A stretch of 64,000 bases of DNA from Polytrichum commune (Eukaryota; Streptophyta; Polytrichopsida; Polytrichales; Polytrichaceae): assembly GCA_950295325.1 (NCBI GenBank), contig OX485809.1, forward strand, positions 19,840,001 to 19,904,000, read 5' to 3'. The translations under genes were made by a program, and so were the position numbers. The notes beneath the pieces were generated by a model. It did not search any database, was not told where the DNA came from, and worked only from the letters and a program-made list of their open reading frames with translations. Every line of letters starts with the position of its first letter. The stretch's first letter is position 1. This document shows, piece by piece, positions 1 to 64,000 of this stretch.

Positions 1-1638
1 CGGGTCCCACTTGACAAAAGAGCCCTAGTTTGTGGCTAAATTGATCCTCTAGTCCTAGCTTGAAATTGAAGTTCCCGAAATAAATGATGGAATTCAATAG
101 ACCACATTTGAATAAAAAGATGCTTTGATTCTCCCATTTACACCACAAGTAAACGTTTAGAGCATTGCGCAATTCCAAATAGCAGCTGACACTAAATATA
201 AAATTTAGCATAGTTTTGACCCAAGATGATTTCCACGGGTAAAGAGGCAACCTATTCACAAAGGCAACATAATTGCACATATCAACGAGATCAATAATGC
301 ATCAACACTAGAAAAACCCTGGTCTTAGAACACACTTCCAATTTGACACGGGTAGTCACCGCGACATCACCATCTCTACATGTGTCGAGTCTAATCTACA
401 ACAATCTTAGATTGAACTCGACACATGTATCGTAGACATGCTACTAACCGTGCAGCACCACTTACCGTGCATGTCACGATACTCCACCATGCCACTTACC
501 GTGTACTTATAATCTCGGCCGTCAAATTATATCACATGCAATCTCAACCGTCCGATGTCTCTCAAACTCAATCATGACCGCGCCAATGACCTAAAACATC
601 ACCGTCAACTCACACTCATCATGGAGTTTCCTTCAGTCGAATCACATAGCAAGGTGTAGATGTAGCAATTTGATGAAGATGAAAAGAGCAGACCTTGCCA
701 TGGCCAAAAAAGAAGCAAAAATTTCAACAACAACTTGAGAAGAAAATGGCTACACAAGTCAAAAGGACAATATCAAAACCTCATCAATTTCCTATGCCTA
801 CAAAGAAGAGGGCAACATTTGTAGCTCCTTTAGTGAAACCTAACATGCACGGTTAGTGAATGGCACATTGATCACACATTGATGCATATAGTTGTGAACT
901 TGATTGTAGAAAGGTTACAACTTTTCAAATACAATTGTCATTTCATTTTACCACAATACTCTCATCTCATTTACTAATTACAAATTTTTTTAAAAAATTT
1001 AAAAAGGTTTAACCCACCTTGTGGAAAACCATTTGAAACCCAAATATGCACGGTTAGTAGCATGTCTACGATAAATGGAGTTGTATCCTCCTGGCTGCCC
1101 TTGTCAAATGGGAAGGAAGTGTGTTATAGGCCCCACAATCTTAGGAAGTGCTTGGGGCTTGTGAAGGGAGGAAACCGCTATGCGTACAATACTGGGCACC
1201 AGGTGTTGCACAAGCATAAGAGAGATTGAAAGAAAGGGGAAAAGCGCAAAGGTTAGGTATTGGATCTATGTTATATGGCAGGTCACCATATCCAAACTGC
1301 CTGAATGGATTTTGGGTGTCGTGGTGTGGCGCCACATGGCCCCCCCTCGTGGGGTCTCGTGGGGTCTCGTGGGGCCTTCCTATTGCATGTGGACACCTGG
1401 CGGCCTTTTAAGCACTTGGCATGCTTGAACTAAAGGCCTTCTCCGAGCACCCAATCACCAACCATGCAAATGTTTGGCCTCCTATCCATGCTTATAACTT
1501 GACTTAAGCTTACATGTAAGGTAGAAATACCATAAGCCGTTAATCACCCTCTAGCCGCGCACTAGACCGCCGTCATAATGGTGAAGTGCCATTTCTAAAA
1601 TTGCTCATGGCTCGGCAGCAACTTCAATGCGTGTACAT
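1..1638. other. Gene-free stretch
   Basis: No gene is recognised. Short open frames exist on both strands but none carries a known motif or a convincing exon structure. The stretch contains a small foldback at 377-429 and a triple GGGGTCTCGT-type repeat near 1350-1375. It ends at the target duplication of a nested MITE pair. Confidence 0.5.
377..429. repeat. Short perfect-arm foldback
   Basis: TACATGTGTCGAGT at the left is exactly matched by its reverse complement ACTCGACACATGTA at the right. The pairing continues inward through TCTAATCTA against TAGATT, leaving a loop of about ten bases. The fold would be a hairpin of roughly 20 base pairs. It could be a small inverted-repeat transposon remnant or a small-RNA precursor, and nothing in the sequence decides between them. 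Confidence 0.6.
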
Positions 1639-1641
1639 TTA

Positions 1642-2547
1642 GGGTTGTTTTAGACTTAGGGCCGGTTTACACTACGGTGGAGAAGTCCACCGGTCATGAA
1701 AAAAAGGGCGTTTCTCAATTGTGATTGGTCGAAAATGCAACTCTTGACCGGTGGGTGTTTACACTAGGTGAAGAAAACAATGGTGGTGAACTTTTCTCAT
1801 GGATGATAAAATGACATGGCCGCCTACATGGCGGCACTTTTTGGAGTTGGGCTTCTCCAGAGGAGGAGTTTCTTGTCCGGCCTCAAGAGGCCGGAGAAGC
1901 CCAACTCAATAAAAATATTTTATTGCCTTTAATTCTTCTCCGGCACATCCACCATTTGCCTCATATAACCATGTCTTGGCCAAGCATTCTTGACCGACCG
2001 GAGGCCTTCTCCACCGTAGTGTAAACCGGCCCTTAGAGGCCGGGCCAATTCATTGTGTAAGAGGCTTGAAATTCTCACTTGTGATTGGCCAAAAGGCTGA
2101 AATTGGCCCCAACCCCTTTATACCTAGAGGTTGGGTTGATTTGGTGGTATGCATTTTTTAATATAAAAATGCATGGTATGAAACCGCCCAAGCTCATTGA
2201 ATTGGGTGCACCCAAAATGGAAGGCCAATTCTTGGCCTCGGGCCCAATGCCAAATTTCAATAAAAAAAAAAAATCTTTAATAAATTTTTTTAGCAAACTG
2301 TATCCATTGGATTATGTGGAAATATGAACGGCTCTATGCTAGATTATGTTCGATCCGTTGGATTATGCTAGATTTATTGAATCAGCCTAGCTTCTTGGCC
2401 CGAAGGCCTTTACATATGGGAAAATTGGCCCCCATTATAATTTTATTATAATATGTAGTTGAGGCCGGCCTCCAACCAAAAGGGGTTCAAATTTCAAGCA
2501 ATTGGCCTCAAGGGGAATTGGCCTGGCCTCTAGGTGTAACCTGGCCC
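1642..2547. mobile_element. Outer PIF/Harbinger-like MITE, split by a nested one
   Basis: The right end reads as the reverse complement of TAAGGGCCAGGTTACACC followed by TAGAGGCCAGGCCAATTC. The left side shows a decayed counterpart, TTAGGGTTGTTTTAGACTTA, then after the nested element TTAGAGGCCGGGCCAATTC. TTA lies at 1639-1641 and 2548-2550 and would be the 3-bp target duplication typical of PIF/Harbinger elements. Without the insert the element is about 530 bp and encodes nothing recognisable. The left end is inferred from a weak match. Confidence 0.55.
1659..2032. mobile_element. Inner PIF/Harbinger-like MITE, 374 bp
   Basis: The element begins GGGCCGGTTTACACTACGG and ends with the exact reverse complement, with 27 identical terminal bases (through GTGGAGAAG) and weaker pairing for about ten more. 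TTA at 1656-1658 is repeated at 2033-2035 as the target duplication. There is no coding capacity. The terminal sequence is related to that of the surrounding element, so one family member appears to have inserted into another at an internal TTA. Confidence 0.85.
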
Positions 2548-2550
2548 TTA

Positions 2551-3260
2551 GTGTAGCCAATGGGAGTCAAGTGTTAGTGTACTCATGAGGTAACCCATTT
2601 AGGCGATGTTCTATGTGGAAATGCGGATTACCGTGTTCGGTGTAGGGAAAATCTAGTGAACGAGTAGGGGTTTGGACAACTTTCCACTTTGAAAAATCGT
2701 AGCATTTTTATTTTTTTTGGTTTAGGGCAGAAAAATATGAGACAACTTGCATTCTTCATGGATCCTTCTCGTCTATCTTGGAAAATTATCTCATGATTGT
2801 CAGTCCATATCTTCAATGCAAATCACCTTATTTTCACGGGTTATGGTATTTCTACCTTACACCTATGTCCGGGAAGAACTCGCGGTTAGTTGCAGATGAA
2901 CCGGTGGAGTTCGAGAAATAACCGGTTGAAGTTCAAGACTTTTGGAAATTTACCGATTAATTTAAAGGAATCTATAGAAGAACATACCTCAAATGAATAA
3001 AGCAAGATCGGAAGATGTCAACATGTAACCTGTTGGATTTAGAATCACTAGGATCTTGACCGACTACGTCCAAAAACTTCATGGGCATTGATGTACACTA
3101 TACTCGAATCACGACCCCTCCATGGATTTATAGGCTGCTGTAAATTCGATCAAGTAGGAATCGATAATGTCATGACACATGTCCTTGTTTTGAGTGCTAA
3201 AGTCAGGAGGAATGAGCGGTTATGGCAAACTCTAGACATTGGCAATATATTCGGGCTAGA
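2551..3260. other. Gene-free stretch
   Basis: Nothing recognisable is present. Open frames on both strands are short and carry no motif. Confidence 0.45.
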
Positions 3261-3269
3261 GCCCTACAT

Positions 3270-3590
3270 CGGGCGCCCATACCCATGCCCATGCCCATAC
3301 CCACCCATGCCCATGGGTTTTGGGTGGGCATGGGTGCAATATTATTGTTCATGGGCGGGCATGGGTGGGCATGGGTGGGGCATAATTACACAATTACACA
3401 ATTACACAATACACATTACATAATTTTTGAATACATGGGCGCAATTTGAATAGCATGGGTGGGTATGGGTGGGCACATGTCATGCTATGTGTGGGCATGG
3501 GTGGGCATGGGTGCGCACATGTCATGCTATGGGTGGGCATGGGTGGGCATAGGTCGTTGCTGATGGGCATGGTCTGGGTATGGGTGCAAT
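3270..3590. repeat. ATGGGTGGGC minisatellite
   Basis: The unit is close to ATGGGTGGGC in repeated but interrupted copies, beginning as its complement (CCCATGCCCATACCCACC) and switching orientation around 3310. A short ACAATTACACAATTACACA run lies inside it at 3388-3410. Open frames through it are low-complexity artefacts. Confidence 0.8.
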
Positions 3591-3839
3591 TAGAAAGGAA
3601 AATGTTGGGCTCTGGTTCGGGCTAACTTTTGGCTTCAAAAATTCCTGAATAATTTCCATTCAAGAAATAAAAGTATCAAAGAATTTGTAGTCCTCTTGAT
3701 TTCTATCTTCCTACACATGGAAAATTTGCACTACGTTATACTTCTCCAGATCAAGCGCAAAATCTCTTAGTGGTTATTTGTGTGTGCCTCTACTCTATAT
3801 TATGCACCCCAATTAAGTTAGTGTTGTACCTATTTGGGT

Positions 3840-4160
3840 GTGTGGGTGCCATTCGGTTCCTTTTTCATGTTCTCCAAATTCTACCATTTTTTGGGTTACA
3901 CAACAAAAGTTGTGTTGTATTGGCAAAAATATGTTTGAAAATCGGACATCCTATGTTTGGTTATGATTATTGAAAGTACATGTTTATTGATTTCTTAAGT
4001 AAAATAAAACCACTTACGTCCTCTTGATTGTGTTCACTATTGAGTGTGGAGTAGTTACTAAAGTATGTGTTTGTTCTTTGATCCTCACTTAACCATACAC
4101 CAATCAAATCTAGGTGTTTGATTTCAAAGAGTAACTAAATAAAATATGCATACCTTAATT
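3840..4160. repeat. Diverged dispersed repeat, copy 1
   Basis: This segment matches 17042-17415 in the same orientation. Shared landmarks in order are TTTTTCATGTTCTCCAA, TATTGAGTGTGGAGT, GATCCTCAC(T/C)TAACCA, CACCAATCAAAT and GCATACCTT. The copies are clearly diverged and contain indels. No coding function is recognised. A transposon remnant or duplicated intron are both possible. Confidence 0.6.
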
Positions 4161-5831
4161 ACATTACAAAGTAGTTGTGTCATGATAATGAGAGAACATG
4201 GTCTCAAACAACTTTCATGGTTCTAAACAACATGCTTGTAAAAATGGTGCAATCAATCTATACCTGAGGGGTCTAGATTGGTCATTTATATGGTGTTTAG
4301 AATTGGTTTTTCAACCTAGTAGGGTGAGTATCTCCTTGCATTGATATGGACAAGATTTGGCATGAAAGTGGTGTTGTTCCTTGCATTAGTGCCACTTCAT
4401 ATTTTTGTGCTTTGGAGTCACTACGAGGATCACATAGACAACCCACTGTGCCCTTGGCTATTACATGGTGCCTAAAGCTTTCACACAAGTAGATCTAGGT
4501 ATCTTGTGGTTGTGGACCAAAGAGTTGTCCACACTATCTTTATGATGACTTGGACGCTAGTGTGAACTCCTTGGGTCCAAATTCTTTGCTCTTGATGAAT
4601 AGACTTACATAATTTGATCATAGTTTTTATGGTCTTGGACCCCACTATGAATGTATCCTTCGGCACCCTTTATAGTAGAGGTTGAGTTGAAAGCTTGCAC
4701 TTGCAATGTAATGGTTGTTTGATGCTTTGGATTTGACAAATTTTCATCCCAAGCTCAAACTTTATAGCTTAAAAGTTGCTTGCAAAAGTTAGGGCAAGTG
4801 TGAAGCTACCATTCTCAAAGTGGCACGTAGAAACTAAACAACGAAGAACTCATGCCAAGCTAAATAAAGCTTGGAAGTCTACATTTTTTAACTAATTGGT
4901 CACCTGGGTTGGAATTTAGTGTGGCCCAAATTAATTTCATAGAACTTGCCTTGGTTAACATTACTAATTTCATAGTATTTGCCTTGCCTTGTTTTAAATT
5001 TTCATCCGAATATGCAAATGAAAAAACCCACACTAATTTTTCAGATTGGAAATTATAGTGGGTCACTTCAATATATATAAAAAGTAGTGTGAGTGAATGG
5101 GAATTAGTGTTGCCCACACTAATTAGACAAACAATACAATGGCTTGGGTTCACAAAAAAAAGAAGCTTGAGAGTCTACAACAAAGAGTCTTCTCATTGGC
5201 CAAGACCCTCTTACTCAAGCTTGTCCATTCCACTCCGCTTTACAATTGAGCTTTCAACAACTTGAGAGCTTGAAGTTTCTACCATGCTTACAATATAATG
5301 CTTAGGCGGCGCCTTTAAGGATTGCATGTGGAATGACAATGACAGCCTATTGGTCAAAATCCTCAACTACCTCATGAAGGTCACCCATGAATGTTGAGAG
5401 TTTGACCTCTCGTTTCGTGGGTCCCAAGCCAATGGATTTTCAAGTGTTATTGAGTTGGGACACATAATCCTTTTTGTATTAACTCTCTTAGTACCAATAC
5501 TCTTTAATTACATATGATAATCACCATTTCACACTTGCTCATACTATCGAGAGCTTGACAACTTGTTGAGCTCTCAATAGTTTGAGTTGTGGCCAAAGAA
5601 TTTGTGATACTTCCAAGCATCAATTTCCCCATAATTGCAAATTTTAGTTCCCTTTGTACAATAGTGTTACTCAGTCCAGTGGTTCAACACCCTTTTCTAA
5701 AATGGGAATGCTCCCCTTGGCAGGTTATACGTGGCCCAACATATCCGACAATCAAATTCCGGCTCAACTAGCATGTGGTTGTTGCAACTTGCCCAAGCAG
5801 TGTCGATGCCCACGCAGTAGGCAAGCATGTT
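4161..5831. other. Gene-free stretch with a palindromic motif
   Basis: No gene is recognised. Between 4905 and 5124 the AATTAGTGTGG/CCACACTAATT motif appears several times. At 5102-5124 it forms a foldback with 9-base arms and a 5-base spacer. The motif recurs at 6923-7236. Confidence 0.45.
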
Positions 5832-6070
5832 GAGATTGTCTAGTTCCAATGAATAACATCCATCTGTTGGGAGTTGTCTAACTCTGGTTCATATCTTCTA
5901 GTAGGAGTTGTCTAACTCTAACACAAAATCTTTTCAGAGAGAGGTGTCTAACTCCAACGCAAAGATCTCCGATTGGGAGTTGTCTACCTCATGTGCACAA
6001 TTTCCTTCATGGTTTGTCTTAGCCTTTGTGCACCATTCCTTTTTGGGTTGTCTAACTCCAAACACCATTT
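5832..6070. repeat. Degenerate tandem repeat around GAGTTGTCTAACTC
   Basis: Variants of GAGTTGTCTAACTC occur near 5832, 5871, 5904, 5941, 5977 and 6049. Spacing is roughly 30-40 bases, with one longer gap. The core is partly self-complementary (GAGTTnnnnAACTC), so each unit can fold. No gene is associated with it. Confidence 0.65.
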
Positions 6071-8171
6071 GCTCACATGCTAAGTGCAACAAAATATGGT
6101 TAATATTTATTTCTTGCATAATCAAACATTGAATGTTTCAATCCATGTATATCCAAATACTATTTCAGAGATTTTAAGTTGGATGAATGAAAAGTACATG
6201 CGTATGTGGTAATTCCCTCTCTCCGATGAGTTTGACATTCCTCTATAGCAAATGGAGAGTGAGGTAATTAGAGTGGATGTTCAAAAAACATGAGATTTAA
6301 ACTCCCACCCACCGTAGAACTAGGCCTTAGTTCCCACCTAGTGGTGCATTTCTTATTTATTTATTTTAAAATACACATTTAAAATGCATGGTAAAAAACT
6401 CGGCAAATTTTGAGGTGAATTTATAATAAATTCACGACTACAATCAGTCCATGTCAGTAGGGAAAATATAAACATGTTCAACTTTATCATTTGTTCCATA
6501 TTACCATATAGCATTAGTACCTTCAAACTCAATGATAGTGTCTGAGCCTTGAGTGTTGCCACACGGACTGAAAAATACTGGAATACATTATGTACCACAT
6601 GGCACACCGGACAAGTCGTGAATGGTGGTTTGCATTTGCAATGTCTTCATTCTTGGATCAATACTTGGGCGGAGAAGAGCTTGAGAATTGATCTTAGAAG
6701 AGGGGAATGTTTTCGATAACGATTTTCCATAAAGGACCTCAAGGATTGATGTCTTTGATGATTTAAAAAAAACATTTAAAAACAAAATAATAAAAAAACA
6801 TTTTATAATGCCACCTCTTACCTCTAGAATAAAAAATGCAACACTATTCCCACCACATAGAAGTGACCGTGCTATTCTTGCGTCAATAGTGACAAGGTAA
6901 GAGTCACTACACTAAAGAATCCAATTAGTGTAGGTGGAAAATGGCATGGATATAATTAGCATGGGCCACACTAATTTTCTAGTCAAGGTGGATATAACGT
7001 GGGTCCACCCCTAAGTCTTCATGAAGTCTTTCTACCAACACCTTGAATATTAGTTATAAGACAAAAATAGCATAAAGTAAAATAAACATCCAAAATTATT
7101 CTTTTGGAAAAAAATTAATGTGGTCCGTACTAATTATCCATTAAAAATCACCATGGGCTAGAATATCATTTGGCCCAGATTAAATCTCGTTATGAAAATT
7201 AGTGTGGGCTCTAGAAAATTAGTGTGGCCCACATTGCTAGGAATCTTCAGTATAACCTACATACCATTTCGATGTTAGGTAGAGTCACCGATTCACGTCA
7301 TCTAAAGCACAACACGGCACCTTGAGGAATGTGATTGTTAATTCAATTTCTTTTTACCATTTGATGTCATTGACACACGAGCAAATTTGGAGGTTGTGAA
7401 ATATACTTGTTTTAAATCAAGAAGGTAGAAAAACGGAAAGCAGTAAAAAAATAAGTTGATTCGGCCATAAAGAGTGGTTTGAAAGTTTGTGCAATATTTT
7501 TCAGAGATGGAGTAGAGGAAACGATGAGGAAGCAAGTTGTTTTGTAGTTTTATTCCATGTAGATAACTAGTTGTTGTTTTTCAAAGAGGCCAGTATGTCA
7601 ACCCCCCCTACTTGTATAGTAGAGTCTCCTGAATTTGAGCACCAAAATATCTGACTTTGCATACGAATGCACACATAACGGTTAACTCCATGGCACTCAA
7701 AAGTGATCCCAAGTGGTGTGGAACAAGACTTATCCGGCCAATCAACGATATCCAGCCTATAACTACGTCCTTTTCGAGCCACCGATTTTATACTTGGCTA
7801 TTTCGGGTCCACTCAAGAATCATTCTACTCCTAGTCTAGTCACTTTAAGTGGTCATTCAACGTTTTGTGTTTTTTTTACCTTATGTAGGCTTTAAGGTAG
7901 CTATGTCCAATTGCAACACATCAATAATTAGGCACCTATATTTGAGTGGTATGTGGTTGGCTCTGAATCTAGAGGTGGATACCAAAAATACATGTCTTTG
8001 AAAAGTATTTTACTATGTGCCCAAAATATGTTAAGTGATCTAGGTTCATTGGTCAACATGATTTGGGGGGGGGGGCATGGAGGGGGATCTATATGACAAC
8101 TTAACGAGCACAAGAATGTTGACTTTGATAAAGAATACAATGATCACATGAGCTCCATATAATGACAAGGT
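6071..8171. other. Gene-free stretch with palindromic motifs
   Basis: No gene is recognised. The AATTAGTGTGG/CCACACTAATT motif recurs at 6923-7236 in both orientations (for example 6955-6976, 7118-7136 and 7196-7236). A run of ten G lies near 8065. Open frames are short and motif-free. Confidence 0.45.
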
Positions 8172-9162
8172 CTGGCAATCTGACGTGAATTTGAGCCCAT
8201 TGGCCCTACCTTGCTCAGAATTCCTCTTAGTGCAGGGTGGGGTCTACTGACTACCTTGCAGTGGGTGGGCTCTTGGCTTCCTACCTACCTAGCTAAGTTT
8301 TTTTTTGTCAAGTAGAGAGAAGATTTTATAGTAGGAATCAAACCGCCAACCACTCCATTGGAAATGGGTACCTCTCCACTATCATCAGTAGTTCAGGGTC
8401 ATCTTGGACCTATATGAGCTCCAAAATTTATGAGGTAAACACAACATTACACAACTCATTGGTTGTGTTCCATGGGGCTAGGTATAACATGAGCATAATT
8501 CTATAACTTTGAATTCCCTGTTAATGGGCACCTCGTGTTGTGTGCTATAAACTCTATGACAAACAATTGGAAATTGTCAAGGTTTTAAAATCGGATCCCA
8601 TTTCTTTAGAAAGTGACCATCATGTAGTTGCTTAATAATGTTATGAAATGGTCACATGCACGATTTGGATTTGCTACACTAATTATCCCATTTAGTGTGT
8701 GTTACTATTCAAAGTCACGCAATACTATAACTATTTAATGAGAATGCAACACTTTAACAAGAAAGTGTATTTATGTTCTATAATGTCCAACCAATCTATT
8801 GAACTTTCGTTAGTAAAAAAATGAACTCTTGAGTAAGACATTATTGCATCATGTAATTCCAAATGACGAGCTCAAATGGGATAATGGGTGGAACTACCTC
8901 ACACTAATATGCTATGAGAAGTGGTCCAAGACAACCCTAAGCTACCAAGTGATAGTGGAGAGGTACCCATTTCCGAACATAATGGATGGCAGGTTGATTC
9001 CCCTGCTGTGAAATCTTCTCTCTAGTTGACGGAAAAAACTCAGTTAGGTAGGCATGAAACCAAGAGCCCACCCATCGCAAGGTAGGCAGTAAACCCCACC
9101 CTACACCAAAAATATTCTTATCAAGGTAGGGCCAGCAGGCTCGAATTCACGTCGGATTGCCC
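8172..9162. repeat. Long inverted repeat, about 240-bp arms
   Basis: The left arm 8172-8410 and right arm 8922-9162 are imperfect reverse complements. Shared landmarks include GGCCCTACCTTG, AGGGTGGGGT, GGTGGGCTCTTGG, TAGAGAGAAGATTT and AAATGGGTACCTCTCCACTA. The spacer is about 510 bp and contains no convincing gene. The structure is either a foldback-type non-autonomous element or two copies of one repeat in opposite orientation. No clean target duplication was found outside the arms. Confidence 0.75.
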
Positions 9163-10159
9163 AACGTTGGTTATTTATTTATTTTCTCCAACGAGAAGTG
9201 AATGTAGAGAGAATATTATCCAAATGACACACATCTAGCTTATTACCTCCATTACAATTGACCGGGGCAGGTCAAATGTAATGGAGGTAATCTCGAAATC
9301 CATGAGTCATGCATGGAATTTACATGAGGATCTACAAGTTAGTTATTGTGGTATATATGGTGGGCTTACTCGGACCATGATGTGGTGTCCCGCTCATTTG
9401 GAGTGCCCACACAAGGTATAACCTATGTGGGCCCTAATTTGGTCACACATAGCTTGGTCCGGAGTCCGCACACCTATATTCGATTCTTCCATGTGTGGAT
9501 TTAGTACCATATGCAATACATTCATGAATACGTGTTCTTTTTTTATCGTATATTAAAAAAAAATTGATGCATGTTCTAAGGTGTTTGTAGAGTGACCATA
9601 AACAATTTATATGTAAAAGTGAATAAGGCCATGATGAATAATGCTGGTATTTTCAGTGAATAGTGTTGTTATGAATAATATGTTAATGAATACTTATAGG
9701 ATGAACAATGCTTTCTAGATCTTTTGGTGACGTTAATCTTATAATGTAAACATATTTAATATCACCTTTACTAATTTCCACATGTAGTATTAGTTCTCCC
9801 TCACTGATTGGGACGATCGATGAAGTTATTCCATGTCCGTAGTCAACTAATGGGGCATACGAGGATCTTCGCTTTTCAAAATGAAAAGATGTTTGAATAT
9901 GTAAGCTCCGAAAATCATGAGTTTCTTTATCATCAAATCTTTAGGGGTTTTTTATTACTCCCTAGTAGGTTATTTTGATCAACCTCTTAGAGGTTCCTAG
10001 ACCCCGCTAGTTGAGAAAGTCCTACAACATTGGTCATTACAATGCATTCGGCCACTTTTGAATAGACAAAATTGTCCTTCTCTAGCTCTATGATTTTTAG
10101 AGGTGTAGATACGCAATGTCAAAGTTTCACTTGCCTCTTTATTTTGGGGGGGGGGGGGG
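9163..10159. other. Gene-free stretch
   Basis: No gene is recognised. The end of the stretch (10146-10159) is a G homopolymer directly before LINE-like coding remains, so the LINE remnant may start earlier than annotated. Confidence 0.4.
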
Positions 10160-11860
10160 TAAGTGTAGTTGACTACCTCGTAGGTGATCCCAACTCCCTT
10201 CACAATTCTATCTCCAATTTATGCAGAGGTGATAGACAACCATATTCAGACCACTTCCCTCTCATCTTCAAAATATGTTATAGTGCATGATCAAGGCTTC
10301 CAACCATGTCTAGTCAAGGTCAAGTTCTTAGTCTTAATCCTAAGAAGGCAAACCCATATGTTTTAAATGTTAAAGACGAACTCCCTTATGTGCAAGGTGA
10401 GACCTACACTTCATTAGAAGACTACGCTCAAGCCTAGTTACACTTGATACTACACGCGACCTCACCCATCTTCTCTAAAACGCAGGTGGCAAACAACAAG
10501 GTAGACCATCCAACACATGGTCTGATAGCGATTGTGGAGAGGCCCAATGACACTTTATGGATCCATTTTAGAAAAACATAATTAGTCAATGGGCGGAATT
10601 GAAAGAGGTAAAAGTGAGAGGACAAGCATGTTTTAGGAAAGGAATAACTACTTTGGACCACATCCTTACATTGCGCACTTTAATCGAACAAGAAGTATTT
10701 GAAGGTCGATGTCTTATTCTTGTTTTGTTGATTTCAAAAACACTCTTGACACAATCCTAAGTGACAAGCTTTGGGAATGTGTCCAATGATTAGGTGTACC
10801 ACCTCATTGACAACAAATTGTAAAAGCCATGTACACTACGCAAAAGTTCAAATCAATGATGACACACATGATGAAGTAATGTCGGACATTGGTGTTAGAA
10901 AATGATGTTTCCCCCCCCCCCCCCTCCCCCACATTAATCAACTTGTCCATTGACAAATTTGAAACATATTTGGATGAGATTAATTTGGATTCTTCGTGTC
11001 TATTGAACATAGTGGTTACCGTTCTTCTTTATGCTAACAACATTGTTCTATCATCTATAACAGGAGCATACCTACAAAGACTTTTGAACATACTATATAA
11101 AATTTGCACTTCTTCTAGCCTTGATGTCAATTTATCTAAGACTAAAATCAAGATATTTGGTTGCAACAAAAGGAAATTAAAGCAAGAGGAAAAATTCCTA
11201 GGTAAGGACCAAATTGAGATAACCCATGAATACAAATACCTTGAGATTGATATTGCTTGATGTGGTTACTTTGAGCCATCTAGTTAAAGGCAAAGAATCA
11301 CATGTGAAGTTGTAGTTGGTGTTACATGTTGGGAACTCAAATCCCATATATTCAAGGCTTTGGTGCTTCCTACTTTCACATATGGCACTGAAATATTGAG
11401 AAGTGGTTTGAAAAAACTCTCATTACATGGATTTCGAGAAGGCCATGAAGATGCATATGATCTCTCATGTCCAAGTGTGTTCTTTGACTACCTATCATAT
11501 TTTGGTAGCTGAATTTTGAGAGCTTCCCATAGAATTACACGTTCTCATGCTCACTATGGGCTTCCAATAATGGTTTGCCCACCTATCCCTCTCTTGGGTA
11601 GTCAATAAAGCAATGTCACTCTCCCAACACCTAGCCGAACAAGGATTTCACACCTGACACAAAATGACAACCATGTGGAAGACATAAAGGGGTCTATCCC
11701 ATTGGGGAAAACCCATGACAACCCAACCACATCAAAAATAGCACATGATGATATGAAAGAGGCTTTTCTTTCTAAAGAGTCGAACTCCTTCTATCTCTCA
11801 TGGAAGAAACTAGATAACCTCCACCTCAAAGTTTTTTTTTTCCAAATACGAATGTGAATT
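10160..11860 (+). mobile_element. Decayed LINE (non-LTR retrotransposon), endonuclease tail and reverse transcriptase
   Basis: Broken frames read in order as a non-LTR retrotransposon. A VVDYLVGDPNS...YSDHFPL segment at 10164-10265 resembles the end of an APE-type endonuclease. Reverse transcriptase follows, with FRKGITTLDHILTLRTLIEQ near 10635-10690. The catalytic box at about 11025-11055 reads LLYANNIVLSS where an intact enzyme has YADD, so both catalytic aspartates are lost. Downstream come SLDVNLSKTKIKIFGCNKR and FKALVLPTFTYGTE, and a tail near 11675-11855. Stops and frameshifts are frequent, and C and G homopolymers lie inside the frame (10908-10929). The copy is dead. No 3' poly(A) or target duplication was identified. 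Confidence 0.85.
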
Positions 11861-12984
11861 GTACTTGAAGCAACCATTGACTCCACCACAACGCAAGATT
11901 ATCTTTTACTATATTTTATTTGGTATCTATATTTTGGACATTGGATTACCTAATCCATTGCTTGGGATCTATCCAAATCCCACCCGGGAAATACCTCACT
12001 CTAAACTACACCATTTCACCATCCTTTGAAAAGATGAATTGGAAATACTACACTCTAAACTCCGTAATATCACACATGTGGCAACCAAAAGTGCACGTGA
12101 TAATAAGGAGTTTCATAGTGTTCATATGAATACGTGAAAAAATAGAAGTAATGTAACATGTGACATTATGGAATGACACAAAGTGCAACAACGCAATAAT
12201 GATAATAATGACAATGATAACAACATGATGCGTGTGGTTTGAATTCTTTGCTGGTTTACTTTAATGTCAAAACCCATTATACATGAGCGGAAAAGATGAT
12301 AACAAGAAGTAAGAATTAAATTAAGAACATCTGTTCCCTAGGGTTTTGAGACATAAGTGAGAGAGTGACATAGAGGTCGTTAATATTACGGAGTTTACTA
12401 GTATCTATTGTTGTATTAATAGGGCTTCAGAAAACTACCACAAATAGCATGCTCTTATATACATGGGGAATGAACTATAAATAAAACTACACTGTTGACT
12501 TTTGTGATTGGAATGTGTCAAGTTTGAAGAAGTCCTTGCTTTCCAAGCGTCAATAGCAGGTCGAAAGGTTATAGTTGGATTGTAGAATTGGATAAATGTG
12601 TCTTTATCTTTGTGACAAGGACTCCAAACAGTACAATTTTTTTCTTCTTTCATATGAAGCACATGTATTTTGGTATTGCTAAATTTGAGTTGTAAGGTAA
12701 GTGGTCCTAGAATGGACACTTCTTTTCTTCCACTAAACCCACTTATCCTAGTCAAGTAATCAAGTGCGAGATGATTCACACAATCCAAAATGAAGCGACA
12801 ATTATTCTCCTTGTGAATTGAAATCAAATTTGATATTTAAATGATCGGGACGTCGAAAAGGCTAATGGGATTGGAAGTACATTGAGATGGTCTCAAACCG
12901 GCTAAATCTTTAGAGTGGCGGAGTGCAGTAGCTTCTGTGAGATAGAGGCTAATGTCCACTTAATGGTCTAATTAAAAGAAAGAC
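11861..12984. other. Spacer between LINE remnants, one unassigned minus ORF
   Basis: A 130-codon minus-strand open frame at 12435-12827 matches no family I recognise and has no clear exon context. It lies downstream of the minus-strand LINE zinc-finger remnant and could be its 3' untranslated or tail region. No other gene is seen. Confidence 0.4.
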
Positions 12985-13215
12985 GTGAGGCTCTCTAGAA
13001 CTACACTCTCAAACAATGATGGAAAATCATCTCTAATGTGATTGTATAGGGGACATTCCAACACAAAATATGTCTCCTTTTCAACCATATCATATGAGCA
13101 AAATTGGCATAATCTACTATGTCTAGAGGTAGGGACACTCAACCATCATCCAATCTCAATGCCAAATCTATGATCCCAGGTGCGGTAAGCATCAACAAAG
13201 CAAGAAACATCCTAT
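12985..13215 (-). mobile_element. LINE remnant, reverse-transcriptase zinc-binding (zf-RVT) region
   Basis: Read on the minus strand, 13210 to 12990 gives AYRTWDHRFGIEIGWWLSVP, then RLCQFC...YFVLECPLYNHIRDDFPSLF. This matches the CxxC...FxLxCPxY pattern of the zf-RVT domain at the C-terminus of plant LINE ORF2 proteins. It is opposite in orientation to the reverse transcriptase at 10160-11860, which itself ends before such a domain. It may be a second copy or an inverted end of the same insertion. Confidence 0.75.
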
Positions 13216-16200
13216 GATACACTTGATATTGCACAAAGACACATGCATGGGTATGTCCATCTAATATGTCTTTCTAGAAAGAAATCTACATTTTGTGCAA
13301 GCCTTGCAATATAATGTTCTCTTGTATTATGATCTAAAGAAACTAAAATAATAATGTTTGTAAGTACGAGAGCCTCCAAAGAAAATGTGCTTCATGGTTG
13401 TAAGCAATGGGTTTGTTTGTACAAACAAAAAAGTATATCAAACATGCACATGCAATATTGACTATATGACTATATCATGGCAATAGCAGAAAAACGGAGA
13501 GTCAACTTTAACATTACATGAAATCATATTCAAAATTGTTGAAGGATTTTGAATAGGTTGGGACTTGAGTTCAACAAATTAAAGTCTAGAGACAAGACCT
13601 CTCCATCACCACTCATTGTGTTGGATGACAGAGGAGGAACCTCCTCTAAAGGTGGCCTAGAAGGCTCGTTTGAGTACATGATTTTCCTCTATGATTGTCT
13701 ACTTCGCATTGCTTGTTTCATATTACCTAGTTTGAGAATCTCATTATGTTGTAGAGGTTGTTCAATTTAGAGGCATCAATGGAACGCATTTAGAGTTGAC
13801 AGGGAAACATTTACATAGTTCCCATTACGAGCAGTTGGGTTCAAGTTTGATTGAATTGAATTTCGATATGGTAGGATTCGATTGGATTGGGCAATATGGA
13901 TGCCGAGTACTACATATTCTAGTTGGAACACGCAACTCATGCCCATGTCACTTGTCTCCATCAATTCAAAGACATGCCAAGCAAATAGGCTAATATTTGA
14001 ATAATTGTTGAATTTGAAAGGTCACGCTTGATTCACTCAACACATGTGCCAATGCCACATTTTGATGTTCTTGATTAAGAACCAACTGCCGATGTTGGTT
14101 TGTAGGTAGTGAACGACATGCATGTTGAGTACATCCAAAACATGACGGAAGCCCATAACAAAAGGAACATAATGGTTGGTATGTTCCCTGCCCCACGAAG
14201 CATTGATACACAACTAAGTAAAACTATGTGTGTTAGTGATTGAAAATAAAAAACATAAGGAAGGAAGTCATTTCTCTCTATAATAAGAGAACAAAACTTG
14301 AGGAAAATTGAGTTTATTTTCTAGAGTTTGATTCTATCTAAAAATCACACAAGTGGCGAGAGGAGCAAAGAGATGCATGTGCACATGGGTGGCAAAGAAA
14401 TGAGAAGATTCTTAGCTATATAAAGATAAAACATGTTGGCACCTAAAACTCAAAGAAACTCTCCAAGAGTTTGTGGTTACACTCAGACAATGGACCATTG
14501 GGGGATTTGGCAACCCCATATCATCCTCATACTTTATGGTTAACCCTACCAATGCCCGGGGAGGATTTTTGGAAACAACCAGTCGAGATCCCAATGTTTC
14601 CAAATCCAACTGGTTACATGTTGACATCTTTCAGTTTTTCTTCATTGAGTTGAGGTAAATTCTAGAAACTCCTCCAAAAGGATCGGTACTTATCACGAGC
14701 TCTTGAACTTGAACTGGTTATTTCTCAAGCTCAACCGGTTCAACAATAACTAACGGCCGGTTCTCCCCATTCAGTGAACTCCACTGAGGGGCGCATCACA
14801 TTGGCCACTTTTGGCAACATTTGTTACCATCTCCGGCTATAATAGTGTGAAAAGTGGTGGGCCAACAACATCTGTTTCTCAACGTAACCTCCTGCAATTT
14901 CATGACTGGGCACCAGATGCAAATGTTGGTGTGATCGGGGCATGAGCTCACAAGTGTTTGATGTTTAGAAAAGTCTCCAAATGTAATTGTGGGTTGTGCT
15001 CAAATTAGGCGGAAGAGAAGGTTCCTTGTAGCAGCAGCCAATGCCAACTGGGTCAAAAAATTGGCGGATGCAAAATTATTTCGGGAAGGGTAGGCAGGTA
15101 GATACTCCAGTAGACTGACTTTTGGAGTGAACCTGAGGTCCTCCCCCACGAGATTCAAGGGAAAAAAAGTGGGCCACCACCTGAATCTCTCAAGATTCAA
15201 CTCATGTATTTTTGGGAGGATTCCAACATCATTGAATCCTCCAAAAACATTTCAATCGCGTGCCAGGCAACATTCTGATAATTTAGACAGATTCCTATTC
15301 TCATACTACAATGGCACCAAAGCAAGCAGCTTGCTGAATAAATTAAATTCCGTTCCCAAGTACTTCACGAGTAGGAACTGTTCATTGCATAATTGCTCAT
15401 GCACATCTTTTTCCTTCGTATCAACAATGCAAGTGGGAGGGTTCCTAAAGCAATTCAGGACTTTCTTGACCAGTAACTAAAGTTAAAGTGAATCGTTTAC
15501 AACGTTTACATCGTGTTGTTATTCAGTTAGTTTTTGTACTCGGACACGGATGTTTGATTGCTGGTGCATGGTAACGTGAGCATCAAAGAACAATCACATA
15601 ACAGACACATGTGTTAAAAGAGATTGGACTGCGTCTTCAAAGTTTATAAAGTGCTCCATGCTCAATAGTGAACAGAAATCAAGAGGGCGTATGTGTTCAG
15701 TTAAAGAATCGACAAAAATGCAATAAATGAGACGAGGTTCGATTTTTTAATCTAGTTCTCGTGGATGTTTCATCATATATTTGCTGTTTGAAGTCGCAAG
15801 TCTGATCAATAGTAGATGGAGAATAAAATCGACGTACTGGCCACATCCCAGGTTGTCAAAAGCATTTGAAACTGAAAAGGGGTTAAGTATGAGATCTGAG
15901 TTAGGGGCCGACCTCTCCTTCAGTGTCTGGGGAGATTTTTGGGTATAAGCAGTCAAAATCATAGTTTTTCCAAGTCCAACTGGTCACATGTTGTGATCTT
16001 TCGGCCATTCTTTACTGATTCGAGGTATATTCCATAGATTCCTCTAAAAGGATGAGTAACTTTCCTGGATTCTTGAATTTCAACCGGTTATTTATCAAGG
16101 GGAGGCCACACATGTTTGAAAACGTCAGTTTCGATACAGAGTTTGGTAAGCCGATTTAAAAGAATTTTGGTCTTGGCATGTGCCTAACTTTGAGGAGCTG

Positions 16201-17041
16201 GGTTTCAAGGTTGGTCCCTTTTTTTTTTTAAAGTTAAAACCGTACGTTTTCACCCGGAAACAAAAATTTGTTAGGCACATGTCAAGGCCAAAATTCTTTT
16301 ACATTAACTTACCACAGTCCTTTTCGAAACCGGCATTTTGAAACAGGTGTAGCCACCCCTTCAAAACTCAACCGGTTCATCTGTAACTATGCGGTCACTT
16401 CTCCCTGTTCATTGCTCTCCTGCCCTCTCAATTTCAATTTCCAAAAGTCATGCAATCAATGATTCCCCAGGTCTGACGCGGTTTTATGTATGGCGTTGAC
16501 TTTGTGGCCTTGTGTACATACTTATTGCATATTAAGCATGCTTGGAACCTGGAATAGCCACAAATAGTAAAGGCCAAGTTGAAGGGCATTTGTAATGATG
16601 CGTGCTTCTTGGAATGTTAAAGCAGAGGAGCTTCTCCTTCTGTGCTCTTCAGTGCTTAGTCACATTTCTTTTGCATTGGGCCCCCTACGAAGGAGATTTA
16701 TATAAGTTAACTTACAGTAGGCGTGTGTTGGACAATGGTTTCAGTAGAAAGACAGACAGGTAGGCACATGTCTAAATTGCTCAAAGATTCAGGTCAATGA
16801 CATTTCGTGTAGATGAGTATAAAAACCGTCATCACACGAGTTCGAATGGGATGCAGGCGTTAAATTTAAGGTAAACGTGAAAAAAAACAGAAGATAATCT
16901 ATCAGCAACTCTCTAGTCACATTCTAAGTCAAACTGGTCTTCAATAATTCTCTTGATCCATATGCAGAAGTTTCGAATGTGACCAGAGAGCAATCTGCAG
17001 GTCAGCAATGGTAAGGAATGTTTGAACGAAGTTATGAGTTT
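13216..17041. other. Gene-free stretch with a diverged tandem duplication
   Basis: No gene is recognised. Segments near 14560-14770 and 15925-16110 (with a tail at 16370-16406) are diverged direct duplicates about 1.36 kb apart. Shared landmarks are GGGGA(G)GATTTTTGG, TCCAACTGGT(T/C)ACATGTTG, CCTC(C/T)AAAAGGATG and CAACCGGTT. Minus-strand frames in both copies look faintly coding (for example 15000-15200), but no family is identifiable. Confidence 0.5.
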
Positions 17042-17415
17042 TATGGGCATTATTCAGTTTTTTTTTCATGTTCTCCAACTTCTCCTGATTAGATTTACAC
17101 CACAAAACTTGTTTTGCATCAGCAAATCCATGATGAAGCACCAACAAAAATTGGATTGAAAATCGGACCCCTCCTAATTTCATAATGGTTCTCGGAATTG
17201 CATGTTTGTTGAATCCTTAACTGAATACACACGTTCTCCCGAATTGTGTTCCCTATTGAGTGTGGAGTGGTTAATATAATTTTTTGATGTAGTCCAATCT
17301 CTTTAAAACATGTGTCTTTTATGGTGTTTGTTCTCTGATCCTCACCTAACCACACACCAATCAAATATAGGTGTCCGATCAAAAAGAGTAAGCAAACAAC
17401 ACCTGCATACCTTGA
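17042..17415. repeat. Diverged dispersed repeat, copy 2
   Basis: This is the partner of 3840-4160 in the same orientation, about 13 kb away. It contains an extra segment around 17270-17325 that is missing from copy 1. A minus-strand open frame overlaps it, but its ends differ from copy 1, so a conserved protein is not supported. Confidence 0.6.
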
Positions 17416-17859
17416 ACGTATGTCTATGGGAGCAGATTTGCGTGGTGAAGACATCAAAGTTGTCATGAAAGCCCTCAGGTATGGCTGCTTTATAGTTTGC
17501 TTCTAAGAAATTTGAGCAAAGACTTAGAGCTAAGTTCCCTTTGATTGTACATTCTGAGATTTGACGCCCTAAACCCTCTACACATCTTTCCCGGTGTATG
17601 CATTGCCGATGTTTCTAAACAATCTAAGAGGTCAACGATTTTGCATCAGAACCAGAAGTTGGACTAGGACCAAAGAGACATTTAGACCTCTTTCTTTTGA
17701 TGAGTCCACAAAGAGCCTATTCTACAAAAAGGAGTAATACCATTTCCAGATTAAATACAAGTTGGATTAGTAGCAAAATCATAACATCTAACCTCGCATA
17801 GGGACAAGTGGGTATAGGTGAACCTTCAAAGTTGATGAACACATATGTATCACAATCAA

Positions 17860-20823
17860 TCAATATTCCATGTCCAAAAGAGACAACAAAAGCCGCCGGC
17901 TTCCTGTAGGTGTAGGCGTGGGTGCAGTTGAAGGTGAAGTTGCAGTTGCTGTTTTCCTTGACTGAACAATCTGCAAGTTGTACATAAGATTCAGTGAGCA
18001 ACAACTAGTCAGGTGTACAATAGACTTGAATTCCACACAAAAATCCCCACAAATCCACTGTGTTTTTTTTACTTCTAGAAATAGTAACATTGCTGTTCAC
18101 ATAGTCTGAAACTAAAGCAGTCATTCCATCCACATTAGGGGTCCTGTAGATTGAACTTTCAGGTCTGAATCTGATTCGGGAGAGGTATTCAGAACAGTGA
18201 ATTTGAGAGAATGGTAATGATTTCCATAACTTACCTTCACTACAATGATTGCGACTACACCACAAACGATCAAAAACATAAAGGCCATAATACACTTGTC
18301 TGTTGCCATCTGCACATGAATTTTATGTCAAATGTTTCTCCAGGCAACACGAAAAGCAGTATTGACAGTGATTGACAAGAGTTACAATCGGGATTTGAAA
18401 TGTACAACAAACTCAATCGAGGTGGCTTTCTTTCTCAAAGACTACCCAGAAAAATGTATGTAATGTCAAATAGGTATTTGCAACTGCAAGACTATTTAGT
18501 GCATGTTGGTATACATACAGGCACACCTGTTTCCCAATCTCACGGACCATCTGAGTAGCTTTTTTGATTGAAAACTGTATGGTATCCAACTCATTCACAA
18601 TCCTTCCTAATTGCTCAGTCTGCGTTGGAAGCCACCATCACCATATTGAATCAAAAAGGAAATACACAGTTAATAAAATTTATGGAGGCATGGTGAAAGA
18701 GCCTGTGCACATTCATATCCACAAAATTGGAATATGAAATAAAATAATTGAAGCCAAGCGTCTAGCCTTAAGTTCACCTGGGCTTTAAGTGTAACAGCAG
18801 TTTCAGCACCAATGTGCATTGTGTCTTCAACAACCTGCAAAAACCATGTATATCATCAGAGTTACAATGATTGTTTTGTTGATGCATGCATTTCAAACTT
18901 TACTCAACATGGTATGAATTCAAAGTTGAAACCATTAATATCATTTAGGGCACTTTAATTGTGTGCATACTTTCTTCGAGCGCTCTATTGACCTGTCCGT
19001 TTCATCCAGGTTCTTTCTCCCAGTGAGAATAAGTTCTTGATTGGACATTGCTGCCAGGGCCAACAAATTCCACAACCACTTAGCTTCAAGATTTTGAAAC
19101 GCAATAATGATTTCAATAAACCACATGGTTGATCATCTTCGACATCCTTATAACTGAGCACCTAAGTAGTCTTCAATGAAAAGAGTTCCTATTTGTTGTG
19201 TGATAATTTCAGGTTTGTAAGTTACCTGATGCCATCCGCACTCCATCATTCCCTGCTGAGCCTGTTTGTGGCCCACCTTCTAAAAGGTCACGCGTAGGAG
19301 CCACTGAACTTGCAAAGGTTTTTCTAAGTGCCACATATGTATTGAGCTCCCTGATCTGTGCATGCAAACTACACAGTCGTTCTTAGCATATAGAACAATT
19401 TTCCTGACTTACTCAGCAATAAACAACACAAATCTCTTCTCAAAAAATGTAGACAATGCATAGCACGTCCAACTCCGGACCAAGAAACTCTAATGATGCA
19501 GAACAGACTTGCATGGATCTATATTAAACTTGATGTACTTTAGATGCATCCTTTGTTTCAATCTAGTTGCGCAAAATAGTTTTACACATCAAGTGTATAA
19601 GGAGATCAATACAAGAGCATGCTTCTTCTGCAGTAGCAGGGTGCCGAGCTCAGAATCCTTTTTTATTTCAATTTTTTTCATCTCCACATCATAATTTTTT
19701 ATCAACCTGTATGCCATTATAATAGATGTCAGCACCTTGCCATAGTCAGGGTTACCGTGGTTTACTTAAACTAAAAATTTGTAAGATGCAGATTCAGACT
19801 TCCGTGTAACTAAACCGTCTAGTCTTACCCAATTAGATGACAAATTGTCAGAATCGAAATTTCTTACGTAGGCTAAAGTGTACAAACCGCTTGGCCTCTC
19901 GCATCTTTCCTGTAAGCTCCTCGAATTGCTTTGCTTTCCTGGACGCATCCCTGATTTTGTCCATCGCTTGGAATCCATTCCTGCAAGGCAATGTTCACTT
20001 AACAAAGGTTTTCCTAACAGTCTTACGTAATAGGTCCCCAAAATATGATGGTTATAAGGATTTGCGAGAAAGAAGGTAGGCAATCTTGATATCGTTGTCG
20101 ATTTCTTCTTCGTTAGGCAATACCTGACACAGAAATTCGTTTCTTCTTTAATAACAGATCGTTGAGCATGCAAGGCATTATTACGAGTGTCCATCTGAGG
20201 GCCAAATTGTGAGATTCCCAAACCACTTCACTACCAGACCTGCTCAATGTGACACGAGAACTTGCATTGGGTTCTTGCCATTCGTCACCCAATACAAGCT
20301 TGCATTGAATGCCATGTTTCTTGCAATTCTTGCAATTTCTTGCGATCACCCACAACAATGCATCGCAACAAAGGCTTGCTAACCTTAGAAAATCATCAGC
20401 TGTGTGACGGTATACACAAGTACACTGGCAATCTACTTTGGCTCATTACAGATCATTGAGCATGCCAGGAATTCTTAGGAGTGTCCAACTGACGCCAAAT
20501 TTAGGAAATCGTAAACTGCTTTACTACTACATCTGTTCAATCTTTAAAATCCTCATGATCACAGAATAATTTGCATCATCTTTAATGTCTTGTATTAGCA
20601 TGAAGTGAGTGAAATTAGGGTTAGGGTATTTGAGTGAATGACGACAAGAATGTATTGGAAGAAAGGAGACTCCACGAGGACAGAGGGTGTGAATTATCGA
20701 TTGCCCTCGCGTTGAATAGAGAATGCCTCAGCGAAATACGAGAACTCACGAGAGCACTTTGTATATGGCTTGGACCTCAGCCTCGATTGCGGCCAGCTGC
20801 GCCGGCACATTCTCTTCCTCCAT
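17860..20823 (-). CDS. NPSN: Novel plant SNARE (NPSN), Qb-SNARE, complete spliced gene
   Basis: This is a tail-anchored Qb-SNARE of the plant-specific NPSN family, which acts in membrane fusion at the plasma membrane and cell plate. Nine exons splice into 268 codons plus stop: 20750-20823, 19888-19980, 19613-19706, 19226-19355, 18971-19050, 18778-18834, 18527-18619, 18235-18309 and 17860-17970. All introns are GT-AG. The protein starts MEEENVPAQLAAIEAEVQAI. It has an N-terminal helical region, then the SNARE motif from MSNQELILTGRKNLDETD through AQTEQLGRIVNELDTIQFSI. A single membrane anchor follows (CIMAFMFLIVCGVVAIIVVK, about residues 213-232), with a short tail rich in Thr and Pro. Length and order match the family (about 260-270 residues). 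It lies 1.1 kb downstream of the SAC gene on the same strand. Family assignment is firm, but the NPSN11/12/13 subtype is not. Confidence 0.93.
20150..20560. repeat. Direct duplication inside NPSN intron 1
   Basis: Segments near 20150-20265 and 20447-20560 are diverged direct repeats about 297 bp apart. Shared landmarks are ACAGATC(G/A)TTGAGCATGC, GAGTGTCCA and CTGCTCAAT/CTGTTCAAT. Both lie wholly within intron 1 (19981-20749). Confidence 0.65.
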
Positions 20824-21967
20824 TTAGAAACCCTGGCTTTCGAATTTCTGCCGCAATCAATGGCCAAGCATTCCGGCTTTCTCACCTGCACTACTTTAGC
20901 TTATAAGCCACACATTGCAAACTTCTACGGACTGCATTCCTCATGTTGAAATGATGCGGGGAGTTTGAATGCGAGCCCATTCACCTTGGTAAACATCACT
21001 TTGGAAAGAAGGGGAAAGGGCGATAAGCGGTAGCCATGTTTAGGAAAGCAGAGGTCACGATTGGTTTCGGTGCCAGGGATGTATCCCAAACGCAAATGGA
21101 AATGAAGAGGTGGACAGAGGAGGAGCATGTGAAAAACAAAATGAGAGTGATGTATCGAGCTGTTTCCTTCCTGAACCCATATAGACCTGTTCGCAAACAA
21201 CCCTCCTATCTGCAATTCTCTGTTTCCAAAGTAGTCTATCCCATCTCGAAATCTCCACAATCGAACAGATTAAAGCAAAATGAACGATGCAGCTGAGGAT
21301 CACGGCTGGCGCAAGAAATACACGAAAATGGGTAAACCCTCTCGTAAGGAATATCTTCCACTATCATAACAAAGACAGTGCTGGACTTCGAGGACATAAA
21401 GCGGTTTTAGTTAGTTCGTCAGGTTGAATTCCAAGATAAATTCCTGAGCGGCTTAGTACATATATATGGGATGGATTTTAGGTCTGACATACAGAACTCC
21501 TCGTACATCTAAAGGCCACTTCCAACTATGAAGGTGTGAATAAGACGATGTATCTCACCATTTATCTACCAGAGGTTTTCATAACCATGTAGATTGAAAA
21601 GCAGAACAAAACAGAGGACCATACTAAAAGTTAAACACAGCACTCAGGATACATATCAAACAGATATGGCTCAAAGAATTCAAATTTATTCATAAAAGAC
21701 ACATACAGAAATGTTTACCCCAACTATCATCAAATGTCCATCCCCTGCTCTATCAACAGGAATGTATTTCGTGCATCAAATCGGTCAAGTAGGAAGCATA
21801 ACATCCACTTGACCTGATTAGAGAGTCGCGAGAACAAGTTGATAAACATAGTACATGTAAGAACTATAAACTAAACCAAAGAGATTCTGCTATGAACTGT
21901 GCACAATCCCAAAGAAATTGATCTAAGCAAAAAATTGTGTTATCCAAGGATGGACAAGCAAAGATCT
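20824..21967. promoter_or_regulatory. NPSN upstream region / SAC downstream region
   Basis: This 1.1-kb interval separates the SAC stop codon from the NPSN start codon. It must hold the SAC 3' untranslated region and the NPSN promoter and 5' leader. No TATA box or poly(A) signal can be placed with confidence. Short frames on both strands show no motif. Confidence 0.45.
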
Positions 21968-24900
21968 TCACGACAATTTACAAAGCTTTGGTCGGCTTGT
22001 AAACTGACGACCGTTCGATCGGACCAAGGCCGTAACACCTCCTGTAGCTCCTGCCAACAGCAGAGTATACATGTACTGGTACGCGTCCGAGCCCACTGCA
22101 CCATAACCTCTATTTATTATTCATCCTGGATTTATTAATGGCAATAAGCAACAGTATGTAAACGTCACCCATTAGACATACATAACCATGTCACGCATTC
22201 TCTAAGCAGAGTATGTAAATGTGTTCAGATGAAATGCACAGATTCTGTTTAAAAGGGAATATAGTTCAAAAGAGCAAAAAATAAGCTTACATTGCCTGGC
22301 AGACAGGCTAGTGAAATAAACACCAGCCATAATTGCAGCCACAACACCTGGTAGGAACTGCCTCACAATTACAAAGACTGTATAAGAAAAACTCATTAAT
22401 AGAAAGGAATAGGATATGAAATACTTTTAGTTAGATAGAGACAACTCAATATGGATATAATAATTCCAGTTTACAAGTCCACACATAGGTACTCACCGAT
22501 AATGCACCAATGCCAGCTTGCCGCAGTGGAGAGGGTGTCCCCCTATTCACAGTATAATGACCAGCAACAAGATCCATACTGTCCTGTTACAATATCCATA
22601 ACTTCATTAGCATAAGAATTGAAACTCTAGCAGATGTTGCAAGGACAAAAACATTATGGTATGACCAGGACACTGATACACCACTGCTGTTGAATGAGGA
22701 AGGCATCAGTCCTGACCTGTCTGAGTCCATCTCGGAAATTGTTGTAGTAGTACCGGGCAGCAGAGTTGAACCCATCTTGAATGAGACCCTGAACTGTCCT
22801 CTTTCCGTATCTGAAATAGAATGAAGGAGCATTAATTGTAGCTCACTAATGCTTCTCAACCCTTACATTTGATTCATGCGTTTAAGTAACCCAACAACTG
22901 TCCTCAGCTAGATATCTTGCTCAAAGAAATCTTTCATCTTCCACTACTCCTGGTTAGTACATTTGGTTATAGACACTCCATGTGACAAACACAGCTAGAG
23001 GCACATGGAGTAACATTTATCAAGAGCTTCAAGAGTTGCACTGCATAAAACAGCAAGAGTGGATTTGTGCATAGAAGTGTATCTATAACTCCGAACTCCA
23101 GACAACAAAAGAGCACGTACCTCACAAAGTCGCCCTTGAGAGCCCCAGTTCCCGAATACTGAATGCTGATATCATCTCCATGATCAGCCCACACTAGGAA
23201 GAAACAAGAGGCAAACCATAAATTATCATAGCTAGAACCTCAGCTAGCCAGAGTCGTACACCAGATGCACTCAATACTCTCGTGCAAGTGTATAATTATA
23301 GACTGAAAGCTCTTCATATTTTGCAAGCCCGACAGCCACGAAAAGACATTTTGATCCAAAATAGAAAAGTTCCCACCCACTTCCAATCAGTCAACAACCT
23401 CAGCATGGAAATCAGGGTACCTACAAACTCCTTGGCCAAATTTCACATGATATATGAAACTTTTCATCATAATATACTGAAATGTAGCATGTAAAGTTCC
23501 TATGTACATAAAACTATGCTAACAAGAACTAAGGGCTCATCCCAGTGTGAACGGAACTAAATGCAGCCATCTAGAACTTACATATACTCCCACTCTTAAG
23601 ATAAGGAGAAGTGGCAAATTGCTATCTATATCTGTAACTACATCATGTGGTTATGAAAATGCGGTCATGAAAACAATACATATAAGAAAATTCAAAAACA
23701 TGAACCCTTAAGGAGCTTGTGTCAGGACTTACAAAACTTAAATTTCTCTTCCAAGTCCTCAAATTGTTCAATAGTATTGTTTTCCTCAAATATGCCAATC
23801 CGGTTTAGTTGGACTTCCAGAGCCTTCCTCCCAAGCAAGCTCTGCATTTAACATTGAACAACCTCATTGGGAAAATGAAGAACGATGCTTTTGAATGTTT
23901 TGGAAAAAATAATTAAAATCAACTCTTGCACAAAATGATCAGAACCAAAGATGCCAACAAGACAAAATGCCTAAGAAAATACTAACCTGTGTGACATTGG
24001 TGCGGTCCAAGCAATCAACACAATTGGTTCTGACAACTCCCTTCTGCACTTCTTGTTTCGTTTCCTTTGGGTCTTTCAGGAAATATCTGTCAAGATGAAG
24101 GGAAAATTTGTTGACAATCAGAACCACTACTTAGTATGGTGACAATTGATGAGATAGGCCTTCATTGAAATTCCCTTAACGAATTCTTGAAGATTAGGAA
24201 TTCCTTAAGGGATTCCACTCACAAGAGAACTCCAAATCGAAAAATCTTAATCATTAAGTCCTCTTATTGAAAAACGACTAAAGGGGTCCATCTGTTTATA
24301 ATGTATTACACCCATATACATGTTAACCTGCACCCTAAACCCTAGACTCTTAGCAAATCGTAGGTCAAATCTCACCCTTGCTTGCTTAGATCCTCCCGAA
24401 TATCATCATACAGGTTAGACAACCGTTCAAAGTGAATATGACCACAGATGTGATGAAAATCAAATGGCAGATACCTATCAACACATAAAGCACACACGTT
24501 TAAATTATGATCATTGTCAGCCTTTACATTTAAACAGTTACTGAATAAAAAGCTCAAAACTAGAATTTACAGAGAACAAATTGCAGAGAATAGAAAGATA
24601 ACTTAGGCATAGGTTTTCTTCGTCCCATTCACCAAGTTAATAATTGCAACACTGATCATGAATAGACATGCAAAGACATAATGGACAGATATACAAACAC
24701 TCCCATGTGATGCATGCTAAATTTATCAGCACACATAACCAGACTTGAGCTCTTGAGTATGTGAGTAGGATGACGCCAGCCATTCGTCACATTACCCCAG
24801 CCATTTCTCGAAGGAATATCTGCAATGTCTCACCTTATGGACTCATTCGTGATCCTCTGCATATTTTCCCCATAAGCTACACTCAAGACACCTTCACTGC

Positions 24901-27900
24901 CTTGCTGCAATTTCAAGATAGCAAGTTACAAGCTTGTTTCAGATGACACATGCAGTTCATAAACCAAAATTTGAACATACTGTAATACTGACTACAGAAG
25001 GAGCTGACAGTGCCTGTGACGTTCACATTGAAATACAGCAGAAACAAACAGGCTACTATGCTAAAGTAACAAGAGGTGCAAGACGAATCCAAATCAACCA
25101 CATAGCCAAACAAGACATATGGTGAGGACCTTATCAAGATATGATATACCTGATTAATAAGATCAATGGCCAAAACATCACCATACCGTCGTTGAAGGTC
25201 TTTGAAGTGTTTCTCAATCACAATAGGCTGCAACCCCACACATGTAAATTGTTGCATGCTTCAATAATTTTCCCCTCACTAATCTAGAATCAAATATGTA
25301 GCTCAATTCAGAAAAACTTGAGCAAAGCAGCTCAACACTGACAAGTTATACCGTATTTTCATTGTTGTTGGTCCGGATCTTTGGCTTGTACGTGAGATCC
25401 ACAATTTGCTCCCATAACAATGGAATCGAGCCCCGCACCTGCCACCTCATTTATGCGCCAAAATATTGAACAGAACATTGCATGTGATTCACAATAACTT
25501 GTTTCATTCAGTTATCACACATTAAAGCACTTAAAATCATATACATGAAAATGCATGCAAAAATTGACATGAACCTGAGTATATGAAGCAAGATAGCCCT
25601 TTGTCTCAAGTATCTGTTCGGATTCTACAAAATTAGCCACATTGCCATCCATGTCGGCACCTCTTCTCCACATTCGTGTCCCTGATAGATAGTCCGATTA
25701 AGAGATATTTATGTGATGCACTTTCCAGTTTCCAAATCCATTAGGTATTAAACTAACAAGGCTATGAAACCTGCATTCACAAGCCATCTGAAAACATTCT
25801 CCAATCATTTCAATGATTCGAAAGAAATAGAAAACCTCAAAACTACCTGTGCGACGATTGCAACGGCGTGCAATCAACGAGACTTTGACTGCCTCGCCTT
25901 TCACCACAGATTCTATAGTCTGAAAACGTGCACTGCCGTTAAGGATACTAATTCCCAGTGGAAGATCAAGTAAAAATCCTCACCAAAACACAAAATACAA
26001 ACCTAAAATAAGCTGCAATGTGTCTAGACTACATGGCAAACAATATATTTAAAAGACAAGATTCAAGCCAAAAAAATTGCATCCATTAAAAATAGAAATA
26101 GAGGATATTGCCTTGAATGAGGGGAAGGATGAAGGGCTCCAGCTGCTCAAGTTCAAAGACACACGGTAACAAAGTCAAAATTCAAATAAGAACGATCCTA
26201 CTAAAAACTTCCACTAAATCCACAATAAACTTTGACCGTTTCTAATATATGGAAAATCTTGATATTCTCAAATAGAGACACGTCGCATGCCACACATACA
26301 CAAATCTTCAACGGATGTTTAAAGTCATATACACACTCAAAAACTATGAAAAGAAACGAGTCCAAATGATAATCAAGGGCCTTACTTTATTTTGAATCAA
26401 GTCCTCCAGCAATGTCTTGTTCCACAGATACTTTTCCTCCGCCTGCTCCCAACAATGTAATTAATTAAATTCCTACAAATAGACTTCTACATCTCATTCC
26501 TCCCCTAACCTATTAAATAGGAGGAACATAAATACAACACACACACACACACACATCTCAAATAAGTCAAAAACCACCACCAGTACAGTGATGAAGCCTT
26601 AGTGAGAGCCTCTTAATCAAGCCAGAAAATTGTACCTGTTTCCAGAGAGGAGTGCTTCCCCCAACATCTTCAGATCTCCCTGCACTTCAAATTGAGCATA
26701 GTTTTTGAATTTCAGAACTTCAGAGAAACAGAGCTATTCTCAGCAAAAAAAGAGAGATAGACACCTCTTCAAATTAAGACTTGACTCAATAACAGACGTG
26801 GACCCTTTTGTGATCTTTTGAAGCCTCCGCCACAGCCAAATGCAAGGCATGGACATTGAATACACAACCAATAGAGAAACTGAACTAGAAGGAAAAGACT
26901 TCTTTCATAATAAGCTGGAAAATTTCTCAGAGGCATCAACTTACTTTAAAGTCAAATCTGAATTGTAAGAGAAGTAAAGACCAGGGGTTGACTCCAGCGA
27001 CTTCAATAAACTCACAAAGTGGGCCTCTTCTTTCTTCTGCAATATAAAAATTTGGTTGAAAGAAGATGTGAAACAATTCAAGATCTATAAAGAAGAGTCA
27101 GCACTATGCTTTCATGACAATGCACTACATAATAACAAGAAAACGAGCAAGAAAATATAAAGGAGAACCTCTTCAATAGTTGCAGCAGGAAGATTCTTGT
27201 TACAACTAAGAACTTTCATGGACGTCACTTTGTATATGGGATGGCCCTTGTAAAGCCCCAAAAGCTTGCGACCAGTAATCACAAGAGCATAGGTTCCTGT
27301 ACTCACCATTTCAGGCAAATATGAACACATCAACCAAGTACCTACAAAAGCCCTTACTATATATATATATATATATGCATTTTTTTACATTATACAGATA
27401 TAGATATAGATAATAAAAATTGCCATTGGGCAGTACATTTTCCATCCTAGTATCAAGACATACTTGCAAATTGCAATTCAATATGTCAAAACCCATCTGG
27501 TAACACCGGCTACTAAGGAACTCTCCGTCAAATCTTTTGTAGTTATGGGCACTACAACTTACCCGCTACAAGCCGCAGGAGTCCCACCAACCCAAAAACA
27601 ATCTGAGTATGCGGGACATTCAAGTCTGTAAGCTCACCTACAGCATACACAACATGAACTTCTTAGAACCGTCCCACCATGGCAATGATAGGACATCAGA
27701 GCAAAGATCACATAATCAAAGAACGTCCAACAACAACGCGAATCCATTGAAATTCAGCGTGGAACACAAAATTGCTGACATAAACAAACTTAATGGTCAT
27801 AAACCTACTTATTGAGCTCAAATCCCCAGTTGTACGATCTATTGACAGGAACTTTGTGGAAAAAGAATCAGTAGGCTCCAAAATATATTGGTCCGGAAGC

Positions 27901-27953
27901 TCCCAGAGGCGCATACGCGTGCACAGTTTCGGAGTATCTTGAACCTCCCCCAT
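21968..27953 (-). CDS. SAC1/RHD4-like phosphoinositide phosphatase, complete spliced gene
   Basis: This membrane-bound SAC-domain enzyme removes phosphates from phosphoinositides such as PI4P in the secretory pathway. Twenty-one coding exons give 599 codons plus stop: 27809-27953, 27563-27625, 27169-27296, 26945-27036, 26765-26824, 26636-26675, 26386-26442, 26109-26142, 25847-25927, 25575-25681, 25352-25438, 25150-25227, 24834-24904, 24376-24474, 23987-24086, 23733-23841, 23121-23193, 22717-22810, 22497-22583, 22291-22357 and 21968-22095. The catalytic motif [12 protein letters not shown] holds nucleophile Cys403 and Arg409. [20 protein letters not shown] follows. Two C-terminal membrane segments lie near residues 538-555 and 562-582. 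Length and layout match plant SAC6/7/8 (about 600 residues). Nineteen introns are GT-AG and one is AT-AC. The nearest Arabidopsis paralogue is not resolved. Confidence 0.95.
25928..26108 (-). other. U12-type AT-AC intron in the SAC gene
   Basis: Reading on the minus strand, exon 8 ends ...CAAGGCA and the intron starts ATATCCTC, a near match to the U12 donor ATATCCTT. It ends ...TCCTTAACGGCAGTGCAC, where TCCTTAAC matches the U12 branch site and lies about 12 bases from the terminal AC. Splicing here gives LIQGSFQ, the sequence expected for the family, in frame. No GT-AG or GC-AG choice near the exon 8 end restores the frame. Confidence 0.85.
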
Positions 27954-27959
27954 CTCAAT

Positions 27960-29461
27960 CTAAAGTTAGTACAAATATGACCTGCTGCTGCACACGTAAT
28001 AAACCGGCACACGATCAATCTCCTGCTCTCTATATCTTTCTTTGCGAACTCAACATCCAGAGATTCTCACAAATTTGCACCAAGAACATCCTCACATCAC
28101 ACAATTGCAGGATGAGGATTTGGATCTGCTGCAAAACTGGAAAAACTCACCAATCGCAGAGCAGGTAGCAAATCTATACAGAAAAATGTTTAATCTGGTG
28201 AAATTGCAACCTATAGGTGCAAGAAATCATTCAAGCGGGGCGAATAGTGATGTCAAGCGCAATAGGGGGATTGACAAAAAAGAGAAGGGAAGGGTGTCAG
28301 GATTTTGGTTTTGCCGAGCGCAACTAAGAGGGTGTCTTGAAAGGGAGCCTCACCAATTCATATTTACGAATTTTATACCTACACGTTCAACTTCTGGAGA
28401 AGTTCACAAATGTGCACCCAAGAAAAAAATTCCAATATAGAATCAAGCCTTAGATCTACATCAACGACTCCCAAAAAAGTTCATAGAGATACACAGATTC
28501 ACAGTAGAGTGTAACTAGGATTTAACGAAAAATGCCTTTCCAATTTAAATTTTCCAAATCTCAGTCCACATCATCAGTTTCTATAGACTCAAACTTCTAC
28601 CTAAAAGCCAAAATTTTAAAAAACAAATTCGAATTCATCGCATACAACAGAGTCTTAAATCTCATGGAACAGCAAGCAATACTTGTAGGCAATCATGTGC
28701 ATGGCATGGAAAATGAGAGAGGCGAGAAGGTAAAGCCTAGAGGAGGTTTGGTGTTTTCCGACTCTTGAAAGGAAAACTGACCAATTTCAACAATACCAAT
28801 ATACTAAAACCCTCGCTATCCTCTTTTATTATTCTCTTCACATTTTCAAATATTCAGTCTACACGTTGGAATTTTGTAGAGTCTTACAAAATTGCACCAA
28901 CTGACATTCCAGAAATACCAGTGCGTGATCAGGCTTTAGATCCACATCAAAAGAAAATCAACAACATTATAGATGCAGAGATTCCAATTTCTGAGCAATC
29001 GTACAAACGTGCACCTTAAACACCTCTTCGAAGAACACAAACTTCCAGATTAGGCCTTAGATCTACATCAAAACCGAGCCGGAACAAAAAACAAAAAAAA
29101 ACAAAAAAACACACCAAACATCAAAATAAATAAACCCAAAATCAACCAAATGCAGAGCAATAGCATACAGCAGAACGTTGAGCTCTGTGGAAGTGGAAGC
29201 AATGTGAAAGAAGCGATCAAGAAAAACGGATGACACAACAGGAGGAATCAAATAGCTCACAAATTGGCTGTGAAATCTGAAAATAGGAATCTGAAAACCT
29301 CACGGGATCGTTGAATGTCGAAAGAATCTCACATAAACCAAAAACAAAAAAAACTTCGTGGGAAAGCACAAGCCTTCATCTCCCGCAAAACAGAGCCAGA
29401 AAACATAAAAATTGAAATGCAGAGCAGAGAGGGGGAGAGAGAGGGAGAGAGGGATTGCCAC
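27960..29461 (-). other. Probable 5'-UTR intron of the SAC gene
   Basis: On the minus strand TTTCACCAG|GTGGCAATCC at 29462/29461 looks like a donor, and TACTAACTTTAG at 27960 looks like the acceptor six bases before the ATG. The interval contains no gene. It carries a thrice-repeated motif near GATCAGGCCTTAGATCTACATC at about 28440, 28927 and 29051. The extent is inferred from splice-site appearance only. Confidence 0.45.
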
Positions 29462-29700
29462 CTGGTGAAATGGAAGCAATCGATCGTGTGCGAGAAATGA
29501 AATCGGGGGGAATGAAAGCAAGAGCGGAGGGTTTTTGGAGTTTGGCAAGTGCAGAAGCCCTAAGGTGCACTCTGCGCTAAGTTTACTCCTGCTTCCTTCT
29601 TTGGCATCGTGACGCCAAAGCTCGTCACGCAACTGAGGCCTCTAAAACCCTCGCTATATTCCTCGCTATATTCGCTTCTTCTTCTCCTCCTCTCTCACAA
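29462..29700 (-). promoter_or_regulatory. Probable SAC first exon and core promoter
   Basis: Read on the minus strand, this has a pyrimidine-rich leader (CCCTCTCTCCCTCTCTCTCC just below 29462). Upstream of it lies GCGAGGGTTTTAGAGGCC around 29631-29650, which resembles telo-box and site II-like elements common in plant housekeeping promoters. TATAGCGAGG copies lie just beyond. The transcription start cannot be fixed from sequence alone. Confidence 0.35.
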
Positions 29701-29755
29701 ATCATCGAACTTCGCTCAAGCATCGAGCTTGCCCTTCCTCCATCATGTGCGGCTC

Positions 29756-30256
29756 AACCATGGGTATCAAAGAGCCTACTCAATTTCAACTTATTTTCTC
29801 AATCAAACAATCTCCTTAAAAGATCAATGGAGGAATAAATCTATGTCAACAAATGGTATGTTTCTCGTAGATGACTATACATGAAATCGTCAAGACCGAG
29901 ATCACGTTTTCCTTGTCTCCAAAGCCCCATCAAGATTGTCTCTACGATTGATTAAGAGTTAACCCTTTAAGGTCTAAATGGCCCATAGACCGGTTAATAG
30001 GCGGATGCATGGGTATCAATAATAAACTTCAATAATGGTACCAAAGAACCTACCAAGTTTCAAATTCATTATTTCGATCGAAGAAACTTGTTAAAAAGAT
30101 CGAAGGGGGAATAAACATGTTTCAACAAAAGGTGTTGTTTCTAAGAAATGACAAATCATGAAGTTATCAAGAACAAAATCAGTTTTCATTGTCTGTGAAG
30201 CCACATCTAGGTTTTCTCTATGGTTAAGAGTTAACCCCTTAAGGTTTGAGTGGCTC
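29756..30256. repeat. Diverged tandem duplication, about 225-bp units
   Basis: 29756-29982 and 30006-30256 share, in order, CATGGGTATCAA, AAAGA(G/A)CCTAC, AAAAGATC(A/G)A, GGAATAAA, AAGAGTTAACCC and TTAAGGT. They are tandem, diverged and non-coding. Confidence 0.65.
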
Positions 30257-30709
30257 AATGTACACTCTTGTATATTTCTACACATCCCACACAAATCCTC
30301 GCCAAGTCTAAAACAATTCTATGTTTATGTGTTTTGAACTTTATTTGTTAGATATTTTTGTCAAGGAGATCATAGAAACACAGTCACTTGTAACATTTAT
30401 ATGTAATCCACTAAGTATGTATATGCATCCAATGGTACACCTGTCATCGTATTTGAACCCAAATTTTGAATTAAATCAAAGCTTTCAACTTGGTATAAAA
30501 TGCGCACTTAATGGATGCATGGATTTTACATAATTACAATTATGACATTACTAGCTAAAGTTGACATTATGCACAAATAGTATATGTTCTTGTTTGTGGA
30601 GAGGCCCATGCAGAGCTTGACAAATGCTACTTAAAATTAAGGTTTAAATCTCACGGTCACACCACCTAGTTGAAATTAAGGTCTAATTAGAAGCTAGCTA
30701 ACTTTTGGG
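30257..30709. other. Gene-free stretch
   Basis: AT-rich sequence with no recognisable feature. Confidence 0.45.
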
Positions 30710-30717
30710 ACCTTGCT

Positions 30718-31056
30718 CTCGGGGGGGTAGTCATTGGTTGGAGTAGCAATACACGTGCGAACAAATGGTAGGCTATTTTAAAAACATGGGGGCTAAAAAT
30801 TATAAATGAACTTAAGAGTAATATAGGGTATCAAAAATGGCACTGGACATCTTTAAAGTACTATAGGGTATGGAATAATAGGTAATTTGGAATTATAAGT
30901 AATGCAAGCCATTTTTCTATTAACCCAAAGTAGAAATTTACATAATGATAGCATGTGAAAAAAAAAAAGAGAATTGAAAGTAATACCCCCCTATAAAATA
31001 GTGGTTGTTCACACCTATATCCTTAACTTTTTAACACACTGCCCCCCCCCCCCGAG
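30718..31056. mobile_element. MITE with CTCGGGGGGG ends, copy 1
   Basis: A 339-bp element begins CTCGGGGGGGTAGT and ends with the near reverse complement ACTGCCCCCCCCCCCCGAG. ACCTTGCT occurs immediately before (30710-30717) and after (31057-31064) as an 8-bp target duplication. It has no coding capacity. Eight-base duplications are typical of hAT and P superfamilies, but the C/G-run terminus does not match a family I can name. Confidence 0.9.
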
Positions 31057-31064
31057 ACCTTGCT

Positions 31065-32818
31065 ATTTGTGAAGAAATCTTAACTCTTCCAAGCCGCTAA
31101 TGCTAACTAGCTTCTTCAAATGAGTAACCCAAGTTATTTTCTTGAATGCCCGCCTTCCATTTTCTTCGTCTGTTTTTTATTGTGTTGTGGACTGCATTGT
31201 TTCTTACATCATCCTCAATTAGCATATGCATTTATTTTATGAATATATTATTAAAATTACAAAATATGATTAATATGCCATTTTCAATGTATGATTTGAG
31301 ACTGCTCATATTATTTCATTGTGAATATAACACTTTATTTGATTTTAATCATAATGAAACACAATGTGTGTGGGCCACAAAATTACAATGTATGCTAATC
31401 AGTGTCATGCTCAAAACTTGGGCAAGTTGAACAAAACTTTAGTTGGTCAACCTTATCTTCTCCCTTGGATTGATGAATATTTGATTACTAGTAATTACAA
31501 TGTGCAATTGTGCGATTGGTTAGCTAGCATATGAGTTAGTTGATTACACTAACTCCTATTGTTAGCTAATTCTCCTAACTAGGTGGTGTACCCATGATTT
31601 TAGTTAGCTAGAAATTTGGTTGGCTAATCTTCACTAACTCATAAGTTAGCGAATTCTCTTAACTAGGTGGTGCAACTCGACCAATTATTTTCACAAATAA
31701 CAAACATACTTCCAAATACAATAATTAGTTTAGGTATTGTCGTTAACATAGATACATCCAATCCTAAATGTCCAAATAGTGTTCAATACGATGTCACCGG
31801 CTACCTATACTAAATTGTTGTTTAAGGAGCACGTATTTTGATTCAATGATAAGAAACTAGATTTAACTCAAATCACGGAGTTTGGGCTTTGATGGCTTGC
31901 CAAACAAAATTCAAAACTTGATTTTTTTTTTCTTTAATTTATAGCCATGATTAGTGTGAAGCACGATGACAGAAAAAACATTGCTTAGAAGTACACTAAA
32001 TATTATATTTAATGTCACTTACTATTTGGAATTACACAATTTATATTTATTTATTGTATATCTCGTATTTTATCAACAAATGTTAAATTGGTTGTTTGGA
32101 CATTATAAAACTTTAACAATGTTATTTGATAAAAATATATAGCATTGTGTAAATCTTAAATAGTAGGTGACACTAAATGTTATATTTAGTGTAGCACTCA
32201 ACTAGCAACACTATCATTGATCTTCACAAAAGCAATTTGGAAGTATCTTCTTTCAAAGCATAATATGAGTATGTAGTCCACCAAAATCTACAACATTTAT
32301 TATTCTATTTTATGTTTAAGCACCTAAAAGGATATGTTGAGTAAGTTGACGAAGAATAATGTAAACTAGGTAACACTTAGTGAACACAAAATGTCAATTA
32401 TCCAACTTTCGATCACACATGCATAGTGCAATGTAGCCTCCTATGTGTAGGAAATCTAGATCATTTAATAAATGGTAATTTTGTCCTATGTTTTACACGA
32501 GAGCCTAAGTCTATAATCAAGATTGAAGCAACTTTCATATACACAACATATAGTTGGCTTGACCTATTTCTATGTAAGAAAATTTTGAAGAAAACATTGA
32601 TTAATTTTTTTGGTTTTTTCAATTTTTTTAAAAACCTATGGAATTAAAACCCCATGAGAACTAGGATATACTTATGGGGTTTTAGTAAAGGTGAGTACTT
32701 TCCCACGTTTTGGTCACCTAAGTCCTAAACACTTTAGGCCTATCATTACATACCAAATTTTAGCATCGTACAATGTGAATATAGATTGAATTTTGGGTGG
32801 ATTGTGATAGCTTGTTGT
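31065..32818. other. Gene-free stretch
   Basis: AT-rich DNA lying between two copies of the same MITE. No gene, RNA or repeat structure is recognised. Confidence 0.45.
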
Positions 32819-32826
32819 CTTATAAT

Positions 32827-33167
32827 CTCTGGGGGGGGGGTAGTCATTGGTTGGAGTAGCAATATACGTGCGAACAAATGATAGGGTATTTTAAAATCAT
32901 GGGAGCTAAAAATTATAAATCGACTTAAGAGTAATATAGGGTATCAAAAATGGCATTGGACATCTTTAAAGTACTATAGGGTATGGAATAATAGGTACTT
33001 TGGAATTATGAGTAATGCAAGCCATTTTTCTATTAACCCAAAGTAGAAATTTACATAATGATAGCATGTGAAAAAAAGAAGAGAATTGAAAGTAATACCC
33101 CCCTATAAAATAGTGGTTGTTCGCACCTATATCCTTAACTTTTTAACACATTGCCCCCCCCCCCGAG
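32827..33167. mobile_element. MITE with CTCGGGGGGG ends, copy 2
   Basis: This is a second copy in the same orientation, highly similar to copy 1 over its whole length. The left end reads CTCTGGGGGG and the right end CCCCCCCCCCCGAG. The 8-bp target duplication is CTTATAAT (32819-32826 and 33168-33175). The high similarity suggests recent movement. Confidence 0.9.
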
Positions 33168-33175
33168 CTTATAAT

Positions 33176-35348
33176 GTTCTTTATTGCAACACTCAAACAC
33201 AAACTAACTTGGAAAGAGATTGTTGAAGAGTTCATATCATTTAATATAATGAGAGAACACGTAATTGATATGAACAAGTTAAAATCATTTAGGGGTTCAC
33301 CTTTGTGGATTGTAATGCTCATTCATTGCACCATCTAAAAGGTTAAGTTACCAAAGGCCATAATAAGACTCGGATAGGTGACTTTCCTTGCATTTGTTTT
33401 TTGGTGCACCCTACCATATATGGTCCACCCAATCATATTGTGGTATAGGTGAAACAATGTTTCAGTCTGAAACAGGGGTTGTGATCCTTGTGATGCACTT
33501 TTTGACATTACATGTAGAACTAAACCAACTCAAATATGGAGCAACATAAGAATGCACTATGGTGATACCATCATTTTTTATTTATTTTTATCATCTATGC
33601 CTTAAAACCTCAAAAGTTATTAGACTTGAAGTTCAAGTAATTGTTGCCAATGTTTTAAGAAAATCATATATGTATAGGCACAATATATTATACCCTTCAC
33701 TAAGCTTTGCTATTGAATTTACTCCAAACAACAGAAGACCGAGCTGACATCGAAGGGAATTGTTTTGAAATTGTGAATAATAAGAATGCTCAAAACATTT
33801 AGCGAGTGAAATGTAAGCTAGTTACTCTCGATCCCAACACTTTGGCGAGTTTGGGTACTTTAGAGTACTATTTGTGCCAATTCTTTGGTTCAATTAACCT
33901 TTCAAAGTGGATTGAAACCATACAATTTTTGGATATTTATATTATTTCTCAACTTCTTTATATGTTTTCACTCAAAGAATTCCAAACCTAGTGTCGTCAT
34001 ATAGGGACATTCGTTGTTGGTACCCACCTTGATCATACCCCGCATTTCGTACGAGATAAGGTACGGTGCTTCTTGAAAAACTTAATCCTCATGAAAATGC
34101 TTCATTTAAACCCTCGTGATTGTGAGAATGTAGGATCGCATATGACATTCCACACTTGTTTATTATGCCCTACATATTTTAGTTATCTCAAATCCAAACC
34201 AACAACCCACAACCTTCTTAGAACCTATGTTCGAGCCTTGTTTATGTCAAGGAGTGCTATGTGGTAGACTTTATCGTGTGTGTGTTCATAGGTCATGCTA
34301 ACTTTTTCAAATTATCATGTTTTGTTTTGGTAGGAAACCATCCATGCATACATACATACATACATACATACATACATGCTATGTGTTCATTATACCCTTA
34401 GTGTTAAGTGTGCATAATAGATCACACGTTGAAATAGGGACACCTGTCTAGGGTGACAATTTACTATCTGATAATCAAGTTGAGACCATGCCATACTTCT
34501 AACAACAACTAAATAAATAAAGACAAGTGACCCAACATGGTGTTTCAAGTTCACTTTACACACAAACCAAAAATCATGGCCATGATAATCTAAGGGCCTT
34601 TCAAAACCATTTGGTGTATTGTGAGAAATATGCCTTAAATAATTCAACTTGGCCTGGGTCCATTAAGCGGACACTTCACTTGCCACTAGGAACCAATTGC
34701 GACTCACATCAATTCAACAAAGTGAACCATTCATTCCACGCCCAAACCCTCAAGTATAAAGGACGTGCAAAGAGGAGTTGTTGAAGCTACAGAGCATGGT
34801 GTGGCTCATACCATATTTGTGCTTGAGATTGATTATCATGCTTTCCAATGGCGAATCACAAGATTACCACCCAATTATGCCAAAAGATGTTGGGCAGTGC
34901 ATGCTAATACATGGACAATGTGCAATGTTAAAGTAGGATATGGCAAAACACCATCATGAGACATGTTTAGTAGGGTTAGTGGTACCAACGTTAAGCGCTA
35001 GGAAACCACTTAAACATACGATATGTTTCAACGGAGGAAACTTGATCTAGATTTTGTACAAGAACAATCGAAGTTCGAGGCGGACAAAACCGATGAAATC
35101 AACAAAACTTGAGATGAAATGCACTTAACCGTTGATAACAAGTCTAAACCTAACAGAAATGGTAAACCATGCTAAGAATGGGTAAAGGATAAGGTGGAAG
35201 ACTAACAACATGCCTTAGATACCAATAACAATTTAATGGCGACTCTTAGGTCGTAAACAAAGGTAGATAGGCATATAAAGAGGGGAAAAAGAAAGGTTGG
35301 GACAACCATAGAGTCAAACAAAAAAACCGAAGGCCCTTCAAAGGGGCC
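33176..35348. other. Gene-free stretch with a CATA microsatellite
   Basis: No gene is recognised. A (CATA)n tract lies at about 34346-34376. The stretch ends at the target site of the Mutator-like element. Confidence 0.45.
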
Positions 35349-35357
35349 ATAAGATAG

Positions 35358-35436
35358 GGGGGACGCTAAAGTACCCCCAACGAACTTTTAGGGGGCATGT
35401 CAGAGAAAAAAACAAGGTTGCCCGCCCCCCACGCCG
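35358..35436. repeat. Left terminal inverted repeat of the MULE
   Basis: 79 bp, starting GGGGGACGCTAAAGTACCCC and ending at CCCCACGCCG. It is preceded by the target duplication ATAAGATAG. Confidence 0.93.
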
Positions 35437-35924
35437 TTGACGTCATTGACAGACATGGTTGTCACTGTTCCGTCCATCGCGAACGACGCATAACACATGC
35501 ACCTGCCATAATACACATGTGATTCACATAGTCATCATTCAGTTTATATAGCGTGTAATGCCTATAATTTTGGATCTGAGATCTCACAAACACATGTCAT
35601 TCACATCGTTGTCATTCAGGTTATGTAGCGTGTAATGCCTATAATTTCGGATTTGAGATTTGAGATCTAAGAGTTATCCTACACCAAATGCTCATTCGTC
35701 ATTTTCGTGTGTATGGCTTTGGTGTGATCATGTTGTGATCTTCTTGGTATGTGTACACACTCTTGGTGGGCAAATGACACAGTAGTAAATGTTGCAACAC
35801 CATCTATCAATACACACATTAGTGATAGGGACAGCTAGTTGATTGCAGATTGTACATGCACACATGGTGAAGTGTGTGGGTTTGGGGTTTTAGGGTTGCA
35901 CATCATTTAGTTTAGGGTTTAGGA

Positions 35925-38900
35925 ATGGCTTCAAGTTTGGAACCTTCTCCCAATGGAGGACTGCATGTGATGATGGATGACTTGAAACTCACTGACCAAA
36001 CAACATTCCGGGCACAACAAGTGAACATCATTTTGGCATTGAGAGAGAGAGTTCAGAAACCTCCTATTGGTGACTTTAGAATGGAGGATTTAGTGTGGAC
36101 AAACCATGTCACTACTGGGAAAGGTTTACACAAAGGTTTAAAGTTGGCTGTGATTCTATGGGAAAGGTTGGACGATTTCATCTCTGGAGAGGAACATCAC
36201 CCTCTCTACCCGTACAGATTCAATCCCGAGGTCATTAGGCGAAACCTGCCTAACTCACTAAGATCACCTCGTGCACATAGTGCGGCACTTGTAGTAAGGT
36301 TCGATTTGTTGCTTTCAAACCTTCATTGTCTATGATTCTTTACTCTAATTTTTCTTCTGCACCGTTTTTTTTTATTACCATTCATTGATCCAACTATTTG
36401 CACATGTCTTTCATTGGCATTCATGCGTTATTCGTAAGGGGTTACATGCCCATCCATGTCATTCAGGGTTCATGACCCATCATTTGGTGTTTCCTTGTGT
36501 GAATCACAAACACCGATGCAATTTTGGTCCAGAGGACAAGTCTAATGTTGTGCCACATGACATGCAAGCCCTTCTCAGATCTACACAAAAACGAAGGAAA
36601 AAAAATGCACGATCAAAAGAAAAGAAAAAGGAAGAAGGTTGTACCTGAGTATGATTCATTCCCTGTGAACAAAGCAACTGCAGCCAAGGTTAAACGCATT
36701 GGCAAAACTGTTGTTGGTTGCTCCATTAAAAGGGGATGCCAAAGGTGTTTTGTTGCGAAAAAACCTTATCTTGATCCCTCCTTGTGCATGTTGGTTTATG
36801 AGAATACAATGCACCTCAATTCACGTGGTGAGCACTGCCATGGATCAATGGTTAGTGGATTCCGGTATGCGTTAGGTGCTGGCATCTCAGAGAGCATGAA
36901 GCACAAAATTGCTCAGATGCATGTTTTTGGGCTATCTCCTGCACAGATAATGCAACAACACACCAAGGAGGTAAGGGATTTGGCGCTTGCTAATGGCATT
37001 GTTACACGCGATACCTTCCTATTGCCATCAGATGTTAGGAACATTTGTAGTAAGCGTGCAGAGGAGCTATGGATGAAGGACCTTTCCGACCCAATCAGTG
37101 TCCGTATGTGGACGCTAGAACACCCTGACATCGTGTTCTTCTACCAAGAACACTCGTTGATTGACTTGAATTACTCCACTAAAAATGACGCGCCCTTCAC
37201 CCTTGGCATCCAAACCGAATGGCAATTGGAGATGATGGCAAAATTTGGTCACAACAGTGCACTCTCCATTGACGCAACTTTTGGGACTAGCCAAACATGG
37301 GTTTGACACATTTTGTGTTTGGGTTTTCATTACATGTTTGTTATTCAATGTCATGTCATGTCATTCCAGTTGTGAATATTTTCTTCCAACGAATGACTGA
37401 TTTTTTAGGTGAACTATTTGTTTGTGACAGTACCCATTATACACAGTTATAGTGTTTGACGATTGGAGGAACGGCATACCTGTTGCTTTTTTTGCAATTT
37501 CCCGTACGCGAGAGCATGACCTTATACCAGTCCTTCGATCGTTGCACAACATAGTTACAACACGCAGAGAGAATTGGTGTCCTTCGTCTATCATAGTGGA
37601 TAACGCACAAGCTGAAATCAATACATTAAGGTAACTTCGTGTTTTTTTCATATGTTGGTTATGCTTTTCTAGCACGTCCTTCATGCGTTTAGGTTCTTAT
37701 TGTTTCTTGCATGTGCAGGCTTGTGTGGCCAGACGCTAAGATCTTCCTATGTCTTTGGCATGTTCGGAAGGCTTGGGCAGAGAATGCTATAAAAAAAATC
37801 TCCACGGTCGGAGAACGTGCTACGGTTCTACAGATGGTTGGGGATATCATGTATGGAAAAGGGATTGACATTGACGATGACCCAGTTGATTGGGTTCTTC
37901 AGCAATTGGATAAGATCACCAACACGAGGCCACGATCAGCAGCATTCATGAAGTACATGAATGACACGTGGAGATCAAAGGCATCAACGTGGTGTATGGG
38001 AGCAAGGAGGATACCTCATGCTGGCCATAACACAAACGCTGTCATTGAGTCGTACCACTCGAACCTCAAAAACATCCTCAACTCTTCAAAATAGCGGTTC
38101 GTTGGAAGACGTATGGATTGGCTAATCTATCATCTTATTGGTGATGTGCTCACACATTATTGGTATGGAGTCCAATGCAAGGCTTTTGGATTTGTAAGGA
38201 ACAAGAAACACGAGGGCATTGTTTGTTCTGCGATAATACGTGCATCAACAATCCCTGATACAAATGTCATGATTTGCATGGAGGAAGACAAAGCATACGT
38301 TGGATCGGTGAATAATAGTCCTAAGGTGTGGACGATACACTCACCTGACTCTGAGTGGGCACAATGTGACTGTCCCATCGCACTCGAGGGCATGATGTGC
38401 AAGCATACGGTGAAGGTGTTTAAGATGCTCCATCCCAACATCTTGGACGGCATCATAGTTAGGGAGGCTGGCACTCTACATGGTGTTCAACGTGCAACTC
38501 CCATGGCCCAATGTTATTCCGCGCTCACACAGGTCCAGCGACACGATGAACATCACACACAGCCTGCCAGTGCAATAAACATCAATGAAGAACATGAAGT
38601 TGTGGATCTACAAGCTACAACCATCGGTTATATTGGTGGATATGACCATGCCACTTTCATAGAATCACAAGATTCAATTGAAATGGTCTCCCACAAATCA
38701 TTGTGCAATGTTTCCAACACTGTTGAACTCTTACAAGATGAGCCACTGGGCTCCCAAGTTGCGATGCAAACAATGATTTATAATGTATATACATCATTGG
38801 CAAGGAATGCAGAAACTTCCCCTGAACTTTATCCATACTTGCTCGCTGACTTGAAGCACATCCGAGGCAAGCAGACGGAGCTCATTGCACGTGGTGTAGC

Positions 38901-39015
38901 CCACTTGCATGCTACACCCACCACCTCATCATTCCCAGAAAGAGGCGGTGACAACTCTCTTAAGCGCCATCGGGACTTCATCGAGACACTTTACCCCAAC
39001 AAGAAGACAACCTAG
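35925..39015 (+). pseudogene. MULE transposase (MURA-like), split by a frameshift and a stop
   Basis: The likely exons are 35925-36293, 36439-37300, 37431-37630 and 37719-39015, with GT-AG junctions. Exon 2 carries a Cys/His-rich zinc-binding segment (GCSIKRGCQRC...GEHCHG, FLYWCH/WRKY-like). The DDE catalytic residues are visible as LSIDATFG, IIVDNAQAE and NAVIESYH. WPDAKIFLCLWHVRKAW is typical of the family. A C-terminal SWIM zinc finger reads CDCPIALEGMMCKH. The frame switches between about 36590 and 36640, near an A8 run, and an in-frame TAG lies at 38092-38094, between the catalytic Glu and SWIM regions. The catalytic triad itself looks intact. The protein would bind the terminal repeats and catalyse transposition in the nucleus. 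Confidence 0.88.
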
Positions 39016-39793
39016 ACTGAAGCATTTCTGTCATTTCTATGTGTATGTTCTTGTAGTATATCTTGTGTGAAAGGTCTATATTGAGTCCACCTATTTGTTC
39101 ATGTTACCAATATATGTTATTTTCAATCATATAGTCTTTCGACATGCATTGGACTTGTAATGGGCAGTGTGTATTTCATGTAGTTATTCTTGTATATCGC
39201 TTTCAAAAAATGCCTTTGTTGTTGTCATTATTTTTCTATATGAATAACAAACATTTGGTGCTACATTGAGGGTACATTGAAGTTGTTCAATGACTGATAA
39301 ATTCTTTGATTGATTAAAACTATATAGTTGATTAACTAAAGGTAGTACTGAATGACAAATGGGAGTAACTCATTAAATGTCTAAAAGAATTGGAATTAGC
39401 ATGATCACAATCATGAATAACTATATAATTGAATCTTTGAATGTCGTTATGACTGCCTGACAATATGTTATATTCACAATATGAGTATATGATTGACTAA
39501 CCATATTGAATGACTGAGTGATTTATCGACGTAGTCAATCATAGTGTCAATATCTACATTATTCAAGGTTAGCATGACTATCAAACTTGGACTGATTAAA
39601 GGCGTACTACAATGTATGATTGTATAGTTGAAAATCTTAATGACACAAAGATATCATTTCAACACGAATGAAAGACAAATGAAGACTGCATCACAACACA
39701 GTAAATGACATTGGAACAATACGTACTCTAAAAAATATTTACATATTACATTGTATTACAATCCAAATGGTTTTGTGATAAAGCTATGTTGCA
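39016..39793. other. Spacer between convergent MULE genes
   Basis: AT-rich DNA between the transposase stop and the end of the protease block. It presumably holds the two convergent 3' ends. No motif is identified. Confidence 0.5.
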
Positions 39794-42000
39794 TCATTTC
39801 TTGCTACGTTTTAGAGACCTATGGCTCCGTCGACTGGCGTATTGTCTTGTATTTGCATCAATGTCATTCTTATCGCGCATAACAACCCTCACAACCCAAT
39901 CCGAGCCCTTCCGCATTCCAGCATGAATAACATCAATCATAGCGTCGTTTATGATTGTACGCTGTCGGATAGCATCAGCCTTCTTGTATTCAAACACACA
40001 ACCCTGCAAAATGAAGGACACAATACATAAGTTATCGCACTCGCACGTATAAGGATACAAATGTCAATGAGGTGTTATTCTAAAGTTCTTCAATAATTAT
40101 TACGTAGTTCGGGTTATTCGATGCGAAGGGTCGCTACTAACCTCACGTAAGGTACGAGGTTTATGCCTCAATGCCTTTGTGAACTCCATTATATTCTTGA
40201 TAAGATAGTATCCACATGCCCATCCAAAGTTCAGCTGAGGTAAAATAGGTAATATCCAACAATCCGACGACAGTATCCTCTGCCACTTGAGCAACCTCTC
40301 TTCATAGCCTCTCCTCGCTGCCCACATTTTTACCAACTGTATGCGGATGGTGGTATCGGAGTGCAATCCAAAGCTTGACAAGGAATTCATGTGGAAAAAC
40401 ATGTGATCCCCTAAAATATAAACACTCCAGTGATTCCCGCAAGTATAAGGTACTATAAGGGTTGTCATGTCCAGCCCCGGCAACGCGGGATACTTTTTAT
40501 GCACAAACTTTATAAACACCTCGATATTCCCAGCCGGATGCAACTCAACAAAACTTTTTAAAATTTGTATAATGTACAAAAATATACATTGCAAGAATGA
40601 CATACAATAATACATGTTGATCTTACCATATTTCCATAGAGATATCATTGGCCGAATGCATTTCTAATTTTCTCCCCGATGATCCCGTCCTCCAACATCT
40701 TATACAAGTGTTGAATGCAAGATTGAGGGTCTTCAACGAGCTCCTTAGGCATCCATTGGACAGGCGTCTCGGTAATGAGAACGTATATAACACTTACTTT
40801 GATAAGCACGGACGAAGGATGAACATGATCAAGGTTCTCATCAGGAAACTTAAGCTTCGTTTTCCGCCACGCCCGTTCTTCAATCTCCTTATGGGTCAGA
40901 TTGCGTGTAGCTGGTGGCTGGATGACGTGTTTGGAAGATCGTGGATGTCTTACCACATGGAATGCCTCTTCATTAGATGTTGTCCCCAAACTAATACACT
41001 CCAACTCCTTGGAAATTAGTGGTTTAACTGTGGGAGTAGGGACATCGGAGGCTTCTCTTGGCAATTGTGTTTTAAACACGTCCTCGAAGCTTGCATCCAT
41101 GGGGTCTTCGCTGTGGCTATGTCCTTCAGAGTCATGTTCGTGTTCATGCTCTTCAAACTTCACACGTTGAACAATACCCTTCACCCGCCGCTTTGGTTTG
41201 CTATTGGATGGTGAGTTTGAAGGTTTCGGGAATGCCTTCACAGCCAGATTGCGGTGTTTCAGAGTGGGGAAGTTCAATGTCTCATGTCGCTTTTCTTTTG
41301 ACGGGTGCAGGCGGCTTGCAAACTATGCTAGACTAATAAACCTTCTCATATTTCTTGGCAATCATGTGAAGCTCTCCGTGGTTGCTTTTCTCCCACGTTG
41401 GGTACATCTTTAACGCTATAGACCCCTTGTATACCTTACACGGGTTAAACATCTTATGATAGGATGTCATGTTCTTCGATAAGTGTATTTCTTTGCAATG
41501 TTTGCAAGAGAATGGATGCCTGCCATTATCCAACCTTGTGGTAACCATTCTAGACTCCCAATAAGCTTCAACTGTGAGCGCTTCGTACTCTACTTCCAAA
41601 AAGAGTGCAACATAAGATTTTCTGTTGTGTGTCATAGTGCATCTATAGAGGCGTTGTCCTACGAACAACTATCACAACAACAAAACTATATGAGAAGACA
41701 ATATATCATAAAATATTTCAGCTACATTCAAACCCTCTTCAGCTGGACTGCCTTCGTATGCCATAAATCTGTCACTAAAGTTCTCACCCCTTCCTGCAAA
41801 CCAACGGTGCCTCTAACGACCATGTCCACAAACTTGGTATGCCCGAGGAGCTTGATCATTGGAGGATCCTCTACGACGTGCAAGCCGAGATCCAAAGCCT
41901 CTTGGACAAGCGTGGCAGTTATCCATGGCACTTGTGCTCCAACTACTGGCGCCATGTCATGCAGAATTCTGCATGACATCACCGAAATCACAACTGTCAA
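39794..42000 (-). pseudogene. Ulp1-like (C48) cysteine protease gene of the MULE, frameshifted
   Basis: Several exon-like blocks run on the minus strand: 41728-42000, 41333-41668, 40645-41330, 40100-40648 and 39794-40020. The C48 peptidase core lies in the 40100-40648 block. It has catalytic His in GNHWSVYIL, Gln in PQLNFGW and Cys in GWACGYYL. The usual catalytic Asp position reads Asn (HMNSL). A Cys/His cluster (FSCKHCKEIHLSKNMTSYHKM) in the 41333-41668 block resembles a BED-type DNA-binding finger. The first half is rich in Lys, Glu and His. Blocks 40645-41330 and 40100-40648 overlap in different frames near 40648, so a small indel is likely. Such genes are known passengers of Kaonashi-type MULEs, but their role in transposition is unclear. 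Confidence 0.78.
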
Positions 42001-44453
42001 TAATATTAGAATATTGTCACCTCAACTATCTTGTGATGTCTCTTACAATTAAATGTCCAGTGTTCAAGTTGAGTATGTGTTGCCTCGATCGCAGTAAGAG
42101 TCTTATGATATACTCACTCAGGAAGGTACATAATCGAATTGGAGGCCGAATTACTGAGAGTGATGGTGAACTTCTAAGAAAATTTGAAGAGAGAGAAGTA
42201 CTCACTACAAGTTACCTATGTGTCGAGTCTTGTGGGAAATTTGGGAAGTGTCTTGGAGTGAGATTTTTGCCTGCGATGAAAAGAGGTCACCTGCTGCTCT
42301 GCACACACTTGATTGGAACCGCAATCGCGATGGATGCAAATTTTTACGTACCACCTCGTTGTGAAAAACATACACACCACATTGAACTACATATCAGTAT
42401 AAACGTCACCAAGAAACAAGCGCTCGCCTTTCTGATGGACATTGCAACTGATGGCGAAGAAGAGAAAAATGCTAAAATGACAATTAGTTAAGTTCGGAAT
42501 GAGACCTGAACATAAGGTGTGATGAGAACAGTATAAACAAATGTGGATTATTGAACCAAGAACTCCTTATGTAAGCTTGTTTTCCAGAGCTTGGTTTTCC
42601 TAGTTTTTTCCTTGTGTCATGTGAGGTTCATAGTTGACATAAAGTAACAATCACGCACCTTGCAATAGTAACTCTGTGGGTACATAGGAAGTCTTATGTA
42701 GTCAAACTTCTGGTTTTGTGTTATTAAGAGAGCTGACTACGAAGGACTCAGGTAAGAGACAAACACTCATAGTTTTCAGGTCAAATTCAGTTGGACATAT
42801 TAATGAAGGGGGAAGTCACCACTTCATAACACACACTTGGCTTTCCCTAGCCTGAACTTGTAGAGAAGATATTATTTCATATTCGTCTTATATTATTGAG
42901 TTTTTACCCCTAAGATTTTGAAAACTGGTTACATATTGTGCCATTTCAATCAATTGACTTTTAACTAAGGTATGTGGATGTCATTTGGTAATTTTCTTAA
43001 TCAGACATCTATATTTGAATTGTGGGTGTTCGGTGTGGATCGAAGACAATACACCATAGTAAAGACACATGTTTGAAAGAACACACATCTCCGAATTTTA
43101 TTTTATTAACTGCTATACACTCAACATTCAACAGGATTGGGGGGACCTACCTATTCAAATCAGAAATCAATACACATGCACTTCCAACACGTTCACGTAT
43201 TTTAGAGTCAATAAAATTTTGACCATTCATGAATCCATGTAATTCTGTCGAATCACATCCAAATTTCTCAGTGTGTCAACTGAGAACAACAAAAAAATCA
43301 ATTGGGGCAAGGACTTCTTGATGACCCCCTTTGCAAGCATGGGAAAATTTCAATAATCAGTCAAATTATCTCCGAAGCATGCAGGGAACAAGGCAAACAA
43401 CACATGCTAGTTGTGCAATAAATCCTTTCAGGGTTAACATTCGTCATTACATACAAAACTTTGATGTGACATTTATTCATCTATACACTCAAAACAAAAG
43501 GCACTCTATACAACAAGGAAAACTACATCCACATCCTTGACTTTGACACACATATATAAAACATTAATGAATGTTTGTTAACTGGTGAATGAGATGATGA
43601 ACCTGTACAAGGCACAATATTCACTTCACGAGCATTGACGTTGATTTCCTTGTTTCTAGCATATATACTACTCCAGGAGCTCCACAGACTCCTCTTACTC
43701 AACAGCAAGTAAGATCTTGCCAAAATGAGTGATCTTGTCCGCAATCCTGCCACTGTTACACCACAAAATCTCTCAAGAGTAAGTTTTGCAGTGTGCACAA
43801 CACTTTTGTAGTATCACAACAAGTCTGACAAAAAGCTTTACCCTTAGTAATCGAAGCATACATGATCATAGCAGCAAAAATAGTACTCGCAAACATAAAG
43901 AAGCAGGCGTCCGATAGGAGCGAAAGACTCATTTTTTCAATTATTCATAGACCACAGGGCTCATTTGAACTGTGCAATGCATTACCGGCCTGCTTCACAA
44001 AAAAACTCCCACAAGTGCATCTTGAAAGGATGCAAAGACTCATCAAATGAACCTTCTTCATCACAGATCAAAGCCCTAATGACTCAATGGCCTCAATACA
44101 TGATTTGTCTGCTACTGTAATATAACTGCAAAGCGAAAACATCAAGAACGTAAGAGTGGAAGCAGGTAGCGATTGCGATGCCCAGGTAGCGATTGTGATT
44201 GCGGTCATCAACCAGCATATATACTACTCCAGGAGCTCCACAGACTCCTCTTACTCAACAACAAGTAAGATCTTGCCAAAATGAGTGCATGCTTCAAGAT
44301 TCTCACGAGCTTTACATGTTTGTCCAAGTAGAAAGATTGTGTCTATTACAACCCCAACAGTACCTACTTCGATCTATGGCCAAACAGTCTTCAAAACTTC
44401 TAGCACAATTTGTCCCTTCTTTTCAGTCAATCTTGTCCGCAATCCTGCCCCTG
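42001..44453. other. MULE cargo region with duplicated segments
   Basis: No gene is recognised. Three short segments are duplicated. Segment A is 43657-43796, with partner 44213-44453 continuing at 46093-46140. Segment B is 44028-44100, with partner 46387-46443. Segment C is 44155-44214, with partner 46190-46243. The second A copy carries about 140 bp (near 44288-44430) absent from the first. A plus-strand frame at 44199-44489 and an ATTAGGGTTTCGATTTGTGATG-like leader on the minus strand near 46400 look host-derived, but no donor gene is identified. Confidence 0.5.
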
Positions 44454-46089
44454 TATGAGCCCAAATTGTGTGCTCATATGTGTCCTTAGGCATAGAAGTT
44501 AGTAGAATTGGGAGCTGAGATTTTTTATGGATTGTTAAAAACATAAAAAAAGTGCAAGCTTCAAGCTTGGATTAGAATTAAGTTTAAGTGTGTGTTGTAG
44601 TGTGTAGTTTTGGTTGATGCCTTGGAATTGTTGACAAAGGCCTAGTGATGAGGGGGAGAGCTTAGTGTGGAGTCAAGGGGGTTGGGCTTATTAGCCGATT
44701 AAGGCTCAGTTGGTGTTCTGATTAGGGGGGATATACTGTAACCTAGGATTTTCCGGGCTAAGGGACTGGGGCCGTTAGGAGCTAGATGAGCGGCCGGATA
44801 CTCTCTCTCTCTGTGTATGTGGAAAAAACCAGGAGTGACGCCGCAGCAATGCGGAGAGGCTGCAAAAGCATGGGCAACATAGAGAAGATTCAGGGTACGA
44901 GGGTGAAGTTGCAGCTTGAGTAGGGAATCTGCCCTTGTGGGCTGGAGTTGTGTAGGAGCGTCAGTTGATGGGAGAGAGAAGGAGACATAAACAGGGGAGG
45001 GCGAGATGCTGAGGAAGCTCGAAGCACGGAATCAATTGGCAGGAAAGGGAGTTAGTCAGTAAGAGAATTTTGGGCCCTTATCGAAGTCTGGATGGGTATT
45101 GCACAAAAGCAGAACAAAGGAGGTGAGTGTGTGGGTAAATTCGGCGCACTGAAGGAGGTAGCTGCCAATCTGCCGAAGGCCAGTGGGATTCGAGAAATTA
45201 ACGAGGGCTCAGGAGCTACGGGGAAGGAGATTTACTGCAGGGATGCATTGCTCAGTGCATGTGGATAATTCCAGCGTTTCACTCAGATCGCCGAATTTTG
45301 ATAGCCTCTCACTGAAGGTGAAGGAAATCATCATTGTTGGAGTGGGGGGTAAGGATCTGCCTAAGGTGATCAATGGCGGCTGAGGTTTACGCGAATTGAT
45401 CAGAGTGCAGCTAGTAGTTGAGGCCAGGCAGTAATCATCTGAGCTCTTGAAGCTCGGCAGAGGCTGGAAGGCTCATTGGTCGACTACCAGGGTGGCCAGA
45501 GAGCTGCGAGCATGGCGAGAGAAGTAAACACGCAGTCTGCCTAAACTGGACCGAAGGCAGCTCAGCTAGAGGGGTCAGGTGGCCACCGAGGTCAATCTGA
45601 CGGGCGGCGAGGGCATGTGACGGGTTGGTGACGGGCACCCCGAGTCTGGGAACAGCGTAGATTTCCAGAGTCTACACCGAGACTGAAGGCCTGCTATTCT
45701 CCCGGGTTATGGGTTAGATTAGTGCATTAGTGGGGGTGTGGGCAAGGCCATTAATCATATGTTATTTGAGTGGGTTAAGGGTTGTGGTAGACAAGGGGAG
45801 TAAAATTTAGACCTTAGGATGAATAGTGTAGTTGGTTAGGAAGAGGATTAAACAGTTGGACAAGTGATGGGGTGTTAGAAGGTTGTGTGTGTTGGATGGG
45901 CACAAGGTGTGCCAGTATTCTTAAATACCGATTACCTTGTGGCCCATAATAAAGAGTGGATTTGTTTTAATTGTGTGATCACTGTACCCTAAAGGGGGTT
46001 AATGAATTGAGAAGGGAGGGAAAGGCATGTGAGCTCTAAATCTTCACCTGGACTAGGATGCAATCAAGGGTGGGGGTTTAGGGCTGACA
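44454..46089. mobile_element. Solo LTR nested in the MULE cargo
   Basis: The 1.64-kb insert is defined by comparison. The first copy of segment A reads CCTGCCACTGTTAC, whereas the second is split between CCCTG (44449-44453) and CCTTG (46090-46094). That fits a 5-bp target duplication with one mutation. The ends TATGAGCCC and GGGCTGACA are imperfect inverted repeats, consistent with an original TG...CA. An AATAAA lies at 45948. Base composition is G-rich compared with the surroundings. No internal coding region remains, as expected after LTR-LTR recombination. No sister LTR is in the window. Confidence 0.65.
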
Positions 46090-46140
46090 CCTTGTTACGC
46101 CACAAAATCCCTCAAGAGTAAGTGTTGCACTGTGCACATC

Positions 46141-47038
46141 AATAGCTTCATTACTAGCATCCTGGAGGTCGATATCACCAAGCTAAATTGGTGGAAGCTT
46201 CTTCCTGCCCAGGTAGCAATTGCGATTGCAGTCATCAACCACATTGGTCCTCATTCACCTTGAGACTGTAACCAAGAAACTACGGATTTGAATATGCCAA
46301 AAGAAAGTGTAGCCAGCGATTCTAACCTTGAGTGTCGGAAGCATCAACTGCATCCGGACGCATTAACCACCATTCGGGATTAGACAAGGAACCTTCTTCA
46401 TCACAAATCGAAACCCTAATGACTCAATGACCTCAATACATACAAAACCTTCAGAACCTCTTGGACGAGATCTGAACCCTGTCTTGGTTGAGGAAGAAAC
46501 ACCCCGTGAAACACCGACTACAGACGTCCTCGGAAGGAAGAGAAAGCGAATGTTTACTTGGATGGAGGTGTTGTGTGCGGCAATATGGCGAAGGCCTTCA
46601 ATGGAAAGTCTTTGCTTTCATCTCTCCTAACATCTAATACAATAAACCTCTCCTCCCTCCTACAACAATCATTCTCAGCTCCTAAACCCTCAACAAATGA
46701 AGACAATAATGAAAAAGATTTGTCCTGCTCAAACTCTTAACACGTGTAGATCCGATTTCTCATGCAATCTCTCTCATAGTATCGAATCCATCACATAACA
46801 TGTCCAATCTCTCAACAATCACTCTCAAATTATTGACCATAAACAAATCATCACAATAATGAGAAAGATCGCACTTGAGAAAGAAATACAATAATGAGAG
46901 ACGGCCATGAATGACACCAACCCTAAACCCTAGGATGACTCACACTCTCGAATGACGCGGCCCATGTGATCCACACAATGGAGTGTGCTTCCGTAATTCA
47001 TTCTTTTTCATCCATCAGTGACTGGCACAGCAGGTTAC
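46141..47038. other. Right part of the MULE cargo
   Basis: It contains the second copies of segments C and B (46190-46443), then a weakly coding-looking stretch to about 46740 (plus-strand frame with GRKRKRMFTWMEVLC). No function can be assigned. Confidence 0.4.
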
Positions 47039-47118
47039 CGGCGTGGGGGGGCGGGCAGCCTTGTTTTTTTCTCTGACATGCCCCCTAAAAATTCGTTGGG
47101 GGTACTTTAGCGTCCCCC
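47039..47118. repeat. Right terminal inverted repeat of the MULE
   Basis: 80 bp, the reverse complement of the left terminus. It is followed by the target duplication ATAAGATAG at 47119-47127. Confidence 0.93.
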
Positions 47119-47229
47119 ATAAGATAGCCTAGGAATAGCGAGGATAAATGAAAGATACCGGGAAGACTAACCTAGACCCAAGAATAGTCAAGAAAAAACA
47201 AAAAGCTAAAAATGCATGATTGAATTGAA

Positions 47230-48000
47230 ATGGAACTGGATGCAACAGCAAGACCCAACAATCTAAATGGCGATTGGGAGCCGAAGGCGCGAGAGTGGCG
47301 TGCCATGTATAGCCAACACGGGCGGGCAATGCGTTGGACGATTAAACTCGTTCAAGGTGAAATAAATGAGGATAGTACTATCATAGCCGAATTCAAATTC
47401 AAAATGGCTATAATGTTGAGGGGCAACAAAACGATAAAGAACCTAAGCTATAAATCAGCTGCAATGGTGAAGAATTCTGAACCGAACACACGGAAAAAAA
47501 TTAAGGGCATATCAAAGGCTATCTTTGAATATGGGGGCCAAACAACTCGCTAAAGCGGAGCGGGAATTGAGTGCCACTAAAGAAGAACAAATTGATGTTG
47601 TTAAAAAATGTAGACTGAACCTGATCGTAACATAAATTTTTGGGACAGTATGTATTGGCCAGTGACGCCGATGTGGGCCGTCCATGACGCTGAAATACAA
47701 ACATAAAATCGCCCTGCAACAAGGCTAAGAGTCGAGAACAACGCCGCATTTAACCAAAGATACATCAATTCCGTACATAAGTTTCACAAGTGGACTTATG
47801 AAAGGGACACTAGCCGCCCGAAGATTGAAACCACAACAGTCGAACTATACGAGCTCGCCCGCCCCAACTTTAAAGTTGAAGTGATCAATGCGCACAAATT
47901 GACGAATTCCTGCAAGGCAAAAAATACCTTCTCAACTTGTGGTAGAACATGGTCGCGCCGGGAACCCCGTTCTTAATCAAAGTTGAAGATGAAGATAAAA
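47230..48000 (+). pseudogene. Decayed unidentified coding region
   Basis: A plus-strand frame at 47230-47553 is rich in Lys, Glu and Ile. It continues in another frame from about 47530 (AKQLAKAERELSATKEEQID), and a third piece at 47641-47950 reads WDSMYWPVTPMW and later YINSVHKFHKWTYERD. Stops and frame changes separate the pieces. I recognise no family. It lies directly outside the right end of the MULE, so it belongs to the pre-insertion sequence. Confidence 0.45.
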
Positions 48001-51000
48001 ACCCCATAATCAAACGGATGTGGTAAATCATCTAAAAATGAAATAGCAATTGCACTTCCAAATATGACCAAATCACATATTGCATCTTAAGTTAATGTCA
48101 AAATATATCTTTAACAAATGACTTATTAGCACGTTTCGAGTGTGAATTAAATTTTTATTAATATATTCGGCATATAAGCTAGAATTTGTGTCATGCATAC
48201 CTAAGTTATGGGCCCCAAATTGTCAACCACTAATACTTCATTGATGTCCTTGGAGATTTTAAGCAAATATATTACCTTTGTGGCTTATGAGGCAATGTGA
48301 AAGACTGTAAATGAGGCATATTTATACACGTCCTTTAAATTGCAAATGAGGGTAAATTCTGGAATTGCGAGATGTTGCAATGCCAACTTGAAGTTACAAT
48401 TTTTTTTATAAAATAATCAACACAAACGCAACCGACTATTCAGCCTATTCACGGACTTGCGACCTCCGATCCTTTAAGCTGCGGGATTGCTTCTTCGCAA
48501 TACAACCATAGTAGCAATAAAAGAAAGAAGCATCGAAGTAGCAAACACATAGAAACTAAGCCAAGAATGAATACGAGGTTGGAAGGGATTGGCCACAAAA
48601 TTAGAAGCAACCACACGATTGGACAGAATACACACAGTTTTATGAAAATCAAGGAATCAGGGGATTGCAAAACTAAAAACTGCCATGGAATTAAAAAGAA
48701 GACATGCGGTGGTTGAATAGGAGTTTCTAAAAAAACTCATAAGGATAAAATCTAAAATAAAATAGTTTTTGACAAGACAATCAATTTTTGAAACCATCTC
48801 AACTATACCTTGAGGATTGGTAAATATATATTTTTATTAGTAAAATGTATTAGTAAATATACATTATATTGGAATTTGACATGTTTTATAAAATAAATTT
48901 AGAGATTGAAGGTTGTTTTTATCATCAGTAATTGCAAATAATTTAAATGTGAATGATATGAATGGAACTCTAAATATTGATACACCTTCAAAAGATCACT
49001 CCAACTTAATTGTCCCTTGCAATCAATAAATCTTACACTAAAAGTGAGAATAATTAAGATTGAAAGCTCTTACTTCAAAGTAATTATATTCAGTTCATAA
49101 GAAGAAATGGATGTTAACATTTTATTAAAGGCTTCACCAAGCACGTTAATGAATCACGATATTCCGTAAGTGAATATAAATTTATACAATATATCACCGT
49201 GATTTTTTTTATATAATTTTACAAACGAACAACCCACGGCATTCATAAGTAAATACGCAAATTAAAATGCTCACATAGTGGAAATCTATCCGAATTGGTT
49301 CCTTAATCAAGACGAAATATACTTACAAAAGGTAAAGGTAATGGACAGACCTTCGTCATTTTTTTTTTCACGCATTCCAAATCATAGGAATGCGAATAAC
49401 GACACAAAAATTATTCAATGTACACACCTAGAACGACAACTTTGAAGGACGAGAATACATAGAGACTATCGACAATCTGGATAATGACAAAATGCTAGGT
49501 ACGCAAGTGAGGTTGGATAACAAAAAAACGAGAGCTAAAAAATTATACAGAAGAAGTCGTAAGATACCGTGACGAGTTGGAATTAGTTGGGAAAATCGTC
49601 CTGAAATAATTTACGCACGACGGGGCCTACGCGCCGGAATGTTGGAAATGGATTTGAGCAGCGTGCTCAATTACACCGGAGTATTGTAGATAGGCTTTTA
49701 GATTGGGTTCCAATTAAGAAAACCACACAGGGAAGGCCAAATGAGTGTCAGGGGTTGCATCTAGGGATCACCATTGAGTTAATTGATAGATTACAAGAGA
49801 ATTAAGATGTATTTAGGACAACAAACACAGGGAAAAAGACTTCTAGAGTGAGTTTTAGGATTGATTTAATTAAGGTTGAGGGTCACTCACAGCAGTACAT
49901 GCAATTGATCAGTCACTCCCTCACAACCCACTCTCATCAGTAACATCACTCTTATAATGTGTTTTGCAATTCAGGGAGTCACAGCTCAGCCATAGACATT
50001 TAAGTACGCCATAGTCTCAGAAACCCAAGGCAAAAACTCCTTGAGGTGAACCATAGTCTCTTCAGTAAAGTAGCCAAGTATCAAAAGGCCACACCACAGT
50101 TAGTAAGGATATCATGTTCCCAATTGACTCCTCCTATGGTTAAGTGATGGATTTAATTAAATTAGATATAGACCACAGTAATGAATTATTTCCTTAGTCA
50201 GTTTTAGACTTAACACTATCTCAGTGGAATTGAATGCATTAAAATAAATTATTAAAATTAACAAAAGTCTAACGTGTGACAGTAACCTAGTGACCGAGGC
50301 TAGAACCGAACCGAACAGAGCCAGGACCGTAAGAGTCTAATCGCAGGACCATAGTCTACACAGCACGGCCATAGTCTAGTCACCAGTAACAGTCACAAGT
50401 AACCAGTGTCAAGTCACGTCTGAAAGGTAGGGCCATAGTCTGAGTAACCAGTAACCAGTAACCAGTAGCCAATCACCAGTAACCAGTCACCGTCTTGTTC
50501 TCGGACTTGGAGGTGGCTGCTTTTCCTTATATGCTTGCCTTCCTCTTCTCACCCAAACGATATGGGTTAAAGGGCAGCTTAGTTCCCTCTCGCGCGACTC
50601 CTTCTTCGTCTACACCCGGCTTCTTCTTTTTCTCCGCCAGGCTCCTTCCTTCACAGACTCCTCGCGATTGCTTCGACGTTCCTCAGCTCTGCATTCCTCA
50701 GATTGAATTTGGTAGAACTGGGACATAAAATTATCCTCGTGGAATTTCACATTCCTCATTCCTCACGAACATAAGTAATCTCAGGGAAATTGTGAGGTTT
50801 AAACTATTTCCCACAGTATTGCCTCAGACAATCTTCAGATAAGGATACATGGAATTAGCTCCTGTCACAAATGTTCAATTTCAACTTGCACCTTTATACA
50901 AATTTTCAAAGAGATGACAAAGTGTCTCTCCATCGTCCATTATGAAGTCACATTAGATAGATTAAAACTAATCCAACCATTTCACATGATCGAATCCACA

Positions 51001-53157
51001 CTGAAGAGATGAATTTCACATTCACCCGATTTTGACTTAATAAGTTTCCACTTTGGACTTACATTCCAATTACAGGTTTCACACCCCCAAATTTACTTGT
51101 CCCTCATCCAGGGTAAATGCACATCAATTCACAAGAGAGATTAATACTTCGATGTTCCGATATTAATTAATAAAACATGATGTGCACAATTCAAAGGCTT
51201 CACGCCAAAGGTGATTATCTCAGAGAGACTTTTAGCCACTGTAAATTATTTGTCGCTCCCTTTCTCGAGAGGACTCCTGTACTTTAGTCACGGTAGAACT
51301 TCACATTCAAACTCGGTGACTTATAAACTTTCACGATTAAGTTCGCACAACGAACAACTTACTTCTTTCACAGAAGGAAGATGACACAAATTTCCTGGAC
51401 TTTTCTCAAGCCAGAAAGAGACACTTTGAATCAACAAATTCTCAACGAACACAAGTACAATCGGATTCACTCTTCACACATAGAATTGGTAAAATAGCTT
51501 CACGCTGATATATTATGTAAAGTGAGATATACACACAAAAGGGCTTCACACCCAAGCTTAGGAGCGCTGAAAAGTATGCACCCACATGAGACTCTCTTCT
51601 CGAGAAGACTCCTCTTTCCCCTCTCCTTCTTCTTCTCTATACCCCCTGAGCTAACTTCCTTGTCTCTTGGGGCCAGATTTCATGAGGCTCTTCGACTTGG
51701 TCACATGTCTATTGCCCTGCCCAAAAGACTCTTCCTCTTGGGATCTGTTTCATATGAACTAAATGTTTCACCCTTAGCTCATTTCGGATAATTGGTCACT
51801 AATGACTTACTTTAACGTCCATTTCACATTCTGAGTGCCAATATGAATTCACATCCTATCAAAATTCTAAAATGACTATTCTGAGACCAAAAATTGTACC
51901 ACAAGTATTGAACACTGGTAGTCGCAACATTCAACGTGTTATTGGTAAAATTGATAATAAACCCGTAAAAACAACGAGGCAAAACCGATTTCAAAACTGC
52001 AGCAAAGGCTAGACTTGATATTCAAATATCAACACAGAGCGCGAAGGCACGATGTTGGGAGACTAATACGAAATAACCATCTAATCGAGATATGAGAAAT
52101 ATTGATCCTACTAAATTCCACAATTGTGGCTGCTTGAACACAAAAATGTGCACTATTATAACGAACTTGTAGATGTGTTGAACTGGAAATCCCCCAAAAA
52201 ACAACGTAAGGTTTTGATCTATGATAAAATAAGTGATAGAGATGATGTATGTAGCAATAAGGCAAATAATATGCGAGTTTTTAATCGAAGATGCAAACAA
52301 TTTGGGTGATTCATCAAATCATCAAAGCAATCAAAATTACAATCAAAATTTGTGAATTATGTGATATCAAATGCACAACATGAAGAAAAATAATTCAGAT
52401 GAGGCCCTGGGATGTAGACCCTGAAATGCCGATGGTTGAGACGCGAATACTTTAAATATTGCAAAAATATCGACTAAAATGTTTGCAGCAAAAAATGCAC
52501 AGTTTTTGAAATCTAATGCGAAGTGACATTAAAACTAACTCTAAGGAGAATTTCTCAAAGAGGCATCGGCAAGCCGTCAAAAAGGACCCGAGAGACGAAA
52601 CCCCCCTCCAGGCCATATTCAAAATTCCAAAGGCCATGAAATTTTTTTCATGGCCAAAAGATATTAAGACTTTGAAATGTATATTGGAAGAATCAAAGTT
52701 ATTTGGGTCCATCGTGGGATGCTAAAGTATGAATGATGAGTGATGAGTAGTATCAAGATGCCAAATTTAGATATATTGCACATGTTTAGGATATCCATTT
52801 TAAATTTGGGAACTTATTTAAAATTAAATTACATGTAAGTATGATTTTTTATGTATAACACAAAAGATGGGGGCCTATTATCATGTACACGTGAAAAATC
52901 TTTTAGTGAAATATTAAATCGTATTAGAATATTTTGCAAAAGTCTTTTGTGTAATGAAAATTGTTTCTGTACATATGATGTCATGTGTTGACAATTCAAA
53001 AACTTCTTGGTAAACACTACATTAGCATCATTATTCACGATCAACGACACCAATCAACTCCATAACTTGCATGAGTAAGTATATGTTGGAACGTGAATAA
53101 ATTTGTAGTTTGTTGTATTTCACTTTACATAGAAGTTTACATACGTAGTAAAGGTGT
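48001..53157. other. AT-rich, gene-free stretch
   Basis: No gene is recognised. A short plus-strand coding-looking remnant lies around 49430-49690. CCATAGTCT recurs near 50010-50440, and a degenerate GTAACCA repeat lies at about 50380-50490. These could be remains of LTR-type elements, but no end pair or coding motif was found. Confidence 0.4.
50380..50490. repeat. GTAACCA short tandem repeat
   Basis: GTAACCAGTAACCAGTAACC and variants recur here. The repeat has no coding context. Confidence 0.7.
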
Positions 53158-53984
53158 TGTCACGGTATGCGGCGTCGACATCCGCACCTTATCTGTTGGG
53201 TTTCATTCATCTAGATTTGGATGGATGAATCTAGATGTGGAGAGGAAGGCTCCTAAGTGAGGAGCCTCCTCCTTGGCTTGGCATTCTTGCCAAGTCAAGT
53301 TTTGTGAGTTAGTGTGTGGAGAGAGCTTGTGTGAGGTGTAGATTGCATGATTTTGCAATAAATCTTGAGTTATTCTCCCTCTACTTACACTCTTGGATTT
53401 TCCCTTGGTGGAGTGAGAGATAGCTTGACTAATTGTGCGCATTTGAAGAGAGATTTAGAGCTCTTATGAATGTTCTACTCTCTTCCTTCTCACTTGGCAA
53501 GAATTTTTTTATGTTTTTTTCTTCATCTTTGAGATGTAATGCGCAAGGGAGGGCGTGAAGACAAGGAGTGACGAAGTTGTGAAGTTCCAGAGCGAGAACA
53601 CCGCAGATTTGCGAAGCAAAATGAAGAATGCTTGCTTGTGAATGTCACTTCAAGGTGAATTGTGGTGATAAGGTGTTGAATTCTACACGGAATTTCTTAT
53701 CATGATTTGCCCACAAGCATGAATTTGTGAAGTGGGAGGTATAGGAGTGTTCTTGATTCTCAAAAGGGATCAAATTTTTGCAAAAATAGAAAAAATAAAT
53801 AAATAATTGTTGCAGCTGCTGCTGCTCCTGTCCGCTGCGGCTCATGTCTGCTGTTGTTCCTGTCGCTGCTGGCCGGCGGCGGCCTGCGGCTCTCGGCGTC
53901 GGCTACTGCCAGCACAGCCTGCGAAGCCAGCCAACAAGCCAGCCTCCCCCCCTGAGAAGCCAGCCCCCAGCAAGACAGAGATCC

Positions 53985-54070
53985 AGGGTTCGATTCCGGG
54001 GAAGCGGCCACCACATCCTAGGAAGGCAGCGAGCGCGCAAATTACCCAATCCCGACGCGGGGGGTAGTGA
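53985..54070 (+). rRNA. 18S rRNA-derived fragment
   Basis: The order CAGGGTTCGATTCCGG, GCGGCCACCACATCCTAGG, AAGGCAGC, GCGCGCAAATTACCCAATCC and GACGCGGGGGGTAGTGA follows the conserved 5' domain of eukaryotic 18S rRNA. About 12 bases are missing after CGATTCCGG and there are several substitutions. It is too short to be functional. Sequence outside this interval does not continue as 18S rRNA, so it is a captured or inserted fragment rather than part of an rDNA unit. Confidence 0.85.
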
Positions 54071-54629
54071 TCGGGAAGATATTTGTTTGGGCGTAATCGC
54101 GTTAGATGCGGGTGTTTGCAAGTGGTACCGGTTACGTATTAACACTCCTTCTTTATTTTATTTATTTATTTTATTTGTGTTTGTTTTTGTTTGTGTTTTT
54201 GTTTAATTAATCAATGCGTTAATGAATTAAAACCGGATTTAATTTAATTTAATTTAATTATTAATTAAATTAAATAGTTTATGTTTTCTTTCAACTTCTC
54301 ATTTTTTTCTCCTCTCTAAGAGGTTAATTTTTTGGGCTCATTAATCAAGGATACAAGGAAATAAACCTAAACTCTTATGAAATATTAAAAATACTTGGAA
54401 TTTCTTTTTAGGGGTTGTCTTGTGCGAAATTTCCGAGGGAAGTGTCATTGGGAATTGGATGGCATGTGGAATTTTCGTTCGGCCTAAAATAAATTGTTAT
54501 TAGGGTCGAATTGTGTTTATCAACACATATTCCTGGCATTGTTGTGAGGAGAGATTCTTAGGTAGTGGTGGGAAAAATGAGAGATGTACATTTTCTTTTC
54601 CTAAGCAACAGGGGCTCTTCGTTTTGACC

Positions 54630-54927
54630 ACCAACCGCAGGCGGGTGCCGGTTGGTCGCGGTCATTTTTCATTTTTGTTTAAGTGTTGTTTTGGGGAAGA
54701 AGATCCAGTGCTGTCATTGCATTGTTCCTTGTATTTTGTTGTGGTACCTTCCCCCGTGGCGGGCTGTTGTGTTGGAGTCTTCCAACATTGCCCCATTTTT
54801 GTGTTGTCATAGTTTGTGATAGGGTATTGTGGGGGTGAGGTCGGAGTAATGACCGACAAGACCCTTGTGTGTGCACCAAGTGGGCGGTGCTGTATTCCCT
54901 TATGGTGAGGCTGGATTGATGACCAGC
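54630..54927 (+). other. Four hairpins in the gypsy leader
   Basis: Perfect stems are ACCAACCG/CGGTTGGT (54630-54656), GTTGGA/TCCAAC with a 4-base loop (54771-54786), GTCGG/CCGAC (54840-54857) and GCTGG/CCAGC (54910-54927). The last two share the loop pattern A(G/T)T(A/G)ATGA and differ in the stem by paired changes. Location just before gag suggests dimerisation or packaging signals. Confidence 0.6.
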
Positions 54928-55029
54928 AGACCATAAGATTTGGTGGTGGTTGCAGGTGTAGGTTGCCTTTACCTTAATACCATATTAGTTTAGATTGTTG
55001 GCTCTAGTGACCAAATCCATTGCGGATTT

Positions 55030-56931
55030 ATGGTTACAACTCGGAGCCAACATTATCGTTCTCCGTCTCCGGCATCATCGCAAGGTCGATCTTCGGACCT
55101 TTTGGACAGTGAACCCGTGGTAGCACCTGACGAGGTTTTTCAGCCTACTTCGGCGTGGGGGACTGCCACTCGGTCTCACGTCCTTTGGGTGGGATCCTTT
55201 GACGAGATGGAGGAGGAGACGCGAGGTGGCATTCGGGACCGATTTTCTGGTCGAGCGGGGACCATTTCCCTGCAAGATTGGAAAATTCGGTTCAGAACAT
55301 GGATGAGGGAGAAGCGTCAACGAAATACCAATTTCAACGATTGGTATGCATTCGAGCTTTTGCCCCAACATTTGGAGCACGAAGCTCTTCAGACTTATGA
55401 GCAGTGGACGGAGGCTCATTGGATGGAGCTGCGCCAGGTTAAGCGGTACTGGGAGACTCGGGTTGAGTTGGTATCCGCATTGAAGGAAGGCGCAACCTCC
55501 AGTTTCATGGCCGTTCCGGATGTCAAGACGGAGGTATCGGAGGGAGGTTATGTGGTGGACGTGAAGGGAGCTCCTCCTTGTGAGCCGAGGGCTAAGGGTC
55601 CTGCTCCCACTGCGGCGAGTACGTCAAGCCCAGTTCTTCCACTCTCGCGTTATGCCATGGCCACCCAAGCGGCTTTAGCCTCTTTAGGGTCTCCGCCAGA
55701 TTTTGAGTCATTGCGGGCATTTGAGCTGCATCTACAGGGGGAGTACGGAGGCTTTCGTCGTGACCAGATGCAACGGATACAAGATTTCAGACGGGAGAAG
55801 GACGATACACCTCGTACCATGTATACGAGGTTGGCGAGGTTTGCCAGAGAATCTGGAGGTGTATTCGCGGAAAGTCAGTTGGTGAAGGTGTTTTTGTCAA
55901 AAATTGACAAACGTCTCCTTGACTTGGCGCTACCCAGGATCATCATGGAGTTTGGTGGTCGAGCGACACTCGCAGAGGCATTCGCCGTGGTGGAGCAGTG
56001 TGATCGTGCATTATGTCAGCACGATGCCACTGATTTGGTGTCCTTGCTAGTGGATTCTAGCAAATCCCGAAGAGTTCTGGTTGCGGCTGCGGGATTGGCG
56101 GAGGCCGAGGTAGACAAGACCATGTATTGTTGGTCTTCTAGGCAGGCTGGCCACGCTAAGAAGAATTGTCCTTCGAAGCAAAGGCAAGCCCAGACCGTCA
56201 CTACTCCGAAGCGGAAACCATTTGTTCCCGGTAAGGGCTCGGCGAAGGGGACGACGGGTAATCAGTTACCCAAGCAGTTGAAATGTTCCCATTGTGGGCG
56301 GAACAATCACGCGGTAGAGAACTGCTTTGCTTTCCATCCTCAGAAACGTCCTTCTTCCGACCGGGAGAAGACGTTGGAGACAAAGATTGGAGTCATGGAG
56401 GAGAGGTTCAAAAGCTTGGCGTCATCCGGCCAAATTCTGGCCTCACCGTCTTCCTCCGGAGCTCAGGCTAGTTCTTCCACTCCGGATTACTATATGTTCG
56501 GAGCCTTGGGCAAGGTGGTGAGTTCCGCAGCCGTAACACCTGTTCAAGCCCTGTCACAATCCATACCTTCGACGACAAATGAATATGTGGCAAACTCGCG
56601 AGCTCGGGACAATGCGCCTGCGGACCAAATTGGTCAAGCACGACTACCATTATCTTTTGGATTGGCCGATGCCGTCCAATCTGTCAGTGGTCGTCATCCG
56701 AACGATGAGGTTTCACATTCAGCGACCGATGTGGCGCACACGTTGGCATCCAAGGTGTTGCACACACCTTTGTTCACGGCCATGGATTGGCCAAAGTTCC
56801 AACCTGCTAAGGGTTTTCACTTAGAAGGTAGGATTTTGGAAGGGAAAGCATCCTTACCTTCTCTGACCGTGACTCAAGCCACTACGGACATCCCTGCTTC
56901 TGAAGATCCTAAGAATGTGGCCAAACGGTGA
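55030..56931 (+). CDS. gag: Gag polyprotein with two zinc knuckles
   Basis: The 633-codon frame is the nucleocapsid part of the retrotransposon. A retrotransposon Gag-like helical region lies at about residues 215-340 (including TMYTRLARFARESGG). It is followed by two CCHC positions. The first, residues 367-380, reads CWSSRQAGHAKKNC and lacks its second Cys. The second, 419-432, CSHCGRNNHAVENC, is complete. The C-terminal 200 residues are rich in Ser, Ala and Pro. The start is the first ATG after the structured leader. The TGA that ends it is in the same frame as protease, so it may be a mutated former CGA rather than the true gag end. Confidence 0.85.
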   Translation: MVTTRSQHYRSPSPASSQGRSSDLLDSEPVVAPDEVFQPTSAWGTATRSHVLWVGSFDEMEEETRGGIRDRFSGRAGTISLQDWKIRFRTWMREKRQRNTNFNDWYAFELLPQHLEHEALQTYEQWTEAHWMELRQVKRYWETRVELVSALKEGATSSFMAVPDVKTEVSEGGYVVDVKGAPPCEPRAKGPAPTAASTSSPVLPLSRYAMATQAALASLGSPPDFESLRAFELHLQGEYGGFRRDQMQRIQDFRREKDDTPRTMYTRLARFARESGGVFAESQLVKVFLSKIDKRLLDLALPRIIMEFGGRATLAEAFAVVEQCDRALCQHDATDLVSLLVDSSKSRRVLVAAAGLAEAEVDKTMYCWSSRQAGHAKKNCPSKQRQAQTVTTPKRKPFVPGKGSAKGTTGNQLPKQLKCSHCGRNNHAVENCFAFHPQKRPSSDREKTLETKIGVMEERFKSLASSGQILASPSSSGAQASSSTPDYYMFGALGKVVSSAAVTPVQALSQSIPSTTNEYVANSRARDNAPADQIGQARLPLSFGLADAVQSVSGRHPNDEVSHSATDVAHTLASKVLHTPLFTAMDWPKFQPAKGFHLEGRILEGKASLPSLTVTQATTDIPASEDPKNVAKR

Positions 56932-57495
56932 GCGAGACTTGCGGAAGAGACCATTGCGTCTTTTGACGCACACGCCTCAGATGACGAGGCACCGACCACG
57001 TTTTATGACTCACCAGTATCCGCGGGTGCAGCTTATCTGTCTAATGTCGCTGCTAGACCGGTCCGCAAGCGCCGCGGCATTCGACCCGGCGTTGTGTGTA
57101 TGGTGAATGATACTGGAATTTTGGTGGTCAGTCGCACTGGGAGCAATGCTACTCGCGTTGCTCCCCGTTGTGTGATGTTGGATTCAGGGGCACAGCCAGT
57201 TATGATCGGCAAGAGGCTTGCCCAAGAGTTGAGGTTGACGGCCGAGGATTTGGCTCCCTGTCCATTCACCATTGTCACATCCATTGGTCACGTGGAGCGG
57301 ACCATGGGTTATACTCGAGAGCCATTACAGCTTAGCTTCCGAGTGAAGCCTGGAGATTCACCCGCACCTCTTCTTCTTAGGTGTGTGGTGACGGATGCGA
57401 CCAACTATGACATTTTAGTTGGTCAGCAAGCACTTTACTCTCTTGGTTTTGATTTGGACAACTGGACTGAGGAGGCGTGGATTCGACCATGTTAG
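56932..57495 (+). CDS. Aspartic protease (retropepsin) domain
   Basis: This continues the Gag frame directly. The catalytic motif is LDSGAQPVMIG, with the Asp codon at 57181-57183. The second hydrophobic strand with the conserved glycine is probably YDILVGQQALYSLGF. Retropepsin works as a dimer to mature Gag and Pol. A TAG at 57493-57495 interrupts the frame, followed by about 113 codons of unassigned linker (57496-57834) in the same frame. Confidence 0.82.
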   Translation, partial: ARLAEETIASFDAHASDDEAPTTFYDSPVSAGAAYLSNVAARPVRKRRGIRPGVVCMVNDTGILVVSRTGSNATRVAPRCVMLDSGAQPVMIGKRLAQELRLTAEDLAPCPFTIVTSIGHVERTMGYTREPLQLSFRVKPGDSPAPLLLRCVVTDATNYDILVGQQALYSLGFDLDNWTEEAWIRPC

Positions 57496-57837
57496 TCGGC
57501 TGAGGATGGCCGTAGGGAACTTATTCCCGTGGCTTTCGCGGCGGCCGCGACCATAGCACCATTATCTATGGTTTTTGGATGTGGTGCTATGGTGGACACA
57601 TTGCCTTATGGTTCCGCATTGTTGGAGGAGTCATTGGCATTTATGGGGAGTACAGACGATCAACGGGATATGGCACCTAAGGGTGCATTGGTGCGCCATC
57701 CCAAGGATCCCCTTCCTCATTGGCGTGATTCCACCGAGCTATTTCGGAGGTGCGAGGATATTGTTCACTCTCTCACTCCTAGGACACCGGTCATACCGGG
57801 TATCCTCTCGGCATTGGCACATCCCATTTTATGGTAG
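57496..57837 (+). CDS. Linker between protease and methyltransferase
   Basis: This in-frame segment of about 113 codons lies between the two stops at 57493 and 57835. It has a hydrophobic start (PVAFAAAATIAPLSMVFG) and a mixed, partly charged second half (HPKDPLPHWRDSTELFRRC). No family is recognised. It could be an N-terminal part of the methyltransferase or a spacer. Confidence 0.55.
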   Translation, partial: SAEDGRRELIPVAFAAAATIAPLSMVFGCGAMVDTLPYGSALLEESLAFMGSTDDQRDMAPKGALVRHPKDPLPHWRDSTELFRRCEDIVHSLTPRTPVIPGILSALAHPILW

Positions 57838-59103
57838 CCGCCAGACGTGGGGATTACTTTGGTGGAACTGTTTGGGGGCATCGGCACAAGCTTAGCGGCC
57901 GTATTGGAGGCAGGCCTTACGGTCAGACGGTATGTTTATGTGGACAACTCTCCAGTGTCCACCCGTGTGGCTCGTCACCATATTCACCAGTTGATGGTAT
58001 TGTACCCCCATCAGTTACACCCAACTGCCATTCATGGGTGTTTTTCACGTATCCCTCGTGATGTTACACTCATCAGTGAGGCTGACTTACGACACTTGGG
58101 CCCGGTGGATATGGTGATGGCGGGATGGCCATGCCAAGGCTACTCACGTGCTGGAGCAGGCCGAGGCTTAGAGGATCCCAGGTCTAGCCTTTTCTGGGAC
58201 CTCATCCGGCTTATGCAGTGGTGGTTTACCCACCAACCTTCCCCTCCAGGGTATATCTTTGAAAATGTATCTTTGTTGGGAGACTCTCGGGACAAGGTGT
58301 TGGAAGGCGATTATTATATTCGTCAACACCTTGGAGATCCCATTTTTGTGGATGCTGCGAGCATTGGTTCTTATGCCCACCGACCTCGGTGGATTTGGAC
58401 CAACCTCGCACCGTCATCTACTTTAGCTGCAGCATTTTCTGCAGTGCCTCCACCTTTTGATGAAAAGGTGGATGACATCTTGGATCCAAACCGGACCTCT
58501 TTGCCGGTTGTTCGAGATGATTTACCCCTGTTGGCATTGGTCAACAAAATGGGGGCACCACGGCGGGCCTTTCCCACATTTATGACGTTTCCACAGTCAT
58601 TCGCTTTCCGCAATAAGGGGCCGGGTATGGTGTGGGATGTTTACACCAAAACCCACACCGCACCATTGGCTGACGAACGGGAGCGTGCCATGGGATTCCG
58701 CACTGGCACCACCGCAGCTCTCAGCCTTTCTGAGGGCCAACAACGCTTCGTGTTGGGCCAAGCTATGGATCTTTATACTATGGTGTGGACTGTTGCTTTA
58801 TGCCTTTCATTGCAAAAGCATCGTGGTGACCAGTGGTTGTCTCTGGGGGCAGAGGACTTTGGTCAACAGCGGTCCACACCCATGGAAGAGGGAATTCACG
58901 CCATGGTTGAAGAAGCCGAACGAATTTTTCAATTCGAGCAGCATGTGATGGAGGAGCTTCGAGCTCAACATTTTTACACTGCTTCGGTTTCTTCGCCTCC
59001 GGTGGTGGCTTCATCATCACATATTGGTGGTGATGAAGAAATGTCAGACTCTAGTACTAGCACCGAGACTGGGGGCATGGTTAATGCCCCCTCCTCTCAT
59101 TAG
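57838..59103 (+). CDS. Cytosine-5 DNA methyltransferase domain inside gypsy pol
   Basis: A C5-MTase transfers methyl from S-adenosylmethionine to cytosine in DNA. From 57838 the frame is open for 421 codons (first Met at 57847). Motifs occur in canonical order. Motif I is LVELFGGIGTSLAAVLEAG (SAM binding, FGGIG at 57871). Motif II-like is YVYVDNSPVS. Motif IV is AGWPCQGYSRAG with catalytic Cys codon 58132-58134. Motif VI is YIFENV. Motif VIII is AHRPRWIWTNL. Motif IX/X-like are ERERAMGF and LSEGQQRFVLGQAMDL. An acidic, Ser-rich tail follows. There is no N-terminal chromatin domain. The PCQ motif differs from the PCN of DRM/DNMT3 enzymes, although motif VIII looks DNMT3-like. It is flanked in frame by protease and RT, so it is an element gene, not a host gene hit by insertion. 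Confidence 0.92.
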   Translation, partial: PPDVGITLVELFGGIGTSLAAVLEAGLTVRRYVYVDNSPVSTRVARHHIHQLMVLYPHQLHPTAIHGCFSRIPRDVTLISEADLRHLGPVDMVMAGWPCQGYSRAGAGRGLEDPRSSLFWDLIRLMQWWFTHQPSPPGYIFENVSLLGDSRDKVLEGDYYIRQHLGDPIFVDAASIGSYAHRPRWIWTNLAPSSTLAAAFSAVPPPFDEKVDDILDPNRTSLPVVRDDLPLLALVNKMGAPRRAFPTFMTFPQSFAFRNKGPGMVWDVYTKTHTAPLADERERAMGFRTGTTAALSLSEGQQRFVLGQAMDLYTMVWTVALCLSLQKHRGDQWLSLGAEDFGQQRSTPMEEGIHAMVEEAERIFQFEQHVMEELRAQHFYTASVSSPPVVASSSHIGGDEEMSDSSTSTETGGMVNAPSSH

Positions 59104-61332
59104 CAATTAGAGTATGTGCCAGCATCAGGTGGTTCTCCTTTGGTGGAGAGGGAGACTACAGAGTTTGATGATTGGCCACTTGAATTAGGCCCTCGTCTCA
59201 CTGGTGCTGAGGCACGGAAGGTACGAGCATTTATTCGCTCGTACCGTAGATGTTTTGCTTTTAGCCTTCAGGATCTTGAAGGTTATAAAGGAAAACCCAT
59301 CCACATTCAGTTGGAGGACGACCATCCCATTTTTCGGAGACCTTACAGGCTCAGTGTTTCCGAGCGGATTGGCGTTTAAGCTCGTTGTCGAGAGCTCTTG
59401 GCAGCATGGCTAATCGAACTTTGCAACGGGGAATATGCTTGTGCTATGGTTATGCCATCGAAGAAGGATATCTTTGGCAATTGGACGGAGAAGCGGATGT
59501 GTGGGGATTACCGTCCAGTTAATCGGAAGACCAAGTCGGATCGATATCCCATGCCAGTCCCGGAGGAGTTGTTCGATGCCCTCGGATTTGCTCGAGTCTT
59601 TAGCACGTTGGACTTGAGATCCGGCTATCACCAACTCCCATTACTTGTGGGAGACCGAGTGAAAACCGCATTCTGGGGAGTTGATCAAGATGGAAAGGAT
59701 CAACTTTACCATTGGAAGTTTCTTCCATTTGGCCTGAAGAATGCACCCGCTGAGTTTCAGCGGGTGATGGATCAGGTTCTCTCTGGCTTGCCCTTTGCTC
59801 GGTGTTACATAGACGATGTAATCATCTTCAGCACAACACCACAGGAGCATGTGAGGCATCTGCAAGCCGTTTTTGAACAGTTGCAGCGGTGGGGATTGCG
59901 CTTGCACCACGGCAAATGCAAGTTTTTCTATGACCGGTTGGCATATTTGGGGCATATGATTGTTCCAGGAGGTCTTGGGGTACAACAAGCTAAGGTGGAC
60001 GCATTGCAGAAGATTCCAGCACCGGTAGATGTGCCAAGACTTCGTGCTTTGTTGGGCTTGGCGAATTACTATCGGCGATTCGTCAAGGACTTTAGCTTGA
60101 TTGCCAAGCCACTCACCATTCTCACGAGCAAGGACCAACCTTGGACTTGGGGTCGTGAGCAGCAACAGGCATTTGAGACATTGAAGCAAAAACTGGGTAC
60201 GGCTCCAGTGCTTCGACGTCCAGATGTCTCCAAATCTTTCCAGTTGCATACAGACTGGAGCTCATTGGGTTTGGGAGCAGTTCTCACTCAGAAGGATGAT
60301 TTTAGTCGGGAGTATGTTGTTGCTTACGCTTCGCGAAGCAATAACACGGCGGAGTCTAATTATTCATCCTACGAGGGAGAAGCATTGGCGGCGGTATGGG
60401 CTATTGCCCATTTTCGGCCGTATCTTTATGGTCAGCACTTTACTTTAGTGACTGACCATCAGCTGTTACGATGGCTCATGGAGTCGGATAAGCTTACTGG
60501 CAAGCTTGCCAAGTGGGCTTTATCGCTCCAGGAGTATGACTTTGAGGTGGTACACCGTGCTGGGATTACCAACATGGATGCAGATAGACTCTCACGCAAT
60601 CCAAGTCCTTCAGATGAGGACTTGACCGGGGCCAGATGGTATGGAGATTGTGATCGAAAGGTGGTTTCAGGTTGGCACGCGGCTGTCTACCTTACTTTAT
60701 TTTCTGGTGCATCTGTTGAGATTCCGATACAGGGTTCGGATGATGAGACTGATCGGCCTCAAGCTATTGTGGATATATGGGAGGATCTTCCCGTATTGCA
60801 TAAGCTTCAACATGGTACCTTTCCTTTGTCTATTTCGGCAATGGAAAGGGATAGGATTGGACATCGAATAACAAGGTTCCGTTGGGAGAACGGTTTGTTA
60901 TTTCGATTGTGGCCGGATGGGACAAGGCGTATTGTTCCTAGGCCGGATCAGAGGGCCTCCTTGGTGCGACAAGTGCACGAGGAACTTGGCCATTTTGGCA
61001 TACGCATAACACATTCGATGTTGTGTGGCCAATATTGGCGGACTGGCATATATCAACAGGTGGCTGCTTATGTCGGGAGGTGTGAAGTTTGTGACCGGGT
61101 CAGGTCTAGCTTTAACACCTTGTCACCTCAGTTACAGCCCTTACCTATCATGGGATTGGGCTACCGTTGGTTGCTAGACTTTGCGGGACCGTTGGTTGTC
61201 ACGCCACGTGGAGCAAAGTACGTGTTGGTGATGGTGGAGCATTTTAGCAAGTGGATTGAGCTTGTTGTTTTACCCCAAAACTTTGCAGAGTTGGCCGCGG
61301 CCGCCTTTTTGGATCGTGTGTTGGCACGGTAA
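59104..61332 (+). pseudogene. pol: Reverse transcriptase, RNase H and truncated integrase
   Basis: The frame continues after the methyltransferase. The N-terminal RT part is at 59104-59376, then a TAA at 59377, then 644 open codons. RT shows CGDYRPVNRKT, FSTLDLRSGYHQ, LPFGLKNAPAEFQRVMD and the catalytic YIDD at 59806-59817. RNase H shows LHTDWS, YEGEALAAVWA and VTDHQLLRW. Integrase begins with an HHCC finger (HEELGHFG...CEVCDRV) and the first core Asp in WLLDFAGPL. It stops at LAR before the second Asp and the Glu of the D,D-35-E core. RT and RNase H catalytic residues are all present. Loss of integrase and of the 3' LTR makes the copy immobile. Confidence 0.92.
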
Positions 61333-64000
61333 GCCCGACCTCTCAGTGTCCTTGTTTTCTACACAATGACAAGTAATCTATGCCACTAACAGATTATTGA
61401 TGCACATTGTAAGTTCAGATTGCATTCCCCAGCTTGAAACATTGGGCTCACAAGTTTTTGGTTTTTGGATTATCTCATTCAACAAAGATACTTATGCACT
61501 ACCCATGTAAATTTCCCCACTGAGCACTTTGGAACAGGACCCACATTCACAGGCAAGTCAATCTCCCTGGAGAATGACATTGATTCACGCCGCACCAAAA
61601 TTCATGCTAGTAATGCCTGCGACCCTCCCCTTAGATACGCCAGCAAGCAACACCCATAACCTCTGGTGTTGGGGAAGTCGGTTGCTATCCTACTCCATCA
61701 GACCCAACAAATCGGCAATCCTGGTGCGAGATGTTGGTTGGTGGGGTTCCATTGGCGATGGTTGGTTGTATATTATCTTCCCGCGCTACACCCTCCCTCG
61801 AAAACCGACAGTAGTCTCCTTCTCCTTACATATTTGTCTCCTCCATGGCCGAGTTTCGTGGCTGCCCATCGACAACACTCACTCACACCCTTGCATCCAC
61901 CCCACCCCTGGTCTACTTACCTTTCAGATTGCTCCGATCATAGCCTCCTCCTCATCGCACTCTCCAGCAGCTTGCCTACCTTATCTTCGTTGCAACCCAA
62001 TCTCAGTCGTGTCTGCTTGTTGAATTGCATGCACTAGAAGTCACATGTCTGCAAGCTTGGAGCCTATCGGCTACCATTCTGCGGCGGTTGTCTCCTCATG
62101 GCCACAAAATTTTCTTCACCTCCGAAGCTACTCATCAGGACCCAGTCGATCAAGCAGCTACGTTGCCCCTTGGTGAACAACCCCCGATCGGCACCACCAC
62201 TTACCACCTTTCTCCAGGAGACGTGATCCATTGGCCAGCCCCGTCAGTGGCATTGGTTGATTTATTTTCCAGAGAAAAACTAAATGTTCTATCTATCGTC
62301 TACCTATCCGACTCTCTCCCTCTCCCTCTATCGTCCTTCTCAACATCAGCTTAACCTTGTTGCCAGATTGTCAACGGATAAGGCGATTTACCCTCCTCGA
62401 ACTCTCATTCCAACCTCCTCTAGGTCTTTCCGCCTCCTGCGTCTATAGCATCCTCAAGAGGCATTGTTGTGAGTTTGGGCGAGTCGTACCCGTGTTCAAC
62501 ACTTAATCCATGCCCCTCTTGAATGCAAGCTCCGTCCTCCACCTCTCAACACCCTCTGCTCCATTCCGGCAGGGCTTCCGCGTCCTGTCCAGAGTCTTCC
62601 CCTCCCCTCTGCATACTGAGATCCCTATTCCTTCCTCCCGTGACCCCTCCAACTTTCTTCCTTTTTTTTGCATTACCCGGCATCTTCGGGCCGCCTGAAG
62701 AAAAAAAATGGGTTTTTTTTCCTTCCTTATTGGCCCTCTCTTCCGTCTTCCGCTCCCCTTTCCCGCACTTGGCAATTGTGCTCACCTTTTTATTCTAATT
62801 TACTTCATTTTCTCTCTTTTTAAGGGCAAGGTTCACCTCTTCGGCTTGCCTTTTTACTTCCCCATGCTTACCTTAAGTTTAATTACTCTGTGAGCACATT
62901 TTCAGGCTCACACTTGCATACGCTTCACCAACTCCACTCCACTACCTACAAGGTTGAAGTTGAATGAATATACATAATTTTAGCATTGCAAATGGCATAT
63001 TGTACATTCTTGAGGCACACAAAAATAACATCTATGTCAAATGAAGTTGGCAAATAATTTATTTCACATTTTTCATCATTGTCAAACTCTATAGATGTGA
63101 CATTTGACTATCACAATGAATGCAACGCTATTATGTCTATGTTTAGCATATTAATAGATTATTTTAGATACCTTACAAAGATGAATATGATAGCAAAGAA
63201 ATTGCAAATGATTGCCACAACTCGAGTTGATGGCAAATTCAAAGTGTGTTGGTTGTGTTGCTGGAATTCTAGTCGCATGTATCGAGAATCCCTCTGTTTG
63301 CCAATTGGAGATATAAAAAGAACCATGCTAAAAACTTGGTTTGCAAAGGCCTTTGTTTGGGCTTATATATTGTTCACCGCCAAGGTTATAGTCATTATGT
63401 GTGTGTGTGTGTGTGTTTTAATAATTATATACAATTTTCCCAATTTTAATTTTGATCTTGGTCTCATAGAAAGAGCATACAACATGCATTCAATATTTGA
63501 GTATGGCCGTATTTGATATGGGTCCAATAATATTGAATGAAGATTTCCTCTCTACATCAGATTATGTTGAGAAGTGGCCAAGTCTTGTATGGATGAACGG
63601 GTTCCATATCATGTTTAGGGATAGACATGATTCAATAAGTTGTCCAAACTCGAGGAATATGTTGGTAGCAAGATTATCATTAAGTGTATTATATACATGT
63701 ACTTATCATTGTGTTCAATTTACTATCATTTTGGTTTAATGAATATTGTTATTAATACAACTTCAATGCAAATTAATATACTTATGTGAATTTCTTGAGG
63801 TACTTGAAGAGGGAGCTCCTCGCTAATAATTCAATAGTGGTGAACAACCTTAGTTCATATTTGATGGCTCGGACTAGATTAGGTAAATTGCATTCTATCA
63901 TTACATGCACAATTGAAGACATGGGAGGATTCCACTTTACATAATTCCCCATGGTTTCTTGAGTGCCCACTAACATTTTATCACGTGGAAGAGAATGATG
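61333..64000. other. Gene-free stretch beyond the broken retrotransposon
   Basis: Sequence after 61332 no longer reads as integrase. Plus-strand frames (61529-62023, 61666-62037 and 63079-63516) carry no recognised motif and overlap in different frames. A (GT)n tract lies at about 63397-63417. No LTR matching the upstream leader is found. Confidence 0.45.

Follow-up and report, generated by a model that had tools for sequence, protein, structure and literature searches.

The DNA analysed here, referred to below as the window, is a stretch of 64,000 nucleotides from the genome of Polytrichum commune. On its forward strand, an open frame of 421 aa that occupies exactly positions 57838–59103 matches the Pfam family DNA_methylase (PF00145) with an E-value of 3.5e-13; the methyltransferase domain (DNMT) itself spans 57838–59100. 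It lies in one common frame with gag (54994–56931), an aspartic protease (56932–57495) and the reverse transcriptase (RT), RNase H and integrase (59380–61332), as the preliminary description of the locus had stated in placing a C5 methyltransferase between the protease and the RT of a gypsy-type element. Both gag (as part of ORF1, 55030–56931) and protease, which form the upstream part of ORF1 on the same strand, are interrupted by stops in this copy. The protease carries the motif LDSGAQ, and its matches to PF13975 and PF13650 (E ∼0.002) remain below the cut-off, while that of a related protein, P0015, clears the cut-off of PF13650. ORF2 (59110–61332, forward strand) encodes RT (PF00078, 4.3e-29), RNase H (PF17917, 8.4e-36), the H2C2 part of the integrase (PF17921, 2.5e-12) and the start of the DDE core. 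The left end of the element is formed by a 334-bp repeat, A1 (53158–53491, forward strand), which begins with TGTC and is 96.1% identical to the A repeat of L043, an undecayed copy. Elsewhere in the window, two frames without any Pfam family over the cut-off recall, by eye, a Mutator-like transposase with a SWIM-type zinc motif (36503–39015, forward strand) and an Ulp1-like protease (40100–41322, reverse strand).

Among the classes of C5 methyltransferases, it is DNMT3 that the predicted domain resembles most. DNMT3A and DNMT3B were the nearest solved structures in a single-sequence search (DNMT3A, 5.7e-10). When a profile built from 29 sequences (the window domain and 28 relatives) was searched against the solved structures, DNMT3A again ranked first (2.8e-24), with lower scores for chain 4onj (6.7e-15; labelled 'DNA methyltransferase' and presumably a DRM), DRM2-labelled chains (9.3e-12), HhaI (5.4e-9) and DNMT2 (1.5e-6). 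Chains labelled DNMT1, MET1 or CMT were absent from the 56 profile hits with E-values up to 0.01. In the alignment of the window domain with its relatives, motifs I, IV (PC) and VI (ENV) and the C-terminal motifs follow the normal, non-rearranged order, and in the profile alignment the N-terminal, central and C-terminal blocks succeed one another as in DNMT3A, although the C-terminal block is weak by itself. Loss of motifs across the family, which would have spoken against a maintained enzyme, was not observed: of the 30 best-scoring among 99 scored copies, 29 have the cysteine of motif IV, and 29 likewise have the Glu-Asn of motif VI. At the level of sequence, the domain is thus confirmed as an open and motif-complete DNMT3-type C5-cytosine methyltransferase.

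The copy present in the window is decayed and truncated. Its similarity to L043 stops at 61328, within the integrase; ORF2 contains a single in-frame lesion stop, the integrase is shortened, and the PHD finger and the repeats B1-A2-B2 found in other copies are absent. In L043, which has open frames, ORF1 (1366 aa) encodes Gag, protease and DNMT and is terminated by TAG, and ORF2 comes next in the same frame. The gag of L043 gives a weak match to a zinc knuckle (E 0.0038), below the cut-off. Its integrase is of the DDE type (rve, 1.2e-14), and no phage-integrase family (tyrosine recombinase) was matched by Pfam in ORF1 and ORF2 of L043 or in the end of ORF2 of L044. The Pfam families matched in the window and in L043 stand in the order typical of Ty3/gypsy elements, namely protease, RT, RNase H and DDE integrase. 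The identical LTRs at both insertion ends that are also expected of that group were not found, the left end carrying A only and the right end B-A-B; therefore, we refer to the element as 'gypsy-type' and not as a plain member of Ty3/gypsy.

The host genome (408 Mb in 64 contigs, of which six large ones measure 42–78 Mb) was searched with the window DNMT, and at least 99 places were scored (634 candidates) at 74–100% identity. A second subfamily, whose DNMT core is ∼63–65% identical to that of the first, accounts for at least 97 further places (594 candidates) at 90–100% identity to its own query. Given these identity ranges, no place is expected in both lists, and the genome therefore contains at least 196 DNMT copies belonging to two subfamilies. 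The suggestion that the element might keep itself low-copy is not supported by these numbers. The second subfamily, represented here by L051 (G000:C1:13368330-13369700), looks young; a number of its copies have open frames of 1386 aa. Bacterial contamination was rejected as a source of the element, since the window is part of a contig of 42 Mb and the element was located on all seven contigs C1–C7. A search with the RT gave 102 scored hits (3159 candidates). A DNMT stands within 6 kb upstream of 88 of them among the matches listed (78, and 10 more that came from the subfamily-2 search), and the other 14 may lack it; copies without the domain, had they prevailed, would have marked the window copy as an exception. 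Chance insertion of a gene fragment into one copy is likewise rejected by the size of the two subfamilies and by gag-protease relatives carrying PF00145.

The preliminary description noted stops in the rest of the pol frame. The one at 59101–59103 is not decay; the other stops are lesions of the window copy. The sequence TAG-CAA-TTA (59101–59109, forward strand) ends ORF1 in all 30 best-scoring of the 99 scored subfamily-1 copies, at an identical offset in 29 and shifted by 3 in one, and decay was rejected as its explanation; the one subfamily-2 copy that was read has TAG-CAA-TCA at the end of the DNMT. UAG-CAR-YYA is described as the consensus for type I readthrough (PMC3542737), and the in-frame ORF that this type of recoding serves is found directly downstream. 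Readthrough past the UAG is likely, judging from this context. As the DNMT lies on the Gag side of the type I context, it would be made together with Gag as part of a Gag-protease-DNMT3 product, with RT, RNase H, integrase and PHD finger following as a minor readthrough product; the DNMT would then be produced, and presumably packaged, at the level of Gag and above that of RT. The placement of the domain inside pol thus needs to be amended: it is located between protease and RT in the same frame, but it belongs with Gag, ahead of a stop that is likely read through, and not to a continuous pol. The stop is not universal, because in the relative P0083 (350 aa) the C-terminal part of the DNMT runs, by eye, into RT-like sequence with no stop between them.

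The C-terminal end of ORF2, behind the integrase, is a PHD finger (PF00628; 3.5e-12 and 4.6e-12 in two copies), located for example at L044:3-416 and L042:3-416. It was found in all eight fetched copies that extend that far, with the full Cys/His pattern in five and lesions in L036, L040 and L042. The PHD stretch is matched at 150 or more scored places in the genome (530 candidates), subfamily-2 copies included. No chromodomain was found by Pfam in the ORF2 pieces scanned (L043 and L044). The nearest solved structures identified by sequence search include the fingers of CHD4, PHF12, KDM5-type proteins and UHRF1, several of which read unmodified H3.

Selection on the DNMT was estimated from copies of the genome. 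Among 14 stop-free copies, the median dN/dS (NG86) was 0.31 for DNMT, 0.11 for RT and 0.28 for the protease region; with all 30 copies the corresponding medians were 0.38, 0.15 and 0.41. Within the subfamily, constraint on the DNMT is thus weaker than on RT and similar to that on the protease region. Between subfamilies, comparison of the window and 11 copies with L051 gave pN of 0.22–0.24 against pS of 0.71–0.77 for the DNMT core, and omega of 0.09–0.12 in the six of 12 comparisons with finite dS, dS being saturated in the other six. The core is therefore under strong purifying selection between subfamilies, and none of these ratios comes near to 1, the value that had been named as speaking against a maintained function. 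The C-terminal tail shows little constraint (31–36% identity between subfamilies, pN 0.41–0.45 versus pS 0.56–0.64). A captured passenger domain without function would agree with the weaker constraint relative to RT among copies of the genome, but the strong constraint between subfamilies, the occurrence of the domain in liverworts and streptophyte algae and its presence in 10 of 12 gag-protease relatives make this explanation very improbable.

A search with the window DNMT as a single sequence retrieved 86 related proteins at E-values up to 1e-3, and the profile search 95 at 1e-5 (7999 scored candidates in each). The named plant hosts are Calypogeia fissa, Marchantia polymorpha (P0100 and P0101), Closterium and Klebsormidium nitens. 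One relative with 65% identity, P0004, is filed under a bacterial metagenome-assembled genome (Candidatus Obscuribacterales), probably because plant DNA was assigned to the bacterial bin. A scan with a single protein of genome contigs and viral contigs, from which the own genome was possibly left out, gave no relative. Residues 1–950 of L043 ORF1, covering gag and protease, retrieved 12 proteins (7999 candidates scored), 10 of which contain PF00145 in the same protein. Six of these 10 were read: five stop shortly past the DNMT like the window frame, and P0091 ends in different residues. The other two of the 12 lack PF00145 and break off where the DNMT would start or earlier, which may be due to decay or to true absence. 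Other positions of the domain also exist, as P0059 and P0066 have the DNMT followed by integrase, and in P0082 it stands, by eye, after the apparent end of RNase H. In a tree of 36 rows, these three proteins split from 16 protease-side rows with support of 92/87; the tree is midpoint-rooted, 17 of its rows are unlabelled and some long branches are unsure, and the protease-side label of L051 derives from its 1386-aa frame and the RT hits downstream.

The repeats of the element are unusual. Ten copies were fetched with their surroundings; A1 is present in all of them, and the order A1-genes-B1-A2-B2 (A, 334 bp; B, ∼106 bp) in seven. B1, A2 and B2 are missing from L033 and L049, L035 has B1 but no A2, and the B2 of L037 is interrupted. 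A1 and A2 are 97.9–100% identical in all seven pairs measured, and apart from them no element repeats in the ten stretches flank the genes as a pair. Within the window, no ordinary LTR pair was detected at 50000–64000. To the left of A1, no 14-mer of B was found in the 0.9–2.9 kb of flank in any of the ten copies. The insertions end in TGTC...GACA and are bordered by an exact 4-bp target duplication in six out of six evaluable copies, and the B|A junction reads GACA-GC-TGTC in all seven copies having A2. Tandem arrays with units of ∼64 bp and ∼160–180 bp occur near L033/L034 and L041/L042, and the arrays on either side of L041 match one another as well.

Directly after A1 lies a putative primer-binding site, ACTTGGCAAGAAT (53492–53504, forward strand), which is complementary over 13 nt to a site within A1, ATTCTTGCCAAGT (53283–53295, forward strand), the putative self-primer. 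In 11 out of 11 copies, 12–16 nt at the edge of A1 are complementary to the site at A 123–126, and the longest match among 2288 other positions was 11 nt. A purine tract, GAGGGGGGG, ends two bases 5' of B1 in eight of eight copies. Reverse transcription would start by self-priming just downstream of A1, and plus-strand synthesis at the polypurine tract 5' of B1, yielding linear DNA; on the basis of these two sites the LTR, as defined by reverse transcription, would be B-GC-A.

Joining of the two ends of such a cDNA would give a two-LTR circle with an A|B junction, that is, the junction found between A2 and B2 of integrated copies. A pattern requiring 26 fixed bases, by which mutated copies are missed and which gave 0 matches when reversed, retrieved 51 A2|B2 junctions. 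Of these, 29 match exactly, 17 show substitutions but no change in length, and five differ in length. The five are all different, comprising inserts of the polypurine tract TGAGGGGGGGCA and of ACT, with which the primer site begins, and changes of +1, +7 and −4 (the last in L037). L031 has +3 at its A|B junction, and at G000:C5:14942818-14942853 AC replaces TG, possibly as primer-site bases in place of the first bases of B or as two substitutions. The B|A junction is constant in length in 37 of 37 cases, with letters displayed for five. The difference in the frequency of length variants between the two junctions has a Fisher p of 0.07, and the weight of the case for a circle therefore lies in the content of the inserts.

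The integrase would open this circle within one LTR, at the palindrome GACA-GC-TGTC. Opening of a single B|A palindrome in which the GC is lost reproduces the integrated form exactly, namely the order A1-genes-B1-A2-B2, bounded by TGTC...GACA and by a target duplication of 4 bp. Cutting of a linear cDNA at both internal palindromes was rejected, as it predicts A-genes-B only, and A2 is accompanied by B2 in the seven copies having A2. That an end-joined two-LTR circle opened at the palindrome is the substrate of integration appears a strong inference, short of proof. The two-LTR circle was once debated as a route of retroviral integration and then abandoned, and the present layout would be an apparent case of insertion from such a circle by a DDE integrase. 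The same order of repeats might instead arise if closure of the circle were templated by internal B1-A2, with A2-B2 copied from RNA as in DIRS/PAT-type elements and no joining of cDNA ends. This layout is the one termed DIRS-like in the SymbioDIRS and KnitGypsy elements (PMC5890265), and the constant length of B|A in 37 of 37 and the single length of A|B in 46 of 51 junctions suit a templated process. Against it, no two of the five A|B length variants are alike, and bases of the polypurine tract and of the primer site occur among them, which fresh end-joining would produce and a templated junction would not; TG...CA ends, 4-bp duplications and a DDE integrase are not traits of DIRS elements, insertion of which is described as making no duplications (PMC3266345). 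We consider templated closure unlikely and prefer end-joining.

Transposons are silenced by host methylation, and it is a standing puzzle that selection should nevertheless preserve a methyltransferase in such an element. Most likely, the DNMT would methylate the element's own unintegrated DNA, a weaker claim than that of the circle: acting on the free circular DNA before integration, it would let this DNA pass as host DNA or be shielded, and passing as host DNA, shielding and preset chromatin may all be considered as purposes of the putative methylation. By analogy, methyltransferases are found in other elements with a circular stage or split repeats, DIRS1 (PMC3266345), SymbioDIRS and KnitGypsy (PMC5890265), which points to an association of methyltransferases with elements that have free circular DNA; the SymbioLINE elements are an exception (PMC5890265). 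Taken together, a gypsy-type element of the composition Gag-protease-DNMT3, UAG, RT-RNase H-integrase-PHD that integrates from a circle and whose DNMT acts on the free circle is a probable, if far from certain, reading of these sequences. The points that count against it are the dN/dS of the DNMT above that of RT within the genome and the little-constrained C-terminal tail, the equal rise of CG and CHG transitions described below, explicable by host enzymes alone, the 14 RT hits with no listed DNMT, the Fisher p of 0.07 for the junction length variants, P0083 with its uninterrupted frame, and the null result for KnitGypsy in yeast. We offer more tentatively, as something that may well need revision, the fuller proposal of an element that packages DNMT3 with Gag, methylates its circle and reads target chromatin with the PHD finger, thus combining writer and reader in one.

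Transition rates were 4.6% at CG, 4.5% at CHG and 2.8% at CHH, and 1.7% at A/T. The raised CG and CHG values fit methylated, deaminating copies and a plant-like pattern, whichever enzyme set the marks, and they suggest that the copies are or were methylated, as would be expected if the DNMT acted on the host genome, either damping transcription of its own element for heritability or marking neighbouring elements, with less damage to the host. This option was raised by de Mendoza et al. (PMC5890265). Host enzymes could, however, methylate the copies anyway, and with numerous copies and A1/A2 97.9–100% identical in seven of seven the damping is not strong; we regard such a role as improbable. 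Slightly less probable still is methylation of RNA by the DNMT, or a role for it as a particle component that binds nucleic acids, DNA catalysis not being its main use. Its position at the end of the Gag frame would suit a particle protein, and RNA methylation has been suggested for SymbioLINE (PMC5890265), but the catalytic motifs are kept and the domain is nearest to the DNA-acting DNMT3, which scores far above DNMT2. Action on the free circle remains our preferred reading. High copy number, several young insertions and the relatives in Marchantia make the system testable.

The parallel in a charophyte alga to which the preliminary description had pointed is borne out. KnitGypsy-Dnmt3 of K. 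nitens, a gypsy element that has DIRS-like repeats and encodes a DNMT3, was published in 2018 (de Mendoza et al., PMC5890265); therefore, elements of this kind are already known and that of Polytrichum is a variant. According to the published description, the two share a non-rearranged, intronless DNMT3-type domain under purifying selection in an LTR/gypsy element, as well as DIRS-like repeats of the arrangement A-coding-B-A-B combined with gypsy domains (PMC5890265). A K. nitens protein, P0081, is related to the window DNMT (36% identity over 241 aligned columns). When expressed in yeast, the KnitGypsy DNMT gave no detectable methylation, a result its authors deem inconclusive (PMC5890265). 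The Polytrichum element differs in the Gag-side frame with its likely readthrough UAG, the PHD finger behind the integrase, the high copy number and a repeat layout for which an origin is proposed. The words 'readthrough', 'read-through', 'circular' and 'PHD' are absent from the main text of PMC5890265, whose figures and supplement may differ, and relative to that main text three points appear to be new: the stop in its readthrough context, the PHD finger behind the integrase and a circle as the explanation of the repeats. Our literature search listed no publication on gypsy elements with a DNMT from land plants, and 'methyltransferase' and 'PHD' are absent from the main text of a 2019 survey of plant LTR elements (PMC6317226).

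SymbioDIRS-Dnmt3 and DIRS1 share the methyltransferase with the Polytrichum element, and together with PAT they share split or unusual repeats (PMC5890265, PMC3266345); a circular stage has been described for DIRS1 (PMC3266345). SymbioDIRS and DIRS1/PAT, however, use a tyrosine recombinase, whereas the element described here has a DDE integrase, and DIRS1 insertion is reported to leave no target duplications (PMC3266345), in contrast to the 4-bp duplications in six of six evaluable Polytrichum copies. Self-primed reverse transcription is shared with Tf1/Sushi and the Tcn1 chromoviruses (PMC6317226), from which the Polytrichum element is distinguished by a PHD finger behind the integrase, the scanned parts of ORF2 having given no match to a chromodomain. 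The unnamed relatives P0059, P0066 and P0082 carry a homologous DNMT in a gypsy-type pol, at other sites in pol. Finally, the circle route proposed for Polytrichum could also explain the DIRS-like repeats of the Klebsormidium element.
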